Shown piece by piece: positions 1 to 64,000 of a stretch of 64,000 nt of DNA (within the stretch, counting starts at the first letter, position 1; every line of letters starts with the position of its first letter). The notes beneath the pieces were generated by a model that worked only from the letters and a program-made list of their open reading frames with translations, searched no databases and was not told the DNA's origin. The translations under genes and the position numbers were made by a program. The DNA comes from Aureimonas flava. GTDB taxonomy: Bacteria > Pseudomonadota > Alphaproteobacteria > Rhizobiales > Rhizobiaceae. Location: NCBI RefSeq assembly GCF_003583935.1, contig NZ_QYRN01000012.1, positions 1-64,000 on the forward strand, read 5' to 3'.

Positions 1-151
1 CCGGGTTCTCCTCGCGGACCCCGTACGCCTTCTCCACCGTCCGGTTACCCAGAGCCACCGTGAAACCGCCGTTGTCGGCAAAGTTCAGCGCAAGGCTCGC
101 TCCCATCGTCCCCATGCCCAGTACGCCGAGATCCGCCTTTTCGCCGCCCAT
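1..151 (-). CDS. gnd: 6-phosphogluconate dehydrogenase, N-terminal 50 residues (truncated by window edge)
   Basis: The gene reads leftward off the window. The visible 50 residues begin MGGEKADLGVLGMGTMGASL and contain a Rossmann GxGxxG-type loop (GMGTMG), followed by ALNFADNGG and the NRTVEK segment typical of 6-phosphogluconate dehydrogenase, where Asn-Arg-Thr contacts the NADP phosphate. The family oxidatively decarboxylates 6-phosphogluconate to ribulose 5-phosphate in the cytosolic pentose phosphate pathway. The start is the ATG whose complement is at 149-151. It is followed on the same strand by the formaldehyde operon after an 88-bp gap holding a hairpin. A related 3-hydroxyisobutyrate dehydrogenase-type enzyme is possible, but the NRT signature favours Gnd. 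Confidence 0.75.
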   Translation of the reverse strand, partial: MGGEKADLGVLGMGTMGASLALNFADNGGFTVALGNRTVEKAYGVREENP

Positions 152-204
152 CCGATTCGTCCTCCGCCGGTCGCTTCGGACACAGGGTTTACCGGATGGC
201 GTCC

Positions 205-233
205 GGGCGTTCCATCGAAACCGTGGGACGCCC
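205..233 (-). terminator. Hairpin downstream of fghA
   Basis: A 10-bp stem (205-214 pairs with 224-233, one G-U wobble) closes a 9-base loop, starting 9 bases after the fghA stop. There is no U-tract, so it is a possible intrinsic or RNA-processing terminator of the frmA operon, not a certain one. Confidence 0.35.
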
Positions 234-241
234 GCCCCCTC

Positions 242-1084
242 TCAGCGCAGGAGCCGCTCGGCGTGCCAGGCGAGGTGATCGTCCATGAAGGTCGAGATGA
301 AGGCGTAGGAGTGGTCGTAGCCCTCGCGCATGTTGAGGACCAGGGGGATGCCCGCCTTGTCGCATGCCTCCCGCAGGAGTTGCGGGCGCAAGCCCTCGTC
401 CAGGAACGAATCGGCGGTGCCCTGGTCGACCAGGAACTCGGGGAAGCGGTGCCCGTCCTCGATCAGCAGCGTCGCGTCGTAGGCGCGCCAGGCCCCCCGG
501 TCGCGGCCGAGATAGGCCTCGAAGGCCGGGCGCGACCAGCCGGCCGTCGACGGCTGGACGATGGGCGCGAAGGCCGAGGCGCTGCGATAGGTGCCGGGGT
601 TGCGCAACGCGGCGACCAGCGCGCCGTGCCCGCCCATGGAGTGGCCGAAGATGCCCTGCCGGCGCATGTCGGCCGGAAAATGCGTCGCGAGATAGCCCGG
701 CAGCTCGTCCGTGACGTAGGAATACATGCGGTAGTTCGCGGCATAGGGGCGTTCGGTGGCGTCGAGATAGAAGCCGGCGCCCGAGCCGAGCTGCCAGTTG
801 TCCGCCTCGTCCGGCACGCCCTCGCCCCGCGGGCTCGTGTCGGGCACCACGACCATGATGCCGTGCTCGGCGGCGGCTCTGCGGAATTCGCCCTTGTCCA
901 CGGCGTTCTGGTGGGTGCAGGTCAGCCCCGACAGGTACCAGAGCACCGGCACCCTACCCTCCGCCGCCTGCGGCGGGGCGAAGACGGCGAAGGTCATCGG
1001 CGTGTCCGTGGTGCGCGACTGGTGGCGATACACTCCTTGCGTGCCGCCATGGGCCTTCGCTTCCGAGATCACGTCGAGGGGCAT
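242..1084 (-). CDS. fghA: S-formylglutathione hydrolase
   Basis: This 280-residue esterase-D-family enzyme hydrolyses S-formylglutathione to formate and glutathione, the second step of glutathione-dependent formaldehyde oxidation in the cytosol. The alpha/beta-hydrolase triad is visible: Ser149 in GHSMGGHG, Asp225 in QGTADSFL and His258 in GYDHSY. The family LSGLTCTHQN and NWQLGSGAGFY segments are also present. Length is normal (about 280). The start at 1084 (MPLDV) is chosen over an upstream in-frame ATG because a GGAAAGGA ribosome site lies just before it and the upstream option would overlap the neighbour. It is the last gene of an operon with frmA and a GNAT gene. Confidence 0.95.
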   Translation of the reverse strand: MPLDVISEAKAHGGTQGVYRHQSRTTDTPMTFAVFAPPQAAEGRVPVLWYLSGLTCTHQNAVDKGEFRRAAAEHGIMVVVPDTSPRGEGVPDEADNWQLGSGAGFYLDATERPYAANYRMYSYVTDELPGYLATHFPADMRRQGIFGHSMGGHGALVAALRNPGTYRSASAFAPIVQPSTAGWSRPAFEAYLGRDRGAWRAYDATLLIEDGHRFPEFLVDQGTADSFLDEGLRPQLLREACDKAGIPLVLNMREGYDHSYAFISTFMDDHLAWHAERLLR

Positions 1085-1106
1085 GGGCGGTCCTTTCCGG
1101 TTTGGC

Positions 1107-1562
1107 TCAGTTCGCCGGCGCGCGGCGCATGTCGAGATGGGGGATGCCGTCTTCCAGATAGGCACCCGATATCGTGACGAACCCATGACCGGCGTAGAAG
1201 GTTTCCAGATGGGCCTGCGCCGACAGGTCGATCGCGGCCGCCGGCCAGCGCGCCGCGCAGAGCCGCAACGCCTCCGCCATCAGGGCGTGGCCGAGCCCGC
1301 CGCCCCGGAAGGCGGCGGCGGTGGCGATCCGGCCGATGCGCGCGCCCCGGTCCTCGGTCGGCGCGAAGACGCGCAGCGTGCCGGCCAGGCGGCCCTCGGC
1401 GAGCGCGCGAAGGTGCAGCGCCTCGCCGTCGCGGCCGTCGATCTCCTCGAAGGCGCAGGACTGCTCCACCACGAACACGTCCTGCCGGAGCTTCAGGAGG
1501 TCGTGGACCTCCGGCCCCGACATCTCATGCAGCGCGGCCCAGCGCCAGCGGAACGCCGTCAC
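1107..1562 (-). CDS. ElaA-family GNAT N-acetyltransferase
   Basis: 151 residues with the ElaA-type N-terminus (LLKLRQDVFVVEQSC, then EEIDGRDGEALHL) and the acetyl-CoA-binding motif A of GNAT enzymes (RIGRIATAAAFRGGGLGHAL). The C-terminus GHGFVTISGAYLEDGIPHLDM matches the family. The acyl acceptor is unknown. The GTG start at 1562 is 2 bases after the frmA stop (TGA-GG-GTG), which implies translational coupling. It sits between frmA and fghA, so it is co-expressed with formaldehyde detoxification, although ElaA proteins are usually found outside such operons. Much longer in-frame upstream extension exists but overlaps frmA and is not credible. Confidence 0.85.
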   Translation of the reverse strand: MTAFRWRWAALHEMSGPEVHDLLKLRQDVFVVEQSCAFEEIDGRDGEALHLRALAEGRLAGTLRVFAPTEDRGARIGRIATAAAFRGGGLGHALMAEALRLCAARWPAAAIDLSAQAHLETFYAGHGFVTISGAYLEDGIPHLDMRRAPAN

Positions 1563-1564
1563 CC

Positions 1565-2677
<1,113 letters not shown>

Positions 2678-2720
2678 GGGTCGAGGTCCTTCGTGATGCT
2701 GACGATTCGGATCGCCCCTG

Positions 2721-2749
2721 ACTATAGGAGCGGGGACGGATCGCGCCAG
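2721..2749 (-). promoter_or_regulatory. Possible sigma-70-like promoter of the frmA operon
   Basis: On the minus strand CTGGCG (2749-2744), a 17-base spacer, then TATAGT (2726-2721). The -10 matches 5 of 6 consensus bases but the -35 only 3 of 6. It lies in the short gap before frmA, 44 bases upstream of its ATG. Confidence 0.3.
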
Positions 2750-2756
2750 CCTCCGA

Positions 2757-3641
2757 TCAGCCCGGCGCCGCGCCGACGGGCGCGAGCCCGGCCAGGATCA
2801 GCGCGCCGTCCAGGGGATCGCCGAGCGGCTCGTCCAGCGTCTCGGCGAGGCCCTCCGGCAGGAAGGGCGTCAGCGGACCGGCGAGTCCGCCAGCCAGGGC
2901 GACGCGCTCGCAGCCGGCATCGCGCAGCGTGTCGACGAGGTCGCCGATGGCCTGCGCGCCGGTGCGAAGGATCGCCTCCGCCGTCCGGTCGCCGCCCCGC
3001 GCCGCCTCCACCACGAGCGGCGCGAGCGTGGCGTAGTCGGTGGCCGAGGCGGCGTCGCACCAGGCGGTGAGCCGCGTCGCCTCGCCGCCGACGCGCTCCA
3101 GCACCGCGTCGGCGAGGGTCGAGCCCGACAGGCGAGCGTCGGCGCCGCGAAAGGCCGCCTCCACCGCCGCCAGCCCGATCCGCGCGCCCGAGCCCTCGTC
3201 GGAGCCCGGAAAGCCGTAGCCGCCGAAGCGAAGCGGCCGTCCGTCCAGGAGGCCGAAGGCGATGGAGCCGGTGCCCGCCACCACGATGCCGCCATCCTCG
3301 CCGCCATGGGCACCGAGGCACGCGATCGCCCCGTCGCCCGCGAGCGCGAGGCTGGCGAACGGGTGCGGCCGAGCGGCGAAGAGACCGGCGACGCCGACCC
3401 GCTCGATACCGGCGACGCCGGCCCCGACCCGCAGCCGCGCAAAGTCGAACGGGCCGAGCCCGGCCGCGCGCCAGGCCTCGCGGGCGGCGGTGAGCATGGC
3501 GTCGAAGCTCGCCTCCACGCCGAGGCGCGCCTGGCCCGGCCCGGCATGGCCTTCGCCGAACACGAGGCCCGAGGCGTCCACCAGGCGTGCGCGGCAGGCG
3601 GTGCCGCCGGCGTCGAGGCCGAGGAAGAGGGGTGCGCTCAC
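2757..3641 (-). CDS. BadF/BadG/BcrA/BcrD-type ATPase, probable N-acetylglucosamine kinase
   Basis: 294 residues of the ASKHA (hexokinase/actin) fold. The N-terminal phosphate-1 motif is [26 protein letters not shown] and [16 protein letters not shown] follow, typical of bacterial N-acetylglucosamine kinases; an [10 protein letters not shown] adenosine motif lies near residue 250. The family phosphorylates GlcNAc in amino-sugar or peptidoglycan recycling. The GTG start at 3641 is chosen because the phosphate motif begins only about five residues later; an in-frame ATG about 29 codons upstream would add a basic tail with no homology. The ribosome site is weak. It is separate from the nagA/SIS pair at the other end of the window, which would process its product. 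Confidence 0.8.
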
Positions 3642-3760
3642 GTGGCACGGCCCCCGGCGCGATCGCCCGTCGCGGCATGGTTCATCGGAACGGCGCGTCC
3701 TTCTCGAATCGCTCGGCTCCCCTTTCATGCCGGATGTTCGGCGCGCCCGAAAGCGCCTTG

Positions 3761-5026
3761 TCAGCCGCCACGCCGCGAATACCAGAGCGCCAGCGCGTCG
3801 ATCTGCTCCTGCGTGAGGTTGATCGCGATCGTTTCCATGACATGGGCGAGCGGCGTGCCGCCCCGGTTGCGGTCCCGCCACATCTGGAGATGGGTCGCGA
3901 CGTACCATTCGGGCAGGCCGTCGAGGCGCGGGTAGAGCGGGTTGCGCGCCGCGCCGTCCGACCCGTGACAGGTCTGGCAGGCGGCGAGCTTTCGCGACGG
4001 CAGGCCCTCCTCGGCGATGCGGCGCCCGAGTTCCAGGAGACCCGCGGTGGAGACCGGGGCGCCGTGGGCTGCGGCCGGGTCCACCGCCGCCGCCGGCCCG
4101 GCGGGGGCGGGCTCGGCGGCGGGCGCGTCCGGCCGGAGGCTGCCGCGCGGCAGGCGCACCCCGCCCTCGTAGCCCACCGCGACGCCCGCCGGAGGCCCGA
4201 GCGGCCCGGCGGGGGCGGCGGCGGGTGGCTGGGCGGCGTAGTGGTCGGCGAGGCGGCGCAGCGTCGCCTCGTCCAGCGCGCCGGCGGCCGGGGTCATGAT
4301 GCCGCTCTGCCGCTCGCCCGACGCGAAGGCTTGGAGCGTGCGCAGGAGGTATTCGGCCGGCTGGCCGCCGATCGGCGGGAAGCTGCCGGGCGCGCCGACG
4401 CCCCGTCCGTCCGCGCCGTGGCAGCGCGCGCAGTCGGCGAGCGCCGTGTCGCGCGCCTCGCCCAGCGCCGGAAGGCCGGGCCGTCCAGGCTCGGACGCCG
4501 GCTCCCCGTAGGCGAGTTCGCGGTAGCGCTCGGGCGTCATCGCCGGCAGCGCGCGCAGGAAGGCGACCAGCGCCCAGATCTCGTCCGGCCGGTCCTGCGT
4601 GGTCCAGGACGGCATGCCGGAATACTTGATCCCATGGCGTCCGATCCAGAACAGCTCGCGGTCGCGCCATTCGCCGACCTGGCCCTCCAGACGCGGCACG
4701 GGCGGCATCATGGCGCGGGCGACCGGCGTCTGGCGTTCGCCCGGCGCGCCGTGGCAGGGCGCGCAGCCGCTGGCGAAGTGGCCCGCCGCGCGCTGCAGGA
4801 GCAGCGGATCCTCCAGCGACACGTCCGCGGGCCGGGAGATCGGCAGCGACTGGGTGGCGACGGCGCGCCGGAGCGTCCAGTGGAGGAACCATTCGACCGG
4901 CGCGAAATGGCCGGTGTTGGCGGCCACCGAGACGAGGCCCGAGCCGCCCACCAGGAGCGCGGCCCCGAGGGCCGCCGCGGGCGCGGCGAGGAGATGCCAG
5001 GGGCGGATCGTGAATGTCCACGTCAT
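3761..5026 (-). CDS. Membrane-anchored triple-domain cytochrome c of an alternative oxidase operon
   Basis: 421 residues with an N-terminal signal-anchor (about residues 11-35) and three CxxCH haem c sites: Cys88-Cys91-His92, Cys199-Cys202-His203 and Cys350-Cys353-His354. A Pro/Ala-rich linker (about 265-325) separates domains two and three. It should face the periplasm and pass electrons, probably to the neighbouring oxidase. The start ATG overlaps the ctaG stop by 4 bp (ATGA), so it is the last gene of the cox operon. Di- or tri-haem cytochromes c of this kind are known next to alternative oxidases; whether it is an electron donor or a subunit cannot be told from sequence. Confidence 0.9.
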   Translation of the reverse strand: MTWTFTIRPWHLLAAPAAALGAALLVGGSGLVSVAANTGHFAPVEWFLHWTLRRAVATQSLPISRPADVSLEDPLLLQRAAGHFASGCAPCHGAPGERQTPVARAMMPPVPRLEGQVGEWRDRELFWIGRHGIKYSGMPSWTTQDRPDEIWALVAFLRALPAMTPERYRELAYGEPASEPGRPGLPALGEARDTALADCARCHGADGRGVGAPGSFPPIGGQPAEYLLRTLQAFASGERQSGIMTPAAGALDEATLRRLADHYAAQPPAAAPAGPLGPPAGVAVGYEGGVRLPRGSLRPDAPAAEPAPAGPAAAVDPAAAHGAPVSTAGLLELGRRIAEEGLPSRKLAACQTCHGSDGAARNPLYPRLDGLPEWYVATHLQMWRDRNRGGTPLAHVMETIAINLTQEQIDALALWYSRRGG

Positions 5027-5670
5027 GCCGGGGCGGCGCCTTCCCGCTTGGGGTCGAGGATCCCGGCGAGGAGCGCGAGCCCGCCGGTCAGATAGGCCGC
5101 GCCGCCGACCAGGAGCATCAGGACGCCGCCGAGCTGCTGGTCCTCGAGCGGCGTCAGCGTCGCCAGGGGCGAGCACAGGTCGCCGCAGCGGTAGAGCGGG
5201 CGCGGCGCGAACAGGAGAAGCGCGCCCAGGAGCGTCATGTGCATGGAGGTCATCAGCAGCGCGCCGACGCCCGCGGCCCGCGCGCCCCGCGCTCCCTCCG
5301 CCGTGCCGAAGGCGGCCGTCCAGACCAGGAGGCCGGCCAGCAGGAACGACCCCTGCTCCAGGATCAGCACCGCGGTCTCGCGCCGGGCGGCGTCGTGCAG
5401 CGCGGGGGCGTGCCAGGACCAGACCAGCGCGAACTCGGTCAGCGCCGCCAGGATGGCGAAGCGCGCCGAGACGCGCCGCCCGACCGCCGGCACCGAGCGC
5501 GCCAGACCGAAGGCGAGCGCGGGCGCGGCCACCGCCACCAGCCCCATGTGGAGGACCATGTGCGCGGCGAAGGAGGTTTCGGCGCGCCCCACGAGCGGCC
5601 CCGCCCAGAGCCCGACGAGGAGCGCGAGGCCGGCGGCCAGCGGGCCGTGGCGGTGCAGGGCGGCCCTCAC
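5023..5670 (-). CDS. ctaG: CtaG/caa3-type cytochrome c oxidase assembly membrane protein
   Basis: 215 residues with about six hydrophobic segments and the family's histidine-rich helices (HMVLHMGLV near residue 38, WHAPALHDAAR near 90, TSMHMTLLG near 150). This is the CtaG_Cox (caa3) family, not the single-pass Cox11 type; it is implicated in copper delivery or oxidase assembly in the inner membrane. The GTG start at 5670 overlaps the upstream gene's stop (GTGA). Longer upstream starts would run through the preceding gene. Its position between the oxidase subunits and the cytochrome c is standard for this operon type. Confidence 0.88.
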   Translation of the reverse strand: MRAALHRHGPLAAGLALLVGLWAGPLVGRAETSFAAHMVLHMGLVAVAAPALAFGLARSVPAVGRRVSARFAILAALTEFALVWSWHAPALHDAARRETAVLILEQGSFLLAGLLVWTAAFGTAEGARGARAAGVGALLMTSMHMTLLGALLLFAPRPLYRCGDLCSPLATLTPLEDQQLGGVLMLLVGGAAYLTGGLALLAGILDPKREGAAPA

Positions 5671-6047
5671 CGGCAGTCCACCACGAGAAGCGCCGGCAGC
5701 GCGGTGAAGACGACGGCCAGGAAAGAGAGGCCGGACAGGAGCGCCGAGGCGAGCTCCATCTGCCGCTCCCGGTCCTCCTCGGTGGGCTTGTCGTGCGGCG
5801 GGCTGCCGTCCGCCTCGCGCCATTCGCGCCATGCGCGGAAGCCGGCAAACCAGCAGAAGGCGAGGCCGGCGCATGTGGCCACCGCGATCGCCGCGCGCAC
5901 GCCCCCGATCGGGCGGAAGACGTCGGCGTTGGGCGCGCAGGCGACGGCCGCCGCCACGTAGCAGAACAGGAAATGCAGCGCCCAGACGGTGGGCGTCGCG
6001 ATCATGGTGAGGAGGGAGTCGCGCGTTCCCCGGCGCAGTCCGAACAT
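5667..6047 (-). CDS. Small three-helix membrane protein of the cox operon
   Basis: 126 residues with hydrophobic segments near 16-37, 49-69 and 99-122 and a charged cytoplasmic-type loop (about 70-98) rich in Glu, Asp and Arg. The N-terminal stretch TPTVWALHFLFCYVAAAVAC looks like proteins encoded beside alternative (CoxMNOP-like) oxidases; function is unknown, perhaps an accessory or assembly subunit. The start ATG shares one base with the stop of the catalytic subunit (TGATG) and its own stop overlaps the ctaG GTG, so it is translationally coupled on both sides. Confidence 0.75.
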   Translation of the reverse strand: MFGLRRGTRDSLLTMIATPTVWALHFLFCYVAAAVACAPNADVFRPIGGVRAAIAVATCAGLAFCWFAGFRAWREWREADGSPPHDKPTEEDRERQMELASALLSGLSFLAVVFTALPALLVVDCR

Positions 6048-8611
6048 CACGCCCCTCCTGCGACGAGCGGGAAATAGGCGATCGTCGCCACCGTCACCAG
6101 GCCGGTCGCGGCGGCGAAGTGCCAGTAGAGCACCACGTTGGCGAGGTCGATGTCGTGGCGCGGCGTCAGGTGGCCGGCCAGCGAGCGGGCGAGGCAGTAG
6201 CCGGCCATCAGCGTGCCCACGAAGGCGTGGATCGCGGTCCAGATGGCGAGGATCCAGACGGTGGCCGGATAGACGTGCGCGGTCGGCTGGAGACCCGTCG
6301 CGTGCGGCCCCCAGAGGAGCGCAGCGCCGGCGCCGAGCGAGGCGAGGACGCACAGCGCCAGAAGCGCGCGCGCCGCGGCGACGCCCCCGCCGCGCAGCAC
6401 CCGGTGCGCCAGGAGGCAGGCCCCCCAGGCCAGCGCGAACAGGGCCAGCGCCGCGCTCGGCCACAGGAGGCCCGGCCCCTGCGTTCCGGCCGGCGGAAAG
6501 TCGGCATGGACGGTGAAGAAGAAGTAGTAGCCGAAGCACAGCGACAGGAAGGCCGTGGCGTCGCCCAGCATGGTGATGAACATCGCCCACCAGGATACCG
6601 AATGCGGGCCGGAGACGTAGAGCGGCAGGTCGAGGCCGAGGCCGACATACTTCGTCTCCTTCTCCGGGATCACGGCGGTGGCCCGCCAGAGCCAGAACAG
6701 GATCACGGCGATCGCGACCACCAGCGCGCCGATCGTCAGCGTCCAGTAGTGGAACGTCGCGGCGATGAAGCAGGCGCCCAGGAAGACGGCGGCCGCCATC
6801 GGCACGAAGGAGGGGCCGGGCACGCGCAGGCACTGCACCGGCTCGGCGTCGAGCACGGTGGTGACCAGCGTCTCGCGCTTCCCCTCCTCGGCGTCCGGCA
6901 GGTAGAAGCGGCCCCGGTCCATGTCCTCCACGAAGCCCGGCTGGTCCCAGATCGGGTAGCGCGACCGGACGATCGGCACCGAGCGCACGCCCCAGGACTG
7001 GTCCGGGATCTCGCCCGACCACTCGAGCGTGCCGGCGTTCCAGGGGTTGCGGTCGGCATAGGGGTCCTTGCGGGGCCGCAGCATGTCGGCCACCACGACC
7101 AGGAAGCCGGCGGCGAACACGAAGGCGCCCACGGTGGATATGAGGTTGGGGATCTCGAGGCCGAGCTGTGCGGGATAGGTGTAGACCCGGCGCGGCATGC
7201 CGATCATGCCGGCGTAGTGCATGGGGAAGAAGGCGACGTTGAAGCCGACGAACATCAGCCAGAACGCCACCTTGCCCGCCCTGTCGTGGAGCTTCCGGGA
7301 GGAGACGATCGGCCAGTAGTAGTAGATGCCCGCGACGATCGGGAACAGCACGCCGCCGAGGATCACGTAGTGCAGGTGCGCCACCACGAAATAGGTGTCG
7401 TGGACCTGCCAGTCGAAGGGCGCGAGCGCCACCATGACGCCGGTGAGCCCGCCGAGCACGAAGATGCCGAGCGCGCCCGAGACGAAGAGCATGGGCACGG
7501 AATAGACGACGTTGCCGACGAGGCAGGTGGCGAGGAACACGAAGATCTGGACGCCGGTCGGGATCGCGACGGCTTCCGACGCCGCCGAGAAGAAGCCCAG
7601 CGAGATCGCCGGCAGGCCCGTGGTGAACATGTGGTGGACCCACAGCCCGAAGCTCAGGAAGCCGGTGCCCACGGCCGCCAGCACGATCCACGAATAGCCG
7701 AGCAGCGGACGGCGCGCGAAGGTCGGGATGATCATCGCCAGCAGCGCGATCGCCGGCAGGAAGACGATGTAGACCTCCGGGTGGCCGAAGATCCAGAACA
7801 GGTGCTGCCAGAGCATCGGGTCGCCGCCGCGCGTCGGGTCGAAGAAGGGCCAGTCGAACAGGCGTTCCATCTCGAACAGGATGTCGCCGGCGATCAGCGG
7901 CGGAAAGGCGAACAGGATCATCGCCGCGACCACCAGCACGTACCAGGCGTAGAGCGGCATCAGGTTGAGGCGCATGCCGGGCGGGCGGCACTTCAGGGCG
8001 CCGACGATCAGCTCGACCGCGGCCGCGATCGAGGCGACCTCGATGAAGGACAGGCCGAGCAGCCAGATGTCCGCCCCGTAGCCCGGCGTGAAGCGCGCCT
8101 GAGTGGTGAGCGGGGGATACATGAACCAGCCGGAGTTCGGCGCGTGGCCGAAGAAGATCGAGCCGCAGACGAACAGGCCGCCGATCAGGAAGCACCAGTA
8201 GCCGAAGGCCGACAGGCGCGGAAACGGCAGGTCGCGCGCGCCCAGCATCTGCGGCAGCAGGATCACGGCCACCGCCTCGAAGATCGGCACGGCGAACAGG
8301 AACATCATCACCGTGCCGTGCAGCGTGTACACCTGATTGTACATCGTGGCCGACAGGAAGTCGTTTTCCGGCACCGCGAGCTGCACGCGGATCATGAGGC
8401 CGAGCACGCCCGCGAACAGCATGAAGGCGAAGGAGGTGACCGTGTACCAGACGCCCACCGTGGTGTTGTTGACGTCGGACCAGTAGCGCCAGCCGGGCGG
8501 CGTCTCCCACACCCGGATCAGGCGCTCCTGCTGGCCCCGGCGGACGGCCTCGTCCTCCTGGTCCGGATCGCCCGGACGGCGCATGGCGTCGAGCTCGGCG
8601 GCGGCGCTCAT
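6047..8611 (-). CDS. Cytochrome c oxidase subunit I with C-terminal subunit III-like extension
   Basis: 854 residues, far longer than a plain subunit I (about 530-550): residues about 1-560 are the haem-copper core and about 600-854 form a subunit III-like helical domain. Metal ligands are intact: haem a His98 and His414, CuB His277, His326 and His327, haem a3 His412, and the cross-linked Tyr281 in GHPEVY. Glu279 and Asp127 of the D-pathway are kept. However, by alignment to the Rhodobacter enzyme the K-pathway lysine (PTGIKIF) is Gln355 (PTGVQIF), Asn121 is Val116 and Asn139 is Ser134. Start ATG overlaps the subunit II stop (ATGA); the upstream in-frame ATG six codons earlier is less likely. 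Inner-membrane terminal oxidase, O2 to water. Confidence 0.93.
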   Translation of the reverse strand: MSAAAELDAMRRPGDPDQEDEAVRRGQQERLIRVWETPPGWRYWSDVNNTTVGVWYTVTSFAFMLFAGVLGLMIRVQLAVPENDFLSATMYNQVYTLHGTVMMFLFAVPIFEAVAVILLPQMLGARDLPFPRLSAFGYWCFLIGGLFVCGSIFFGHAPNSGWFMYPPLTTQARFTPGYGADIWLLGLSFIEVASIAAAVELIVGALKCRPPGMRLNLMPLYAWYVLVVAAMILFAFPPLIAGDILFEMERLFDWPFFDPTRGGDPMLWQHLFWIFGHPEVYIVFLPAIALLAMIIPTFARRPLLGYSWIVLAAVGTGFLSFGLWVHHMFTTGLPAISLGFFSAASEAVAIPTGVQIFVFLATCLVGNVVYSVPMLFVSGALGIFVLGGLTGVMVALAPFDWQVHDTYFVVAHLHYVILGGVLFPIVAGIYYYWPIVSSRKLHDRAGKVAFWLMFVGFNVAFFPMHYAGMIGMPRRVYTYPAQLGLEIPNLISTVGAFVFAAGFLVVVADMLRPRKDPYADRNPWNAGTLEWSGEIPDQSWGVRSVPIVRSRYPIWDQPGFVEDMDRGRFYLPDAEEGKRETLVTTVLDAEPVQCLRVPGPSFVPMAAAVFLGACFIAATFHYWTLTIGALVVAIAVILFWLWRATAVIPEKETKYVGLGLDLPLYVSGPHSVSWWAMFITMLGDATAFLSLCFGYYFFFTVHADFPPAGTQGPGLLWPSAALALFALAWGACLLAHRVLRGGGVAAARALLALCVLASLGAGAALLWGPHATGLQPTAHVYPATVWILAIWTAIHAFVGTLMAGYCLARSLAGHLTPRHDIDLANVVLYWHFAAATGLVTVATIAYFPLVAGGA

Positions 8612-9639
8612 CGCAGCGCCCCCAGCCATTCGGCGATGGCGCGCGTCTCGGCTTCCGGCAGGGTGGCGAAGGATGGCATCTGGACGCCCGGCTTCTCGTG
8701 TTCGGTGAGCGCGACGAAGCGCTGGATGGCGTCGACGGAGACGGGAAGGATGCCGGCCCCCAATGTTTCACGTGAGCCAAGGTGGGTGAGATCCGGCCCG
8801 ACGAGGCCGTCGGAGGGCGTGCCGCGCACTTGGTGGCAGGCGCCGCAGCCGTTGCGCTCGAAGGCCGCGCGGCCGGGATGGTCGAGCACGGCGGCGGGCG
8901 CGCGTTCGGCCGCGACGTGGGCGGCGAACTCGGCCTCGGACACCACCCGCACCACGAATCGCATCTGGGCGTGGGCGTCGCCGCAGAATTCGGCGCAGAT
9001 GCCGTGGAACGTGCCGGTGCGCGTCGGCTCCAGCACGAGGCGCGTGACGCGGCCGGGGATCGCGTCGACCTTGCCCGCGATGTTGGGCACCCAGAAGGAA
9101 TGGATCACGTCGGGGCTGGAGAGGAGGATCTCGGACCGCCGGCCGACCGGCAGCCACAGCTCGTTGGCCGAAGGCACGCCCTCGCCCGACAGGGCCTTGG
9201 CGACGCCCGGCGTGTCGGGCGCGTCGTAGTGGACGCGCCACCAGAACCGCTCCGCCGACACGGCGATGCGCGGCCCGTCGGCGGGCGCGCGGAACCCCGG
9301 CATCATCTGGAGGCCGAACGCGAGCAGTCCGGTGAGCACCACCACCGGGAAGGCGACGCCGCCCCAGACGATCAGCCGCGTTCCGGCGCGCTCGCTATGG
9401 GCCTTGGGATGCGCCTTGGTGGCATAGACCGAAAGGCCCATCACGAAGAGCCAGATCAGCGCCGCCCCGCCCAGCATCCACCAGAACAGGTGGAGCACCT
9501 CCGCCGCCTCCGTCCCCGCCGGATCGAAGGTCGACTGCGGCCCCCGGCAGGCGGCGAGCGCGAACACGGCACCCGAGGCGGCGGCAAGGTGCACGGCGCG
9601 ACGGGCGTTGCGATGCGACGGATTCAGAACGGCCCCCAT
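8608..9639 (-). CDS. coxB: Cytochrome c oxidase subunit II with fused cytochrome c domain (caa3 type)
   Basis: 343 residues. A lipobox-like signal ends at Cys31 (FALAAC), two transmembrane helices follow (about 48-70 and 88-110), then a cupredoxin domain with CuA ligands His180, Cys215, Glu217, Cys219, His223 and Met226. The C-terminal domain has a CGACH haem site (Cys265, Cys268, His269) with Met321 as likely sixth ligand, so electrons enter through a tethered cytochrome c. It accepts electrons in the periplasm and delivers them to subunit I. First gene of a five-gene operon ending at 3761. No haem A synthase or Cox11 gene is in the cluster, so these must be supplied from elsewhere. Confidence 0.93.
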   Translation of the reverse strand: MGAVLNPSHRNARRAVHLAAASGAVFALAACRGPQSTFDPAGTEAAEVLHLFWWMLGGAALIWLFVMGLSVYATKAHPKAHSERAGTRLIVWGGVAFPVVVLTGLLAFGLQMMPGFRAPADGPRIAVSAERFWWRVHYDAPDTPGVAKALSGEGVPSANELWLPVGRRSEILLSSPDVIHSFWVPNIAGKVDAIPGRVTRLVLEPTRTGTFHGICAEFCGDAHAQMRFVVRVVSEAEFAAHVAAERAPAAVLDHPGRAAFERNGCGACHQVRGTPSDGLVGPDLTHLGSRETLGAGILPVSVDAIQRFVALTEHEKPGVQMPSFATLPEAETRAIAEWLGALR

Positions 9640-9798
9640 GCTCCGGACCGACGAGGCGCCCCCGCGCCGCGATCCCTGCCACGAAAACCTATGGCGCGCG
9701 CCCGGTTCGGCCAGGGCGCGGCGTGCGGCCGGGCCTGCCGAGCCGCCGAGGCCGGCGGGTCCGCCCGTCGGCCTCGAACGTCGGTGGGAGGCGCCGGC

Positions 9799-9987
9799 TC
9801 AGTGCCGCGTCTCGGCCTCGTGGCGTCCGCCGGCATGGTCGTGGTCGGCGGGACGGGCGTTCAGGCCCTGCGTCCAGCCTTCCATCCATTCGGTGCGGAG
9901 CGTCGAGCCGACCGGATACTCGCAGGCCGACTTCGGCACGTTGTTCTGGAACGCCAGCTTGCCCTGCTGGAATGCATCGGTTGCCAT
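9799..9987 (-). CDS. Small Rmf/CrpP-like protein
   Basis: 62 residues with the pattern GKLAFQNNVPKSACEYPVGS followed by LRTEWMEGWTQG, which matches the short ribosome-modulation-factor-like fold (a Gly-rich helix, Cys-x-Tyr-Pro, then Trp-x-x-Gly-Trp). Rmf binds 30S ribosomes and promotes hibernation in stationary phase; CrpP-like relatives have been linked to quinolone tolerance. Which role applies here is not shown. The C-terminus is His-rich. A ribosome site (ACAGGAG) precedes the ATG and an EcfG-type general-stress promoter lies 36-61 bases upstream, consistent with a stress/stationary protein. Confidence 0.7.
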   Translation of the reverse strand: MATDAFQQGKLAFQNNVPKSACEYPVGSTLRTEWMEGWTQGLNARPADHDHAGGRHEAETRH

Positions 9988-10022
9988 GGGTCTCGGCTCC
10001 TGTCCGGTTGCATATCCGGAAC

Positions 10023-10048
10023 AACGGACCGGCCGCAGCTCCCGTTCC
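10023..10048 (-). promoter_or_regulatory. EcfG-type general stress promoter of the Rmf-like gene
   Basis: On the minus strand GGAAC (10048-10044), exactly 17 bases, then CGTT (10026-10023). This is the full alphaproteobacterial EcfG (sigma-EcfG/T) consensus. The predicted RNA start is near 10015, leaving about 28 bases before the ATG at 9987. Confidence 0.65.
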
Positions 10049-10069
10049 CTGCGCGCCGGGGCGCCCCGG

Positions 10070-10339
10070 TCAGATCCGCAGGCCGGTGCCGAGCCCCATG
10101 GAGGCCAGGATCATCGCCGGGTCGGCCTCCGTGTCCACCACGGGAATGCCGAGCCCGTCGCGCACCGCCATCACCGCGATCTCCGCGTCCACCGTATCGG
10201 GCACGTCGAAGATCCGCACGCTCTCGGACGCCAGATCGTCCTGGTCGCGGCAGCGTCGCGCATGGCTCCGTGCGTCCACCACGGAGCGGAAGGCCTGGAA
10301 CTTGCGAACGTCCTCGTAGTCCATGCGAACAACGAACAT
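10070..10339 (-). CDS. Hypothetical protein, 89 residues
   Basis: The protein begins MFVVRMDYEDVRKFQAFRSV and is acidic and soluble, with no signal or membrane segment. I do not recognise the family. The start at 10339 is supported by a GGAGG ribosome site eight bases upstream; the longer in-frame extension runs into the region upstream of lutA and has no such site. It stands alone between the Rmf-like gene (same strand) and the divergent lutABC operon. Its likely promoter (TTGGCG-N16-TTTAAC) suggests housekeeping transcription. The DxE-rich C-terminal half (VDTEADPAMIL) offers no functional clue. Confidence 0.65.
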   Translation of the reverse strand: MFVVRMDYEDVRKFQAFRSVVDARSHARRCRDQDDLASESVRIFDVPDTVDAEIAVMAVRDGLGIPVVDTEADPAMILASMGLGTGLRI

Positions 10340-10369
10340 TTTTTGGGCCTCCGTTGCTGGTGAGGAAAA

Positions 10370-10397
10370 GTTAAACACGGCTTTCCCGGATCGCCAA
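10370..10397 (-). promoter_or_regulatory. Possible sigma-70-like promoter of the 89-residue gene
   Basis: TTGGCG (10397-10392), 16-base spacer, TTTAAC (10375-10370) on the minus strand, in a small AT-rich patch 31-58 bases before the start codon. Confidence 0.4.
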
Positions 10398-10508
10398 GCG
10401 AAACTCTCGTGACGCTGCCGGACGGTGCGGGCGGGGCCATGACGGCTTGCACCCGGCGGCCGGGACCGCCACAAGCGAACGGGGAGCGGCCAAGCAACGG
10501 GTGAGGAC

Positions 10509-11324
10509 ATGAGCGAGCAACCAGCCTCCGGGGCATTCCCGGCGCATTCCGGCGTCCCGCCGCGCGTCGCACTGTTCGTCACCTGCCTCGTCAACGTCGT
10601 GCGCCCGGCGGTCGCCGAGGCGACGCGCGAGCTTCTGGAGGCGGCCGGCTGCCGGGTCGAGGTGCCGCTCGCGCAGACCTGCTGCGGCCAGCCGGCCTTC
10701 AACTCGGGCGACGAGGCGGACGGGCGGGCCATGGCGCGCCACCAGATCGGCGTCCTGGAAGGCTTCGACTACGTGGTCGCGCCGTCCGGCTCCTGCGTCG
10801 GCACGATCCGCCACGCCTACCCGGAAGCCTTCGCCGACGACCCCGAATGGGGCCCGCGCGCCGAGCGGCTGGCCGCCCGCGCCTTCGAGATCACCGGCTT
10901 CCTGGTCGACGTCCTCGGCTTCCGGCCCGCGCCGGCGCCCCATGCGGGCACGGCGACCTACCACGACACCTGCTCCGGCCTGCGCGAGCTCGGCATCCAC
11001 GACCAGCCGCGCCGGCTGATCGGCGCCGTGGAGGGGCTGGACCTCGTGCCGCTGCCCGACGCCAACGTCTGCTGCGGCTTCGGCGGCACGTTCTGCGTGA
11101 AGTATCCGGCGATCTCCAACGCGGTGGTGGACGAGAAGGCGCGCGCCGTGGAGGGCACGGGCGCGGACATCCTCCTCGGCGGCGACCTCGGATGCCTGAT
11201 GAACATGGCCGGCCGCCTCGGGCGGCGCGGCTCGCGGGTGCGCGTGTTCCACACCGTCGAGGCGCTGACGGGCCGCCTCGGCACGCCGGCGATCGGGCGC
11301 GGCGAAACGGGAGACGGCCGATGA
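10509..11324 (+). CDS. lutA: L-lactate utilisation protein A, (Fe-S)-binding CCG protein
   Basis: 271 residues with two cysteine-rich CCG domains: AQTCCGQPAFNSG near residue 56 and the second motif DTCSG...NVCCGFGGTFCVKYP near 155-200. Such domains bind Fe-S centres in LutA/GlcF/heterodisulfide reductase proteins. LutABC oxidises L-lactate to pyruvate and passes electrons to the respiratory chain. Length is about 30 residues longer than the Bacillus protein because of a short N-terminal tail. The ATG has GGTGAGGAC in front. The stop overlaps the lutB start (ATGA). No lctP permease or LutR regulator is adjacent. Confidence 0.93.
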   Translation: MSEQPASGAFPAHSGVPPRVALFVTCLVNVVRPAVAEATRELLEAAGCRVEVPLAQTCCGQPAFNSGDEADGRAMARHQIGVLEGFDYVVAPSGSCVGTIRHAYPEAFADDPEWGPRAERLAARAFEITGFLVDVLGFRPAPAPHAGTATYHDTCSGLRELGIHDQPRRLIGAVEGLDLVPLPDANVCCGFGGTFCVKYPAISNAVVDEKARAVEGTGADILLGGDLGCLMNMAGRLGRRGSRVRVFHTVEALTGRLGTPAIGRGETGDGR

Positions 11325-12775
11325 GCCTCGCCCGACCCCAGGCCGGCGGCGCCGGGCCCGACTTCAACGCCCGCACCGCGGACGCCTTGGCCGACGAATG
11401 GCTCAAGGTCGCGATCGACCGCACCACCGGCACCGCGCGCACCAAGCGCGCGGCGATCGTGGGGCAATGGCCGGACTTCGGGGTCGCCCGCGAACGGGGC
11501 CGCGCCATCAAGGACCACGTGGTCGCCCATCTCGGGCACTATCTCGCCGAGTTCGAGCGCAACGCCACGGCGAACGGCGCGGTGGTCCACTACGCCGCCA
11601 CGGCGGACGAGGCCTGCCGCATCGTGGTGGACCTGTGCCGGCGGGCGGGCGCGCGGAGCGCGACGCGCTCCAAGTCGATGCTGGGCGAGGAGATCGGCCT
11701 GCCGCACGCGCTGGAGGAGGCCGGCATCGAGCGGGTGGAGACGGACCTTGCCGAGCACATCGTCCAGCTCGCGGGCGAGCGGCCGAGCCACATCATCTGG
11801 CCGGCCATGCACAAGACGCGCGAGCAGATCTCGGAGCTGTTCAGGCACGCCCACGCCGACCCGCACCGCGAGGAGACGCCCGAAGCCATGGCGGCGTCCG
11901 CCCGGCGGCACCTTCGCCGGCGCTTCATGGCGGCCGAGGTCGGCATCTCGGGCGCCAACTTCCTGGTCGCCGACACCGGCTCGGTCTGCACCGTGACCAA
12001 CGAGGGCAACGCGGAGATGACCACCACGCCGCCGCGCGTCCACATCGTGACGGCGGGCATCGAGAAGCTGGTGCCGACCATGGGCCACGCGGCGATGATG
12101 CTGCGCCTCCTGGTGCGCTCGGCGACCGGGGCGGCCTTGACGCAGTACACGACCTTCCACACCGGCCCGAAGCGGCCCGGCGACCTCGACGGGCCCGACG
12201 AGATGCACATCGTGCTGGTCGACAACGGGCGCACGCGCATGCTCGCCGACGCGTCGCTGCGCGACATGCTGCGCTGCATCCGCTGCGGCGCCTGCATGAA
12301 CCACTGCCCGGTGTTCAACCAGATCGGCGGCCATGCCTACGGCGGCACCTATCCCGGCCCGATGGGCGCCGTGCTCACCCCCGTGTTCGACGGGCTCACG
12401 CAGAAGACGCGCGACCTCGCCCATGCCTGCACGCTGAACGGGCGCTGCCGCGAGGTCTGTCCGGTGGACATTCCGCTGCCCACCCTGATCCGGGGCTGGC
12501 GGGAGCGGAGCTGGCGCGAGGGTCTGGAGCCCACCTCGATGCGCTCGGGGCTGCGGCTGTTCGCCTTCGTCGCCGCGCGGCCGAGGCTCTACCGCCTCGG
12601 CACGGGGCTCGCCGCCCGCGCCCTGCGGCTCCTCGGCGGCCGGCGCGGGGCGATCACGCGGCTGCCCGGTCTCGCCGGCGCCTGGACCCTGCATCGCGAC
12701 ATGCCCGCCCCCCCGCCCGGACCGACCTTCCTCCAGGCCGAGGCGGCGCGCCGGGCGCGCGAGGCGCGGACATGA
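11321..12775 (+). CDS. lutB: L-lactate utilisation protein B, iron-sulfur protein
   Basis: 484 residues. The N-terminal LUD-type domain (about 60-300) includes SKSMLGEEIGL and the GANFLVADTGSVCTVTNEGN segment. The C-terminal ferredoxin domain has Cys319-x2-Cys322-x2-Cys325-x3-Cys329 and a second group Cys370, Cys376, Cys380 (CTLNGRCREVCPV), as expected for two [4Fe-4S] clusters (the second group shows three cysteines plus others nearby, as in LutB homologues). Central electron-carrying subunit of the L-lactate-oxidising LutABC complex. Start overlaps lutA and stop overlaps lutC (both ATGA), so the three are made stoichiometrically. Confidence 0.94.
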   Translation: MSLARPQAGGAGPDFNARTADALADEWLKVAIDRTTGTARTKRAAIVGQWPDFGVARERGRAIKDHVVAHLGHYLAEFERNATANGAVVHYAATADEACRIVVDLCRRAGARSATRSKSMLGEEIGLPHALEEAGIERVETDLAEHIVQLAGERPSHIIWPAMHKTREQISELFRHAHADPHREETPEAMAASARRHLRRRFMAAEVGISGANFLVADTGSVCTVTNEGNAEMTTTPPRVHIVTAGIEKLVPTMGHAAMMLRLLVRSATGAALTQYTTFHTGPKRPGDLDGPDEMHIVLVDNGRTRMLADASLRDMLRCIRCGACMNHCPVFNQIGGHAYGGTYPGPMGAVLTPVFDGLTQKTRDLAHACTLNGRCREVCPVDIPLPTLIRGWRERSWREGLEPTSMRSGLRLFAFVAARPRLYRLGTGLAARALRLLGGRRGAITRLPGLAGAWTLHRDMPAPPPGPTFLQAEAARRAREART

Positions 12776-13413
12776 GCGCGCGCGAGGCGATCTTCGCCGC
12801 GATCGGCCGCGCCCTCGGGAGCGCGAAGGACCCCGCCGACGTCCGAGCCGAGGCCGACGCGCTCCTCGCCGAGCCGGAGCGGGTGCGCCCGCGCCTGCCC
12901 GCGGGCGACGCGCTGACGCTGTTCGAGGCGGCGGTGAAGCGCCTGCCGCCCGGCGCCTCGTGCGAGCGCCTCGCGGGCTGGAACGAGCTGCCGGCCGCCT
13001 GTGCGCGGCACCTTGCCGCGCTCGCCCTCCCGCCGGCCCTGAAGCTCCAGCCCCTGCCCGAGCTCGAGGTTCTGGACTGGGCGGGCGCGGGCCTGGCACC
13101 GGGCGTCGAGGTGGACGACCGCGCCTCCCTGTCGGTGGCCGAACGGGGGGTCGCCGAAACCGCGAGCCTGGTGCTGCGCTCGGGGCCCCGCATGGCGATC
13201 CTCGACGCCTTCCTGCCGCTCCACCACATGGTGGCGCTGCGCGCGCGCGACGTGGTGGCCCATCTGGAGGACGCCGTGGCGGACGCCGATCTCGCGCGCT
13301 CGCGCAACCTCGTGATCGTGACGGGCCCGAGCGGCACCACCGACATCGAGGGCAGCCTCGTGATCGGCGTGCACGGGCCGGCGACGCTGCACGTGTTCCT
13401 GATCGCGGAGTGA
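12772..13413 (+). CDS. lutC: L-lactate utilisation protein C, LUD-domain protein
   Basis: 213 residues of the LUD (lactate utilisation) domain. The conserved VSVAERGVAETASLVL-like segment appears here as SLSVAERGVAETASLVL, followed by MAILDAFLPLHHMV and the C-terminal VTGPSGTTDIEGSLVIGVHGP signature. Third component of LutABC; the exact catalytic division of labour within the complex is not defined by sequence. ATG overlaps the lutB stop. A hairpin fills the 19-bp gap to the convergent response regulator gene. Confidence 0.93.
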   Translation: MSAREAIFAAIGRALGSAKDPADVRAEADALLAEPERVRPRLPAGDALTLFEAAVKRLPPGASCERLAGWNELPAACARHLAALALPPALKLQPLPELEVLDWAGAGLAPGVEVDDRASLSVAERGVAETASLVLRSGPRMAILDAFLPLHHMVALRARDVVAHLEDAVADADLARSRNLVIVTGPSGTTDIEGSLVIGVHGPATLHVFLIAE

Positions 13414-13433
13414 ACGCCCCGCCGGAGGGGCGT
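13414..13433. terminator. Hairpin between convergent lutC and response-regulator genes
   Basis: Perfect 7-bp stem (13414-13420 with 13427-13433) and 6-base loop, filling the whole gap between two convergent genes; no U-tract on either strand. Possible bidirectional transcription end. Confidence 0.4.
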
Positions 13434-13819
13434 CAGTCGGTCAGGCTCTCGATGGCCTCGGCAAGGTCGCGCGCCGAATAGGGCTTGCGCAGGACGCCCG
13501 TGCGCGGCGTGCCGAGCGTGGCAGGCGACAGGTCGTCGCCGTTTCCGGTGGCGAACAGAAGCGCGAGACCGGGCTGGAGGGCGCGCAGCTCCTGCGCCAG
13601 ATCGTCGCCGCGCATGTCGGGCAGCGACAGGTCGAGCACCGCCACGCGGCAGGCGCCCTCGTCCCGCAGCGCGCGCAAGGCCTCGCCGCCATTGGAGAAT
13701 TCCGACACGGCATAGCCGGCGTCCTCGATCCACTCGGCGGTGAGGGCCCGGATCATCGGATCGTCCTCGACCAGCATGACCTTGCCCTGCGCCGGCGTGG
13801 TGTGCTCGGAAACGGTCAT
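13433..13819 (-). CDS. Single-domain response regulator (receiver only)
   Basis: 128 residues forming one CheY-like receiver: acidic pair in [11 protein letters not shown], phospho-acceptor Asp in [13 protein letters not shown] (near residue 62), Thr/Ser switch in [10 protein letters not shown] and Lys in [11 protein letters not shown]. No output domain, so it acts by protein contact or as a phosphate sink. It is divergent from the LOV histidine kinase 98 bp away and is its most likely partner; FixK/CheY-like single receivers are common partners of HWE or LOV kinases. ATG at 13819 with GGAAGGG upstream is preferred over an in-frame ATG 12 codons earlier. Confidence 0.88.
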
Positions 13820-13917
13820 CGCCGCCCTTCCCGTTCGCGCATCTCGAACCTTCATCGTCGGGAACCTTTATCAGAGCGGGCGCTTCCCGTCGCCCGCACC
13901 GCAGTCACAAGGCCTTC

Positions 13918-15546
<1,629 letters not shown>

Positions 15547-15613
15547 CCCGCCGACCCCGCCGACCCGCTCGGCGCGAAGGCGATTTCGCCCCGCCGGGAA
15601 ATGCTCTAAGCGC

Positions 15614-17020
15614 GTGCCCATGTGGCATCGACCGATCGAGGTTCCCTCCCTGCCCGAGGCGGCGGCGCGCCTGCGCGCGCTAAGTGGCCTCGCCTGGCTG
15701 GATTCGGCCCGTCCGCACCCGACGAACGGGCGCTGGTCGATCCTGGCCGCCGCGCCCTTCGCCCGGTTCGAGGCGGGTCTCGGCGGCGCCCGGCTGGCGG
15801 GCGCCCCGCTGGACGGTCCGCCCTTCGAGGCGCTGGACGCGCTCCTGGCGCGCCACCGCGTGGAGACGGGCGAGCGCGACCCGCCCTTCGCGGGGGGCCT
15901 TCTCGGCACGATCGACTTCGAGGCGGGCCATCTCCTGGAACGGCTCCGGCCGCCGGCCGGCTTCGATCCCCACCGCCCGCTTCTCGGCTTCGGCCTCTAC
16001 GACACCGCGCTCCTGTTCGACCACGCGAAAGGCTCGGCCCGGCTCGTGTCGGCCGGGTTCGGACCGGGGCTCGACGCCTCGGCATCCCCGTCCGCCCGCC
16101 GCGCGCGCGCGCAAAGCCGGCTGGACGCGTTCGAGGCGGCGCTGGCCCGGCCCGCAGACCCGCCGGCGCCGCGTCCCGCGACCGCGCCGCGCTGGATCTC
16201 CAGCCGCGACGCCGCGGCCTATGCGGCGGACGTCGACCGGGTCAAGGCGCTGATCCTCGACGGCGAGGTCTACCAGGCCAACCTGTCGCGCCGCCTGCGC
16301 GCCGCGCTGCCGCCGGGCTTCGACCCGTTCGCGCTCTACGGACGGCTGCGCGCGGTGAACCCCGCGCCCTTCGCCGCCTACGTGGAGGAGCCGCACCGCA
16401 CGCTTGCCTCCGCCTCGCCGGAGCTGTTCCTGCGCCTGCGCGGCCGGCGGGTGGAGACGCGCCCGATCAAGGGCACGATCCGGCGCACGCCGGACGAGGC
16501 GGGCGACCGCGCGGCCGCCGCCGCTCTCCTGGCGTCCGAAAAGGACCGTGCCGAGAACGTGATGATCGTGGACCTCCTGCGCAACGACCTGTCGCGGGTG
16601 TGCGAGACCGATTCCGTCGCGGTGCCCGAGCTCTGCGCGCTGGAATCCTATGCCGGGCTCCACCACCTCGTCTCCGCCGTCACCGGGCGCCTGAAGCCGG
16701 GTCTGGGCGTCGGCGCGCTGATCGCCGCCGCGTTTCCCGGCGGCTCCATCACCGGCGCGCCCAAGATCCGCGCCACCGACATCGTGGCCGCCGTCGAGGG
16801 GGCGCCGCGCGGCCTCTATTGCGGCTCGGTCGCCGCACTGTCGTTCTGCGGCGCGGCGGACCTGTCGATCGCCATCCGCACCCTGGAATTTGCGGGAGAC
16901 GCCGTGTCCTTCGGCACCGGCGGCGGCGTCACGATCCTGTCGGAGGGCGCTGCGGAATGGGAGGAGACCTGCACCAAGGCCGCCCGGATCCTGGCCGCCT
17001 TCGAGCCCCCCGCCGCATGA
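15614..17020 (+). CDS. pabB: Aminodeoxychorismate synthase component I
   Basis: 468 residues of the chorismate-binding family. Motifs seen: GEVYQANLSRR near residue 218, TRPIKGTIRR (lysine of PabB nucleophile motif), SEKDRAENVMIVDLLRNDLSRV and FPGGSITGAPK, then GGGVTILSEGAAEWEE with the Mg-binding Glu residues. It converts chorismate with ammonia to 4-amino-4-deoxychorismate for folate. The PIKGT lysine and the adjacent pabA distinguish it from anthranilate synthase TrpE. GTG at 15614 is used; an ATG two codons later (15620) is an equally good start, and neither has a strong ribosome site. No pabC lyase is present alongside. Confidence 0.9.
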   Translation: MPMWHRPIEVPSLPEAAARLRALSGLAWLDSARPHPTNGRWSILAAAPFARFEAGLGGARLAGAPLDGPPFEALDALLARHRVETGERDPPFAGGLLGTIDFEAGHLLERLRPPAGFDPHRPLLGFGLYDTALLFDHAKGSARLVSAGFGPGLDASASPSARRARAQSRLDAFEAALARPADPPAPRPATAPRWISSRDAAAYAADVDRVKALILDGEVYQANLSRRLRAALPPGFDPFALYGRLRAVNPAPFAAYVEEPHRTLASASPELFLRLRGRRVETRPIKGTIRRTPDEAGDRAAAAALLASEKDRAENVMIVDLLRNDLSRVCETDSVAVPELCALESYAGLHHLVSAVTGRLKPGLGVGALIAAAFPGGSITGAPKIRATDIVAAVEGAPRGLYCGSVAALSFCGAADLSIAIRTLEFAGDAVSFGTGGGVTILSEGAAEWEETCTKAARILAAFEPPAA

Positions 17021-17616
17021 TCCTCGTCCTCGACAACTACGACAGCTTCACCCACAACCTCGCCCGCTACCTCGAGCGGCTGGGCGGGCGGGTCGCCGTG
17101 GTGCGCAGCGACCGGATCGACCTGTCCGGCATCGCGGCGATGGCGCCCGCCGCGCTGGTCCTGTCGCCCGGCCCGTGCGGCCCGGCCGAGGCCGGCGTCT
17201 GCCTCGCGGCGGTGTCGGCGCTGTCGGGGCAGGTGCCGATCCTCGGCGTCTGCCTCGGGCACCAGGTGATCGGGGCGGCGTTCGGCGGCCGCGTCGAGCG
17301 CGCGCGCGAGCCGATGCACGGGCGGGCCTCGCCGCTCGCGCACGGGGGCGCGGGTCTCTTCGCCGGCCTGCCGGACCCGCTTCCGGCCGGGCGCTACCAT
17401 TCGCTGGTGGTGCGCGAGACCGCGGCGATGGCGCGCCATCTCGCGGTGGACGCACGCTCTCCGGCCGGCGAGGTCATGGCGCTGCGGCATCGCCGCGACC
17501 CGACCTTCGGCATCCAGTTCCATCCCGAATCCGTCCTGACCCCGGACGGCGACCGGCTGCTCGCCCGCTTCCTGGCGCTGGCGGCGGACTGGCGCGCGGC
17601 TCAGGCGGGAAGCTGA
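17017..17616 (+). CDS. pabA: Aminodeoxychorismate synthase glutamine amidotransferase component
   Basis: 199-residue class I glutamine amidotransferase. Starts MILVLDNYDSFTHNLARYL; oxyanion motif SPGPCGP; nucleophile Cys near residue 79 in GVCLGHQVIG; His and Glu of the triad in FGIQFHPESVLT. It hydrolyses glutamine and channels ammonia to PabB. ATG overlaps the pabB stop by 4 bp. The last 16 bp overlap the end of the convergent gene at 17601. It could serve TrpE as well (amphibolic PabA/TrpG), but linkage favours folate. Confidence 0.92.
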   Translation: MILVLDNYDSFTHNLARYLERLGGRVAVVRSDRIDLSGIAAMAPAALVLSPGPCGPAEAGVCLAAVSALSGQVPILGVCLGHQVIGAAFGGRVERAREPMHGRASPLAHGGAGLFAGLPDPLPAGRYHSLVVRETAAMARHLAVDARSPAGEVMALRHRRDPTFGIQFHPESVLTPDGDRLLARFLALAADWRAAQAGS

Positions 17617-17840
17617 CGCCCCAGACGGCGCCCGGCGGCCGTGAGGCGGAACCAGCACGTGTCGCGCCAGCCGAGCGCCACGGACACGAGGCCGAGCGCG
17701 TGGAGCTCCAGGCAGCGGCGCAGCTCGTCGGTGGCGAGATCGCCGGTGTGGAGCCCCACGCTGTCGCGCGCCGGCCCGTCGTCGAGGCGGCGAAGCATGT
17801 CGCCTTGGGCCGGGGTGATCTCGTTCGGACGTAACCTCAT
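17601..17840 (-). CDS. Hypothetical small protein, possible winged helix
   Basis: 79 residues. The C-terminal part (ELRRCLELHALGLVSV ... WFRLTAAGRRLG) resembles the second half of a winged-helix domain (recognition helix, wing, then the LTxxGxxL element of MarR/PadR-like folds), but no family can be named. A strong GGAGGAGG ribosome site precedes the ATG at 17840. Stop lies inside the end of pabA on the other strand (16-bp tail-to-tail overlap). Monocistronic, divergent from the small disordered-protein genes at 18004. Confidence 0.65.
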   Translation of the reverse strand: MRLRPNEITPAQGDMLRRLDDGPARDSVGLHTGDLATDELRRCLELHALGLVSVALGWRDTCWFRLTAAGRRLGRQLPA

Positions 17841-17944
17841 GGACGGCCTCCTCCCGGCGTGTCGTGCGGATGCCGGAAGCGCAGCGTTCCAGCCGGGGCT
17901 TGCGCGAACGTGGGGCCGCACTGCGATCGGGCCGCCTCCCGCCG

Positions 17945-17970
17945 GGAACCACGACCCGCCCCGCCGCGTC
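17945..17970 (+). promoter_or_regulatory. Near-consensus EcfG-type promoter before the small-protein pair
   Basis: GGAAC (17945-17949), 17-base spacer, CGTC (17967-17970), one base off the CGTT -10. Located 34 bases upstream of the first of two small genes. Confidence 0.35.
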
Positions 17971-18003
17971 CTTCCCGGGAGGACCATGCGCAGGGAGGCA
18001 TCC

Positions 18004-18201
18004 ATGAGCGAGAACCGCCAGGTCGCGAGCGAATCCGAGGGCAAGCCGGAAGCTGCGTCCCGCCAGACGCCGAGCGAGGCGGACCGCACGCCCGCCGCCG
18101 GCCCGCATGCCAGGCCCGAGCTCACCAACCCCGATGCAACGCCCGGCGCCGGCAGCCTGCCCGAGCCGGGCGAGACGGGCGACGACGCCGGTGCCGGCTG
18201 A
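18004..18201 (+). CDS. Small disordered hydrophilic protein
   Basis: 65 residues, MSENRQVASESEGKPEAASR onward, rich in Glu, Ala, Pro, Gly and Ser with no hydrophobic core; predicted intrinsically disordered. No family recognised. A clean GGGAGG ribosome site six bases before the ATG supports translation; an earlier in-frame ATG at 17986 lies upstream of that site. It precedes another small acidic gene by 40 bp and probably shares its transcript. A near-EcfG promoter upstream suggests stress expression (inference). Confidence 0.55.
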   Translation: MSENRQVASESEGKPEAASRQTPSEADRTPAAGPHARPELTNPDATPGAGSLPEPGETGDDAGAG

Positions 18202-18241
18202 GCGCTCGCCCCGCCCCATCCATCACGCCAACGGAGGCCCC

Positions 18242-18544
18242 ATGTCGAACCTTCCCGAGACCCCCGAGCGCAACGCGCCCGACCCCATCCTGCCCGAGCC
18301 GATCGGCGAGGACGCCTTAGTGCAGCCGGACGACGGCTCGTCGGGCGAAGCAGCGCAGCCCGGAGCGCCCGGCTCCGGCTCCGGCTCCGCGCCCCCTTCT
18401 CCGCCGCCGATCGCCGACGACCGCCCAACGCCGGGCAACCAGGAGCGACCGATGACGCCCGAAGAGGAGCTGGACGAGGCGCTGGACGACACCTTCCCCG
18501 CCTCCGACCCGATCGCTCCCAGCCGGATCGACGGTCCGGCCTGA
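18242..18544 (+). CDS. Small acidic protein with C-terminal ALDDTFPASDPIAPS motif
   Basis: 100 residues, acidic and low complexity (a Gly-Ser-Gly-Ser stretch near residues 43-50). The C-terminus EELDEALDDTFPASDPIAPS is a motif I recognise from many short alphaproteobacterial proteins of unknown function. GGAGG lies seven bases before the ATG. Likely co-transcribed with the 65-residue protein. No membrane or signal segment; role unknown. Confidence 0.65.
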   Translation: MSNLPETPERNAPDPILPEPIGEDALVQPDDGSSGEAAQPGAPGSGSGSAPPSPPPIADDRPTPGNQERPMTPEEELDEALDDTFPASDPIAPSRIDGPA

Positions 18545-18569
18545 GGCTTGCGGGGATCGAGCACCCGGA

Positions 18570-19364
18570 TCACGCAACCCGGAACGCGCTCGGGCAGAGG
18601 TCGGCCAGCGTGCAGCGTCCGCAGGCCGGACGCCGGTGGTGGCAGACCTTCTGCCCGTGCAGCATGAGCACCTCGTGGTTGTCGTAGAGGTCCTGCGCGC
18701 TCCACGCCTCGGGAAGCTGGGCGCGCAGCACGGGATGCGACGGCCCCACCGCGAGATCGGGCGCGATGAGCCCGAGCCGCGCCGCCACCCTGTGATGGTG
18801 GCTGTCCACCGGCAGGGCGGGCATCCGCAGGGTGGAGAAGGACAGGACGGCGGCGCTGGTCTTGGGCCCGACGCCCGGCAGTTCCTCGAGCCAGGCGCGC
18901 GCCGCCGCGGGCTCCATCGCGGCGAGGAACCCGAGGTCGAGCCCGCCGGTCCGCTGCGCGACGCGCGCGAGCACGGCCTGGATGCGCGGCGCCTTCTGCT
19001 CCGGCCAGCGCACGCCGTGGATCAGCCGCTCCACCTCGTCCGTGGGTGCGGCCACCAGCGCGGCCCAGTCCGCAAAGCGGCTCCGCAGGGCCTGGAAGGC
19101 GCGGCCCGAATCGGCGTTGCGGGTGCGATGCGACAGGAGCGAGGACACCAGCTCGCTCAACGGATCCAGATCGTGGAAGTACCCGATCGGACATCCGTAG
19201 ACGGCGCAGAGCCGCTCGTGGACGAGGCGGGCCTTGGCCGCAAGCTCGGCGGGGTCGGGCGGCGCCGTGTCGGAGCGGCGGGCGGGCGGCGACGGCGGGC
19301 GCCCGGCACGCCGGGGCGCCGGCGGGCCCGCCGGGCTGGAGCGGGGGGTCGGGTTCGGTGCCAT
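18570..19364 (-). CDS. Endonuclease III-like HhH-GPD DNA glycosylase with Fe-S cluster
   Basis: 264 residues. After a Pro/Arg-rich N-terminal tail (about 1-40) comes an HhH-GPD domain: LLSHRTRNADSGRAFQAL, helix-hairpin-helix LEELPGVGPKTSAAVL with the catalytic-type lysine, then PVDSHHHRVAARLGL with the essential Asp. The C-terminal Fe-S loop is Cys-x6-Cys-x2-Cys-x5-Cys (CHHRRPACGRCTLADLC). Such enzymes remove oxidised pyrimidines and nick abasic sites. It differs from canonical Nth (SHRTRNAD instead of SAQTTD), so substrate preference may differ. ATG at 19364 chosen as the first ATG outside the neighbouring LysR gene; a later start removing the basic tail is possible. Confidence 0.85.
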   Translation of the reverse strand: MAPNPTPRSSPAGPPAPRRAGRPPSPPARRSDTAPPDPAELAAKARLVHERLCAVYGCPIGYFHDLDPLSELVSSLLSHRTRNADSGRAFQALRSRFADWAALVAAPTDEVERLIHGVRWPEQKAPRIQAVLARVAQRTGGLDLGFLAAMEPAAARAWLEELPGVGPKTSAAVLSFSTLRMPALPVDSHHHRVAARLGLIAPDLAVGPSHPVLRAQLPEAWSAQDLYDNHEVLMLHGQKVCHHRRPACGRCTLADLCPSAFRVA

Positions 19365-19429
19365 GGCGCCGGAATCCACGGCGATTCGCGCCGGTTCCCC
19401 CGCACGCGCCCCTGCGGCGATCCGTCCCG

Positions 19430-20317
19430 TCAGCCGGGCTGCGGGCGCCGCCCCTCCAGGAGCGGTCGATGGTCGGCGACCGCAGCGGCCAGGAAGTCCA
19501 TCAGGGCGCGCACCCGCGGCACATGGCGCAGGTCCGCATGGGTCAGGAGCCACAGGTCGGTGGCGAACCGCTCGTCCGGCGCCTCCAGCCGGCGCAGGCC
19601 CGGCCGCGCGTCGCCCACGAAGCAAGGGAGATAGCCCCGTCCGACCCCGGCCTCGATCGCCTCCGCCAGGCCCAGCACCGTGTTGACCCGGTAGCCGATC
19701 CGGTCCGCCGGTGCGATCCGCGCCACGTGGCGCGCCACCGCCATCCCCGCCATCGCGTCGCCCGGCGACACCCAGTCCTCCACGGCCGTGCCGCGCGGCC
19801 CGAACAACGCCCATGCGATGCGCGCGCCCTTGCGCCCCACCAGCGTCTCGGGCGGCCGGTCGGTCGCCCGGATCGCGACGTCGGCGTCCCGCTTCGACAG
19901 GTTCAGCGCCGGGTTGCCGAGCACGACGTCGAGCCGCACGGCGGGGCAGTGCCGGCGGAAGCCGGCGAACAGCGGCGTCAGGAAATGGACCAGCAGCGAA
20001 TCGTTGGTGGCGACGCGCACCTCGCCGGACGGCAGGGGCTCGCGCCCGGCGAGCCGCAGCGCGGCGGCGTCCACCGCCTCGGCCACGACGCGCGCGACCG
20101 CCGCGATCTCCTCGCCGGCGGCGGTCGGCGCGAGCCGCGCGCCGTTGCGCTCGAACAGGGCGCAGCCCATCGCGGCCTCGATCTGGCGCAGCCGGCGGAA
20201 CACGGTGGAGTGGGCGACGCCGAGCCGGCCCGCCGCCACGGGCAGCGTGCCCGCTTCCGCCACCGCGCCCACGAGGCGCAGGTCGTCCCATGCCAGCCGG
20301 TCGAGCTCCATCGTCAT
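19430..20317 (-). CDS. LysR-family transcriptional regulator
   Basis: 295 residues. N-terminal winged HTH (LRLVGAVAEAGTLPVAAGRLGVAHSTVFRRLRQIE) followed by a substrate-binding domain (about 90-290). The HTH is slightly unusual, with HSTVFRRLRQ where most members have xSAVSRxIRxLE. The gene is divergent from a ring-cleaving dioxygenase/esterase pair, and a perfect 6-bp inverted repeat lies between them, so it most likely controls that pair and itself. ATG at 20317 (MTMELDR) is used; ATG at 20311 is an alternative. Confidence 0.88.
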   Translation of the reverse strand: MTMELDRLAWDDLRLVGAVAEAGTLPVAAGRLGVAHSTVFRRLRQIEAAMGCALFERNGARLAPTAAGEEIAAVARVVAEAVDAAALRLAGREPLPSGEVRVATNDSLLVHFLTPLFAGFRRHCPAVRLDVVLGNPALNLSKRDADVAIRATDRPPETLVGRKGARIAWALFGPRGTAVEDWVSPGDAMAGMAVARHVARIAPADRIGYRVNTVLGLAEAIEAGVGRGYLPCFVGDARPGLRRLEAPDERFATDLWLLTHADLRHVPRVRALMDFLAAAVADHRPLLEGRRPQPG

Positions 20318-20368
20318 CCGCCCCGCCCTTCGCCCTTCGCCCCTCGCCGGCGCCGCTGCAACGCGACC

Positions 20369-20384
20369 ATTGCATGACTGCAAT
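20369..20384. promoter_or_regulatory. Candidate LysR operator
   Basis: ATTGCA-TGAC-TGCAAT, a perfect inverted repeat in the divergent 139-bp region, centred about 53 bases upstream of the predicted RNA start of the dioxygenase gene, where LysR activators usually bind. Confidence 0.5.
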
Positions 20385-20394
20385 CCGTCTGCAC

Positions 20395-20423
20395 CTGACG
20401 ACCCGCCGTCATTGCGCTTATCT
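20395..20423 (+). promoter_or_regulatory. Promoter of the ring-cleaving dioxygenase operon
   Basis: CTGACG (20395-20400), 17-base spacer, TTATCT (20418-20423): good match to alphaproteobacterial sigma-70 promoters, 34 bases before the start codon. Confidence 0.45.
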
Positions 20424-20456
20424 TGGCCCTCGAGACAGGCACCATGGAGCATCCGC

Positions 20457-21404
20457 ATGAGCCACGGCATCCATCACGTGACCGCCATCGCCGGCCCCGC
20501 CGCGCGCAACGCCCGCTTCTACACCGAGACGCTCGGGCTGCGGCTGGTGAAGCGCACCGTCAACTTCGACGATCCCGGCACGTGGCACCTCTACTACGGC
20601 GACGAGGCCGGCACGCCCGGCACGATCCTCACCTTCTTCCCCTGGGAGCATGCCGCGCCCGGCCGGCTGGGCGTCGGCGAGACGCAGGAGACCGTGTTCC
20701 GCGTGCCCGAGGGCGCGGTGGGCTTCTGGACGCAGCGTTTCCTGGAGCGGGGCGTCGCCTTCGACCCGCCCGTCCGGCGCTTCGGCGAGACGGCGCTCGC
20801 CTTCCGCGACCCGGACGGCATGCGCCTCGCCCTGGTCGGGGTGCCCGGCGCCGAGGCCGAGCCCGGGTGGACGGGCGGCGGCGTGCCGGCGGCGGCGGCG
20901 ATCCGCGGCTTCCATTCGGTGAGCCTCCTGGTGGAGGACCTCGGCCCGACCGGCGCCGTGCTCACCGACGTGCTCGGCTTCCGCGAGACGGCCATGGAAG
21001 GCACCACCACCCGCTTCCGGGTGGACGGCGTCGCGGTGGGCGGCATCCTCGACGTGCGGGCGGTGGGCGGCTTCCTGAAGCCGCGTCCGGGCGCGGGCTC
21101 GGTGCACCACGTCGCCTTCCGGGCGGCGGACGACGCGGCGGAGGCGGCCATGGCGCGGCGGCTGACCGAGAACCACGGCATCGCCGTGACCGAGCAGCGC
21201 GACCGAAACTACTTCCGTTCGGTCTACTTCCGCGAGCCGGGCCACGTCCTGTTCGAGATCGCCACCGACCGGCCGGGCTTCGCGGTGGACGAGCCCGCCG
21301 AGCGCCTCGGGCAGGCGCTGAAGCTTCCCGCGGGCCTCGAAGCCCACCGGGCGCGGATCGAAGCCGTGCTGCCCGACCTCGGGATCGCGGACGAGGCCGC
21401 CTGA
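20457..21404 (+). CDS. Ring-cleaving dioxygenase of the VOC (glyoxalase) superfamily, MhqO-like
   Basis: 315 residues with two VOC modules (about 3-130 and 150-285). HHVTAIAGPAARNARFYTETLGLRLVKRTVNFDDP is the family N-terminus; metal ligands are likely the first His of GIHHVT, a His in SVHHVAFRA and Glu in HVLFEIATD. MhqO-like enzymes act on hydroquinone or catechol-type compounds under quinone stress. GGAG lies eight bases before the ATG. It is followed, after a strong hairpin, by an esterase gene like MhqD, and preceded by a divergent LysR gene (Bacillus uses MarR-type MhqR instead). Confidence 0.88.
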   Translation: MSHGIHHVTAIAGPAARNARFYTETLGLRLVKRTVNFDDPGTWHLYYGDEAGTPGTILTFFPWEHAAPGRLGVGETQETVFRVPEGAVGFWTQRFLERGVAFDPPVRRFGETALAFRDPDGMRLALVGVPGAEAEPGWTGGGVPAAAAIRGFHSVSLLVEDLGPTGAVLTDVLGFRETAMEGTTTRFRVDGVAVGGILDVRAVGGFLKPRPGAGSVHHVAFRAADDAAEAAMARRLTENHGIAVTEQRDRNYFRSVYFREPGHVLFEIATDRPGFAVDEPAERLGQALKLPAGLEAHRARIEAVLPDLGIADEAA

Positions 21405-21421
21405 GGCCGGCCGGACGAGAC

Positions 21422-21446
21422 GCGGGGCGGCGGTTCGCCGCCCCGC
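21422..21446. other. Intercistronic hairpin between dioxygenase and esterase genes
   Basis: Perfect 10-bp GC stem (21422-21431 with 21437-21446) around a GGTTC loop; no U-tract. May attenuate or stabilise RNA between the two genes. Confidence 0.5.
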
Positions 21447-21465
21447 CGCGCCAACGGAGAGCACC

Positions 21466-22098
21466 ATGAGCCGGACCACGCCCGACCTGTCGCACCACCA
21501 CCGCTTCGTGCCGCCGGCGGGCGGGCCGGAGCGGGCGCCGCTCCTCCTGCTGCACGGCACGGGCGGCGACGAGAACGACCTCCTTGCGCTCGGAGCCGCG
21601 GTGCGGCCCGGCGCGGCGCTCCTGTCGCCGCGTGGCCGGGTGCTGGAGAACGGCATGCCGCGCTTCTTCCGGCGCCTCGCCGAGGGTGTGTTCGACGAGG
21701 CGGACGTGATCGCCCGCGCTGGCGAGCTCGCCCGGTTCGTGGAAGCGGCGCGCGCGGCCTACGGCCTGGCGGCCCCCGTCGCGGTCGGCTTCTCCAACGG
21801 CGCCAACATCGCCGCCGCGCTCCTGATGCTGGAACCGGGGCTGCTGGCGGGCGCCGCTCTGATCCGCCCGATGGTGCCGCTGGCCGCGCCGCCCGCCTTC
21901 CGCCTCTCCGGGCGGCCCGTCCTGATCCTGTCGGGCGCCGGGGACCCGATCGTGCCGGCCGAGAACGCCGCGTGTCTCGCCGCGCTCCTCGAAGGCGGCG
22001 GCGCGGGCGTGCGGCACGAGATCCTGCCCGTCGGCCACGGCCTGTCGCAGATGGACCTGTCGCTGGCGCGCGACTGGCTCGACGCCGAAGCCCCGTGA
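21466..22098 (+). CDS. Phospholipase/carboxylesterase-family alpha/beta hydrolase, MhqD-like
   Basis: 210 residues. HGTGGDENDLL near the N-terminus (oxyanion side), nucleophile Ser in VGFSNGANIA (near residue 108), Asp in ILSGAGDPIVP and His in VGHGLSQMD complete the triad. Members are small carboxylesterases/lysophospholipases; the Bacillus partner MhqD is paired with MhqO in quinone detoxification. The ribosome site ACGGAGAG precedes the ATG. Pairing with the dioxygenase and the shared upstream LysR gene suggests one detoxification operon. Confidence 0.87.
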   Translation: MSRTTPDLSHHHRFVPPAGGPERAPLLLLHGTGGDENDLLALGAAVRPGAALLSPRGRVLENGMPRFFRRLAEGVFDEADVIARAGELARFVEAARAAYGLAAPVAVGFSNGANIAAALLMLEPGLLAGAALIRPMVPLAAPPAFRLSGRPVLILSGAGDPIVPAENAACLAALLEGGGAGVRHEILPVGHGLSQMDLSLARDWLDAEAP

Positions 22099-22166
22099 TC
22101 CCTGCGGCGTCGGGCAGCAGGCACGGCGCCTGGATCGCCCGGCGCCGCGCCCCAGTTTCGGCCGGG

Positions 22167-22904
22167 ATGCGACACGATCCCAGCCCCTCCCCGGCCGCGG
22201 CGCGGGCGACGTCCGAACCGCCGGCGCCTGCCCGCCTTCTGGTTCGCGGCCTCGCCAAGAGCGTGCCGGGCGGCCGGCAGCTCTTCCACGGGCTCGACCT
22301 CGCCGTGTGCGGCGGCGAGCTGGTGGCGATCGTCGGGGAATCGGGCACCGGCAAGTCGACCCTCCTCAACATCCTGGCGGGCCTCGACGAGGCGGACGCC
22401 GGCGAGGTGGAGGTCGGCGGAACCCGGCTCGGACCGCTCGACGAGGCGGCGCGCACCCGGCTGCGGCGCGAGCGGATCGGCTTCGTGTTCCAGGCCTTCC
22501 ACATCCTGCCCTACCTGACGCTCGGCCAGAACGTCGCCCTGCCGCTGGCGCTCGTCTCGCCCGACGCGGACCGGGCGGCCGCCGAGGCCGGGCGGCTGCT
22601 CGCGGCCGTGGGCCTCGGCGGCCGGGCCGACGACTACGCGCGCGATCTGTCGGGCGGCGAGCTGCAGCGCGTCGCCATCGCGCGTGCGCTCGTGCACCGG
22701 CCCGCCCTGATCCTCGCCGACGAGCCGACCGGCAACCTCGACCCCGATACGGCGGCCCGCGTGCTCGCCCTGTTCGCGCAGGCCGTGCGCGAGGGCGGCG
22801 CGGCGGCGGTGATCGTCACCCATTCGCCGGCCACCGCCGCCGTCGCCGACCGGGTCCTCCGGCTCGAGGCGACCGGCCTTCGCCAGGGCCCGGCGCATGG
22901 CTGA
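22167..22904 (+). CDS. ABC transporter ATP-binding protein, LolD/MacB type
   Basis: 245 residues: Walker A GESGTGKST (near residue 55), Q-loop FVFQAFHILPYLTLGQNV, signature LSGGELQRVAIARAL, Walker B LILADEPTGNLD, H-loop VIVTHS. The QAFHILPYLT loop is typical of the LolD/MacB (type VII) class that drives periplasmic mechanotransmission instead of transmembrane import. ATG at 22167 gives a 30-residue Pro/Ala-rich tail. The stop overlaps the permease gene by 8 bp, so the two form one transporter. Confidence 0.9.
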   Translation: MRHDPSPSPAAARATSEPPAPARLLVRGLAKSVPGGRQLFHGLDLAVCGGELVAIVGESGTGKSTLLNILAGLDEADAGEVEVGGTRLGPLDEAARTRLRRERIGFVFQAFHILPYLTLGQNVALPLALVSPDADRAAAEAGRLLAAVGLGGRADDYARDLSGGELQRVAIARALVHRPALILADEPTGNLDPDTAARVLALFAQAVREGGAAAVIVTHSPATAAVADRVLRLEATGLRQGPAHG

Positions 22905-25425
22905 GGCAGGCGGGCTCGCCGACGCCCGGCTGGCGCTGCGCTGGCTGATCGCGGGCGAGGGGCGCGCCCATCCCGCGCGCTTCCTGCTCACCGCGCTCGC
23001 CATCGCCGTGGGCGTGGCGCTGGGTTTCGCGGTGCATCTCGTGAACGGCTCGGCCCTCGCCTCCTTCGAGGGCGCGGTGCGCTCGGTGAACGGCGCGGCC
23101 GACCTCCAGGTGCGCGCGGCGAGCCCCCTAGGCTTCGACGAGGCGGCCTACGGCAGGGTGGCGCTGGCCGACGGCGTCGCCGACGCGAGTCCCGTCGTGG
23201 TGCTCGATGCACGCGCGGGCGACGGGGCCTTCACCCTCCTCGGCCTCGACGTGCTGCGCGCCGCGCGCGTCACGCCCGCCCTGGTCGGGCTCGACGCGCG
23301 CGGCGTCGACCGGAGCCGTGCCGTGGTGTTCTCGGCCGACGCCCTCTTCCTGTCGCGCGCGGCGCTCGCCGCCACGGGCGCCGCGGTGGGCGACACGATC
23401 GCGGTCTCGGCCAACGGGCGCACCGTGCCCTTGCGCGTCGCCGGCACGCTGGACGGGGCGGGCGACGGGCAACGGCTCGGCACGATCGACATCGCGGCCG
23501 CGCAATGGCGTTTCGACCGGCTGGGCCGGCTCGACCGGATCGACCTGTCGCTCGACGACCGGCGCGCCGCCGAGGCCGCGCTGCCTCCGCTCCTGCCGGC
23601 GGAGGCGAGCCTCGGCACGCAGGACACCGAGGCGCGCCAGGGCAGCGCCCTCAGCCGGGCCTACCGGGTCAACCTCGACATGCTGGCCCTGGTCGCCCTC
23701 CTGACGGGCGGCTTCCTCGTGTTCTCGGCGCAGGCGCTGTCGGTGGCGCGCCGGCTGCGCAGCTTCGCGCTTCTGCGCACGCTCGGCCTGCCGCGCGGCG
23801 GCGTGGTGGCGGCCGTGACGCTGGAGGGGCTCGCGATCGGCCTCCTCGGGGCGGCGGCCGGCCTCGCGCTGGGCTACGGGCTGGCCGCGGCGGCGCTGCG
23901 GCTCCTGGGCGGCGATCTCGGCGCCGGCTATTTCGAGGGGGGCGCGGCGCACGTCGTGTTCCAGCCCCTCGCCGCCGCCGTGTTCTTCGCGCTCGGGCTC
24001 GCGGCCGCCGTTCTCGGCAGCGCGCTTCCCGCCCGCGCCGCCTCGCGCGCGGCGCCCGCCGCCAGCCTCAAGAACGCCGGCGACCTCGTGGACCCGCGCA
24101 CGCGCATGCCCGTTCTGCCCGCCGCGTTCCTGCTCGCGGCGGGCGTCCTGGCGAGCCTCGCCCCTCCGGTGGCGGGCCTGCCCGTCCTCGGCTTCGCCGG
24201 CATGGCGCTGATGCTGGCGGGGGGCGTCGCGGGCGTCCCCTGGGCCGCGCGCCAGCTCCTGAAACCGCTTCTGCGGCGCCCCCCGCGACGCGTCCCCGCG
24301 CTGCTCGCCGTGCGCCATGTGCAGGGCAGCCCCGGCGAGGCGGCCACGGCGCTGTGCGGCATCGTCGCCTCCACCGCCCTGGTGATCGCGATGGCGACCA
24401 TGGTCACGAGTTTCCGCACGGCGGTGGACGAATGGCTGGGCGACGTCCTCTCCGCCGACATCTACCTGCGCGCGGACGCCGGAAGCGGTTTCGACCCGGC
24501 GACGCAGGCGCGGCTCCAGGCCGTGCCGGGCGTCGCGGCGGTCGCCTTCAGCCGGCAGCTTCCCCTGTCGATCGCCCCCGACCGGCCGCCCGTCTCGCTG
24601 ATCGCGCGCGACCTCGGGCCCGGCGGGGCGTCGGGCCTCCTTCGGCCGGTGGAGACGGCCACGGCGCCGGCGCCGGCCGGCACGGTGCCGGTCTACGTGT
24701 CCGAGCCGGCCGCGCGGCTCTACGGCTGGCGCCCGGGCCGGACGATCGCCCTGCCGCTCGGGCAGGGCGCCGCCTTCTTCGTCTCGGGCATCTGGCGCGA
24801 CTACGCCCGGCAGCAGGGCGCGGTGGCGATCGCCAGCGCCGACTACACCCGGCTGACGGGCGACGCGACGCGCGACGAGGCGGCCGCGACGCTGGCGCCG
24901 GGCGCGGACGCGGCGGCCGTCGGCCGGGCGCTTCGCGCGGCCCTGCCTGCCGGCGTCGAGGCCAGCCTGGCCCGGCCGGCGGAACTGCGCGCCTTCGCGC
25001 TCGATCTGTTCGACCGCTCCTTCGCCGTCACCTACGCACTCCAAGGGGTCGCCATGCTGGTCGGCCTTGCGGGCGTCGCGGCCACGATCTCGGCCCAGAC
25101 CCTCGCCCGGACCCGCGAGTTCGGCATGCTGCGCCACCTCGGCGTCTCGCGCGGGCAGATCCGGGCGATGCTCGGGCTGGAGGGCGCGCTGCTCGGCGCG
25201 GTCGGCGCCGTGTCCGGCGTGGCGCTCGGCCTCGCGCTCGGCCAGGTGCTGATCCACGTGATCAATCCGCAGAGCTTCAACTGGACCATGGGCACGCGCG
25301 TGCCCTGGCCGACGCTGGCCGTCGTGTCCGCCGTGCTGGTCGTCGCCGCCGCCTCGACCGCGGTGCTGGCCGGCCGGCGCGCCACGGCACGGGACGCGGT
25401 TCAGGCCGTCAGGGAGGACTGGTGA
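22897..25425 (+). CDS. FtsX-like ABC transporter permease, large double-FtsX type
   Basis: 842 residues with an N-terminal helix (about 28-48), a periplasmic domain, a first FtsX helical bundle (about 250-385), a further hydrophobic stretch (about 405-450), a second periplasmic domain and a second FtsX bundle (about 705-830). Large YbbP/AttFG-like permeases of this arrangement work with LolD-like ATPases. A substrate cannot be read from sequence. ATG overlaps the ATPase gene; the stop forms TGATG with the next gene, coupling it to a CrtC/AttH-type exported protein. Confidence 0.88.
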   Translation: MAEAGGLADARLALRWLIAGEGRAHPARFLLTALAIAVGVALGFAVHLVNGSALASFEGAVRSVNGAADLQVRAASPLGFDEAAYGRVALADGVADASPVVVLDARAGDGAFTLLGLDVLRAARVTPALVGLDARGVDRSRAVVFSADALFLSRAALAATGAAVGDTIAVSANGRTVPLRVAGTLDGAGDGQRLGTIDIAAAQWRFDRLGRLDRIDLSLDDRRAAEAALPPLLPAEASLGTQDTEARQGSALSRAYRVNLDMLALVALLTGGFLVFSAQALSVARRLRSFALLRTLGLPRGGVVAAVTLEGLAIGLLGAAAGLALGYGLAAAALRLLGGDLGAGYFEGGAAHVVFQPLAAAVFFALGLAAAVLGSALPARAASRAAPAASLKNAGDLVDPRTRMPVLPAAFLLAAGVLASLAPPVAGLPVLGFAGMALMLAGGVAGVPWAARQLLKPLLRRPPRRVPALLAVRHVQGSPGEAATALCGIVASTALVIAMATMVTSFRTAVDEWLGDVLSADIYLRADAGSGFDPATQARLQAVPGVAAVAFSRQLPLSIAPDRPPVSLIARDLGPGGASGLLRPVETATAPAPAGTVPVYVSEPAARLYGWRPGRTIALPLGQGAAFFVSGIWRDYARQQGAVAIASADYTRLTGDATRDEAAATLAPGADAAAVGRALRAALPAGVEASLARPAELRAFALDLFDRSFAVTYALQGVAMLVGLAGVAATISAQTLARTREFGMLRHLGVSRGQIRAMLGLEGALLGAVGAVSGVALGLALGQVLIHVINPQSFNWTMGTRVPWPTLAVVSAVLVVAAASTAVLAGRRATARDAVQAVREDW

Positions 25426-26486
25426 TGCGCGCGTTCCTCGCCTTCCTCGTGTCGCTTGCGCTCGCGCTGCCGGCCGGGGCGCAGACCTTTCCGGCGGTGC
25501 GGCCCGGCGTGGCGCTGGCCTTCCCCGCCGACCACGGCGCCCATCCCGCGTTCCGCACCGAATGGTGGTACGTCACCGGCTGGCTCGCCACGCCGGATGG
25601 CGCCGATCTCGGCTTCCAGGTCACCTTCTTCCGCACGCGGCCGGACACCGACCCGGCCAATCCCAGCCGCTTCGCGCCCGCCCAGATCCTGTTCGCCCAT
25701 GCCGCCCTGTCGGACCCCGCGCTCGGCCGCCTCCTGCACGGCGAGCGGTCGGCGCGCGCCGGCTTCGGCCTCGCCGAGGCCGCGACCGGCGACGCCGACG
25801 TGATGATCCGGGACTGGCGCCTTCGCCGCGCGGCGGACGGGAGTTGGAGCGCGCAGGTCGCGACGCCCGACTTCGCCTACGCGCTCGCCTTCCGGCCGAC
25901 GCAGCCGATCTTCCTGCAGGGCGAGGACGGGTTCAGCCGCAAGGGCACCGGCGAGGGCGAGGCGAGCGCCTACTATTCGCTGCCGCATCTGCGCGTGTCC
26001 GGCACGCTCACGCGCGACGGCCGCACGGTGGAGGTCTCGGGCGAAGCCTGGCTCGACCGCGAATGGTCCTCGCAGTTCCTGTCGCCGGCCGCGGCCGGCT
26101 GGGACTGGACCGGGCTGAACCTCGACGACGGCGGGGCGCTGGTCGCCTTCCGCATCCGGGGACGCGGCGACGAGACGCTGTTCGCCGGCGGCTCGCTTCG
26201 CCGCCCGGACGGGACGATCGTGCGCTTCGGGCCGGACGACCTGCGCTTCGAGCCGGTGCGGCGCTGGCGCTCGGCACGCACGGGCGCGACCTATCCGGTG
26301 GAGCAGGTGCTCCTGCTGCGCCTGCCCGAGGGCGAGCGGCGCCTGCCGCTGCGCCCGCTGTTCGACGACCAGGAGCTCGATGGGCGGGCCGGGGGCCTGC
26401 CCGTCTACTGGGAAGGGGCGGTGCGCACGGACGGCGGGCGGGGCTATCTCGAGCTCACCGGCTACGCCGCGCCGCTGTCGCTCTAG
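25425..26486 (+). CDS. Exported lipocalin-like CrtC/AttH-domain protein
   Basis: 353 residues with a cleavable signal peptide (MRAFLAFLVSLALALPAGAQ). The mature protein shows AttH/CrtC features: ADHGAHPAFRTEWWYVTGWL, FQVTFFRTRPD, FSRKG, AYYSLPHLRVSGTL and GEAWLDREWSSQFL. This two-lipocalin fold occurs in carotenoid 1,2-hydratase (CrtC) and AttH. With the upstream ATPase and FtsX permease it reproduces the attEFGH-like trio; a role in extracting or modifying a hydrophobic molecule in the periplasm is plausible (inference). One-base overlap (TGATG) with the permease gene. No carotenoid genes are nearby, so hydratase activity is unlikely to be the role. Confidence 0.86.
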   Translation: MRAFLAFLVSLALALPAGAQTFPAVRPGVALAFPADHGAHPAFRTEWWYVTGWLATPDGADLGFQVTFFRTRPDTDPANPSRFAPAQILFAHAALSDPALGRLLHGERSARAGFGLAEAATGDADVMIRDWRLRRAADGSWSAQVATPDFAYALAFRPTQPIFLQGEDGFSRKGTGEGEASAYYSLPHLRVSGTLTRDGRTVEVSGEAWLDREWSSQFLSPAAAGWDWTGLNLDDGGALVAFRIRGRGDETLFAGGSLRRPDGTIVRFGPDDLRFEPVRRWRSARTGATYPVEQVLLLRLPEGERRLPLRPLFDDQELDGRAGGLPVYWEGAVRTDGGRGYLELTGYAAPLSL

Positions 26487-26507
26487 CGACGCGCGACGCT
26501 CGCACCC

Positions 26508-27149
26508 CTAGAGCCCGACCTCGAAGCCCGCCGCCGTCTTGGCGCGGATCTCCTCCAGCGTCACGCCGTCGGCGAGCTCGATCAGGGTCAGCCGCTCCGG
26601 CCCCTTGCGCTCCACGGTGAAGACGCCGAGGTCGGTGATCACGAGGTCGGCGACGCGCGCGCCCGTCAGCGGCAGGGTGCAGGCGGGCAGGAGCTTCGAT
26701 TCGCCCTTGGCCTCGTGCTCCATCACGACCACCACGCGCTTGACGCCGGCCACGAGGTCCATCGCCCCGCCCATGCCCTTGACCATCTTGCCGGGGATCA
26801 TCCAGTTGGCGAGGTCGCCGTTGGCCGCCACCTGCATGGCGCCGAGGATGGACAGGTCGATGTGACCGCCCCGGATCATCGCGAAACTGTCGGCCGAGGA
26901 GAAGAAGCTCGTCATCGGCAGTTCGGTGATGGTCTGCTTGCCGGCGTTGATGAGGTCGGCGTCCTCCTCGCCCTCGAACGGGAACGGGCCCATGCCGAGC
27001 ATGCCGTTCTCGGACTGGAGCACCACCTCGATCCCGTCCGGGATGTGGTTGGCCACCAGCGTCGGAATACCGATGCCGAGATTGACGTAGAACCCGTCCT
27101 CGAGCTCGCGGGCGGCGCGGGCCGCCATCTGGTCGCGCGTCCAGGCCAT
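26508..27149 (-). CDS. 3-oxoacid CoA-transferase subunit B
   Basis: 213 residues of CoA-transferase family I beta subunit. The catalytic glutamate is in [14 protein letters not shown] (near residue 46), preceded by [27 protein letters not shown] and GAMDLVAG follow. It moves CoA from succinyl-CoA to a 3-oxoacid (acetoacetate or 3-oxoadipate). No thiolase or pca genes are adjacent, so SCOT and PcaJ activities cannot be told apart. ATG shares a base with the subunit A stop (TGATG). Confidence 0.92.
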
Positions 27150-27886
27150 CAGACGTCCTCCCCCGCGGCGGCCGGCGCGGCGGCCGTCTCGCGCCGACGC
27201 ACCGTGCGCTGCTCGATGTGCTTCTCCGGGCCGGCCACGTGGACGATGCGCTGCACGAAGATGCCCGGCGTGTGGATCTGGTCCGCGTCGATCGAGCCGA
27301 CCGGCACCAGGTGCTCGACCTCGGCCACCGTCGTCTTGGCGGCGGTGGCCATCATCGGATTGAAGTTGCGCGCCGTCTTCCGGTAGACGAGGTTTCCTTG
27401 CGCGTCGCCCGTGTGGGCGTGGACGATGGCGAGGTCGGCGAACAGCCCGCGCTCCATCACGTAGGCTTCGCCGTCGAACTCGCGCACCTCCTTGCCCTCG
27501 GCGATCAGCGTGCCGACGCCGGTGCGGGTGAAGAAGGCGGGGATGCCCGCGCCACCGGCCCGGATGCGCTCGGCGAGCGTGCCCTGCGGATTGAACTCCA
27601 GCTCCAGCTCGCCCGACAGGTACTGCTGGGCGAAGAGCTTGTTCTCGCCGACATAGGACGAGATCATCTTGGCGATCTGGCGGGTGGCGAGCAGCCGGCC
27701 GAGGCCGATCCCGTCGACGCCCGCGTTGTTGGAGATCACGGTCAGGCCCTTGACGCCGGACGCCTGCACCGCGTCGATCAGCGCCTCGGGAATGCCGCAC
27801 AGGCCGAAGCCGCCGGCCATGACCACCATGTCGTCGCGCAGGAGCCCGGCCAGGGCCTCCACCGCCGTCGAACGAACCTTCCGCAC
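27149..27886 (-). CDS. 3-oxoacid CoA-transferase subunit A
   Basis: 245 residues; family I alpha-subunit signatures [16 protein letters not shown] (near 25-40), [63 protein letters not shown] at 27886 is preferred because GGGAGG lies eight bases upstream and homologues begin shortly before the GGFG loop; the upstream ATG would add 34 basic residues overlapping the divergent regulator's leader. First gene of the two-gene operon, divergent from a PAS-LuxR regulator. Confidence 0.92.
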
Positions 27887-27978
27887 CGTCGCGCCTCCCG
27901 TCGCCGACCGCGCGAGGCGGCCTCCATGACGGAAGCTAGAGCTTGCCCGATGGCTGCGGCGAGTCGTATTTCTACGGC

Positions 27979-28560
27979 ATGTCCGCACTGCCCCGGCGTC
28001 CCGGCGAACCCGACACGGCCCCGCGCTTCGCGCTGGCGGAGCTGCCCGTGCCGCTGGTGTTCGCCACCCATCGCATCATCCGCGACTGCAACGCCGAGTT
28101 CGCCGCGCTGTTCGGCTTCGAGCGGGCCGAGCTCCTGGATACCAGCTTCTCGCGCCTCTATCCCCGGCTCGACGACTTCGTGCGCACCGGCGAGATGTGG
28201 CGCAGCCACCTGCCCGGAGGCCAGGTGTTCCAGGACGAGCGCATCATGCGCGGGGCGATGGGGCGGCGCTTCTGGGCCCGCGTCAACGGGCGCTCGCGCC
28301 GCGCGGCGGACCCGTTCGCGGAGGCGATCTATTGCTTCGAGCCGCTGAACCGCCCGGTCTCGGGGGCGACGCTGCGGCTCAGCGGGCGCCAGCGCCAGAT
28401 CCTGGCGCTGGTGGCGCAGGGGCGCACCAATGCCGAGATCGCGGCGGCCGTCGGCCTGTCGCGGCGCACGGTGGAGGCGCACCGCCTGCGCCTGTCGCGC
28501 GCGGCGGGCGTGCGCAACGGGGCCGAGCTCGTGGCCTGGTTCCTGGCGGACGGCGGCTGA
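27979..28560 (+). CDS. PAS-LuxR transcriptional regulator
   Basis: 193 residues: PAS-like sensor domain (about 20-110, PLVFATHRIIRDCNAEFAALFGFERAELL) and C-terminal LuxR HTH (about 130-190, LSGRQRQILALVAQGRTNAEIAAAVGLSRRTVEAHRLRL). No receiver, so activity likely depends on a ligand or cofactor in the PAS domain. The ATG at 27979 is used; a TTG 12 codons upstream is possible. Divergent from the CoA-transferase genes with 92 bp between them, so it probably controls ketone-body-type metabolism there; CGTA-TTTC-TACG just before its start could be an operator (weak). Confidence 0.85.
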   Translation: MSALPRRPGEPDTAPRFALAELPVPLVFATHRIIRDCNAEFAALFGFERAELLDTSFSRLYPRLDDFVRTGEMWRSHLPGGQVFQDERIMRGAMGRRFWARVNGRSRRAADPFAEAIYCFEPLNRPVSGATLRLSGRQRQILALVAQGRTNAEIAAAVGLSRRTVEAHRLRLSRAAGVRNGAELVAWFLADGG

Positions 28561-28566
28561 GGACAC

Positions 28567-28764
28567 TCAGTGCCGCGTCTGCCGCATCGGCTGGACGACG
28601 TCGGTCGCGGATCGGAGCGGGCGCGCGGCGGCCGGAAAGGGCCGCGCCGGGCCGGCCGGCACGCCCCAGTGGAAGCCGGGCCCGACGGCCGAGCCGAAGG
28701 CGGCGGGAAAGGCCCCGGCGGCGGATGGGGAGGCGCGGGGACGAAGCGGGATGATCGCTGTCAT
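28567..28764 (-). CDS. Possible small protein (65 residues)
   Basis: In the 384-bp gap between the LuxR gene and RNase D, a minus-strand frame begins MTAIIPLRPRASPSAAGAF and is rich in Ala, Pro and Arg. A GAGGAA ribosome site eight bases before the ATG is the main support. No family is recognised and GC-rich DNA gives such frames by chance, so this may not be a gene. The remainder of the gap (28765-28944) holds nothing I can identify. Confidence 0.35.
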   Translation of the reverse strand: MTAIIPLRPRASPSAAGAFPAAFGSAVGPGFHWGVPAGPARPFPAAARPLRSATDVVQPMRQTRH

Positions 28765-28944
28765 GGTCGTGTTCCTCGTATCAACGCGACCAGAGGTAGA
28801 CCCTCGCGGTTTCGCGCCGATTTCGTGGATGTTTCGCGGTGCCCGCGTCGGACCGGGGTTTGGCGCGCGATGGAAATCCGCTATGGCCACGCCATCGCTC
28901 GCAACACGAGAGGCGCCCCGGCCGTGGGGCCCGGAGACAGTTCC

Positions 28945-29571
28945 ATGACGATCCGCGTTCACAAGGGCGACCTTCCCGACCTCGCCCGCTACACCGGGTC
29001 GGTGGCGATCGACACGGAGACGCTCGGCCTCGATACCCGGCGCGACCGGCTCTGCGTGGTGCAGCTCTCGCCCGGCGACGGCACCGCCGACATCGTGCAG
29101 ATCGCCAAGGGGCAGCGCGAGGCGCCCAACCTGTGCGCGCTGCTGGCCGACACCGGCAAGCGCAAGATCTTCCACTACGCCCGCTTCGACATCGCCGCCC
29201 TGTTCCATGCCTTCGGCGTGATGACGCAGCCCGTGTTCTGCACCAAGATCGCCTCGCGCCTGACGCGCACCTACACCGACCGCCACGGGCTCAAGGACCT
29301 GTCGAAGGAGCTGATCGGGGTGGACCTGTCGAAGCAGCAGCAGTCCTCCGACTGGGCCGCCGAGACGCTGACCCCGGCCCAGCTCGACTACGCCGCCTCG
29401 GACGTCCTCTACCTGCACGACCTGATGGGCGTGCTCCTGAAGCGGCTGGAGCGCGAGGACCGGCTGGCGCTGGCCGAAGCCTCCTTCGCCTACCTGCCGA
29501 CGCGCGCCCGGCTGGATCTCCTTGGCTGGGACGAGGAGGACATCTTCTCGCACTCGGTCGCCCGGTCCTGA
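28945..29571 (+). CDS. rnd: Short ribonuclease D-like 3'-5' exonuclease
   Basis: 208 residues, only the DEDD exonuclease domain, without the HRDC repeats of the 375-residue E. coli enzyme. Exo I is AIDTETLGL (Asp23, Glu25), Exo II KIFHYARFDIAAL and Exo III YAASDVLYLHDLM with the DEDDy tyrosine. This short form is common in alphaproteobacteria, where it trims RNA 3' ends such as tRNA precursors. The ATG at 28945 follows GGAGACAG. Downstream a perfect 18-base palindrome (29589-29606) may terminate the transcript. Confidence 0.9.
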   Translation: MTIRVHKGDLPDLARYTGSVAIDTETLGLDTRRDRLCVVQLSPGDGTADIVQIAKGQREAPNLCALLADTGKRKIFHYARFDIAALFHAFGVMTQPVFCTKIASRLTRTYTDRHGLKDLSKELIGVDLSKQQQSSDWAAETLTPAQLDYAASDVLYLHDLMGVLLKRLEREDRLALAEASFAYLPTRARLDLLGWDEEDIFSHSVARS

Positions 29572-29588
29572 TCGCGGCGACGTGATCG

Positions 29589-29606
29589 GCCGATCGCGCG
29601 ATCGGC
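29589..29606. other. Perfect 18-base palindrome after the RNase D gene
   Basis: GCCGATCGC joined directly to GCGATCGGC, 17 bases past the stop codon. It could form a terminator hairpin or be a protein-binding site for the gene at 29779; no U-tract follows. Confidence 0.45.
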
Positions 29607-29778
29607 AGGGCACAACGGCAGCTCGCGCCCCTCGCGTTAACGGTTCGGAAAGGTCTTTTCCGGCCGTTCGATTCAATTGTCGCCTTCGGATTCCGGCTCC
29701 GGTGAGAGCCCCCGCGCTAGCGTCCTTCCCGTCGACCGGGGACCGGCGACGGGGATCAACCAGGGGGAACCGCAATCC

Positions 29779-30120
29779 ATGCAGAGCATCGAGCTTCGCC
29801 ATCAGCTGTCGGAACGCCGCCACGCGCTCGAGGAGCGCCGCTCCTTCTGCGACCGGGCCCGGGCCGACCGTCTCGTGGCGCTCTGGGCCGCCGGTCGGCT
29901 CGGCCTCGGCGACGAGGCGGCGGACGCCTATGCCGACACGGTGGTGCGCGCGGGCGTGAACTCGCCGGGCGGGCGCGGCGGCTTCGAGCGCATCGCCGCC
30001 GACCTCGCCGCCACGCCGGTGCATGTCGAGACCATCCGCTCGCACTACGCCATCGCCATGGCCGATCTCGACCGCCCCTTCGGCGCCGCGACCCTCGCCG
30101 CGGCGAGCCTGGGGGCCTGA
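29779..30120 (+). CDS. DUF1476 / ATPase inhibitor subunit zeta-like protein
   Basis: 113 residues. The segment RARADRLVALWAAGRLGLGDEAADAYADTVV matches the helical core of DUF1476 (F1-ATPase zeta subunit: RRNKLLGLWAAEKLGL...AEAYAKEVV), and the C-terminal HVETIRSHYAIAMADL also fits. In Paracoccus, zeta blocks F1-ATPase rotation with its N-terminal segment; here the N-terminus (MQSIELRHQLSERRHAL) differs from the usual MTTFDDREKAFE start, so inhibitory function is uncertain. A GGGGGA site precedes the ATG. Single gene, convergent with the biotin carboxylase gene. Confidence 0.72.
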   Translation: MQSIELRHQLSERRHALEERRSFCDRARADRLVALWAAGRLGLGDEAADAYADTVVRAGVNSPGGRGGFERIAADLAATPVHVETIRSHYAIAMADLDRPFGAATLAAASLGA

Positions 30121-30166
30121 CGCGCCTGACGCGCCGGGCGCGCGCCCGCTTCGGGCGGGCCGCGGC

Positions 30167-31900
30167 TCAGGCGGGCCCGGCCACGATCCGGGCCAGCGCC
30201 TCGCCCGCCTGGAGATAGGCGCCGGGCGTCGCCTGCAGCGCGACGGTGCCCGCGACGGGGGCCGTCACCTGCGTCTCCATCTTCATCGCCTCCATCACGG
30301 CGACGACCTGGCCGGCCTCCACCGCCGCGCCGTCCTCGACCCGCCATCCCTGAAGCGTGCCCGCGACCGGCGCGGCCACGAGGCCGGGATCGGCGGGCGC
30401 GGCCTCCGGCGCGTCGGCCGCCGCCGACGAGGGCGCGCCGAGCCGCGACAGGAGCGCGGCCGGCAGGCCGAGGACGTGGCGCCGTCCGTCGATCTCCACG
30501 GGCAGGCGCAGCATGTCGGGCCCGTCCACCGGCTCGGGCCGCGCGGCGGCGGCGAGATCGGTGGCGAAGTCGGTCTCGATCCAGCGGGTGTGGACGCGGA
30601 AGGTCTCGCCCGCGAAGTCCTCCGCCTCCACCACCGCGCGGTGGAACGGCAGGACGGTGGCGACGCCCTCCACCGCGAACTCGGCGAGCGCGCGGCGGGC
30701 ACGGGCGAGCGCCTCAGCGCGGGTCGGCGCGGTGACCACCAGCTTGGCCATCATGGAATCGAAGTGGCCGGGGATCACCGAGCCGGACACGACCCCCGCA
30801 TCGACCCGCACGCCCGGCCCGGACGGCGGCTCGAAGCGCACGACCGCGCCCGGCGTCGGCAGGAAGCCGCGCGCCGGATCCTCCGCGTTGATGCGGAACT
30901 CGATCGAATGGCCGCGTGGGGAGGGCGTCTCGCGCAGCCGCAGCGGCTCGCCGTCGGCGATGCGCAGCTGCTCCACCACCAGGTCGAGGCCCGTGGTCTC
31001 CTCCGTCACCGGGTGCTCGACCTGGAGCCGGGTGTTGACCTCCAGGAACGAGATCGTGCCGTCGGCGCCCAGGAGGAACTCCACCGTGCCGGCGCCCACG
31101 TAGCCGGCCTCGGCGCACACGGCGCGCGCGCCCTCGTGGATGCGCGCGCGCTGCTCGGGCGTCAGGAAGGGGGCGGGCGCCTCCTCCACCAGCTTCTGGT
31201 TGCGGCGCTGGAGCGAGCAGTCGCGCGTGCCCACCACCAGCACCGTGCCGTGCCGGTCCGCCAGCACCTGCGCCTCGACGTGGCGCGGCCGGTCCAGGAA
31301 GCGCTCCACGTAGCACTCGCCGCGCCCGAAGGCCCCCTCGGCCTCGCGCGTGGCGGAGGCGAAGAGCTCCTCCACCTCGCCGAGGCTCCAGGCGACCTTC
31401 ATGCCCCGGCCGCCGCCGCCGAAGGCCGCCTTGATGGCGATCGGCAGCCCGTGCGCCTCGGCGAAGGCCAGCGCCTCGGCGCCGTCGCGCACCGGCCCGT
31501 CGGAACCGGGCACCAGCGGCGCGCCGACGCGGGCCGCGATCTCGCGGGCGCGCGTCTTGTCGCCCAGGGCCTCGATCACCGAAGCGTCCGGTCCGATCCA
31601 GATCAGCCCCGCCTCCACCACGGCGCGCGCGAATTCGGGGCGCTCGGACAGGAAGCCGTAGCCCGGATGCACCGCGTCGGCGCCGGACCGGCGCGCCACG
31701 TCCAGGAGCTTGGCGATGTCGAGATAGGTCTCGGCCGGTGCGTTGCCGCCGAGGCCGTGCGCCTCGTCGGCGTGGCGCACGAAGGGGGCGTCGGCGTCGC
31801 AGTCGGCATAGACCGCGACCGAGCGCACGCCGCGGTCGCGGCAGGCCCGCACGATGCGCAGGGCGATCTCGCCGCGATTGGCGATCAGGACTTTCTTCAT
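30167..31900 (-). CDS. Biotin carboxylase fused to biotin carboxyl carrier domain, in a 5-oxoprolinase-type operon
   Basis: 577 residues: biotin carboxylase (about 1-445; [32 protein letters not shown]-grasp loop [35 protein letters not shown]) and C-terminal biotinyl domain (about 500-577) with biotinylated Lys540 in [10 protein letters not shown]. Such proteins usually serve acyl-CoA carboxylases, but no carboxyltransferase subunit is present. Instead it follows, by 7 bp, a PxpB-PxpC fusion, whose two domains are homologous to the carboxyltransferase half of urea carboxylase. Together they would make a split urea-carboxylase-like enzyme (inference). Last gene of the operon. Confidence 0.9.
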
Positions 31901-31907
31901 GGTGGAC

Positions 31908-33518
31908 CTACGGGCGTTCGGGTTCGATCTCGGCGAAGGGCCGGATCACGTGGAAGCGGATGCGCGCGCCCACGGGGAGCTGCGCGGCGAGGTCGAGGTG
32001 GTGCTCCGCCAGGGTCGCGATCACCGGATAGCCGCCGGTCAGCGGATGGTCGGCCATGAACAGCACCGGCTGGCCGTCGTGGGGCACCTGGATCGCGCCG
32101 TTGGCGGTGCCCTCGCTCGGCAGTTCCGCCGCCGGGTCGCGGCGCTCCAGCGGCCTCTCGCCCCGGATGCGCAGGCCGACGCGGTTGGACAGCGGCGTGA
32201 CGGTCCACTCCTGGGCGGTCAACGTCTCGACGCCGCGCGGGGTGAACCACTCCGTGCGCGGTCCCATCACGATGTCCAGCACCACCGTCTCGCCGGCGGC
32301 GGGCAGACGGGCCGGCGCGGGTTCGGGATCGCCCACGGCCGGGCCGCCGACGCGCGGCCGGATCGCCAGCCGGTCGCCCGCCGCGACCGGTGGCGGGCCG
32401 AGGCGGGCGAGCGAATCCACCGAGGCCGAGCCGAGAACCGGTTCGACCGCGAAGCCGCCCCGGGCGGCCAGATAGGTGCGCAGGCCACGGCTCGGCGCCA
32501 CGAGGGCGACCCGGTCGCCCGGCTCCAGCGACACGGGCCGGCCGGCCGGCGCCACGCGGCGCCGACCGGCCGCGTCGCGGATCTCCAGAGCGGCGTCCGT
32601 GCCGGCCAGGGCCACCACGGCGGCGCCGTCGGCCTTGAAGCGGAAGCCCCCCCCTACGATCTCCAGCGCCGGCGTGCCCGGCGGGTTACCGACGAGGCGG
32701 TTGCCAGCGTGGAGCGCCGACCGGTCCAGCGCGCCGGCGGCCGAGACGCCCTGCGCCGCCTGCCCCGGCCGCCCGTCGTCCTGGAACAGCGGGGGCATCG
32801 GCGCGTCGCTCACCCGCAGGCTCGTGCCGCCATGCGGCGCGGCCGGCGCCGTAGGCGCGCCACGCGCGGCCTCGCGCGCGGCGATCGCATCGAAGGCGCC
32901 CCGGTCGGCGAGCGGCGTGAAGCGCACGCGCGTGCCCGGCTGGAACAGGGCCGCCGGCTCGCGCGAGAGGTCGAACATGCGCAGCGGCGTCGTGCCGATG
33001 AGCTGCCAGCCGCCCGGCCCCTCCTGGGGATAGACGCCGGCGAAGTGTCCGGCCAGCGCCACCGTGCCCGCCGGAATGCGGGTGCGCGGGCTCTGGCGCC
33101 GCGCCACGTGGAGCGCCGGGTCGCCGTCCACCAGGTAGCCGAAGCCGGGCGCGAAGCCGGTGAAGGCGACGGTGAACTCGCAGGCCGTGTGCCGCGCGAC
33201 CACCTCGTCGGGCGCAAGGCCGGTGAGCCGCGCGACCTCGGCCAGGTCCTCGCCGTCGTAGAGCGTCGGGATCTCCACGAGACGCTCGGACGGGGCGGCC
33301 CTCGCCGACAGGTCGCGGGCACGCAGGTCGGCGGCGAACGCGCCGAGGTCCGGCGGCGCGCCCGGCCGGAAGCGCACCAGAAGCGTGCGCGCGGCCGGCA
33401 CGATCTCCTCGATTGCGGCCAGGGGACGCGCCTCCAGCGAGGCGAACAGCGCCAGCGTCTCGTCGAGGTCGGCGAGCTCGACCAGGACCGAGCGGAGGCT
33501 CACGGGAAGGATGCGCAT
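31908..33518 (-). CDS. pxpBC: 5-oxoprolinase subunits B and C fused (KipI-KipA / AHS1-AHS2)
   Basis: 536 residues. Residues about 1-220 are PxpB/KipI (AHS1; [21 protein letters not shown], then [20 protein letters not shown]) and about 255-530 are PxpC/KipA (AHS2; [61 protein letters not shown]). PxpABC hydrolyses 5-oxoproline to glutamate with ATP; in most bacteria B and C are separate. ATG at 33518 is chosen over one 22 codons upstream that would overlap the previous gene. Spaced 10 bp after the ycsI-like gene. Confidence 0.93.
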
Positions 33519-33528
33519 GGGCGGCTTC

Positions 33529-34332
33529 TCAGACGTGGTAGGCGGCGTCGGGAACGTCGGTGACGAACATGTGTCCGGGCGCATGGGTCACGGCGAAGGG
33601 CACGCGCGAGGCCATCACGGCGGCTTGGGGCGTGACGCCGCAGGCCCAGAACACGGGCACCTCGCCCGGCTCGACGCGGACCGGATCGCCGAAGTCGGGG
33701 CGCGCGAGATCGGCGATGCCGAGCCCCGCGGGGTCGCCGACATGGACGGGCGCGCCGTGCACGGCGGGGAAGCGGCCGCTGATCAGGGCGGCATCGGCCA
33801 CCCGCCCGGCGGGGATCGGGCGCATGGACACGACCATCGGACCCTGGAGGCGCCCCGCCGGCCGGCAGGGGCGGTTGGTGAGGTACATCGGCACGTTGGT
33901 GCCGTCCGCGATGTGGCGCACCTCGATGCCCGCCTCCTGGAGCGGCGTCTCGAAGGTGAAGGAGCAGCCGATCAGGAAGGTGACGAGGTCGCCGGCCGCC
34001 TCGAAGGCGGCGGCGGCGTCGGGCACCTCGGCGGCGAGCGCGCCGTCGCGCCACACCCGGTAGAGCGGGATGTCGCGCGCGACGTCGGCGCCCTCGGCGA
34101 GCACGGTGGCGCGCGAGCCGGGGTCGGTGACGTCCAGGACGGGGCAGCTCCTGGGGTTGCGCTGGGCGTAGAGCAGGAAGTCGAAGGCCCAGTCGCGCGG
34201 CAGCGCGATCATGTTGGCCTGCGTCAGGCCCGGCGCGACGCCGGCGGTGGGCCGAACCAGGCCGGCGCGATAGCGGGCGCGCGCGGCGCGGCCCGCCTCG
34301 CGCAGGAGCTCGCTCTTGGACGGTGCGCTCAC
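33529..34332 (-). CDS. YcsI/DUF1445 putative hydro-lyase
   Basis: 267 residues of the DUF1445 (D-glutamate cyclase-like) family: [70 protein letters not shown] and [14 protein letters not shown]. Bacillus YcsI lies in the same ycsFGI-kip operon. Mammalian relatives turn D-glutamate into 5-oxo-D-proline, so a link to oxoproline stereoisomers is reasonable but unproven. GTG at 34332 has GGGGGAGGAG just upstream, overlapping the end of pxpA's 3' region. Confidence 0.9.
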
Positions 34333-34346
34333 CGGCTCCTCCCCCC

Positions 34347-35120
34347 TCAGGCCGCCGCGAAGGGGCGCACCGCGACCCCGTCGGCTTCCAGGCGCTCGCG
34401 CACGGCCGCGGCGATCCGCACCGCGCCGGGACTGTCGCCGTGGACGCAGATGGAATCGGCCTCCAGCCGGATCACGGAGCCGTCCACGGCCTCGATCTCG
34501 CCGGTGGCCGCGAGCCTTGCCATGCGCTCGGCGACCAGGGCGGGGTCGTGGATCACCGCGCCCGCCTCGCGGCGCGAGACCAGCGTGCCCGCCGGCGTGT
34601 AGGCGCGGTCGGCGAAGGCCTCCGACACCGTGCGCAGGCCCGCGTCCCGCGCCAGCGCCACCAGCGGCGCGTTGGCGAGGCACATCAGCACCAAGGAGGG
34701 ATCGGCCGCCAGGATGGCCTCCACCACGTCGCGGCCCTGCCGCGCGTCGGCTGCGATCGTGTTGTAGAGCGCGCCGTGCGGCTTGACGTAGGTGACGCGC
34801 GTGCCGGCGGCGGCGGCGGCGGCCAGGCCCTTGAGCGCGCCGATCTGGTAGACCACGTCGGCGCGCAGGTCCTCGGAGGCGACGTCCATGGCGCGGCGGC
34901 CGAAGCCGCCGCGATCGGGATAGGAGACGTGGGCGCCCACCGCCACGCCGCGCTGCGCCGCCGCCCGCAGCGTGCGCAGGATGCCGGCCGGGTCGCCCGC
35001 GTGGAAGCCGCAGGCGACGTTCGCCGAGGAGACGAGACCCAGCATGGTCTCGTCCTCGCCCATGGTCCAGGCGCCGTAGCTCTCGCCGAGGTCGCTGTTG
35101 AGATCGATCGCTTGGGTCAT
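34347..35120 (-). CDS. pxpA: 5-oxoprolinase subunit A (LamB/YcsF family)
   Basis: 257 residues: [65 protein letters not shown] and [10 protein letters not shown] are the LamB/YcsF signatures with conserved Asp and His residues of a (beta/alpha)-barrel metal-type site. It is the third subunit of PxpABC 5-oxoprolinase. ATG at 35120, 17 bp after the transporter gene. Cytosolic. Confidence 0.95.
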
Positions 35121-35137
35121 GCGCCGGGCTCCCGGGG

Positions 35138-36403
35138 TCACATCGAAAGGAAGGCGAAGATGGGGCCGATCGACCGGTAGCCCATCCACCAGGTCAGCGC
35201 GCAGGTGAGAACGCCGAGAACGGTGAGCCAGAGCGGATGGCGGTAGCCCGGCATCAGGTCGGGACGCGCCCAGGCCGCGTAGATGAAGATGGTGAGGCCG
35301 ATCGGCAGGATCAGGCCGTTGAAGCCGCCCACGAAGACCAGCAGCGCCGCCGGCGCGGTGCCGATGACAAGGTAGGCGGCCAGCGAGACGGCGATGAAGA
35401 CCACCGTCGACCAGGCGCGGCCGCGCTCGGTGAGCCGGGGGTTGAACGTGTTGAAGAAGGTGACCGACGTGTAGGCCGCGCCGATCACGCTGGTGATCGC
35501 CGCCGCCCACAGGACCACGCCGAAGAGGCGCAGGCCGAGTTCGCCCGTCGCGGCGTAGAAGGCCTGGGCGGCGGGGTTGGCAGCCTGTCCCGAGAGGTCC
35601 AGCGTCACGCCGCCGGCGACGACGCCGAGCACCGCCAGGAACAGGACGAATCGCATCACGCCCGTGACCGCGATGCCCGACAGGGCGGCGCGCGTCACCG
35701 GGCCGAGGTTCTCGATGCCCACCGTGCCCTTGTCGAGCATCCGGTGCGCGCCGGCATAGGTGATGTAGCCGCCCACCGTGCCGCCGACGATCGTGGTGAT
35801 GGTGGCGAAGTTGATCTCGTCGGGCCAGACGGTCTGGCGCAGCGCCTCGCCCACGGGCGGCGCCGAGGTGAAGGCGACGAACAGCGTCAGCGCGATCATC
35901 ACGAGGCCCAGAACGACGATGATGCGGTCCACCGCGACGCCGGCCCGCTTGGACGAGAAGATGCCGATGGCCACCAGCGCCGAGAGCGCGCCGCCGATCT
36001 TGGGGTCGAGCCCGACCAGCGCGTTGAGGCCGAGGCCCGAGCCGGCGATGTTGCCGATGTTGAAGATCAGGCCGCCGAAGATGATCAGCACCGCCAGGAC
36101 GTAGCCCGCGCCCGGGATGGCGGCGTTGGCGATGTCGGAGGCGCGCATGCGCGTCACCGCGACGATGCGCCAGATGTTGAGCTGCACCACGAAGTCGATC
36201 AGGACGGAGGCGAGGATGCCGAAGGCGAAGGCGGCGCCCATGGTGGCCGTGAAGGTCGCGGTCTGGGTGATGAAGCCGGGGCCGATGGCCGAGGTCGCCA
36301 TCAGGAACACGGCCGCGACGAGCGACGAGCGGCGGTCGGCGGCCGTTTGGACCAGGCCGGAAGGGGCCGGCGCGTCGGGGCGCCCGGAGGTGGCGGAATC
36401 CAT
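35138..36403 (-). CDS. YcsG-type Nramp-fold transporter of the pxp operon
   Basis: 421 residues, about eleven transmembrane helices. It belongs to the Nramp superfamily by overall layout and matches Bacillus YcsG by its place beside pxpA. However TM1 reads [18 protein letters not shown], without the Asp-Pro-Gly-Asn metal motif, and the TM6 region ([14 protein letters not shown]) lacks Met-Pro-His. Metal transport is therefore unlikely; uptake of 5-oxoproline or a related substrate is a reasonable guess from context. GAGGAGA precedes the ATG. First gene of the five-gene operon, divergent from a GntR regulator. Confidence 0.88.
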
Positions 36404-36471
36404 GGAGTTCTCCTCTACGGGCGGCGCGCGCCGACGAAATAAGGCCGAATTGCGGATGCAGCTTGTTCCGA

Positions 36472-36500
36472 TTGAACCGTTGCGTCAACATTGTTCAACG
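36472..36500. promoter_or_regulatory. Candidate GntR operator and -35 element in the pxp divergent region
   Basis: The 335-bp gap 36404-36738 is GC-rich except for an AT-richer patch here. It has TTGAAC/GTTCAA (36472-36477, 36493-36498) and CGTTG/CAACG (36478-36482, 36496-36500) inverted repeats, and on the minus strand TTGACG (36488-36483), a good -35 for ycsG. The -10 is not clear. The rest of the gap shows nothing else I can name. Confidence 0.35.
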
Positions 36501-36738
36501 ATTTTTGCATGCCTGTCCTGCAATCTGTGCAGCGCACGGGCAGGTTGCGCGGGCGCCGACCAGGGTTCTGCCCAAGCGACGCTCATTTCCCCGCCGGCGC
36601 GCGGCGGGATCGGCGCGCGCGGCTTGATGTCGGGCCCCGGTTGAACGATGGTCGCGGCGACTGGAACGGGACGGGGAACGGCATGCCGAAGCGAGCGATC
36701 TGGGGGCGTCGCCCCGCGACCGGGCGCGGCCCCCGCGC

Positions 36739-37413
36739 TTGAGCCCTGTCGAGCCCGCTTCCCCCGCGCTGACGGTACGCCTCGCCGAGGCGCTGCGCGA
36801 CCGCGTGATCGCCGGCGAGCTCCTGCCGGGCCAGCGCCTGTCGGAGACCGCCCTGGCGGCGGACCTGTCGGTGTCGCGCAACACGCTGCGCGAGGCGTTC
36901 CGCCTCCTGACCAAGGACGGGCTCCTGCGCCACCAGCCCAACCGGGGCGTCTTCGTGACGGTGCCCGACCATGCGGCGGTGATCGACATCTACCGCGTCC
37001 GCCGGCTGGTGGAGTGCCGGGCGCTCGCCGAGGCGCAGCCGGGCCATCCCTCGATCGGGCGCATGCGCGCGGCGGTGGACCGGGCGACCGGAGCTCGCGA
37101 GGCGGGCGACTGGCAGGCGGTGGGCAGCGCCAACATGGCGTTCCACGCCGCGATCGTGGACCTGGCCGACAGCGCCCGGCTGGCCGCCTTCTACGCCCAG
37201 GTCGCGGCGGAGCTGCGCCTCGCCTTCGGGCTCCTGGACGCGCCGGAGGCGCTCCATGCCCCGTTCATCGACAGCAACCGGGCGATCGTGGAACGGCTGG
37301 AGGACGGCCGCGCGGGCGAGGCCGCCGCGCTGCTCGACGCCTATCTCCAGCGCGCCGAGCGGATCATCCTCGGCGCGCTGTCGCGCCGCGCGGACCCGGC
37401 CCCGCGCGGCTAG
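36739..37413 (+). CDS. GntR-family (FadR/FCD) regulator, probable regulator of the pxp operon
   Basis: 224 residues: GntR winged HTH (about 10-75; RVIAGELLPGQRLSETALAADLSVSRNTLREAFRLLTKDGLLRHQPNRGVFV) and an FCD ligand domain (about 90-215; AFHAAIVDLADSARL, with metal-binding His/Asp expected). The start is a TTG at 36739, the only start codon in frame close to the HTH; the ribosome site is weak. It occupies the place that KipR takes in Bacillus. Divergent orientation to the ycsG-pxp operon suggests control by 5-oxoproline or a related acid. Confidence 0.83.
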   Translation: MSPVEPASPALTVRLAEALRDRVIAGELLPGQRLSETALAADLSVSRNTLREAFRLLTKDGLLRHQPNRGVFVTVPDHAAVIDIYRVRRLVECRALAEAQPGHPSIGRMRAAVDRATGAREAGDWQAVGSANMAFHAAIVDLADSARLAAFYAQVAAELRLAFGLLDAPEALHAPFIDSNRAIVERLEDGRAGEAAALLDAYLQRAERIILGALSRRADPAPRG

Positions 37414-37534
37414 AGCGCGCACCGCCGGAACCCGCCTCCCCGGCCCGGCCTTCCCCGCAGGACCCGGTCCAGGCACGGCCCGCCGTGCCCGGATCCCCAT
37501 GCAAAGGCCATCGCATCAGCGGGGAACCACCGAC

Positions 37535-38545
37535 ATGAACGACCAAAGCCTCTCCCGCCGCACCGTGCTCGGCGGCGCGGTCCTCGGCGCCGCCGCCATG
37601 GCGGCCCCGGCCGGAGCCCAGACCGGGCAGCCGGCCGCCGGCGCCGGCGCCGGCGCCGGCGGTGCCCGCCTCGCCGACCCGCGCAGCCGCTACACGCGCG
37701 AGCCGTTTCCCGAGCAGAAGCAGCCCTGGCCCGGCCTCCAGCGGGAGATGACGCCCGTGCCCGACTGCGGCGAGACGAGCTATCGCGGCTCGGGCCGGCT
37801 CGCCGGCCGGCGAGCCCTGGTCACGGGCGGCGACAGCGGCATCGGCCGCGCGGCGGCGATCGCCTTCGCGCGCGAGGGCGCGGACGTCGCGATCAACTAC
37901 CATCCCGACGAGGAACCGGATGCGCAGGACGTCGTGCGGCTGATCCGCGAGACGGGGCGAAAGGCGGTCGCGCTTCCGGCCGACATCCGCACGCTGGACG
38001 CCTGCGAGGACGTGGTGCGCCGCGCGGTGGAGGCGCTCGGAGGGTTGGATCTCCTGGTCAACAACGCGGCCTACCAGCAGAGCCGGGCGGACATGCTCGA
38101 CATCTCGGACGAGCAGTTCGTGCGCACCTTCGAGACCAACGTCTACCACGTGTTCCGCTTCTCCAAGGCGGCGATCCCGAGCCTGCCGCCCGGCTCCGCG
38201 ATCATCAACACCGTGTCGGTGAACTCCTACGACCCCGGCGAGGAGCTGATCGACTACGCCGCCACCAAGGCCGCGATCCTGAACCTGACCAAGGGCATGG
38301 CCAAGCAGCTCGCCCGCAAGGGCATCCGCGTCAACGCGGTCTCCCCCGGACCGGTCTGGACCCCGCTGCAGGTGGCGGGCGGCCAGTTGCCCGGCACGAT
38401 GGGCGAGTTCGGCCAGGACACCCCGCTCGGGCGAGCCGGTCAGCCGGCCGAGCTCGCTCCGCTCTTCGTGGCGCTGGCCGAGGACGGCGCGAGCTTCTCG
38501 ACCGGCACGGCGGTGGGCGCCCATGGCGGCAAGGGCAACCCCTGA
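37535..38545 (+). CDS. SDR-family oxidoreductase with Tat signal (YhxC/GSP39-like)
   Basis: 336 residues. Tat-type N-terminus SRRTVLGGAVLGAAAMAAPAGAQ, then a Gly-Ala-rich linker and YTREPFPEQKQPWPGLQREM, the typical prefix of the general-stress-protein-39-like SDR clade. NADP loop TGGDSGIGRAAA, VNNAAYQ, and the YAATK catalytic Tyr-Lys pair (near residue 243). Substrate unknown. A twin-arginine signal on an SDR suggests export of the folded, cofactor-loaded enzyme. Upstream GGAAC-N17-CCTT (37427-37452) is a poor EcfG match. Convergent with a GntR gene. Confidence 0.85.
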   Translation: MNDQSLSRRTVLGGAVLGAAAMAAPAGAQTGQPAAGAGAGAGGARLADPRSRYTREPFPEQKQPWPGLQREMTPVPDCGETSYRGSGRLAGRRALVTGGDSGIGRAAAIAFAREGADVAINYHPDEEPDAQDVVRLIRETGRKAVALPADIRTLDACEDVVRRAVEALGGLDLLVNNAAYQQSRADMLDISDEQFVRTFETNVYHVFRFSKAAIPSLPPGSAIINTVSVNSYDPGEELIDYAATKAAILNLTKGMAKQLARKGIRVNAVSPGPVWTPLQVAGGQLPGTMGEFGQDTPLGRAGQPAELAPLFVALAEDGASFSTGTAVGAHGGKGNP

Positions 38546-38591
38546 CGACGCCCGGCGCGCGCCGGCCGGCGGGCGGGCGGTCGGGCGGGCG

Positions 38592-39311
38592 TCACGGCGC
38601 CCCCCGCAGCGCGCTGGCGAGGTCGGAGGCGGACGCGGAGCCGGACCGGAGGTCGAGATCGGCGAGGAGCGCTTCCACGTGGTCGCGCATCAGCCGCGCC
38701 GCGCCCGGCGCGTCGCCGGCGGCCAGCGCCCGCAGGAGCGCCAGGTGGGCGGCGTTGTCGCACAGGGTCGCCGGGCGGCGCCAGTAGAGGGCGATCACCA
38801 GCGAGGAGCGCGACAGGAGCCCGTCCACGATCGCCGTCATCACCCGCTGGCCCGAGAGGCGCGCGATGCGCCGGTGGAAATCGGCGGAATGGAACACCGC
38901 CTCGCGCGGGTTGTCGGCGTGGAAGGCGCCGTGCTCGGCCTCGATGGCGTCGCGCAGCATCGCCTCGTCGCCGGGGCGCATGCGGGCGGCGGCGAGGGCT
39001 GCCAGCGGCGGCTCCACCACGGCGCGCGCCTCGAAGATCTCGCGCGCCTCGTCCGGCGTCGGATGGGCGACGCGCGCGCCCTTGTTGCGCTGGAGGATCA
39101 CCACCCCGTCGCGCGCCAGCGCCTGGAGCGCCGCGCGCACCACGGTGCGGCTGATGCCGTAGATCTCGGCGATCTCCTCCTCGGCGAGCTTGGCGCCGGG
39201 GCCCAGCCGATGGCGCGCGATCGCGTTCAGCACGCCGTCGTAGATCGGCTGCCAGGACGCGGGCCGCCCCGTCTCGGTCTTGAGCCCGCCGGGCGATGGC
39301 TTACCGTGCAA
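38592..39311 (-). CDS. GntR-family (FCD) regulator next to the polyamine-type ABC operon
   Basis: 239 residues: N-terminal GntR HTH (about 25-85; AEEEIAEIYGISRTVVRAALQALARDGVVILQRNKGARVA) and FCD domain (about 95-225; FHSADFHRRIARLSG). Start: TTG at 39311 has GGAGA seven bases upstream; another TTG nine codons earlier (39338) lacks this. Divergent from the ABC-transporter/racemase operon, so probably its regulator; FCD regulators commonly sense carboxylic acids. Confidence 0.82.
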   Translation of the reverse strand: MHGKPSPGGLKTETGRPASWQPIYDGVLNAIARHRLGPGAKLAEEEIAEIYGISRTVVRAALQALARDGVVILQRNKGARVAHPTPDEAREIFEARAVVEPPLAALAAARMRPGDEAMLRDAIEAEHGAFHADNPREAVFHSADFHRRIARLSGQRVMTAIVDGLLSRSSLVIALYWRRPATLCDNAAHLALLRALAAGDAPGAARLMRDHVEALLADLDLRSGSASASDLASALRGAP

Positions 39312-39406
39312 TCGTCGTCTCCAAAGCGAACAGCCCAAGCGGCCGCCCCGTTGCTTCTTGCACGAACCGTGCCATGCGCAAGCATCCGCCGCACTCCGTC
39401 TTCGGA

Positions 39407-39421
39407 TACAAAGATTGTGTA
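39407..39421. promoter_or_regulatory. Candidate GntR operator upstream of the ABC operon
   Basis: TACAAAGATTGTGTA is an imperfect inverted repeat (TACA...TGTA) in the only AT-rich patch of the 275-bp divergent region 39312-39586. Placement fits an operator for the adjacent GntR regulator. Confidence 0.4.
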
Positions 39422-39586
39422 CGATTTAAGCAGCGCCGGTCGTGGACCGCCCGGTTCCTGGGCAGCGGCCGCCGCCGGGGCGCGCGGCGCCCGGGCCCGG
39501 CGCCCAGCCTGGGCTGCGGTCGGCCCCCGGCCGCCACATGGCACGCTTCCTGCTTTCTCCCCTTCGACCGGAGCGGAGAAGCGTGC

Positions 39587-40576
39587 ATGGCCCCTGGAGA
39601 CCTCGAACTCGTCAAGCTGACCAAGCGCTACGGCGCCACGGTGGCGGTGGACGCGATCGACCTGCGGGTGCCGGCCGGCACCTACTGCTGCTTCCTGGGT
39701 CCGTCCGGCTGCGGCAAGTCCTCGACCATGCGGATGATCGCGGGTCACGAGAGCGCCTCGGGCGGCGACATCATCCTCGGGCCCCACAACGTGACCGACC
39801 TCGCCCCGGCCCGGCGCGGCACGGCGATGATGTTCCAGTCCTACGCGCTGTTCCCCCATCTGTCGGTGCTCGACAACGTCGCCTTCTCGCTCAAGATGAA
39901 GGGCGCCTCGCGCGAGGAACGCCACCGCAAGGCGCGGGCCGTGATGGAGCTCGTCGACCTCGCCCGCTTCGAGACGCGCATGCCCGCCCAGCTTTCGGGC
40001 GGCCAGCAGCAGCGCGTCGCGCTCGCCCGCGCCCTGGTGACCGATCCCGGCATCCTGCTCCTGGACGAGCCCCTCTCGGCGCTCGACCCGTTTCTGCGCC
40101 TGCGCGTGCGCACCGAGCTGAAGCGCCTCCAGCGCGAACTCGGCATCTCGTTCCTCCACGTCACCCACGGCCAGGACGAGGCCATGGCGCTCGCCGATCT
40201 CGTGGTGATCATGAAGGACGGCCGGATCGAGCAGGCCGGGTCGCCGCAGGACGTGTTCCACCGCCCGGCCACCGCCTTCGTCGCCCGCTTCATGGGCGGC
40301 CACAACGTCCTGACCCTCGACGGGCGGCCGGTCTCGGTCCGCGCCGACCGGGTGCGCATCGGGCGGGGCGAGGAGGACGCCCGCTCGCTGAGCGGCGAGG
40401 TGCGCGGCGTCGAGTACGGCGGCGCCACCGTCACCGTGGTGGTGCACGCGGGCGAGGCCGGCGAGATCACCGCCGTGATTCCCGAAGAGCAGTTCAACGC
40501 GGCGCCCGCCGAGCTCGGGCAGACCCGCGCCGTCCACTGGTCGCGCGGCGACGAGTTCGCCCTGCGCGCCGCCTGA
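39587..40576 (+). CDS. ABC transporter ATP-binding protein, PotA-like
   Basis: 329 residues: Walker A GPSGCGKSS, Q-loop MMFQSYALFPHLSVLDNV, signature LSGGQQQRVALARAL, Walker B ILLLDEPLSALD, H-loop HVTHGQDEAMALAD, then a C-terminal TOBE domain (about 255-325). This is the spermidine/putrescine/iron (CUT1-like) import class, cytosolic. GGAGA precedes the ATG. First gene of a five-gene operon with a binding protein, two permeases and a racemase. Confidence 0.92.
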   Translation: MAPGDLELVKLTKRYGATVAVDAIDLRVPAGTYCCFLGPSGCGKSSTMRMIAGHESASGGDIILGPHNVTDLAPARRGTAMMFQSYALFPHLSVLDNVAFSLKMKGASREERHRKARAVMELVDLARFETRMPAQLSGGQQQRVALARALVTDPGILLLDEPLSALDPFLRLRVRTELKRLQRELGISFLHVTHGQDEAMALADLVVIMKDGRIEQAGSPQDVFHRPATAFVARFMGGHNVLTLDGRPVSVRADRVRIGRGEEDARSLSGEVRGVEYGGATVTVVVHAGEAGEITAVIPEEQFNAAPAELGQTRAVHWSRGDEFALRAA

Positions 40577-40614
40577 CCGATCCCCGCCCGCCCCTTCACC
40601 CCAGGAGACGATCC

Positions 40615-41910
40615 ATGAGCGACACGACCAAGACCTCCGGCGTCGACCGCCGCGCCTTCCTCAAGTCGGGCGCCGCGCTGGCTGCCGGCGCCGCGGTGAC
40701 CGCCAAGGTCACCGGCTTCCCCTTCGTGTCGGGCGCGCGCGCCCAGGAAGCCAAGACGCTGCGCTACCTCGGCACGGCGGTGAACCAGTCCAAGGAGATC
40801 GCCGACAAGGTGAAGGCCGATCTCGGCATCACCATCGAATACGTGCCCGTCACCACCGACGAGGTGACCAAGCGCATCATCACCCAGCCGGGCACGTTCG
40901 ACATCGTCGACACGGAGTACTTCTCGCTCAAGAAGTTCGTGCCGACCGGCAACCTGATGGGCATGGACGCCAAGCGCATCAAGGAATTCGACAACATCAC
41001 CACCGTCTTCACCAAGGGCGAGATCGACGGCAAGAAGATCGGCGACCAGGGCACGGCGCCCTGGAAGGTCCTCTATCTCGCCGGCAACAAGTCCAAGGAG
41101 TTCTCCGCGACGCCGACCGAGTGGATCTCGCTGATCCCCACCACCTACAACGCCGACACGCTGGGCATCCGCCCCGACCTCATCAAGCGCCCGATCGAGA
41201 GCTGGGCCGAGCTCCTGAACCCCGAGTTCAAGGGCCGCGCCTCGATCCTCAACATCCCCTCGATCGGCATCATGGACGCCGCCATGGCGATCGAGGCGTC
41301 GGGCAAGTACCAGTATCCCGACAAGGGCAACATGACGCGCGACGAAATCGACCTGACGATCGACGCGCTGATCGAGGCCAAGCAGGCCGGGCAGTTCCGC
41401 GCCCTGTGGTCGGACTTCAACGAGAGCGTCAACCTGATGGCCTCGGGCGAGACGGTGATCCAGTCCATGTGGTCGCCCGCGGTGACCGCCGTGCGCGCCA
41501 AGGGCATCGACTGCGTGTTCCAGCCGCTCCGGGAAGGCTACCGCGCCTGGGCCTCCGGCTTCGCCCTCCCCGCCACGCTGGACGGGCCCAAGCTCGACGC
41601 CGCCTACGAGTTCGTCAACTGGTTCCTGTCCGGCTGGGCCGGCGCCTTCCTGAACCGCCAGGGCTACTACGCCGCCGTGCTGCCCACCGCGCAGGCCTCC
41701 ATGGAACCCTACGAATGGGCCTATTGGATGGAGGGCAAGCCGGCGGAGAAGGACATCCTCTCGCCCCAGGGCCAGGTGATCGCCAAGGCCGGCGCGGTGC
41801 GCGACGGCGGCTCCTTCGCCGAGCGCATGGGCGCCGTCGCCTGCTGGAACGCCGTCATGGACGAGGACGCCTACATGGTCCGCAAGTGGAACGAGTTCGT
41901 CGCGGCTTGA
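40615..41910 (+). CDS. ABC transporter substrate-binding protein, PotD-like, Tat-exported
   Basis: 431 residues. Twin-arginine signal DRRAFLKSGAALAAGAAVT followed by cleavage near ARAQ (residue 43). The mature protein has the PotD/extracellular family 1 fold: RYLGTAVNQSKEIADKVK, SWAELLNPEFKGRASILN, VNLMASGETVIQSMWSPAV, YEFVNWFLSGWAGAFLNRQGYY. It is larger than PotD (about 350) and the usual spermidine-contact residues cannot be confirmed, so the ligand is open; the racemase in the same operon points to a hydantoin, amino acid or derivative. GGAGACG precedes the ATG. Confidence 0.9.
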   Translation: MSDTTKTSGVDRRAFLKSGAALAAGAAVTAKVTGFPFVSGARAQEAKTLRYLGTAVNQSKEIADKVKADLGITIEYVPVTTDEVTKRIITQPGTFDIVDTEYFSLKKFVPTGNLMGMDAKRIKEFDNITTVFTKGEIDGKKIGDQGTAPWKVLYLAGNKSKEFSATPTEWISLIPTTYNADTLGIRPDLIKRPIESWAELLNPEFKGRASILNIPSIGIMDAAMAIEASGKYQYPDKGNMTRDEIDLTIDALIEAKQAGQFRALWSDFNESVNLMASGETVIQSMWSPAVTAVRAKGIDCVFQPLREGYRAWASGFALPATLDGPKLDAAYEFVNWFLSGWAGAFLNRQGYYAAVLPTAQASMEPYEWAYWMEGKPAEKDILSPQGQVIAKAGAVRDGGSFAERMGAVACWNAVMDEDAYMVRKWNEFVAA

Positions 41911-41925
41911 GGGCCGGCGGTCGTC

Positions 41926-42102
41926 GCAGGGGCGCTGCCCCTGCACACCGCCAGGGGAATTGAATTCCCCTGGACCCCTCGCCTGTTGAGGCATGTCCGC
42001 GATCGGGGAGGGCCGCTGGCCCTCGCCGATCGCGGAAAGGTCCCGAGAGAAAAGAAGGGTTCGGGAATTCCTTCCCGAGCGGGGACCGGGGCGGCAGCCC
42101 CG
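41926..42102. repeat. Array of five hairpins between binding-protein and permease genes
   Basis: The 233-bp gap holds five consecutive palindromes: 41926-41944 (7-bp stem), 41951-41973 (11-bp arms of CCAGGGGAATT, 1-base centre), 41996-42036 (18-bp stem with one G-G mismatch and a 3-base loop), 42060-42079 (8-bp stem), 42087-42102 (6-bp stem, GGCA loop). They are mutually different in sequence, resembling a mosaic REP/BIME-type element. A likely role is to stabilise the upstream RNA so the binding protein exceeds the permeases. Confidence 0.75.
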
Positions 42103-42143
42103 CCATCCTCCCACGCCACGACGTTCCCACCGACGGAGGCCGC

Positions 42144-43028
42144 ATGGCTGCGACCGATCGCACCGGGCTCGCGCCCTATCTCCAGGCGTCGCCGCTGGCG
42201 CTGGTGTTCCTTCTGTTCCTGGTGGTGCCGCTCGCCTTCATCGTGATGGTGAGCTTCTGGACCTACGACAACTACCAGATCCAGCCGGCCTTCACGCTGC
42301 AGAACTACGCCGACGTCTTCGACCGCTGCATCACCCGCCTGCCGGCGCTGTGCACGACGTTCCGGACCTACCTGTCGACGCTCGGCTTCGCGCTGAGGGT
42401 CTGGCTCATCACCTTCGCGATCGGCTTCACCATCGCCTATTTCCTCGCCTTCGAGGTCCGCTCCAAGGCGATGCAGTCGGTCCTGTTCCTGATCTGCACG
42501 ATCCCGTTCTGGACCTCCAACGTGATCCGCATGATCTCCTGGATCCCGCTCCTCGGCCGCGAGGGCCTGGTGAACCGGACCCTGCTCGGCATCGGCGCGA
42601 TCGACCAGCCGATCGACTGGCTGCTCTATTCCTCCTTCTCGGTGACGCTCACCTTCGTGCACCTTTTCACCTTCTTCATGGTGGTGCCGATCTACAATTC
42701 CATGCTGCGCATCGACCGCTCGCTGATCGAGGCGGCGCGCGACGCCGGGGCGTCCGGCTGGCAGACGCTGTGGAACGTGATCCTGCCCCTGTCCAAGACC
42801 GGCATCGCGATCGGCTCGATCTTCGTGCTGACCATCGTGATGGGCGACTTCGTGACCGTCGGCCTGATGGGCGGCCAGCAGATCGCCTCGGTCGGCAAGA
42901 CGATCCAGACCGAGATCAGCTACCTGCAGTTCCCGATCGCCGCCGCCAACGCGGTGGTGCTGCTCGCCACCGTCCTCCTGATCGTCTTCGCGCTCCTGCG
43001 CGTGGTCGACATCCGCAAGGAGCTCTGA
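42144..43028 (+). CDS. ABC transporter permease, PotB-like
   Basis: 294 residues, six transmembrane helices, with the EAA loop SLIEAARDAGASGWQTLWNVILPLSKTGI (near 195-220) that docks to the ATPase. The N-terminus (LALVFLLFLVVPLAFIVMVSFW) is typical of PotB/HisM-like permeases. ATG at 42144 with ACGGAGGCCGC upstream, so it is well translated despite the five hairpins that separate it from the binding-protein gene. Followed by its partner permease 4 bp later. Confidence 0.92.
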   Translation: MAATDRTGLAPYLQASPLALVFLLFLVVPLAFIVMVSFWTYDNYQIQPAFTLQNYADVFDRCITRLPALCTTFRTYLSTLGFALRVWLITFAIGFTIAYFLAFEVRSKAMQSVLFLICTIPFWTSNVIRMISWIPLLGREGLVNRTLLGIGAIDQPIDWLLYSSFSVTLTFVHLFTFFMVVPIYNSMLRIDRSLIEAARDAGASGWQTLWNVILPLSKTGIAIGSIFVLTIVMGDFVTVGLMGGQQIASVGKTIQTEISYLQFPIAAANAVVLLATVLLIVFALLRVVDIRKEL

Positions 43029-43032
43029 TCCG

Positions 43033-43917
43033 ATGGGCGAGCGCCGCTCCCGCGCCTTCTGGCCGCTGGCCGTCTTCTTCTCGCTGTTCGTGCTGTTCCT
43101 GTACGGGCCGACCCTGACGGTGCTGATCCTGTCGTTCCAGGGCCCGGAGGGCGGGCTCACCTTTCCCATGCGGGGCGTCTCGACCCATTGGTTCGGCGTG
43201 CTCTGGGACGGGCTCGGCGTCGTGGACGTCTGGGCCGCCTTCGGCCGCTCGTTCCGGCTGGGTCTCGTGGTGACGGCGCTGACCGTGGTGATCTCCGTGC
43301 TGGCGGGCCTCGCCTTCCGACGGCGGTTCCGCGGCTCGACGCTCCTGTTCTACACCGCGATCGCCAGCCTGATCCTGCCCTCCATCGCGGTCTCGCTCGG
43401 CATCGCGCTGGAGTTCCGCATCCTCGACGACCTGGTGAAGGCCTACGGGCTCGGCGGCGCGGGCTATCAGTCGGCGATGGGCCTGTTCACCTCGGCGCTC
43501 GGCGCGCACCTCACCTGGACCCTGCCCTTCGGGCTCCTGGTGATGTTCGCCGTGTTCAACCGCTTCGATCCCGCCTACGAGGAGGCCGCCCGGGATCTCG
43601 GCGCCACGCCCTGGCAGACCTTCGCCCACGTCGTGCTGCCGATCATCGCGCCCTACCTGATCGGCGTCGCGCTGTTCGGCTTCACCCTGTCCTGGGACGA
43701 GATCGCCCGCACCTCGCAGGCGATCGGCGGGCCCAACACGCTGCCGCTGGAGCTGCAGGGCCTCACCACCACGGTCACCAACCCCGCGATCTACGCGCTC
43801 GGCACGCTCACCACGGCGGTGTCCTTCCTGGTGATCGGGCTGACGCTGGGCACCGGGCTCCTCCTGCGCGCCCGGCGCATGCGTGGCGCCTCCGACGCCG
43901 GCAAGGGCACCCTGTGA
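43033..43917 (+). CDS. ABC transporter permease, PotC-like
   Basis: 294 residues with six helices and EAA loop PAYEEAARDLGATPWQTFAHVVLPIIAPYLIG (near 180-210). Pairs with the PotB-like protein to form the inner-membrane channel. Its helix FTLSWDEIARTSQ is usual for the PotC/AfuB class. The stop overlaps the GTG start of the racemase gene (GTGA), so the racemase belongs to the transport operon. Confidence 0.92.
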   Translation: MGERRSRAFWPLAVFFSLFVLFLYGPTLTVLILSFQGPEGGLTFPMRGVSTHWFGVLWDGLGVVDVWAAFGRSFRLGLVVTALTVVISVLAGLAFRRRFRGSTLLFYTAIASLILPSIAVSLGIALEFRILDDLVKAYGLGGAGYQSAMGLFTSALGAHLTWTLPFGLLVMFAVFNRFDPAYEEAARDLGATPWQTFAHVVLPIIAPYLIGVALFGFTLSWDEIARTSQAIGGPNTLPLELQGLTTTVTNPAIYALGTLTTAVSFLVIGLTLGTGLLLRARRMRGASDAGKGTL

Positions 43918-44573
43918 CCGGCCCGATGCGCATCCTGTTCCTCAATCCCAACGCCACCGCCTCGATGACGGAGAAGGTCGCGGCGGCCGCGCGCGCGGCG
44001 GCCGGGCCGCGAACCGTGATTCTTTCGGCCACCAACCACGCCGGCCCGCCCTCGATCCAGGGGCCGGCGGACGGCGAGGCGGCTGAGCCCGGCCTGCTGG
44101 CGCTGGTCCGCGAGCGCGAGGCGGAGGCCGACGCCTTCGTGATCGCCTGTTTCGACGACACCGGGCTGGCGCGGGCGCGCGCCCTCACCGCCAAGCCGGT
44201 GATCGGCATCGGCGAGGCGGCGATGCGGGCGGCGGCGGCCGGGGACCGCCCCTTCAGCGTGGTCACCACGCTGTCGGTCTCCGTGCCGGTGATCGAGGGC
44301 AATGTCCGGGCCTACGCGCTGGAGCCGCTGTGCCGCCAAGTGCGCGCCTCCGAGGTGCCGGTGCTCGCCCTGGAGGAACCGGGAAGCGCGGCGCAGGAGC
44401 GCGTGGCGGCGGAGATCGCGGCGGCACTCGCCGAAGACCGGCCGGGCGCCGTGGTGCTCGGCTGCGCCGGCATGGCCGATCTAGCGGACGCGTTCTCCCG
44501 GCGCTTCGGCCTGCCCGTCCTCGACGGAGTGGTCTGCGCGGTGCGCGAGGCCGAGGCGCGGCACCGGGCCTGA
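43914..44573 (+). CDS. Hydantoin / Asp-Glu racemase family protein
   Basis: 219 residues. LNPNATASMTEKVAAAA at the N-terminus, first catalytic cysteine in VIACFDDTGLARAR (near residue 80), second in VVLGCAGMADL (near 183): the two-cysteine acid-base pair of hydantoin and Asp/Glu racemases. The sequence is closer to hydantoin racemase (NPN, CFDDTGL, GCAGMADL). GTG at 43914 is coupled to the permease stop; ATG at 43926 is an alternative. Its presence in an importer operon suggests that the imported compound is a racemic hydantoin or D/L amino-acid derivative (inference). No hydantoinase is in the cluster. Confidence 0.88.
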   Translation: MTGPMRILFLNPNATASMTEKVAAAARAAAGPRTVILSATNHAGPPSIQGPADGEAAEPGLLALVREREAEADAFVIACFDDTGLARARALTAKPVIGIGEAAMRAAAAGDRPFSVVTTLSVSVPVIEGNVRAYALEPLCRQVRASEVPVLALEEPGSAAQERVAAEIAAALAEDRPGAVVLGCAGMADLADAFSRRFGLPVLDGVVCAVREAEARHRA

Positions 44574-44580
44574 CGGCCGG

Positions 44581-45342
44581 TCACCTCGATGCGGGGCCCG
44601 GAGCGGGGTGACCGCCGGCCGTCGGCTTGCCGGACGCGGTCTCGCAGCGAAATCGCTCCCAGCCTTGCGCGCGCAGTTCGCAGGCCGGACAGGCGCCGCA
44701 GCCGTAGCCCCACGCGTGCCGGTGCGTGCGGTCGCCCTGGTAGCAGGTGTGCGTCTCCTCGCACACGAGATCGAGAAGGGACCCGCCGCCGAGGCGCTCG
44801 GCCAGCGCGAAGGTCTCAGCTTTGTCGATCCACATCAGCGGCGTGTGGACCACCAGACGCGCCTCGAGGCCCAGGTTGAGCGCGATCTGCATCGCCTTCA
44901 TCGTGTCGTCGCGGCAGTCCGGATAGCCGGAATAGTCGGTCTCGCAGACGCCCGTGACGAGGTGACGGGCGCCGCGCCGATAGGCGATCGCCGCTGCGAA
45001 GGTGAGGAACAGGAGGTTGCGGCCCGGCACGAACGTGTTCGGCAGCCCGTTCGCCTGCATGGCGATGGCCATCTCCCCCGTGAGCGCGGTCTGCGAGATC
45101 TGCGCCAGGAGCCCCATGTCGAGGAGATGGTCCTGCCCGATCCGGTCCCCCCACTGCGGGAAGTCGCGCCGGATGCGGTCGAGGATGCGCGGGCGCACGT
45201 CGAGCTCGACGCGGTGGCGTTGGCCGTAGTCGAAGCCCACCGTCTCGACGCGGGCGAAGCGGTCGAGCGCCCAGGCGAGGCAGGTGGTGGAATCCTGCCC
45301 GCCCGAGAAGAGGACGAGGGCCGTATCCTGCCGCTCCCCCAT
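44581..45342 (-). CDS. queC: 7-cyano-7-deazaguanine synthase
   Basis: 253 residues. PP-loop [18 protein letters not shown] at residues about 9-26 binds [25 protein letters not shown] and [14 protein letters not shown] are family segments; the C-terminus has four zinc cysteines in [22 protein letters not shown]. It turns 7-carboxy-7-deazaguanine into preQ0 for queuosine. Last of queE-queD-queC; one base separates its start region from the queD stop. Convergent with the racemase gene. Confidence 0.96.
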
Positions 45343-45343
45343 C

Positions 45344-45700
45344 TCAGCGCCCCTCGTACTCGGCGAAGGAGTGCGGCGTCTCGAAGACGCGAACGCGCGC
45401 GAGAAGCGGCAGCGCGGGCTTGGCGTGATCGAAGATCCACACCGCGATATGCTCGGCGGTCGGGTTCTCCAGCCCCTCCACCTCGTTCAGCGTGTGGTGG
45501 TCGAGCCGCTCCATCAGCGGCGCGAAGGCGTGTTCGACGTCGAAGAAGTCGACCACGAAGCCGGTGTGCGGATCCACCGGCCCTTCGAGCTCCAGATCGA
45601 TGCGATAGGAATGGCCGTGCATGCGGAAGCACTTGTGCGAGGGCGGCACGTTGGGCAGGCGGTGGGCCGCCTCGAAGAAAAAGCTCTGCGTGATCTTCAT
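45344..45700 (-). CDS. queD: 6-carboxy-5,6,7,8-tetrahydropterin synthase
   Basis: 118 residues of the PTPS/QueD family: [12 protein letters not shown] with the first zinc His, [16 protein letters not shown] with Cys and the other zinc histidines, [18 protein letters not shown] and [11 protein letters not shown], ending in [11 protein letters not shown]. Converts 7,8-dihydroneopterin triphosphate to 6-carboxytetrahydropterin. ATG overlaps the queE stop by 4 bp. Confidence 0.96.
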
Positions 45701-46329
45701 CGGATTCCGAGCATCTTGTGGGTCTGGAGGGTGAGGCGCCAGCGCGGGTTGGCCATGCAGTAGGCCACCGCGTCGCGCGTGTTCTCGGCCTGGCGCGGGC
45801 CGTCCATCGGCTGCAGCAGATGGTGGCGGAAGCGGAGGGCGGCGAAGCGCTCCGGCTCGGCGCCGGCCTGCGGATAGACGAGCTTCAGCTCGTCGCCCGC
45901 CGTGACCGCGAGTTCGGCACCGGCCTTCGGCGAGACGCAGAGCCAGTCGATGCCGGCGGGCGGCAGGACCGTGCCGTTCGTCTCCACCGCGATCTCGAAG
46001 CCGTGGTCGTGCAGCGCGCCCGTCAGCGCCTCGTCCACCTGGAGGAGCGGCTCGCCGCCAGTCAGCACCACGAGACGCTCGCCCTCGTGCTCGCCCCAGC
46101 TCGCCGCGACGGCCCCCGCCAGGGCCTCGGCCGAGCGGAAGCGCCCGCCGCCCGTTCCGTCCATGCCGACGAAGTCGGTGTCGCAGAAGCGGCAGACGGC
46201 GGTCTCGCGGTCCTCCTCGCGGCCCGACCAGAGGTTGCAGCCGGCGAAGCGGCAGAACACCGCCGCGCGGCCGGCGTTCCGGCCCTCGCCCTGCAGCGTG
46301 TAGAAGATTTCCTTGACGGCGTAGGACAT
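45697..46329 (-). CDS. queE: 7-carboxy-7-deazaguanine synthase, radical SAM enzyme
   Basis: 210 residues. Starts YAVKEIFYTLQGEGRNAGRAAVFCRFAGCNLW; the cluster cysteines are spaced Cys-x14-Cys-x2-Cys (C of AGCNLW, then CRFC), the expanded motif of many proteobacterial QueE proteins. VVLTGGEPLLQVD and AVETNGT bind SAM and substrate. It forms the deazapurine ring of queuosine. First gene of queEDC. I searched the 282-bp upstream gap (46330-46611) by eye for a preQ1 riboswitch and saw none. FolE is not in the cluster. Confidence 0.94.
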   Translation of the reverse strand: MSYAVKEIFYTLQGEGRNAGRAAVFCRFAGCNLWSGREEDRETAVCRFCDTDFVGMDGTGGGRFRSAEALAGAVAASWGEHEGERLVVLTGGEPLLQVDEALTGALHDHGFEIAVETNGTVLPPAGIDWLCVSPKAGAELAVTAGDELKLVYPQAGAEPERFAALRFRHHLLQPMDGPRQAENTRDAVAYCMANPRWRLTLQTHKMLGIR

Positions 46330-46611
46330 CGCTCGTTCGTCTCTGCGTGGTCTGCCGGTTCGAACGCGCCCGGCGCGCGCTCCGCAGCCCGGTACAGGCC
46401 GCCGGGCCCTTCCATACACCCATCCGCCCGATCGCCAAGCCGCCTCGGCGTCCGTCCGCCGCCCGCTCGGGCTGAACCAAACCGGTGCGCGCGTGTTGTG
46501 GCCCCGGAGCCGCGCGGATGCGTCGCGGCGAACGATGCAAGGTGCCGCCGATGACGCCCGCCCTTCCGAACCGCCGCGCAGGCTCGTGAGGCGCGTCGCG
46601 CCGACCCGCGC

Positions 46612-47763
46612 ATGAGCGCCTCGACGCTTCGGCGCCTCGCCTGGCTCGCGATCGCGACGCTGGCGGTCCTGGCCTTCGCGGCGACCTTTCTGCCGCTGCT
46701 GCCGACCGACGCCTGGTGGGTCCGCTATCTCGATTATCCCCGCCTCCAGATCACGGCGGCGATGCTGGTGCTGCTGGCGGCCTGCCTGCTCGTGCCGGGC
46801 CGGAGGCGGACGCGGGCGCCGGTCGCGCTTCTCCTGGCCCTCGCGCTCGGCCGCAACGCGGTGCTGCTCGCCCCCTACCTCCTGCCGCCCCTGGCCGGCT
46901 GGCCCGCGCCGGCCGTCGCGCAGGCGCGCGACTGCCCGGCGGATCGGCGCCTGCGGATCCTCTCGGTCAACGTGCAGATGGGCAACCATCACGACCACCG
47001 GCTGATCGAGATGGTGCGCCGCGTCGACCCCGACGTCGCTTGGTTCCAGGAGACCGACGCGTGGTGGGAACGCGAACTCGCGCCGCTGTCCGCCGCCCTG
47101 CCGCACGGCCTCTCCGAGGCCCAGCCCAACTACTACGGCATCCACCTCTTCTCGCGCCTCCCGCTGGAGAACGGCGAGGTCCGCAACCTCACGAATTCCC
47201 GCAACCCCTCGGCCTTCGCCACGGCCGTCCTCCCGTCCGGCGACAGGGTGCGGCTCTACGCCATCCATCCCCGTCCGCCGCAGGTCGGACAGAGCACCGC
47301 CGAGCGGGACGCCCAGATGATGGCCATGGCGCTGGAGGCGCACGGGGACACCCTGCCGTATGTGGCGATGGGCGACATGAACACCGTGCCCTGGGAGCGC
47401 ATCGCCGATCGGATGAAGCGGATCGGCGGCTTTGCCGACCCGCGCGTCGGGCGGGGCCTGCTGGTGACCTGGAACGCCAACAGCGCCCTTCTGAAATGGC
47501 CCCTCGACCACGTCATGCCGGGGCCGGACTGGACGCTGTCGCGGCTGGAAGTCCTGCCGCGTTTCGGCTCCGACCATCATCCGCTCCTCGCCGAACTCTG
47601 CCTCCGGCCGGCGGGCGGGGCCCGAAGCCGGGCGAGCGCCGCCGAGCTCGAGGAAGCCCGCCGGACGGTGCGTCGCGGCCAGGGCCGAGCGGTCGACCGG
47701 GACGCGTCGCAGCCCCCGGGGACCAGCGACGCGAACGAAGGCGGCACCGCGCGCGAGGACTGA
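46612..47763 (+). CDS. Membrane-anchored endonuclease/exonuclease/phosphatase-family protein
   Basis: 383 residues. Three N-terminal helices (about 10-30, 45-62, 70-95), then an EEP domain (about 112-340): ILSVNVQMGNH, PDVAWFQETDAWW with the metal Glu, YVAMGDMNTVPW with Asp and Asn, and FGSDHHPLLAEL with the catalytic Asp-His. The tail after about 345 is charged and disordered. The family includes nucleases and phosphoesterases; with its membrane anchor and periplasmic-type layout a phosphodiesterase on an envelope substrate is possible. Divergent from queE. Confidence 0.85.
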   Translation: MSASTLRRLAWLAIATLAVLAFAATFLPLLPTDAWWVRYLDYPRLQITAAMLVLLAACLLVPGRRRTRAPVALLLALALGRNAVLLAPYLLPPLAGWPAPAVAQARDCPADRRLRILSVNVQMGNHHDHRLIEMVRRVDPDVAWFQETDAWWERELAPLSAALPHGLSEAQPNYYGIHLFSRLPLENGEVRNLTNSRNPSAFATAVLPSGDRVRLYAIHPRPPQVGQSTAERDAQMMAMALEAHGDTLPYVAMGDMNTVPWERIADRMKRIGGFADPRVGRGLLVTWNANSALLKWPLDHVMPGPDWTLSRLEVLPRFGSDHHPLLAELCLRPAGGARSRASAAELEEARRTVRRGQGRAVDRDASQPPGTSDANEGGTARED

Positions 47764-48097
47764 CCGCAGCACGCCGGACACCCGCGAAACGTAGCCGCGA
47801 CGGGATTTCGCCGGCCGCCGACATCAGTGGGCGTCGATGCGGCGCGGAAGCGCACGCGCCCGCCTCCTGCGCACGGACGCGAAACGGCCCGGCATCCGGG
47901 GGTTCGGCGCCCCTCGGAGGGCCGCGCGTGCGCCTCGCCCCGCCGGCGCTGCGAGCGGAGCGATCGCTCGGCGCGGGGGGCGCCTGCCGTGGCGGCATGG
48001 CATCCGATCAGTTTTCGGTGATCCGACGGCGTTTCCCGGCTGTGCTACGCCCATGGCAACGACGTCGCCCCGAGGCGGCGCGAAGGGGAGGACGAAC

Positions 48098-49522
48098 TTG
48101 AGCACCATCACGCAGGGCGGAGCTGCGCCCGTCGTCGCCGATCACGACGACCCCTACCACCTCACGTCCGACGGCATTCGGGAGCCGCCCGTCGGCTGGG
48201 CCCATTCGCTGCGGCACCTCGGGCCCGGCCTGATCCTGTCCGCCTCGATCGTCGGCTCGGGCGAACTGATCGCGACCACGACGCTCGGGGCGCGCACGGG
48301 CTTCGTGCTCCTGTGGATGGTGATCTTCTCGACCTTCGTGAAGGTCGCGGTGCAGATCGAGCTGGCCCGGTGGACGATCTCCACGGGACAGCCGGCGCTC
48401 ACCGGCTACAACAAGGTGCCCCCGCGCCTCGGCCGGGTCGGCTGGATCAACGTGCTCTGGGCCATCATGGCCTTGACCAAGGTCCTGCAGATCGGCGGCG
48501 TGGTGGGCGGAACGGCGGTCGCGCTGTCCCTGCTCCTGCCGATCGGCGGCGATCCGCTCGGCACGCTGTCGATCACCGTCTGGACGCTGGTCACCGTGGT
48601 GAGCGCGATCGTGCTCCTCTATTCCAACAACTACTCGCTGATCGAGCGCGGCGCCGTGCTCCTCGTGGTCCTGTTCTCGATCGGCACCGTGGTGATCGCG
48701 CTCGGCCTGCCGCTGACGCCCTTCGCCTATTCGGCCGACGACGTCCTGTCGGGCCTGACGCTGGCCATTCCGGCCGGCGCGGTCGGCATCGCGATCGCGA
48801 TGTTCGGCATCACCGGCGTCGGCGCGGACGAATTGACCTTCTACACCTACTGGTGCGTCGAGAAGGGATACGCGCGCTATGTCGGCCCCAACGACGGGTC
48901 CGACGCCTGGAAGCGCCGCGCAAGGGGCTGGATCTCGGTGATGTACAAGGACGCCTTCGTGTCCTGGTGCGTCTACACGTTCGGAACGCTCGCCTTCTAC
49001 CTGATGGGCGCGGCGGTGCTGCATCCGCAGGGGCTGGTGCCGGCCGGCAACGACATGATCGGGACCGTGTCGCGCATGTACACCGACACGCTCGGCGACT
49101 GGGCCGGGACGCTGTTCCTGGCCGGCGCCGTGGCGGTCCTCGGATCGACGCTCTGGGCCTCGATCCCCAGCTGGTCCCGGATGTACGTCAATCTCCTGTC
49201 GGAGTTCGGCCTGATCGACTGGCGCAACACGCGGCAGCGGCTGCGTTGGATCCGGATCTTCACGGTGGGCCTGCCGATCGTCTGGGGCACCGCCTACCTG
49301 TTCATCCAGTCGCCCGTGCTGATGATCCAGATAGGGGGCGTGTCGACCGGCATCTTCCTGCTCGCCGTCGTGATCGCCGCCTGGTACCTGCGCAACACCG
49401 AGACCGATCCCGATATCCGGGGCGGCACGGCGTTCAACGCCCTGCTCGTCGTCTCGTCGGTGGCGATCGTGCTGCTCGGCATCTACACGGGCGCCAACGT
49501 GCTCGGGCTCGTCGCACGCTAG
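48098..49522 (+). CDS. Nramp-superfamily transporter without the canonical metal motif
   Basis: 474 residues with about eleven transmembrane helices. Nramp-like layout begins HLGPGLILSASIVGSGELIATTTLGA, where TM1 reads Ser-Ile-Val-Gly-Ser-Gly-Glu in place of Asp-Pro-Gly-Asn, and TM6 (FGITGVGADELTFYTYW) has no Met-Pro-His. It should therefore not be called MntH. Substrate unknown. TTG at 48098 is taken as start because GGGGAGG lies seven bases upstream; an ATG 15 codons earlier (48053) is possible. The 334-bp gap 47764-48097 contains a GAGCGATCGCTC palindrome near 47960 but no gene I accept. Confidence 0.82.
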   Translation: MSTITQGGAAPVVADHDDPYHLTSDGIREPPVGWAHSLRHLGPGLILSASIVGSGELIATTTLGARTGFVLLWMVIFSTFVKVAVQIELARWTISTGQPALTGYNKVPPRLGRVGWINVLWAIMALTKVLQIGGVVGGTAVALSLLLPIGGDPLGTLSITVWTLVTVVSAIVLLYSNNYSLIERGAVLLVVLFSIGTVVIALGLPLTPFAYSADDVLSGLTLAIPAGAVGIAIAMFGITGVGADELTFYTYWCVEKGYARYVGPNDGSDAWKRRARGWISVMYKDAFVSWCVYTFGTLAFYLMGAAVLHPQGLVPAGNDMIGTVSRMYTDTLGDWAGTLFLAGAVAVLGSTLWASIPSWSRMYVNLLSEFGLIDWRNTRQRLRWIRIFTVGLPIVWGTAYLFIQSPVLMIQIGGVSTGIFLLAVVIAAWYLRNTETDPDIRGGTAFNALLVVSSVAIVLLGIYTGANVLGLVAR

Positions 49523-49534
49523 CGAGGGCGCGCC

Positions 49535-49610
49535 GCCCCGCCGGGTCCCTCGGGACCCGCCTCCTGGCGACCCGGTGAAGGCCGGTCGCGCCAGGAGATC
49601 GCGGCGGGGC
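49535..49610. terminator. Nested hairpins between convergent Nramp-like and qsuD-like genes
   Basis: An outer 8-bp stem (49535-49542 with 49603-49610) encloses CGGGTCCC/GGGACCCG (49542-49549 with 49552-49559) and CTCCTGGCG/CGCCAGGAG (49561-49569 with 49589-49597). Placed between two convergent stops; probably a bidirectional transcription end, though no U-tract is seen. Confidence 0.45.
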
Positions 49611-49627
49611 GCCCCGAGCGGAGTCCC

Positions 49628-50491
49628 TCAGGCGCCGAGCGCGAGGAAGGCCGCCATCATGCGCTCGCGGTCGGCGCGCAGCCCGGTGAAGCAGGAGAAC
49701 GCGCGCACGGCCTGGCCGACCGCCATGCCGGCGCCGCCCATCGTCCGGCAGCCCCGCGCCTTGGCCTCGCGGATCAGCTGGCTCTCCAGCGGGAAGTAGT
49801 TGACGTCGACCACGAAGGTCTCCGGCCCGAGACGCTCGATGGGATAGGGCAGGCCCGGCCGCTTGTCGGTACCGATCGGCGTCGCGTTGACGATGCCGTC
49901 GTAGGCGCCCTCGACGGAGGAGACGGCCCGGACCCGTCCGCGCCCCTGTTCCTCGAGGCGCTGGACCAGAAGGCGCGCGCGCTCGTGATCGAGATCGTGG
50001 ACGAAGAGCTCCTCCACGCCGCAGTCGAGAAGCCCGCCCGCCACCGCAAGGCCCGCGCCGCCGGCGCCGATCTGCAGGACGCGGCGCCGCGCGGCCCCCG
50101 TCATGGTCTCGGCGAACGCGTCGGTGAAGCCGCCGAGGTCGGTGTTGAAGCCGATGCGCCGTCCGTCCCGCAGGACCACCGTGTTGACCGCCCCGACGAT
50201 GCGGGCGCTTTCGTCCAGCTCGTGGAGGTGGTCGAGGATCGCGATCTTGAACGGATAGGTGACGTTGAAGCCCGCGTAGCCGCACAGTTCCATGGCGCGC
50301 ACCAGGGCGCCGAGGTCGTCGGGCGTGGCGAGCGGCGTGTCGAACAGGCGGTACACGGTGCGAAGCCCGTGCGCGGCGCCCTCGCGCTCCTGCATGGCGG
50401 GCGTGCGCGAAGCGGCGATCCCGGCGCCCACGAGGCCGAGCTGCAGGGTTTCCTCCGTGCCGAGCGCCCGGAACGATGCGAAGGCGTTCAT
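49628..50491 (-). CDS. Quinate/shikimate dehydrogenase (QsuD-like member of AroE family)
   Basis: 287 residues. The substrate loop GLVGAGIAASRTPAMQEREG has Ser-Arg-Thr-Pro, as in NAD-dependent quinate/shikimate dehydrogenases such as Corynebacterium QsuD, where biosynthetic AroE has SxSxSP. Catalytic Lys is in FNVTYPFKIAIL, catalytic Asp in GFNTDLGGF, and the nucleotide fold IGAGGAGLAV is followed by VHDLD, the acidic residue favouring NAD. It would oxidise quinate or shikimate to the 3-dehydro acid. Start ATG overlaps the tctA stop by 4 bp, so it is co-expressed with an organic-acid transporter. Confidence 0.88.
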   Translation of the reverse strand: MNAFASFRALGTEETLQLGLVGAGIAASRTPAMQEREGAAHGLRTVYRLFDTPLATPDDLGALVRAMELCGYAGFNVTYPFKIAILDHLHELDESARIVGAVNTVVLRDGRRIGFNTDLGGFTDAFAETMTGAARRRVLQIGAGGAGLAVAGGLLDCGVEELFVHDLDHERARLLVQRLEEQGRGRVRAVSSVEGAYDGIVNATPIGTDKRPGLPYPIERLGPETFVVDVNYFPLESQLIREAKARGCRTMGGAGMAVGQAVRAFSCFTGLRADRERMMAAFLALGA

Positions 50492-52050
50492 GCGCCGGCC
50501 CCCCGGTCGCCCGCACCCTCGGCCCGCGCCCGGCCGGGGTCGCCCGCCGCGCCGAGGGCGGCCCGGCGGGCGCGCCAGCGCTTCCAGGGCGGGGTCTGCG
50601 AGACGAAGATGAAGACCACCGACAGGAACAGGGCGAGCGACAGGGGGCTGGTCAGGATGCCGAGGAAGAAGCCCGGCAGGCTCTCGCGCTCCGAGATGAT
50701 CGCCCGGCGCCAGTTGTCGTCCAGCAGGCGGGACAGGATGACGCCGAGGATGATCGGGCCCAGCGGATAGCCGTAGAGCTTGAGGAAGTAGCCGAAGACG
50801 CCGAAGGCGAGCATCCAGTAGACGTCGGCCACCGAGTTGTTCACCGCATAGGCGCCGACGATCGAAAGCAGCAGGATCAGCGGCACGAGCACGGCGCGCG
50901 GCATCTCCACGATCCTGACGAACAGCTTGATGCCCGTCAGGCCGAAGGCCAGCATGCAGACGTTGGCGAGCGTCAGGCTGCCGACGATGAACCAGAACAT
51001 GTCCGGCTGTTCCACCATCAGCATCGGGCCCGGATTGAGGCCGTGGATGAACAGGGCGCCGATCATGATGGCCGTGACCGCGTCGCCGGGGATGCCGAGC
51101 GTCATCATCGGGATGAAGGCGCCGCCCACGGCCGCGTTGTTGGCGGTCTCGGGGGCGACCAGGCCCTCGATCGCGCCCTGCCCGAAGGGGCGCTCCGGGT
51201 TGCGGGTCGTGCGCTTGGCGTGGTCGTAGGCCATCAGCGCCGCGATGTCGCCGCCGGTGCCCGGTAGCGCCCCGATCACCACGCCCAGCGCCGAGGTCTG
51301 CATCGACAGCGGCAGGTGCTTCCGGATGGTGGCGAAGGAGGGCACGATCTTGGAGATCGTCTGGCGGACCGGCGCCTTGTCCATGTGGTGGAGCTGGGCG
51401 AGCGCCTCGGACACGCCGAACAGGCCGATCATCACCGCGATGAACGAGATGCCCGTCTGCAGGAGCGGGAGATCGAAGGTGAAGCGCGAGGTGAAGGTCA
51501 GCGGGTCCATGCCGACCGTGCCCAGCATCAGGCCGAGCGCGCCGCAGAAGATGCCCTTGACCAGCGAGCCCGACGACAGCGAGCCGACGAGCAGCAGGCC
51601 GAGGACGGCGAGCAGCATGTAGTCGCGCGGCTGGAAGGCGAGGGCGAAGTCGGACACGAAGGGGGCGGCGACGGCCAGCACCAGGATGCCCACGAAGCCG
51701 CCGATGAAGCTCATCGTCGTGGTGATGCCGATCGCCTCGCCGGCCTCGCCGCGCTGGGCCATCGGGTAGCCGTCGAGGGCGGTCGCGATCGCCGAGGGCG
51801 CGCCGGGGATGTTGAGCAGGATCGCCGTGCGCGAGCCGCCGTAGACCCCGCCCATGTAGATGCCGATCATCAGCGCGAGCGCCGGCAGGACGTTCCAGGA
51901 GAAGGTGAAGGAGATCAGGATCGACACGGCCATCGTCACCGACAGGCCGGGGATCGCCCCGATGTAGATCCCCGCGAAGGTGCCCAGGGCGACCACCGCG
52001 AAGAGCTCGGGATGGGTGAAGACGGTGAGGAAGGCGGACAGCTCGGCCAT
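50488..52050 (-). CDS. tctA: Tripartite tricarboxylate transporter large membrane subunit
   Basis: 520 residues, about eleven to twelve helices. TctA signatures: GIYIGAIPGLSVTMAVSILISFTF, MIGIYMGGVYGGSRTAILLNIPGAPSAIATALDGYPMA and the repeated motif ALPGTGGDIAALMAYDHAKR with APETANNAAVGGAFIPMMTLGIPGD. Together these form the sodium/proton-coupled channel. Five bp after tctB. Substrate is set by TctC. Confidence 0.95.
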   Translation of the reverse strand: MAELSAFLTVFTHPELFAVVALGTFAGIYIGAIPGLSVTMAVSILISFTFSWNVLPALALMIGIYMGGVYGGSRTAILLNIPGAPSAIATALDGYPMAQRGEAGEAIGITTTMSFIGGFVGILVLAVAAPFVSDFALAFQPRDYMLLAVLGLLLVGSLSSGSLVKGIFCGALGLMLGTVGMDPLTFTSRFTFDLPLLQTGISFIAVMIGLFGVSEALAQLHHMDKAPVRQTISKIVPSFATIRKHLPLSMQTSALGVVIGALPGTGGDIAALMAYDHAKRTTRNPERPFGQGAIEGLVAPETANNAAVGGAFIPMMTLGIPGDAVTAIMIGALFIHGLNPGPMLMVEQPDMFWFIVGSLTLANVCMLAFGLTGIKLFVRIVEMPRAVLVPLILLLSIVGAYAVNNSVADVYWMLAFGVFGYFLKLYGYPLGPIILGVILSRLLDDNWRRAIISERESLPGFFLGILTSPLSLALFLSVVFIFVSQTPPWKRWRARRAALGAAGDPGRARAEGAGDRGAGA

Positions 52051-52054
52051 CGTG

Positions 52055-52567
52055 TCAGAACCACCCGCCGACGGCCGCGCGGAGCGCGGACAGGATCTCG
52101 GCCTCCGGCACGATGCCGGCGGGAATGAGGACCGTGAACACGATGCGGAACAGGACGTAGATCAGGGCGAGGCTCAGCAGCGCGACGAGCGCGGCATGGA
52201 GGATCGAGCGCTTCGACAGGATGCGGATCGAGACCAGCAGGAACAGGAAGGACGTCGGCAGGAAGCCGAGCGGCTCCAGCGCCACGGCGTAGAGAAGGAG
52301 GAGCACCGCGAACACGACCACCAGCGGCGGCAGGACCTCGCGGCCGAGACGCTCCGCCGTGTCGCGGGGGCGCCGCGCGGTCTTGACGAGGACGATGCCG
52401 AGCGTGACGGCCATGACGAAGGTCGTGGCCATCGGCACGGCGCCGGGCGAACTCAGCGCCTCGAAGCCGGAGATGCCGTAGGCGCTCCAGAGGAGGAACA
52501 GGCTCCCCAGGAAGAGCACCACGGTGAACGCTCGTTCACCGGGCCGTCGTTTCGTCTCGCCGATCAT
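52055..52567 (-). CDS. tctB: Tripartite tricarboxylate transporter small membrane subunit
   Basis: 170 residues, four hydrophobic helices (about 17-35, 45-62, 88-120, 130-152), the usual TctB/DUF1468 size and layout, with GFEALSSPGAVPMATTFVMAVTLG near the start. Weakly conserved family, so the call leans on operon position between tctC and tctA. ATG 52567 has GAGGAGGA upstream. 165 bp separates it from tctC, more than elsewhere in the operon. Confidence 0.9.
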   Translation of the reverse strand: MIGETKRRPGERAFTVVLFLGSLFLLWSAYGISGFEALSSPGAVPMATTFVMAVTLGIVLVKTARRPRDTAERLGREVLPPLVVVFAVLLLLYAVALEPLGFLPTSFLFLLVSIRILSKRSILHAALVALLSLALIYVLFRIVFTVLIPAGIVPEAEILSALRAAVGGWF

Positions 52568-52732
52568 CGATCCTCCTCCTCATCGCGCCCTGCCTTCGCC
52601 GGCGGGCTGGGCCGCGACCGGTCGAGGACGCTGCTCGCGGCGACATCGGCGAACCTCCCGCCCCGTCCGCCCGACGTGAAACCCCTGCCCGTCGCGCCGC
52701 CGCACCGTGCCCGGCGCGGCGGCGCCCCGCGC

Positions 52733-53752
52733 TCAGTCCTGCGCGGCGCGCTCGATGCCGAACTCCTCCGGCGAGGCCTTGGTCAGCCCGGCGTCCTGGA
52801 GCAGCCAGGCCGTGGTCTGCTGCCAGCTCGTCATGAAGTCCTGCGCCTCCTCGCCGCTGATGTTCATCAGCGTGTAGCCGCGATTGTCCATAAGGGACTT
52901 GAAGCTGTCCTGCTCGGCGGCCGTCCGGAACGCCTCCTGCAGCTTGGCGACCACGTCGTCCGGCGTGCCCTTGGGGGCGAAGACGCCGAAGAAGGGACCC
53001 CAGGGCAGGAACTTGGCATAGCCCTCGTTGGCGGCCGTGATCGCCTGGACCTCGGGAAGCTGCTTGACGCCCTCGGACGCGAACACGGCGAGCGCCTTGA
53101 TCTTCTCGGCCTTGACGCTCTCTACCGCCGCGCCGAGCACCGCCGGCATCACGTCGATGGCGCCGCTCTGGAGCGCGGTGAGGGCCGGACCGTCGCCGTC
53201 GTAGGGGATCACGGTCACGGGAAGCTCGCCTTCCACGTCGCGGATCATCGCGGTGACCACCGAGGGCAGGCCGCCCGGTCCCGTGGAGCCGAACTTCACC
53301 TCGCCCGGATGGGCCTTCACGTATTCGATCATCGAGGCGTAGTCGTCGAACGGCGTGCCGGGGCGCGCGACGAGGATCGGCGTCCCGCGCGCCAGGATGT
53401 CGATGGCGACGAAGTCGCCGTAGTCCTTCGTGCCGAGGCCCATCACCTTGTAGATCAGCGGGTTCTCGGCGCCCATGAGGAGCGAGTAGCCGTCGGGCCT
53501 GGCGGCCGCCACCTGGTTGAGGCCGATGGCGCCCGCGCCGCCGGTCACGTTCTTGAGAACGATCGACTGTCCGAGGATCTCCTCCACCTTGGGCGAGACG
53601 GCGCGCATCACCGTGTCGGTCGAACCGCCGGCGCCCCATTGGATGATGCCCTGGATCTCCTTGGTCGGATAGGTCTGGGCGCTGCCCGGCACCACGCCGG
53701 CCAGGATGGCCGCAGCCCCGGCCGCCGTCATCGCCAATGAACGGAAACGCAT
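52733..53752 (-). CDS. tctC: Tripartite tricarboxylate transporter substrate-binding protein
   Basis: 339 residues with a signal peptide (cleavage near GSAQ, residue 26). Bug/TctC fold: YPTKEIQGIIQWGAGGSTDTVMRAV, NVTGGAGAIGLNQVAAARPDGYSLLMG, GSTGPGGLPSVVTAM, LQSGAIDVMPAVLG. The carboxylate-binding loop AGGSTD is present. The ligand is not known; the linked quinate/shikimate dehydrogenase suggests a cyclic hydroxy acid. ATG at 53752 with GGGAGGAA directly upstream; an in-frame ATG 26 codons earlier is less likely. The LysR gene lies upstream on the same strand. Confidence 0.93.
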   Translation of the reverse strand: MRFRSLAMTAAGAAAILAGVVPGSAQTYPTKEIQGIIQWGAGGSTDTVMRAVSPKVEEILGQSIVLKNVTGGAGAIGLNQVAAARPDGYSLLMGAENPLIYKVMGLGTKDYGDFVAIDILARGTPILVARPGTPFDDYASMIEYVKAHPGEVKFGSTGPGGLPSVVTAMIRDVEGELPVTVIPYDGDGPALTALQSGAIDVMPAVLGAAVESVKAEKIKALAVFASEGVKQLPEVQAITAANEGYAKFLPWGPFFGVFAPKGTPDDVVAKLQEAFRTAAEQDSFKSLMDNRGYTLMNISGEEAQDFMTSWQQTTAWLLQDAGLTKASPEEFGIERAAQD

Positions 53753-53868
53753 GGGTTCCTCCCTCTGCATCCGGGCTCCTCCCTGGATGGCGGACCGCCG
53801 CCCGACGAACGATCCGGTCCTCAGTTCCATCTGTCACGTCATAACGCAAATACCAAGATGTCCGCCCA

Positions 53869-54792
53869 CTATGCATCCGGGTTATCTTCCGCGCCGGGCC
53901 GGGCCGCCGTCCGCTCCATCTCGGACCGCAGCTCGGACACGAAACGGCGGGCGAAGCTCGACAGGACCGTGCCGGCCCGGCTGGCGAGGAAGGTCTCGAA
54001 GCGCGTGTCCTCCTCGATCGGCAGGACCAGGAAGCGGTCCGTCGGCAGGCTGGCGACGGTGAAGACGTCGAGCACGGCGACGCCGAGGCCCTCGGCCACC
54101 AGCGCGGCGACGGTGCTGCCGAAGCGGGCCTTCACCACCACCTCGTAGCCGAGCCCCTCGCGCTCGAAGAGCCCCGCCATGATCCGCCCGTAGGGATCGG
54201 TGGGGTCGATGCCGATCAGCGGCTGGGCGGCGATCTCGCGCGCCGGGACGCTCGCGCGGCCGGCGAACGGATGGTCCTGCGGGGCGATGCAGACGAGGTG
54301 GCCCGTCGCCAGGGGCTCGAAATGGACGGACGGGTGGTCCAGCCGATAGCTCATGGCGACGCATTCGCCGCGTCCCACGAGGAGGTAGTCCATGGCCTCC
54401 TCGATCTTCAGGATCTCGATGTTCATCCGCAGGGCGCCATGGCGTCGGCGCACCGCCGCGACGGCCTTGGGCATCATCGACTGGGCGATCGAGGGCACCG
54501 AGCCGATGCGCAGCTCGGCCTGGTCGCCCCGCTCCAGCCGCTCGATCGCCTCCTGCAGGCTGGCGACGCTGTTGTGGACCTCCTGGATCTGCGAGAACAG
54601 GCTCACGGCCTCGGGCGCGGGCACGTAGCGCCCGGCCTTGCGGTCGAACAGGCGCACGCCGAGCGCGGTCTCGATATGCTTCATGGCGCGGCTGACGCCC
54701 GGCTGGCTGACGTTGAGAAGCCGCGCGGCGCCCGCGATGGTGCCGCTCACCATCACGGCGCGCACGATCTCGATCTGCTTCAAGGTCAGCAA
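53869..54792 (-). CDS. LysR-family regulator of the quinate/shikimate-type operon
   Basis: 307 residues. HTH near residues 5-60 (LKQIEIVRAVMVSGTIAGAARLLNVSQPGVSRAMKHIETALGVRLFDR) and substrate-binding domain (about 92-295). The TTG start at 54792 gives MLTLKQIEI, matching homologues, with GGGAGG nine bases upstream. It is encoded upstream of tctCBA and the dehydrogenase on the same strand, so probably both regulator and first gene in a line. The 116-bp gap to tctC holds an AT-richer patch (near 53825-53865) suited to a promoter/operator. Confidence 0.9.
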   Translation of the reverse strand: MLTLKQIEIVRAVMVSGTIAGAARLLNVSQPGVSRAMKHIETALGVRLFDRKAGRYVPAPEAVSLFSQIQEVHNSVASLQEAIERLERGDQAELRIGSVPSIAQSMMPKAVAAVRRRHGALRMNIEILKIEEAMDYLLVGRGECVAMSYRLDHPSVHFEPLATGHLVCIAPQDHPFAGRASVPAREIAAQPLIGIDPTDPYGRIMAGLFEREGLGYEVVVKARFGSTVAALVAEGLGVAVLDVFTVASLPTDRFLVLPIEEDTRFETFLASRAGTVLSSFARRFVSELRSEMERTAARPGAEDNPDA

Positions 54793-54912
54793 GGTCCGGC
54801 CCTCCCGTTGGCGCCGGACCCTAGCACCGGACCCGGACCGCCGTCGCGCGCGCGCCGGACATCCAGGGGGACGCGGGCCGCGGGGCCGGAGCGACGCCCG
54901 GCGGCGGCCGTG

Positions 54913-55734
54913 TCAGGCGAAGGCGCCCTCGAGGCGCGGCGCGCTGGCGAAAAGCTCGCGCGTATAGGCCTCGCGCGGGGCCGCAAAGAGGGTTCGGCTC
55001 GCCTCCATCTCCACGATCCGCCCCGCCTGCATCACCGCGACGCGGTCGGCCACCGCCTCCACCACCGCCAGGTCGTGGCTGATGAAGAGATAGGTGAGCG
55101 CGAAGCGCGCCTTCAGGTCTTCCAGGAGCAGGAGAACCTGCGCCTGGACGGAGACGTCGAGCGCCGAGACCGGCTCGTCGAGGACCAGGACGGAGGCTCC
55201 GGCGGCGAGCGCGCGGGCGATGGCGATGCGCTGGGCCTGCCCGCCGGAAAACTCGTGCGGGTAGCGGTCGAGCGCGCCCGGCTCCATGTCCACGGCACGC
55301 ATCAGCTCGGCCATGCGCGCCGCGCGGCCCCCGGCGTCCGCGATCCCCGCGACGCGCTCGAGCACGCCACCGAGCGTCGTCCGGACCATCTTGCGGGGAT
55401 TGAGCGAGGCGATCGGATCTTGAAAGACGTACTGGATCGCCCGGCCGTAGGCGCGCGGGCCCTCGCGGCGAAGCGCGGCCGCGTCGCGCCCGCCGATCTC
55501 GAAGCGCCCGCCGCTCGGCTCCACCAGCCCGACCAGCATCCTGGCCAGCGTCGACTTGCCCGAGCCGCTCTCGCCGACGATCGCCAGCGTCTCGCCCCGC
55601 GCCACCCGCAGCGTCACGCCGGCTACGGCATGGACCGGCTCGCGCCGGCGCGACAGGAAGCCGCCGCCCCCCGGATAGATCTTGCGCGCGTCCTCGATGC
55701 GGATCGCCGCGTCCGTGATCTCCGCGCCGGTCAT
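54913..55734 (-). CDS. Peptide/nickel-type ABC transporter ATPase, OppF/DppF-like
   Basis: 273 residues: Walker [11 protein letters not shown]-loop YVFQDPIASLNPRKMV, signature FSGGQAQRIAIARAL, Walker B VLVLDEPVSALD, H-loop FISHDLAVVEAVAD. The QDPIASLNPR loop is characteristic of OppF/DppF. It lacks the long C-terminal oligopeptide/Fe-S extension seen in some members. ATG overlaps the stop of the fused permease-ATPase gene. Last gene of the operon. Confidence 0.93.
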   Translation of the reverse strand: MTGAEITDAAIRIEDARKIYPGGGGFLSRRREPVHAVAGVTLRVARGETLAIVGESGSGKSTLARMLVGLVEPSGGRFEIGGRDAAALRREGPRAYGRAIQYVFQDPIASLNPRKMVRTTLGGVLERVAGIADAGGRAARMAELMRAVDMEPGALDRYPHEFSGGQAQRIAIARALAAGASVLVLDEPVSALDVSVQAQVLLLLEDLKARFALTYLFISHDLAVVEAVADRVAVMQAGRIVEMEASRTLFAAPREAYTRELFASAPRLEGAFA

Positions 55735-57500
55735 GCGAGGCCCCGCATGCGCTGGAGGAAGGCCCGGCCCTCGCCCGGGCGCGGCACCGCCTCGATCAGG
55801 CGGCGCGTGTAGGGGTGGGCGGGGCGGGCGAGAACCTGCCGCGTCTCGCCCGTCTCGACGATCTCGCCGCGCCGCATCACCGCCACCCGGTCGCACATGC
55901 CGGCCACGACGCCGAAGTCGTGGGTGATGAGCAGGAGTGCCAGCCCCCGCTCGCGCCGGAGCTCGCGCAGGAGGTCGAGGATCCTCGCCTGGACGGTGAC
56001 GTCGAGCGCCGTGGTCGGCTCGTCGGCGACGAGGATGTCCGGCTCGCCCGCGAGGGCCATGGCGATGCCCACGCGCTGCCGCTGGCCGCCGGAAAGCTCG
56101 TGCGGATAGGCATCGAAGCGGGCCGCCGCGTCGCGGATGCCGGTCCTTTCCATCAGCGCCACCGCCCTGTCGCGCATGGAGCCGCCGGCGCCGTGGACGG
56201 CCACCGCCTCGGCCACCTGCCGACCGACGCTCATCAGCGGATGCAGCGTCGTGAGCGGGTCCTGGAAGACGTAGCCGATGCGCCGGCCGCGCAGCGCCTG
56301 CATCAGGCTCGGCGACGCGAGGACGTCCTGCCCGCCGAGCCGCACGGCGCCGCCCGTGATCACGGCGGGGGGCGAGGCGACGAGCCCGGCGAGCGACAGC
56401 GCGGTCACGCTCTTGCCGGAGCCCGATTCCCCGATCAGCCCGAGGCACTCGCCGGGCGCGATCGCAAAGGACACGCCGCGTACCGCCGGCGCGAGGTCGC
56501 CGCCGCTGCGGAAGGCGACCGAGAGTCCCGACACGTCGAGACGCGCCGCGCCCGCCCCGCCCGGCTCCGGCACGCCCGCGCGCCGGACTTCGGTGACCGC
56601 CTGCGGGCGCACCAGCGTGCCCGAGCGCAGACGCGGATCGAGCACGTCGCGCACGCCGTCGCCCAGGAGATTGATGCTCATCACCAGGGCGAAGATCGCC
56701 AGGCCCGGCACGAAGGCGACGTGAGGCGCGACGAAGAGCTGGGCGCGCGCCTGGCCCAGCATGGAGCCGAGATCGGCGGCCGGCGGCTGCGCGCCCAGGC
56801 CGAGGAAGGACAGGCCCGCCGTTTCCAGAATCATCCAGCCGATGGTGGAGGACATGGCGACGACGACCACCGGCAGCACGCCCGGCAGGATCTCCGTCAG
56901 CAGCACCGAGACCGGCCCCTTGCCCGACAGGCGCGCGGCATCCACGAAAGGCTGGCGCGACAGGCCGATCACCGCGCCGCGGATGTTGCGGGCGAAGAAG
57001 GGGATGTTGACGATGGCGATGGCGTAGAGGGCGTTCAGGAGCCCCGGCCCCAGGACCGCGACGATCGCCAGCGCGAGCAGGATGTAGGGAAAGGCCATCA
57101 GCATGTCGACGAGGCGCATCAGCACCGTGTCGGTCCAGCGGCCGGCATAGCCGGCGACGAGCCCGACCAGCGTGCCGAGGACCGCCGCCACCAGGGTGGC
57201 GCCGATGCCGACGGCGAGCGAGACGCGGGTGCCGTGGAGGAGCCGCGCCAGGAGGTCGCGCCCGAGATGGTCGGTGCCGAGCAGGTGACCGACCGAGAGC
57301 AGCGGCTGGAGGCGGTTCGCCGGCGCCGTGGCGTCGGGATCGGGCAGGGGCAGCAGCGGCGCGAGCAGCGCCGCGCCCGCCAGGAGCACGAACACCACGA
57401 GGCCGAGCGCCGAGAGGCGGTTGGCGAGAAGGAGCTCGAAGGCGCCGGGACGCGAGGGCGGCGCCGCCGGCGCGCCGGGGCGGGCGAGGGTCGCGTTCAT
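55731..57500 (-). CDS. Fused OppC-type permease and OppD-type ATPase of a peptide/nickel ABC importer
   Basis: 589 residues in one frame. Residues about 1-290 are an OppC/DppC permease ([24 protein letters not shown]-like [36 protein letters not shown]). Residues about 325-585 are an OppD ATPase (Walker [28 protein letters not shown], signature [15 protein letters not shown], Walker [24 protein letters not shown]). A short linker (about 295-325) joins them. The fusion fixes a 1:1 ratio of these parts; permease-ATPase fusions exist but are uncommon among importers. ATG overlaps the oppB-like stop (ATGA). Confidence 0.92.
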
Positions 57501-58444
57501 GCCTTGAGCCTCGGGTCGAGGGCGGCCTGCGCCACGTCCGCGAGGAGGTTGACGAGGACGTAGGAGACGGCAGCCACGAGGACGCCGCCCTGGACCAGGA
57601 GGATGTCGCGCTGCGCCACGGCGTTGACCAGCATGGCGCCCAGCCCCGGCCACTGGAACACCGTCTCGACATAGACCGCGCCGCCCAGCACGAAGCCCGC
57701 CTGGAGGCCGATCACCGGGATGATCTGGACCAGCGCGGCGCGGAACGCATGGCGGCGGATCACGGCTCCCTCCGCCAGGCCCTTGGCGCGCGCCGTGCGC
57801 ACGAAGTCCTGGCGGAGAACCTCCAGCATGGCGGCGCGGGTGAGGCGCGCGATGATGCCGGCGGCGACCACGGCGAGCGTGAGCGCCGGAAGCGCGAGAT
57901 GGCGCAGGAGATCGGCAAGGTCGCCCCCTCCCCAGACCGAATACATGCCCGAGGCGGGAAGGAGGCGCCACCGCACCGCGACCAGGAGGATGAGCACGAG
58001 GCCGAGCAGGAAGGAGGGGGTCGAGATGCCGACGAGGACCACGAAGGTGACGATCCGGTCCGCCCAGCCGAACTGGCGCACCGCCGAGACGACGCCGGCC
58101 AGGAGCCCGAGCGCGGAGGCAAGGACGAGCGCGGCGCCGGCCAGGACCAGCGTTGCCGAGAAGCGCTCGCCCACCTCGTCGAGAACCGGCCGGTTCAGGG
58201 CGTAGGAGCGTCCGAAGTCCCCCTGCAGAAGGTTTCCGGCCCAGGCGAGATACTGTTCCGGCAGGGGGCGGTCGAGGCCGAGATCAGCGTTGAGCCGCGC
58301 GACGTTCTCCGGCGTCGCGTAGGCGCCGAGGATCGCCAGCGCCGTGTCGCCCGGGATCATCGCCATGATCGCGAAGACGATCAGCGAGAGCCCGATCACC
58401 ACCGGAACGGCGGCCACGAGACGCTTGAGGACGTATCCGGCCAC
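57497..58444 (-). CDS. ABC transporter permease, OppB/DppB-like
   Basis: 315 residues, six helices. Typical N-terminus GYVLKRLVAAVPVVIGLSLIVFAIMAMIPGD and periplasmic loop ENVARLNADLGLDRPLPEQYLAWAGNLLQGDFGRS; EAA region AARAKGL-type as RTARAKGLAEGAVIRRHAFRAALVQIIPVIG. GTG at 58444 with GAGGAGGGG close upstream; 11 bp after the binding-protein stop. Pairs with the OppC half of the fused protein. Confidence 0.93.
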   Translation of the reverse strand: MAGYVLKRLVAAVPVVIGLSLIVFAIMAMIPGDTALAILGAYATPENVARLNADLGLDRPLPEQYLAWAGNLLQGDFGRSYALNRPVLDEVGERFSATLVLAGAALVLASALGLLAGVVSAVRQFGWADRIVTFVVLVGISTPSFLLGLVLILLVAVRWRLLPASGMYSVWGGGDLADLLRHLALPALTLAVVAAGIIARLTRAAMLEVLRQDFVRTARAKGLAEGAVIRRHAFRAALVQIIPVIGLQAGFVLGGAVYVETVFQWPGLGAMLVNAVAQRDILLVQGGVLVAAVSYVLVNLLADVAQAALDPRLKA

Positions 58445-58455
58445 GGCCCCTCCTC

Positions 58456-60012
58456 TCAGCTCTTCACGACGGAGCGGAGCTGCAGCGTGAAGTCCGGCTG
58501 CAGCACGAAACCGGAGACGCCCTTCGCGGTCACCGCGTTCTGACGCCAGTGCGCCCCGAAGAGCCAGGGCGCCTCCTCGTGCACCAGCGCCTGGACCTCT
58601 CGGTAGATCGCGCCGCGTTCGGCCTCGTCGGTGAGGGTGCGGGCGCGGTCGAGCAGCGCGTCGAGCTCCGGGTTGGCATAGTAGCCCGAGTTGAAGCCCC
58701 CGGCCTCGGGCAGCGCGTCGGAATGCAGCGTCAGCGAGGGCAAGGTGTCTGGGTCGTTGGTCATCCAGGCCATCTGAGCCATGTCGCCCTGCCCTTCCAG
58801 GCCGGCGTTGACGCGCGCCAGATAGGCGTTCCACTCGTAGGTCTCGATCGCGACGTCGAGGCCGACGGCCTTGAGATCGGCCTGGATCGCGGTCGCCATG
58901 GGCACCGGATCGAGCATGCCGGAGCCGCCCTCCGTCACCAGGAAGCGGAGCCCGGCCCCTTCCGCGCCGGCTTCGCGCAGAAGCGCGCGCGCCCGCTCGG
59001 GGTCGTGCGGCCACGGCGCGACGCCCGGATCGTAGGCCCATTCGAAGGCCGGCGGGATCGCCCCCGCCGCGATCGTCGCGGTGCCCTGGAGGACGTCCTC
59101 CACCAGGGTCTTCTTGTCGACCGCGAGGTTGACCGCCTGGCGCACGCGCTTGTCGGCGAAGATGCCGTCGCGGGTGTTGAGGATCAGGAACCATTCGTGC
59201 GGCCCGACCGTCTCATGCAGCGTGAAGTCGAGGTTGTCGCGGAACAGGACGACGTTGTCCGGCGGCGTCTCGACCATCACGTCGATCCCGCCCGAGAGCA
59301 TCTCCGCGACGCGTGTCGTCGGATCGGAGACCGGACGGAAGACCACGGTGCGCAGCGCCGGCGCGCCGTCCCAGTAGCTCGGGTTGGCTGACAGGACCAC
59401 GCGCTGGTTGGCGACCCATTCCTCGAAGCGGAACGGCCCGGTGCCGACCGGGCGGCGGCCGAAATCCTCGCCGGCCGCCGCGACCGCCGCCGGCGAGACG
59501 ATCGCCCCGACGGGCAGCGCCAGGTTGGCGAGAAACGGCGCGTAGGGCTCCGAAAGCCGGAACTCCACCGTCGCGGGATCGACGACCCGGGTCTCCTGCA
59601 CCTTGGAGAACTGGAAGGCGAGCGGGAACGTGCCCGTGTCGTGGAACGGATGCGCCTCGTCCAGCATCCGGTCGAAGGTGAACTTGACCGCGGCCGCGTC
59701 GAACGGCGTGCCGTCGTGGAAGCGGACGCCCTGCCGCAGCGCGAACCGGTAGGTCAGCCCGTCCGGCGAGATCTGCCAGCCGGTGGCGAGCGCGGGCTCC
59801 AGGTCGAGCGTGCCGGAGCGGTAGCGCACCAGCCCCTCCAGGACGTTGGTGGTGACGCGGAAATCGTTGGCGGCGGTGGCCTGCTGCGGGTCCAGCGACT
59901 GCGGCTCGGCGATCTGGCCGACGACGAGGACGCCGGGCGGCGTCTGCGCATGGGCCGGCGCGGCCAGGAGCAAGCCTGCCGCGATCGTGAGTGTCGTCCA
60001 CCAACCCTTCAT
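58456..60012 (-). CDS. ABC transporter substrate-binding protein, family 5 (DppA/OppA-like)
   Basis: 518 residues with signal peptide (MKGWWTTLTIAAGLLLAAPAHAQ). Family 5 signatures: QIAEPQSLDPQQATAANDFRVTTNVLEGLVRY, SPDGLTYRFALRQGVRFHDGTPFDAAAVKFTFDRMLD, GTGPFRFEEW, DKRVRQAVNLAVDKKTLVEDVL, YYANPELDALLDRARTLTD. Periplasmic capture of a peptide, nickel complex or glycoside-like ligand; the exact ligand cannot be read. ATG at 60012 with ACGGAGGGG nine bases before. First gene of a four-gene importer operon. Confidence 0.94.
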   Translation of the reverse strand: MKGWWTTLTIAAGLLLAAPAHAQTPPGVLVVGQIAEPQSLDPQQATAANDFRVTTNVLEGLVRYRSGTLDLEPALATGWQISPDGLTYRFALRQGVRFHDGTPFDAAAVKFTFDRMLDEAHPFHDTGTFPLAFQFSKVQETRVVDPATVEFRLSEPYAPFLANLALPVGAIVSPAAVAAAGEDFGRRPVGTGPFRFEEWVANQRVVLSANPSYWDGAPALRTVVFRPVSDPTTRVAEMLSGGIDVMVETPPDNVVLFRDNLDFTLHETVGPHEWFLILNTRDGIFADKRVRQAVNLAVDKKTLVEDVLQGTATIAAGAIPPAFEWAYDPGVAPWPHDPERARALLREAGAEGAGLRFLVTEGGSGMLDPVPMATAIQADLKAVGLDVAIETYEWNAYLARVNAGLEGQGDMAQMAWMTNDPDTLPSLTLHSDALPEAGGFNSGYYANPELDALLDRARTLTDEAERGAIYREVQALVHEEAPWLFGAHWRQNAVTAKGVSGFVLQPDFTLQLRSVVKS

Positions 60013-60374
60013 CCGATGCCGCCCCTCCGTGAAACGAATGCCGCCGCCATGATCGCCCCCTTCAGGAGCTAAGGCGGCAGGCCGGGGCGGAAAGGGTGCA
60101 ATGCAGCAAAGCCGGCGCGACGCGCGCCGCCGGAAGCCCGCACGCACGTGACGGCGCAGCGCACGGCTATTAGGGTCAGATGTCGACACAAGCCGGCGCT
60201 GCCCCCCTTCCCTCGACGGGCGTCGGGGGAACCGCAGCCCGTGCGGCGCGAAGGCCGGACGGGCCAAACACCGGCGGCGCCGGCGCCGGTCGTCGGCATC
60301 GGCGCGGGGGGACCGGCCGGGACGGGGGAATGACGTCGGGAGGGCCCGTCCGCGCGGGCCCCCGAGCGGCGTCC
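60013..60374. other. 362-bp intergenic region between importer operon and DUF6481 gene
   Basis: No convincing gene in either strand. Contains the leader and ribosome site of the binding-protein gene (60013-60040), a small AT-richer patch near 60165-60190 that may hold its promoter (TTGTGT and TAATAG on the minus strand, spacing too short to trust), and a hairpin at 60342-60361. Confidence 0.5.
60342..60361 (-). terminator. Hairpin after the DUF6481 gene
   Basis: GGGCCCG/CGGGCCC stem of 7 bp with a 6-base loop, 14 bases past the stop codon on the minus strand; no U-tract. Confidence 0.35.
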
Positions 60375-60737
60375 CTAGCCCTTGCGGCTCTGCCGGGCGG
60401 CGTAGCGCGCGTCGCGCTTGGCCTTCTGGGCGGCCTGGTCGGCCAGGGTCTGGGCGATCAGCCGGTCGCGCTCGCTCACCGCCGCCTGCTCGGCGGCCTC
60501 GGCCTCGGCGGCGGCCTGCGCGGCGCGTTCCGCCTCGCGTTCGGCCTGTTCCGCCTGCTGCTGTTCGCGACGCGCCGCCTCGCGCTCCGCCCGCGCGGCC
60601 ACGATCGCCGCGTGCTCGTCGCGCCGCGCCTGGGCGTCTGGGTCGTTCCGTTTGGCCTTCATCTTCTCGAGAAGGGCCGCCTTGGCCTCCTTGGCCGCGT
60701 TCCGGCGATCGATGAAGTCCGTGCCTACCTGTTTCAA
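60375..60737 (-). CDS. DUF6481-type small coiled-coil protein
   Basis: 120 residues, almost entirely charged helix: FIDRRNAAKEAKAALLEKMKAKRNDPDAQARRDEH followed by Glu/Ala/Arg/Gln-rich repeats (about 45-100) and a basic tail (KRDARYAARQSRKG). The N-terminal F-x-DRR-x2-A-x2-AK-x-ALLEK pattern matches DUF6481 proteins of Rhizobiales; function unknown, perhaps nucleic-acid binding given the tail. TTG start at 60737 is the only reasonable one in frame; its ribosome site is weak. Confidence 0.7.
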   Translation of the reverse strand: MKQVGTDFIDRRNAAKEAKAALLEKMKAKRNDPDAQARRDEHAAIVAARAEREAARREQQQAEQAEREAERAAQAAAEAEAAEQAAVSERDRLIAQTLADQAAQKAKRDARYAARQSRKG

Positions 60738-60907
60738 GATCTGTCTCGCTTGCGTCTTCGCTGATGCGGGCGCCGCTGCCGGCGCCGGCCCGGCGGACCA
60801 TGCCGCCGCTGCCGGCCCGGTTCAAGGGGGGGCGCCCGTCCGATCGGCTCGATATGGGCATCGCATCGGGCGAATGCGAGGCGGAACGGGCCGGCTCGGA
60901 TGCAAAG

Positions 60908-60935
60908 AAGGCGCCGGGTCCGGGCCCGGCGCCTT
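60908..60935 (-). terminator. Intrinsic terminator-like hairpin downstream of the 370-residue orphan gene
   Basis: Perfect 11-bp stem (60908-60918 with 60925-60935) and 6-base loop; read on the minus strand it is followed by CTTTG, a short U-run. Lies 60 bases past the stop at 60995. Confidence 0.55.
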
Positions 60936-60994
60936 CGATAGTTGGGGCCAACGCAACACGCCTCAACCACTGGCGCCAGTAAAGCGCATCGCCC

Positions 60995-62107
60995 TTAAGA
61001 TTGGGTTGCGGCGGGCGGGCGCCCGCCCGCGTCGGCGAGGCGGCGGAGCACCTGCGCCGGGCGCTCGTGCTCCACCAGTTCGCCGCCGAAGCGCTCGGCG
61101 AGGGCCGCGAATCCGTCGAGATCGGTGAACACGAGGTCGCGCGGCGCGTGGAACGGACCGAGGCGCGCCCCGCCCGCCTCGACCGCCATCACCGGATCGC
61201 CGGTCTCGGGCGCGAGGCACGCGTCGATCCGCGAGACGGGCGCGGCGAGCCCCCGGCGGGCGATCTCCGCCTCGATCCGCCCCGCCACGGCGTGCCAGGC
61301 GAGCGAGGACGCGGCCTCCTGCCAGAACACGGGCTCGTCGAGCCGGAACGGGAGGGCGGCGGCGTAGGTGTCGAGCCAGGAGGCGCGCGTGGCGGCCATG
61401 GCGAGCTGCATCGCCTCCACCTCGCGGTCCGGCAGGTCCCAGTTCTCGGCGGGCGTCAGGGCGATGCCGAGAAGGAGCCCGGCCGCCTCGCCCGTCCGAT
61501 CCGCGCCAAGGACCGGAAGCGCGGCCTGCGCCAGCACCGCCTCGGGATCGACCGGCCCGCCGCCGGCCGCCGACCGCTCCACCAGGGTCGCGAGCGCCTC
61601 GGTGAGCCGGGCGACGCTCGCCGGGCCGACGTGCGAAAGGTCCACCGCCTCGGGCGCCAGGACCGCCGGCAGCACCGCCACGGCGGCGGCTTCGGGAAAC
61701 ACGCCCGATTCGCGCAGCGACCGGGCCAGCGCCCCGAGGCTCGCCGGATCGCCGGCGAAGCGCCGAATCTCGGCCGCATCCCCGCACACCGGAAACAGGA
61801 TGGGCTGGAGATCGAATCCGTCCGCCTCGCCGGCCGGGCCGTCGGCCGCAAGGCCGATCCAGGCCGCCTGCGCGAAGACCTCGCGCCGGAACGCGTCGAA
61901 GCCGCCGTCGAGAACCTCGTCGAGCTCGGGTTCCAGCCGTGCCAGCGTCGCGTCGAACCCGTCCAGCGCCACGTCGATCGCCACCGGCTCCCCGGCCGCG
62001 AAGGCGACGGCCGCCTGGAACAGCGCGCGTTCCGCCGGCGTGCCGCCGCGTCTCGATGCCTGCCGCGCCCGCTTGGCCGCGAAGCGGCGGTCCTGCCTGT
62101 TGGTCAT
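60995..62107 (-). CDS. Hypothetical protein, 370 residues
   Basis: Begins with a basic tail (MTNRQDRRFAAKRARQASRR) then an all-alpha-looking, Ala/Leu/Asp-rich body with Trp-containing helices (AENWDLPDREVEAMQLAMAATRASWLDTYAAALPFRLDEPVFWQEAASSLAWHAV). No signal, membrane helix or known catalytic motif. I do not recognise the family. AGGGGA lies six bases before the ATG. Codon use and GC match the neighbours, so it looks native. It ends before a strong hairpin, which supports it as a real single-gene unit. The basic N-terminal tail may bind nucleic acid (guess only). Confidence 0.7.
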   Translation of the reverse strand: MTNRQDRRFAAKRARQASRRGGTPAERALFQAAVAFAAGEPVAIDVALDGFDATLARLEPELDEVLDGGFDAFRREVFAQAAWIGLAADGPAGEADGFDLQPILFPVCGDAAEIRRFAGDPASLGALARSLRESGVFPEAAAVAVLPAVLAPEAVDLSHVGPASVARLTEALATLVERSAAGGGPVDPEAVLAQAALPVLGADRTGEAAGLLLGIALTPAENWDLPDREVEAMQLAMAATRASWLDTYAAALPFRLDEPVFWQEAASSLAWHAVAGRIEAEIARRGLAAPVSRIDACLAPETGDPVMAVEAGGARLGPFHAPRDLVFTDLDGFAALAERFGGELVEHERPAQVLRRLADAGGRPPAATQS

Positions 62108-62284
62108 GCCGCGTCCCCTGGGGCTCTCGCCGCGCCCCGCGCGCCGCGGTGGCTCGTTAGCATCTCCCGCCGCCGGAGGCAGCCCCCGGGGGTCGGTGCC
62201 CTCGCGCGCCGCCATGAAACGGCCGCCGCGATCCGGCCATGTCGCCGCGAACAAGTCGCCGCGAAACAGGAAAGGGACGACCCG

Positions 62285-62602
62285 ATGCGCCTTCCGGCCG
62301 CCGCCATGTCGCTCGCCGTCGCGTCCGCCGCCGTTCCCGGCGCGGCGTCGGCCTCCAGCCCCGACGCCTGGGCCGAGTTCGAGGCGCGGGTCGTGCAGGC
62401 CTGCCGCGCGGCCAGCGGCCTGCGCGAGCCGCGCGCCTCGGCGATCGTCGGCTTCGACGACCGGGCGGGCATGGTCGCCGTCCTGGTGTCGGATCGCGGA
62501 CGCGGCGGCGCGGCGCCGAGGCTGTGCCTCTACGACAAGCGCACGCGGCAGGCGCATGTGGACGAGGCGCCGGGCTGGCGGGCCCCTCCGAGCCCGCGCT
62601 GA
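62285..62602 (+). CDS. Small exported hypothetical protein
   Basis: 105 residues with a signal peptide (MRLPAAAMSLAVASAAVPGAASAS, cleavage near residue 22-24). The mature part has two cysteines (VQACRAASGL and APRLCLYDKRT) spaced about 43 residues apart that could form a disulfide in the periplasm, and a central strand-rich stretch AIVGFDDRAGMVAVLVSDR. Family not recognised. AGGAAAGGGA precedes the ATG. Convergent with nagA, 12 bp apart. Confidence 0.68.
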   Translation: MRLPAAAMSLAVASAAVPGAASASSPDAWAEFEARVVQACRAASGLREPRASAIVGFDDRAGMVAVLVSDRGRGGAAPRLCLYDKRTRQAHVDEAPGWRAPPSPR

Positions 62603-62614
62603 CGGGCGGACGGA

Positions 62615-63763
62615 TCAGTCCGGCGACACGGGGCGCCCGCCGATCCACACGCCGCGCAGCGCGAGGTCGTCGCCGAGCCACACCATGTCGGCCCGCGCGC
62701 CCGCCCCGAGGCGGCCGTGGGTGGCGGCGAGGCCGAGGAACTCGGCGGCATGGCTCGAGCAGAGGCGCAGGGCGTCCTCCAGCGCGAAGCCCAGCACGTC
62801 GACGAGATGGCGCAGCGCGCCGATCATCGAGAGGTCGGAGCCGGCCAGCGTGCCGTCGGGGAGCGTCAGCCGTCCGTCCCGGCGCCGCGCGGTGCGCCCG
62901 TTCAGCTCGAACGCGTCCGCCGGCGAGCCCACGGTGGGCATGGCGTCGGTGACGGCGATCAGCTTGCGCGCGCCGCGCTTGGCGCGCAGTGCGGCGCCGA
63001 GGGCCGCCGGATGCACGTGGTGTCCGTCCGGGATGAAGCCGCACCAGACCGCCTCGGCCTCCAGCGCCGCGCCGACGAGCCCCGGCTCGCGGCTGCCGAG
63101 CGGGCTCATGGCGTTGAACAGGTGGGTCACGCAGGTCGCGCCGGCCGCGAAGCTGCGCATCGCCGTGTCGAACCCGGCGTCGGTGTGGCCGAGCGAGACG
63201 CGGATGCCGGCCGATGCGAGCGCGGCGATCTGCGCCTCCGACACGCTCTCGGGCGCGACGGTCAGCAGGAACGGGCGCACGCGGGTCTCGCACAGGGCCG
63301 CGAGGTCCTCCGCCGCCATCGGCCGGATCAGCGCCGGGTCGTGCGCGCCCTTGCGCGCCTGCGCCAGGAACGGCCCCTCCACATGGATGCCGGCGCAGCC
63401 GGGCACGCCCTGCGCCATCGCCTCCGCCACGGCCCGGATCGCGGCGAAGGTCACCGCGGGACGGTCGGTGATCACCGTGGGCAGGAGCGCGGTAGAGCCG
63501 AAGCGGGCATGGGCGGCGCAGATCGCGGCGACCCCCTGGACGCTCGGCGCCTCGTTGAACAGGACCCCGCCGCCCCCGTTGACCTGGATGTCCAAGAAGC
63601 CGGGCGCCAGAAGGCCGCCGTCGAGGCGCACGACCTCGGCCCCCGCCCCGAGCTCGCCGTCCGGCACGATCGCCGCGACGCGGTCGTCCGCCACCACGAG
63701 CGCGTGGCCGGCGCGGCGGGTCTTCCCGTCGAAGATGTCGGCACCCCGATAGGCGGTGGTCAT
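62615..63763 (-). CDS. nagA: N-acetylglucosamine-6-phosphate deacetylase
   Basis: 382 residues of the amidohydrolase fold. Metal/catalytic residues: Glu129 in HVEGPFLAQARKGAH, His193 in SLGHTDAGF, His214 in THLFNAMSPL, and catalytic Asp273 in AVTDAMPTVG. N-terminal beta-sandwich with APGFLDIQVNGGGGV. It deacetylates GlcNAc-6-phosphate to glucosamine-6-phosphate. ATG at 63763 forms TGATG with the upstream SIS gene; a GTG one codon earlier is equally placed. Works with the SIS-domain deaminase/isomerase beside it. Confidence 0.95.
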   Translation of the reverse strand: MTTAYRGADIFDGKTRRAGHALVVADDRVAAIVPDGELGAGAEVVRLDGGLLAPGFLDIQVNGGGGVLFNEAPSVQGVAAICAAHARFGSTALLPTVITDRPAVTFAAIRAVAEAMAQGVPGCAGIHVEGPFLAQARKGAHDPALIRPMAAEDLAALCETRVRPFLLTVAPESVSEAQIAALASAGIRVSLGHTDAGFDTAMRSFAAGATCVTHLFNAMSPLGSREPGLVGAALEAEAVWCGFIPDGHHVHPAALGAALRAKRGARKLIAVTDAMPTVGSPADAFELNGRTARRRDGRLTLPDGTLAGSDLSMIGALRHLVDVLGFALEDALRLCSSHAAEFLGLAATHGRLGAGARADMVWLGDDLALRGVWIGGRPVSPD

Positions 63764-64000
63764 CACAGGGTCTCCGTCACCTTTCGCAGGCCGCGCGGCG
63801 CGTCGGGGTCGAGACCGCGCGCCCGAGCCACGGCTTCCACGAAACCATAGAAGGATACCAGCATCGACAAGGGTTCGGTCAGGGGGTGGCCGGTCGGCGC
63901 ATGCGGCAGGCGCGTGCCCGCCCCGGCCTCGCCCACGGTGAACAGCGCGGCGCCCGTGTCGCGCACGCGGGCGCAGATGTCGCGCAGGCCCGGCCGCGCC
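63763..64000 (-). CDS. SIS-domain sugar isomerase/deaminase (C-terminal part; continues beyond window)
   Basis: The visible 78 or so C-terminal residues include a hydrophobic SIS helix and end LSMLVSFYGFVEAVARARGLDPDAPRGLRKVTETL, the characteristic tail of GlmS-like SIS proteins and NagB-II glucosamine-6-phosphate deaminases. The N-terminal part lies past the right edge. One-base overlap with nagA indicates a GlcNAc-catabolic operon in which this protein converts glucosamine-6-phosphate to fructose-6-phosphate (role by context). Confidence 0.85.
   Translation of the reverse strand, partial: ARPGLRDICARVRDTGAALFTVGEAGAGTRLPHAPTGHPLTEPLSMLVSFYGFVEAVARARGLDPDAPRGLRKVTETL

Follow-up and report, generated by a model that had tools for sequence, protein, structure and literature searches.

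The Aureimonas flava DNA analysed here (the window, a stretch of 64,000 nucleotides) carries a cassette in which homologues of the 5-oxoprolinase subunits PxpA, PxpB and PxpC lie in one operon together with a biotin carboxylase (BC). We conclude that this biotin carboxylase probably serves PxpBC and not an acyl-CoA carboxyltransferase, as the sequence-only reading had proposed. This is well supported by the co-inheritance of the two genes, by the separate clades formed by the BCs and by the PxpBC proteins, by the solved complex of a relative (PDB 9YX5) and by the lack of a spare acyl-CoA carboxyltransferase in the host. With modest confidence, we go one step further and favour the view that the cassette is a biotin-dependent 5-oxoprolinase: BC-BCCP would make carboxybiotin, PxpBC would carboxylate 5-oxoproline and PxpA would open the ring.

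Organisation of the cassette

The operon is encoded on the minus strand. Its first gene (36403-35138) encodes an NRAMP-family transporter resembling PxpT/YcsG (Pfam Nramp, 7e-16; no NCBIfam match at E 0.001), whose role is probably the uptake of 5-oxoproline. It is followed by pxpA (35120-34347), the ring-opening hydrolase subunit of the LamB/YcsF family (Pfam, 2.3e-98), whose product exceeds the cut-off of the NCBIfam PxpA subfamily NF003814, and by a gene with a GTG start (34332-33529) for a D-glutamate cyclase ("putative hydro-lyase"; PF07286, E 2.5e-67; above the NF003969 cut-off), an enzyme whose expected product is 5-oxo-D-proline. Then come the PxpB-PxpC fusion of 536 aa (33518-31908), with CT_C_D at residues 1-191 (4.5e-61) and CT_A_B at 257-523 (4.1e-78), and, after 7 bp (31901-31907), the BC-BCCP gene (31900-30167). 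The latter encodes 577 aa in which Biotin_carb_N, CPSase_L_D2, Biotin_carb_C and Biotin_lipoyl are each above the Pfam cut-off and the biotinyl motif AMKM holds Lys540. Both the Pfam matches and the coordinates thus confirm the pxpA gene, the fusion and the nearby BC with its Lys540 domain described in the sequence-only reading, which left the D-glutamate cyclase and the transporter of the same gene run unnamed. A GntR/FCD regulator is encoded divergently from the operon on the plus strand (36739-37413; GntR 1.6e-17, FCD 5.5e-15) and is possibly the counterpart of the 5-oxoproline sensor PxpR. An annotated divergent GntR gene flanks the cassette in the loci L277, L279 and L281.

Homologues of PxpA, PxpB and PxpC are shared with the PxpABC systems of E. 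coli (pxpBCA), B. subtilis and C. glutamicum (pxpTABC), and the last of these is also alike in its NRAMP-type transporter and divergent GntR regulator. Compared with the pxpR/pxpTABC genes published for 5-oxoproline, the cassette is the same set with two additions. Niehaus reportedly described PxpABC in 2017 as ATP-dependent, with no part for biotin. According to PMC13274462, PxpR of C. glutamicum is the divergent GntR regulator, PxpT and YcsG are nearest to the NRAMP family and required for the use of 5-oxoproline, and phosphorylation by PxpBC is given as an assumed mechanism only. The cassette differs from PxpABC in that PxpB and PxpC are fused and in that a biotin carboxylase accompanies them in nearly every locus examined.

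Linkage and shared history of the biotin carboxylase and PxpBC

The association between BC-BCCP and PxpBC is far above chance. In a census of 398 Pseudomonadota genomes, limited to the best 150 PF02682 places, 17 of the 18 PxpB-PxpC fusions are accompanied by BC and BCCP no more than 4 kb away on the same strand, whereas 123 unfused loci and one fusion lack both ("no BC" here means that both are missing from the 4 kb around PxpB on its own strand, and the label "ATP-type" for such loci rests on their likeness to E. coli). Among 80 named relatives, a set that overlaps the census in some genomes (e.g., L056, L160), 76 have both, one has the BC part only, at a contig end (L102), and three have neither so placed. 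The sequence-only reading had offered this co-occurrence as a check on itself, and both sets bear it out. Some assignments should be read with care: L061 was scored as "no BC" though PxpA, BC and BCCP lie some 3.3 kb off on the opposite strand, L236 was scored as BC-linked from fragments at a contig end, and L267 was scored as BC-linked, yet clusters with urea carboxylase. The whole gene set is also found on a Klebsiella plasmid, and the cassette on a conjugative plasmid.

The BC-BCCP protein has the conserved catalytic motifs and biotinyl lysine expected of biotin-dependent carboxylases in general. Across the 93 fused BC-linked loci, the biotinyl motif is always retained (AMKM in 92, VMKM in one), as are E-N-x-R-x-QVEH and HxExQ, and RxQK is found in 91; strict patterns matched 90 of the 93 for the later BC motif and just 29 for the Gly-rich loop. 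Among solved sequences, 5mlk, "Acetyl-CoA carboxylase", scores highest (710.5 bits), just ahead of AccA3, the mycobacterial alpha3 subunit (710.1), and the next match reaches 481.6. Like BC-BCCP, AccA3-like alpha subunits of acyl-CoA carboxylases have BC and BCCP in one chain; their carboxyltransferase, however, is of the PF01039 type, of which the Aureimonas operon has none. An acyl-CoA carboxyltransferase elsewhere that used BC-BCCP would have spoken against the sequence-only reading, but none seems to be spare: the host genome encodes five BC proteins, one of them a pyruvate carboxylase, and its four PF01039 matches can be assigned by position to the other BCs. These observations, and the cassette's possession of its own BC, make it very unlikely that BC-BCCP serves a distant acyl-CoA carboxyltransferase or that PxpBC regulates or inhibits the biotin carboxylase, in the manner of KipI and its kinase. 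Such a role is suggested by B. subtilis KipI, deposited as "Kinase A inhibitor" (2zp2), and by the M. smegmatis pair MSMEG_0435-0436 of 9YX5, which according to the entry title sits on a complete acyl-CoA carboxylase complex and could be a regulator there. In the BC-linked fusions, pxpA adjoins the fusion in 17/17 census loci and 76/76 named ones, a constancy that points to catabolism.

The phylogenies agree with a shared history of BC-BCCP and PxpBC. BC-type PxpBC forms a single clade in FastTree (35 of 166 rows, starred support of 100) and under a mixture model (19 of 50 rows, 99, also starred), from samples of 30 and 15, respectively, of the 93 fused BC-linked loci; both trees flag long branches or odd composition, and the window's own sequence is flagged for composition in the mixture-model tree. 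This clade stands apart from E. coli PxpBC, has MSMEG_0435-0436 as its sister, and includes the fusions L174, L177 and L178, for which the surrounding 4 kb of the same strand encode no BC. The BCs linked to fusions, including that of the operon, also form one clade (31 of 42 rows, starred 100; 30 of the 93 loci sampled, BC rows shorter than 300 residues dropped), as do the PxpA proteins of BC-linked fusions, again with the operon's own (33 of 148 rows, starred 100; 166 candidates gave 148 usable PxpA rows). Over 29 loci, distances on the PxpBC tree correlate with those on the BC tree (Spearman 0.75), a value reached in 0 of 2000 permutations.

In a second lineage (L062, L064, L065, L204), AccB/AccC-like genes adjoin a PxpB and a PxpC that are unfused and E. 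coli-like in their letters, so a BC link does not need BC-type letters. A single group of all BC-linked PxpBC (15 fused loci with L230, L204, L061, L062 and L065) was rejected with a p-AU of 1e-49; its members were chosen by gene linkage, though once a first tree had been seen, and L064 and L267 were not among the loci tested. The second lineage suggests convergence. Trees are blind to gain versus loss, and judged by PxpBC alone the BC link may be ancient and lost many times; the two unlike kinds of BC argue for its separate recruitment.

Residues of PxpBC and comparison with urea carboxylase

The fusion scores below the cut-offs of NCBIfam PxpB (126.5 vs 145.55) and PxpC (157.6 vs 500) and of the domain model TIGR00724 (215.7 vs 230.2). 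For structural searches with Foldseek, we used an alignment-based AF2 model (mean pLDDT 90.3) and discarded a single-sequence prediction (mean pLDDT 35.2). All matches of the predicted structure with E up to 1e-10 were PxpBC-type proteins, 9yx5 included, or the K. lactis urea carboxylase/amidolyase. PxpB and PxpC have the same fold as the carboxyltransferase of urea carboxylase, as the sequence-only reading noted.

The resemblance to urea carboxylase has limits. The K. lactis urea amidolyase (3VA7/5I8I) shares BC, BCCP and the two-part carboxyltransferase fold (CT_A_B/CT_C_D) with the cassette, but here these domains are spread over two chains, PxpA replaces allophanate hydrolase (absent among the cassette's six genes), and the BC is in a clade of its own. 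The single-chain family TIGR02712 is matched with 507 bits by the BC protein and 111.5 by the carboxyltransferase, against a cut-off of 1303.85. The general base of the K. lactis enzyme is Lys1605, according to PMC5770610. The fusion has Arg140 at this site, and arginine is found there in 93/93 BC-linked fusions and in 123/123 no-BC loci. Because the two classes do not differ, the arginine neither supports urea-carboxylase chemistry nor marks the BC type, a use for which we had considered it. Urea carboxylase falls outside the clade of BC-linked fusions in the PxpBC trees: the mixture-model tree of 50 rows attaches it to the BC-type branch (support 94, not starred), and the FastTree phylogeny of 166 rows leaves it unplaced. 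The description of the system as a split urea carboxylase thus holds as an analogy and fails as a statement of membership.

Twenty-two columns discriminate BC-type from no-BC PxpBC; PxpA has just three such columns, one of them adjoining the invariant His of GAHPS/GAHVS. At these columns, E. coli PxpBC has the BC-type letter at none and the other type's letter at 17, and MSMEG_0435-0436 has 14 and 4, respectively. The BC-type letters are not simply those of urea carboxylase, since the urea carboxylase L269 has 4 of the BC type and 7 of the other. Most no-BC loci have Gln at the site of Phe159 (106/123), Gln at that of Pro492 (101 rows) and Lys or Arg at that of Val499 (108 rows), and these letters are replaced in BC-type PxpBC; these counts and those at the arginine site leave out the "partial" class (L102 and L188). 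The replacements speak against the possibility that PxpBC keeps ATP phosphorylation and that BC-BCCP helps in some other way, e.g., as a source of carboxyphosphate or through carboxylation of the oxygen of the lactam. Phosphorylation is the mechanism assumed for PxpBC, carboxyphosphate and carboxy-lactim routes are considered for caprolactamase in PMC8453981, and BC also adjoins the E. coli-like PxpBC of the second lineage. Still, a carboxyphosphate role would not require the biotin whose lysine is kept in all 93 loci, and we regard this explanation as quite improbable.

Proposed chemistry and its implications

The proposed biotin-dependent reaction would proceed as follows. 5-Oxoproline would be imported through the NRAMP-type transporter or arise internally, with D-glutamate cyclase as the source of the D-form. 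Using ATP and bicarbonate, the BC domain would carboxylate the biotin attached to the BCCP domain at Lys540, and the swinging biotin would bring the carboxyl to PxpBC. PxpBC would transfer it to the lactam, most simply to the ring nitrogen, both the transfer and the acceptor being our inference. PxpA would then hydrolyse the activated ring to N-carboxyglutamate, which would yield glutamate and CO2. The P. putida two-component enzyme, of which PMC8453981 gives component A as six 64 + 51 kDa pairs and component B as 82 kDa, may serve as a lead: it recalls six BC-BCCP/PxpBC pairs (60.7 + 56.1 kDa) and three 26 kDa PxpA, although PxpA is probably a tetramer according to the same source.

5-Oxoproline is a plausible substrate by analogy with the published pxpR/pxpT/pxpABC set. 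The same biotin chemistry could act on another lactam, on a cyclic amide or on the D-form only (5-oxo-D-proline, hydantoin, 2-pyrrolidinone). D-glutamate cyclase adjoins PxpBC in 60/76 named and 6/17 census BC-linked fusions, and the genome G379 has both a BC-linked fusion and an unfused no-BC locus (L048, L183), so that the substrates of the two may differ. We nevertheless find a different substrate rather unlikely. All 22 polar residues that are near-invariant over 148 PxpA rows are retained in the operon's PxpA. The transporter, regulator and PxpA match the set described for 5-oxo-L-proline in PMC13274462, and the host genome has a single PF02682 match, a single PF03746 match and, by profile search, no Hydantoinase_B match.

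A literature search, with most subscription journals outside its scope, found no paper on a biotin-dependent PxpABC and no biochemistry on the BC-linked branch. Tentatively, and at somewhat short of even chances, we propose a second bacterial chemistry for 5-oxoproline, in which biotin-dependent carboxylation of the lactam is followed by PxpA and which arose at least twice from unrelated BCs. Its two routes would be the BC-BCCP and PxpBC cassette and an unfused PxpABC with AccB/AccC-like genes nearby; in mycobacteria, the general AccA3 would take this part. The M. smegmatis pair (3MML, 9YX5) differs from the cassette in having PxpB and PxpC as separate chains and, as partner, the alpha3 subunit of a general acyl-CoA carboxylase instead of a dedicated BC-BCCP; the title and molecule names of 9YX5 place it on the long-chain acyl-CoA carboxylase complex, alpha3 included. 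The BC-bearing branch offers a direct test of what this fold does. If the proposal is true, the biotin enzymes gain a class whose substrate is a lactam. It would also suggest what is done by genes whose sole annotation is "urea amidolyase family protein" or "biotin carboxylase N-terminal domain-containing protein", and a role for the mycobacterial pair of 9YX5.

The cassette and its host

Five genes of the cassette are consecutive on the minus strand, with short gaps between them. They encode an NRAMP-family transporter (36403-35138), the ring-opening hydrolase subunit PxpA (35120-34347), a D-glutamate cyclase with a GTG start (34332-33529), a PxpB-PxpC fusion (PxpBC; 33518-31908) and a protein with biotin carboxylase and biotin carrier domains (BC-BCCP; 31900-30167). 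A GntR/FCD regulator is encoded divergently from this run (36739-37413). The coordinates, the 7 bp gap between PxpBC and BC-BCCP and the Lys540 of the sequence-only reading were all correct on re-reading; the D-glutamate cyclase was absent from it. Two adjacent genes for CoA-transferase subunits (PF01144; 26508-27988, minus strand) lie about 2 kb past the end of BC-BCCP, beyond a plus-strand exonuclease-like gene.

The PxpBC of the window scores under the curated PxpB and PxpC cut-offs. The closest seven of its 80 relatives from named genomes are from Aureimonas (76-83% identity), and the genome is, judged by sequence, close to this genus. Since the host genome has one PF02682 match, one PF03746 match and no match to Hydantoinase_B, these families reveal no 5-oxoprolinase in it besides that of the cassette. 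Five host proteins bear a biotin carboxylase: AccC and pyruvate carboxylase (each above its cut-off), two BC-BCCP without an NCBIfam name, and that of the cassette. No acyl-CoA carboxyltransferase is left for the latter, because all four PF01039 matches can be assigned elsewhere when the pairings and the AccA/AccD assignment are read from position, strand and profile range. One long match is 3.6 kb from one unnamed BC-BCCP, the other is directly upstream of the second, and the remaining two are short, elsewhere in the genome, and AccA- and AccD-like.

Linkage in genomes and plasmids

We searched PF02682 in 398 genomes of the phylum of the window and found it in 163. The 149 best places listed besides that of the window were fetched with their flanks and scored by profiles made from the window's genes, with BC or BCCP counted as linked when no more than 4 kb away on the strand of PxpB. 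Among the 150 places including the window, 123 are unfused with neither BC nor BCCP, and seven are unfused with both, of which one is on fragments at a contig end and another resembles urea carboxylase; there is also one BCCP-like match alone and one urea carboxylase. The co-occurrence search suggested by the sequence-only reading opposes 17 fusions with both domains to a single one with neither, and the fusion is accompanied by BC-BCCP in 76 of the 80 named relatives. The latter include two loci of Labedella (L176 and L179), a genus of Actinomycetota, so the type is found in more than one phylum. Within the listed places, D-glutamate cyclase adjoins 6 of the 17 BC-linked fusions versus 9 of the 123 unfused BC-free loci (Fisher p 0.003); for the NRAMP gene the counts are 6 versus 3 (p 9e-5), and for pxpA 17 versus 101 (p 0.07).

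Three fusions of the BC-type, i.e., of the PxpBC lineage that mostly has an adjoining biotin carboxylase, lack a BC gene in the 4 kb around them on their own strand (L174, L177, L178); a general biotin carboxylase encoded elsewhere may serve them, as AccA3 may in mycobacteria. In another locus (L134), matches to D-glutamate cyclase and PxpB-PxpC lie within a single open frame of 833 codons, possibly a triple fusion or a chance read-through.

Of the 72,556 records of a plasmid collection, 191 hold relatives of PxpBC at E up to 1e-60 (95 Klebsiella, 24 Rhizobium, 12 Shinella, 12 Sinorhizobium, 10 Paracoccus, 7 Enterobacter, 5 Thioclava and others). A query with BC, at E up to 1e-130, matched 217 records (95 Klebsiella, 23 Rhizobium, 16 Streptomyces, 12 Shinella, 12 Sinorhizobium, 11 Paracoccus, 7 Enterobacter, 5 Thioclava and others), the two tallies being compared as counts per genus. 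All five plasmid regions that we opened encode PxpA, PxpBC and BC-BCCP, four encode NRAMP and two D-glutamate cyclase. The whole cassette is present in a Klebsiella plasmid typed conjugative (L277; NZ_CP057460.1, 11923-25386), in the order GntR, NRAMP, PxpA, "putative hydro-lyase" (D-glutamate cyclase in Pfam), "urea amidolyase family protein" and "biotin carboxylase N-terminal domain-containing protein".

Phylogeny and residues of the BC-type

The FastTree phylogeny of PxpB and PxpC places 35 of 166 rows in a single starred branch (support 100): 30 fusions with BC, an unfused locus with BC-BCCP (L230), the fusions L174, L177 and L178, and MSMEG_0435-0436 of M. smegmatis. In a mixture-model tree of 50 rows, the BC-type group has 19 rows (99, starred), and urea carboxylase and L267 attach to it at 94, unstarred. 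L267 has separate PxpB-like, PxpC-like, BCCP and BC genes, its PxpB/PxpC pair groups with urea carboxylase, and it is perhaps a split urea-carboxylase-like system. The BC tree has a cassette-type clade of 31 of 42 rows (100, starred), separate from the host's other biotin carboxylases and from urea carboxylase, and the PxpA tree a clade of 33 of 148 rows (100, starred). Distances in the PxpBC and BC trees are correlated across 29 loci (Spearman 0.75; 0 of 2000 permutations as high).

Among the solved sequence matches of the window's PxpBC are two chains, V and W, of PDB 9YX5, an entry also listed for the alpha3 subunit. A Foldseek search with the PxpBC model (mean pLDDT 90.3) returned its title, a long chain acyl-CoA carboxylase complex of M. 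smegmatis with MSMEG_0435-MSMEG_0436 bound. Judged from titles and molecule names, the deposited entry has a member of the lineage sister to the BC-type clade bound to a biotin carboxylase assembly. Nitrogen limitation raises both MSMEG_0435 and MSMEG_0436 about twofold (excerpt of PMC4617892).

At 22 alignment columns, 30 fused PxpBC with a BC link differ from 121 unfused loci that lack BC. Among these columns are Phe159 of the window (elsewhere Gln) and, within a stretch of 10 protein letters (not shown) that has QTTGGYPK in the other type, Pro492 (Gln) and Val499 (Lys or Arg). The BC-type letter stands at 14 columns in M. smegmatis and the other type's at 4, against 0 and 17 in E. coli and 4 and 7 in a urea carboxylase (L269). 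In PxpA just 3 columns separate the types, and one of these adjoins an invariant His (GAHVS versus GAHPS). By inference, a changed activation module beside a nearly unchanged hydrolase is the pattern that a switch of activation chemistry would leave.

A second link involves AccB/AccC-like genes that adjoin or are near unfused pxpB, pxpC and pxpA (L061, L062, L064, L065, L204). The PxpB/PxpC of these loci have mostly E. coli-like letters (2 of the BC-type and 14 of the other in each of L062, L064 and L065; 0 and 16 in L204), and their biotin carboxylases form their own clade (95, starred), neighbouring the host's AccC (91). Grouping four AccB/AccC-linked PxpBC with the fused type was rejected (p-AU 1e-49). 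Most simply, biotin carboxylases of unlike kinds joined PxpABC operons on two or more occasions; an old BC link that was often lost is the less simple alternative.

Proposed activation of the lactam

The C. glutamicum system for 5-oxoproline uptake and use comprises pxpT, pxpABC and the 5-oxoproline-sensing GntR repressor PxpR (excerpt of PMC13274462). Genes of these kinds are also present in the window, together with D-glutamate cyclase and BC-BCCP, which suggests a carboxylation route: BC-BCCP would make carboxybiotin, PxpBC would transfer the carboxyl to the lactam, and PxpA would open the ring.

The general base of urea carboxylase is Lys1605 (excerpt of PMC5770610). At the equivalent site, 226 of the 227 aligned PxpB from the four groups compared have Arg, and the single Lys belongs to a BC-linked unfused locus; this counts against a plain urea carboxylase. 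We found no described function for a biotin-linked PxpABC in the open literature searched. The association of biotin carboxylase with PxpBC is real and widespread. The split urea-carboxylase-like system of the sequence-only reading holds as an analogy, in that the cassette most likely works in the manner of a split urea carboxylase with a lactam as its target, but not as a class, given the Arg at the general base; a biotin-linked variant of PxpABC describes the cassette best.
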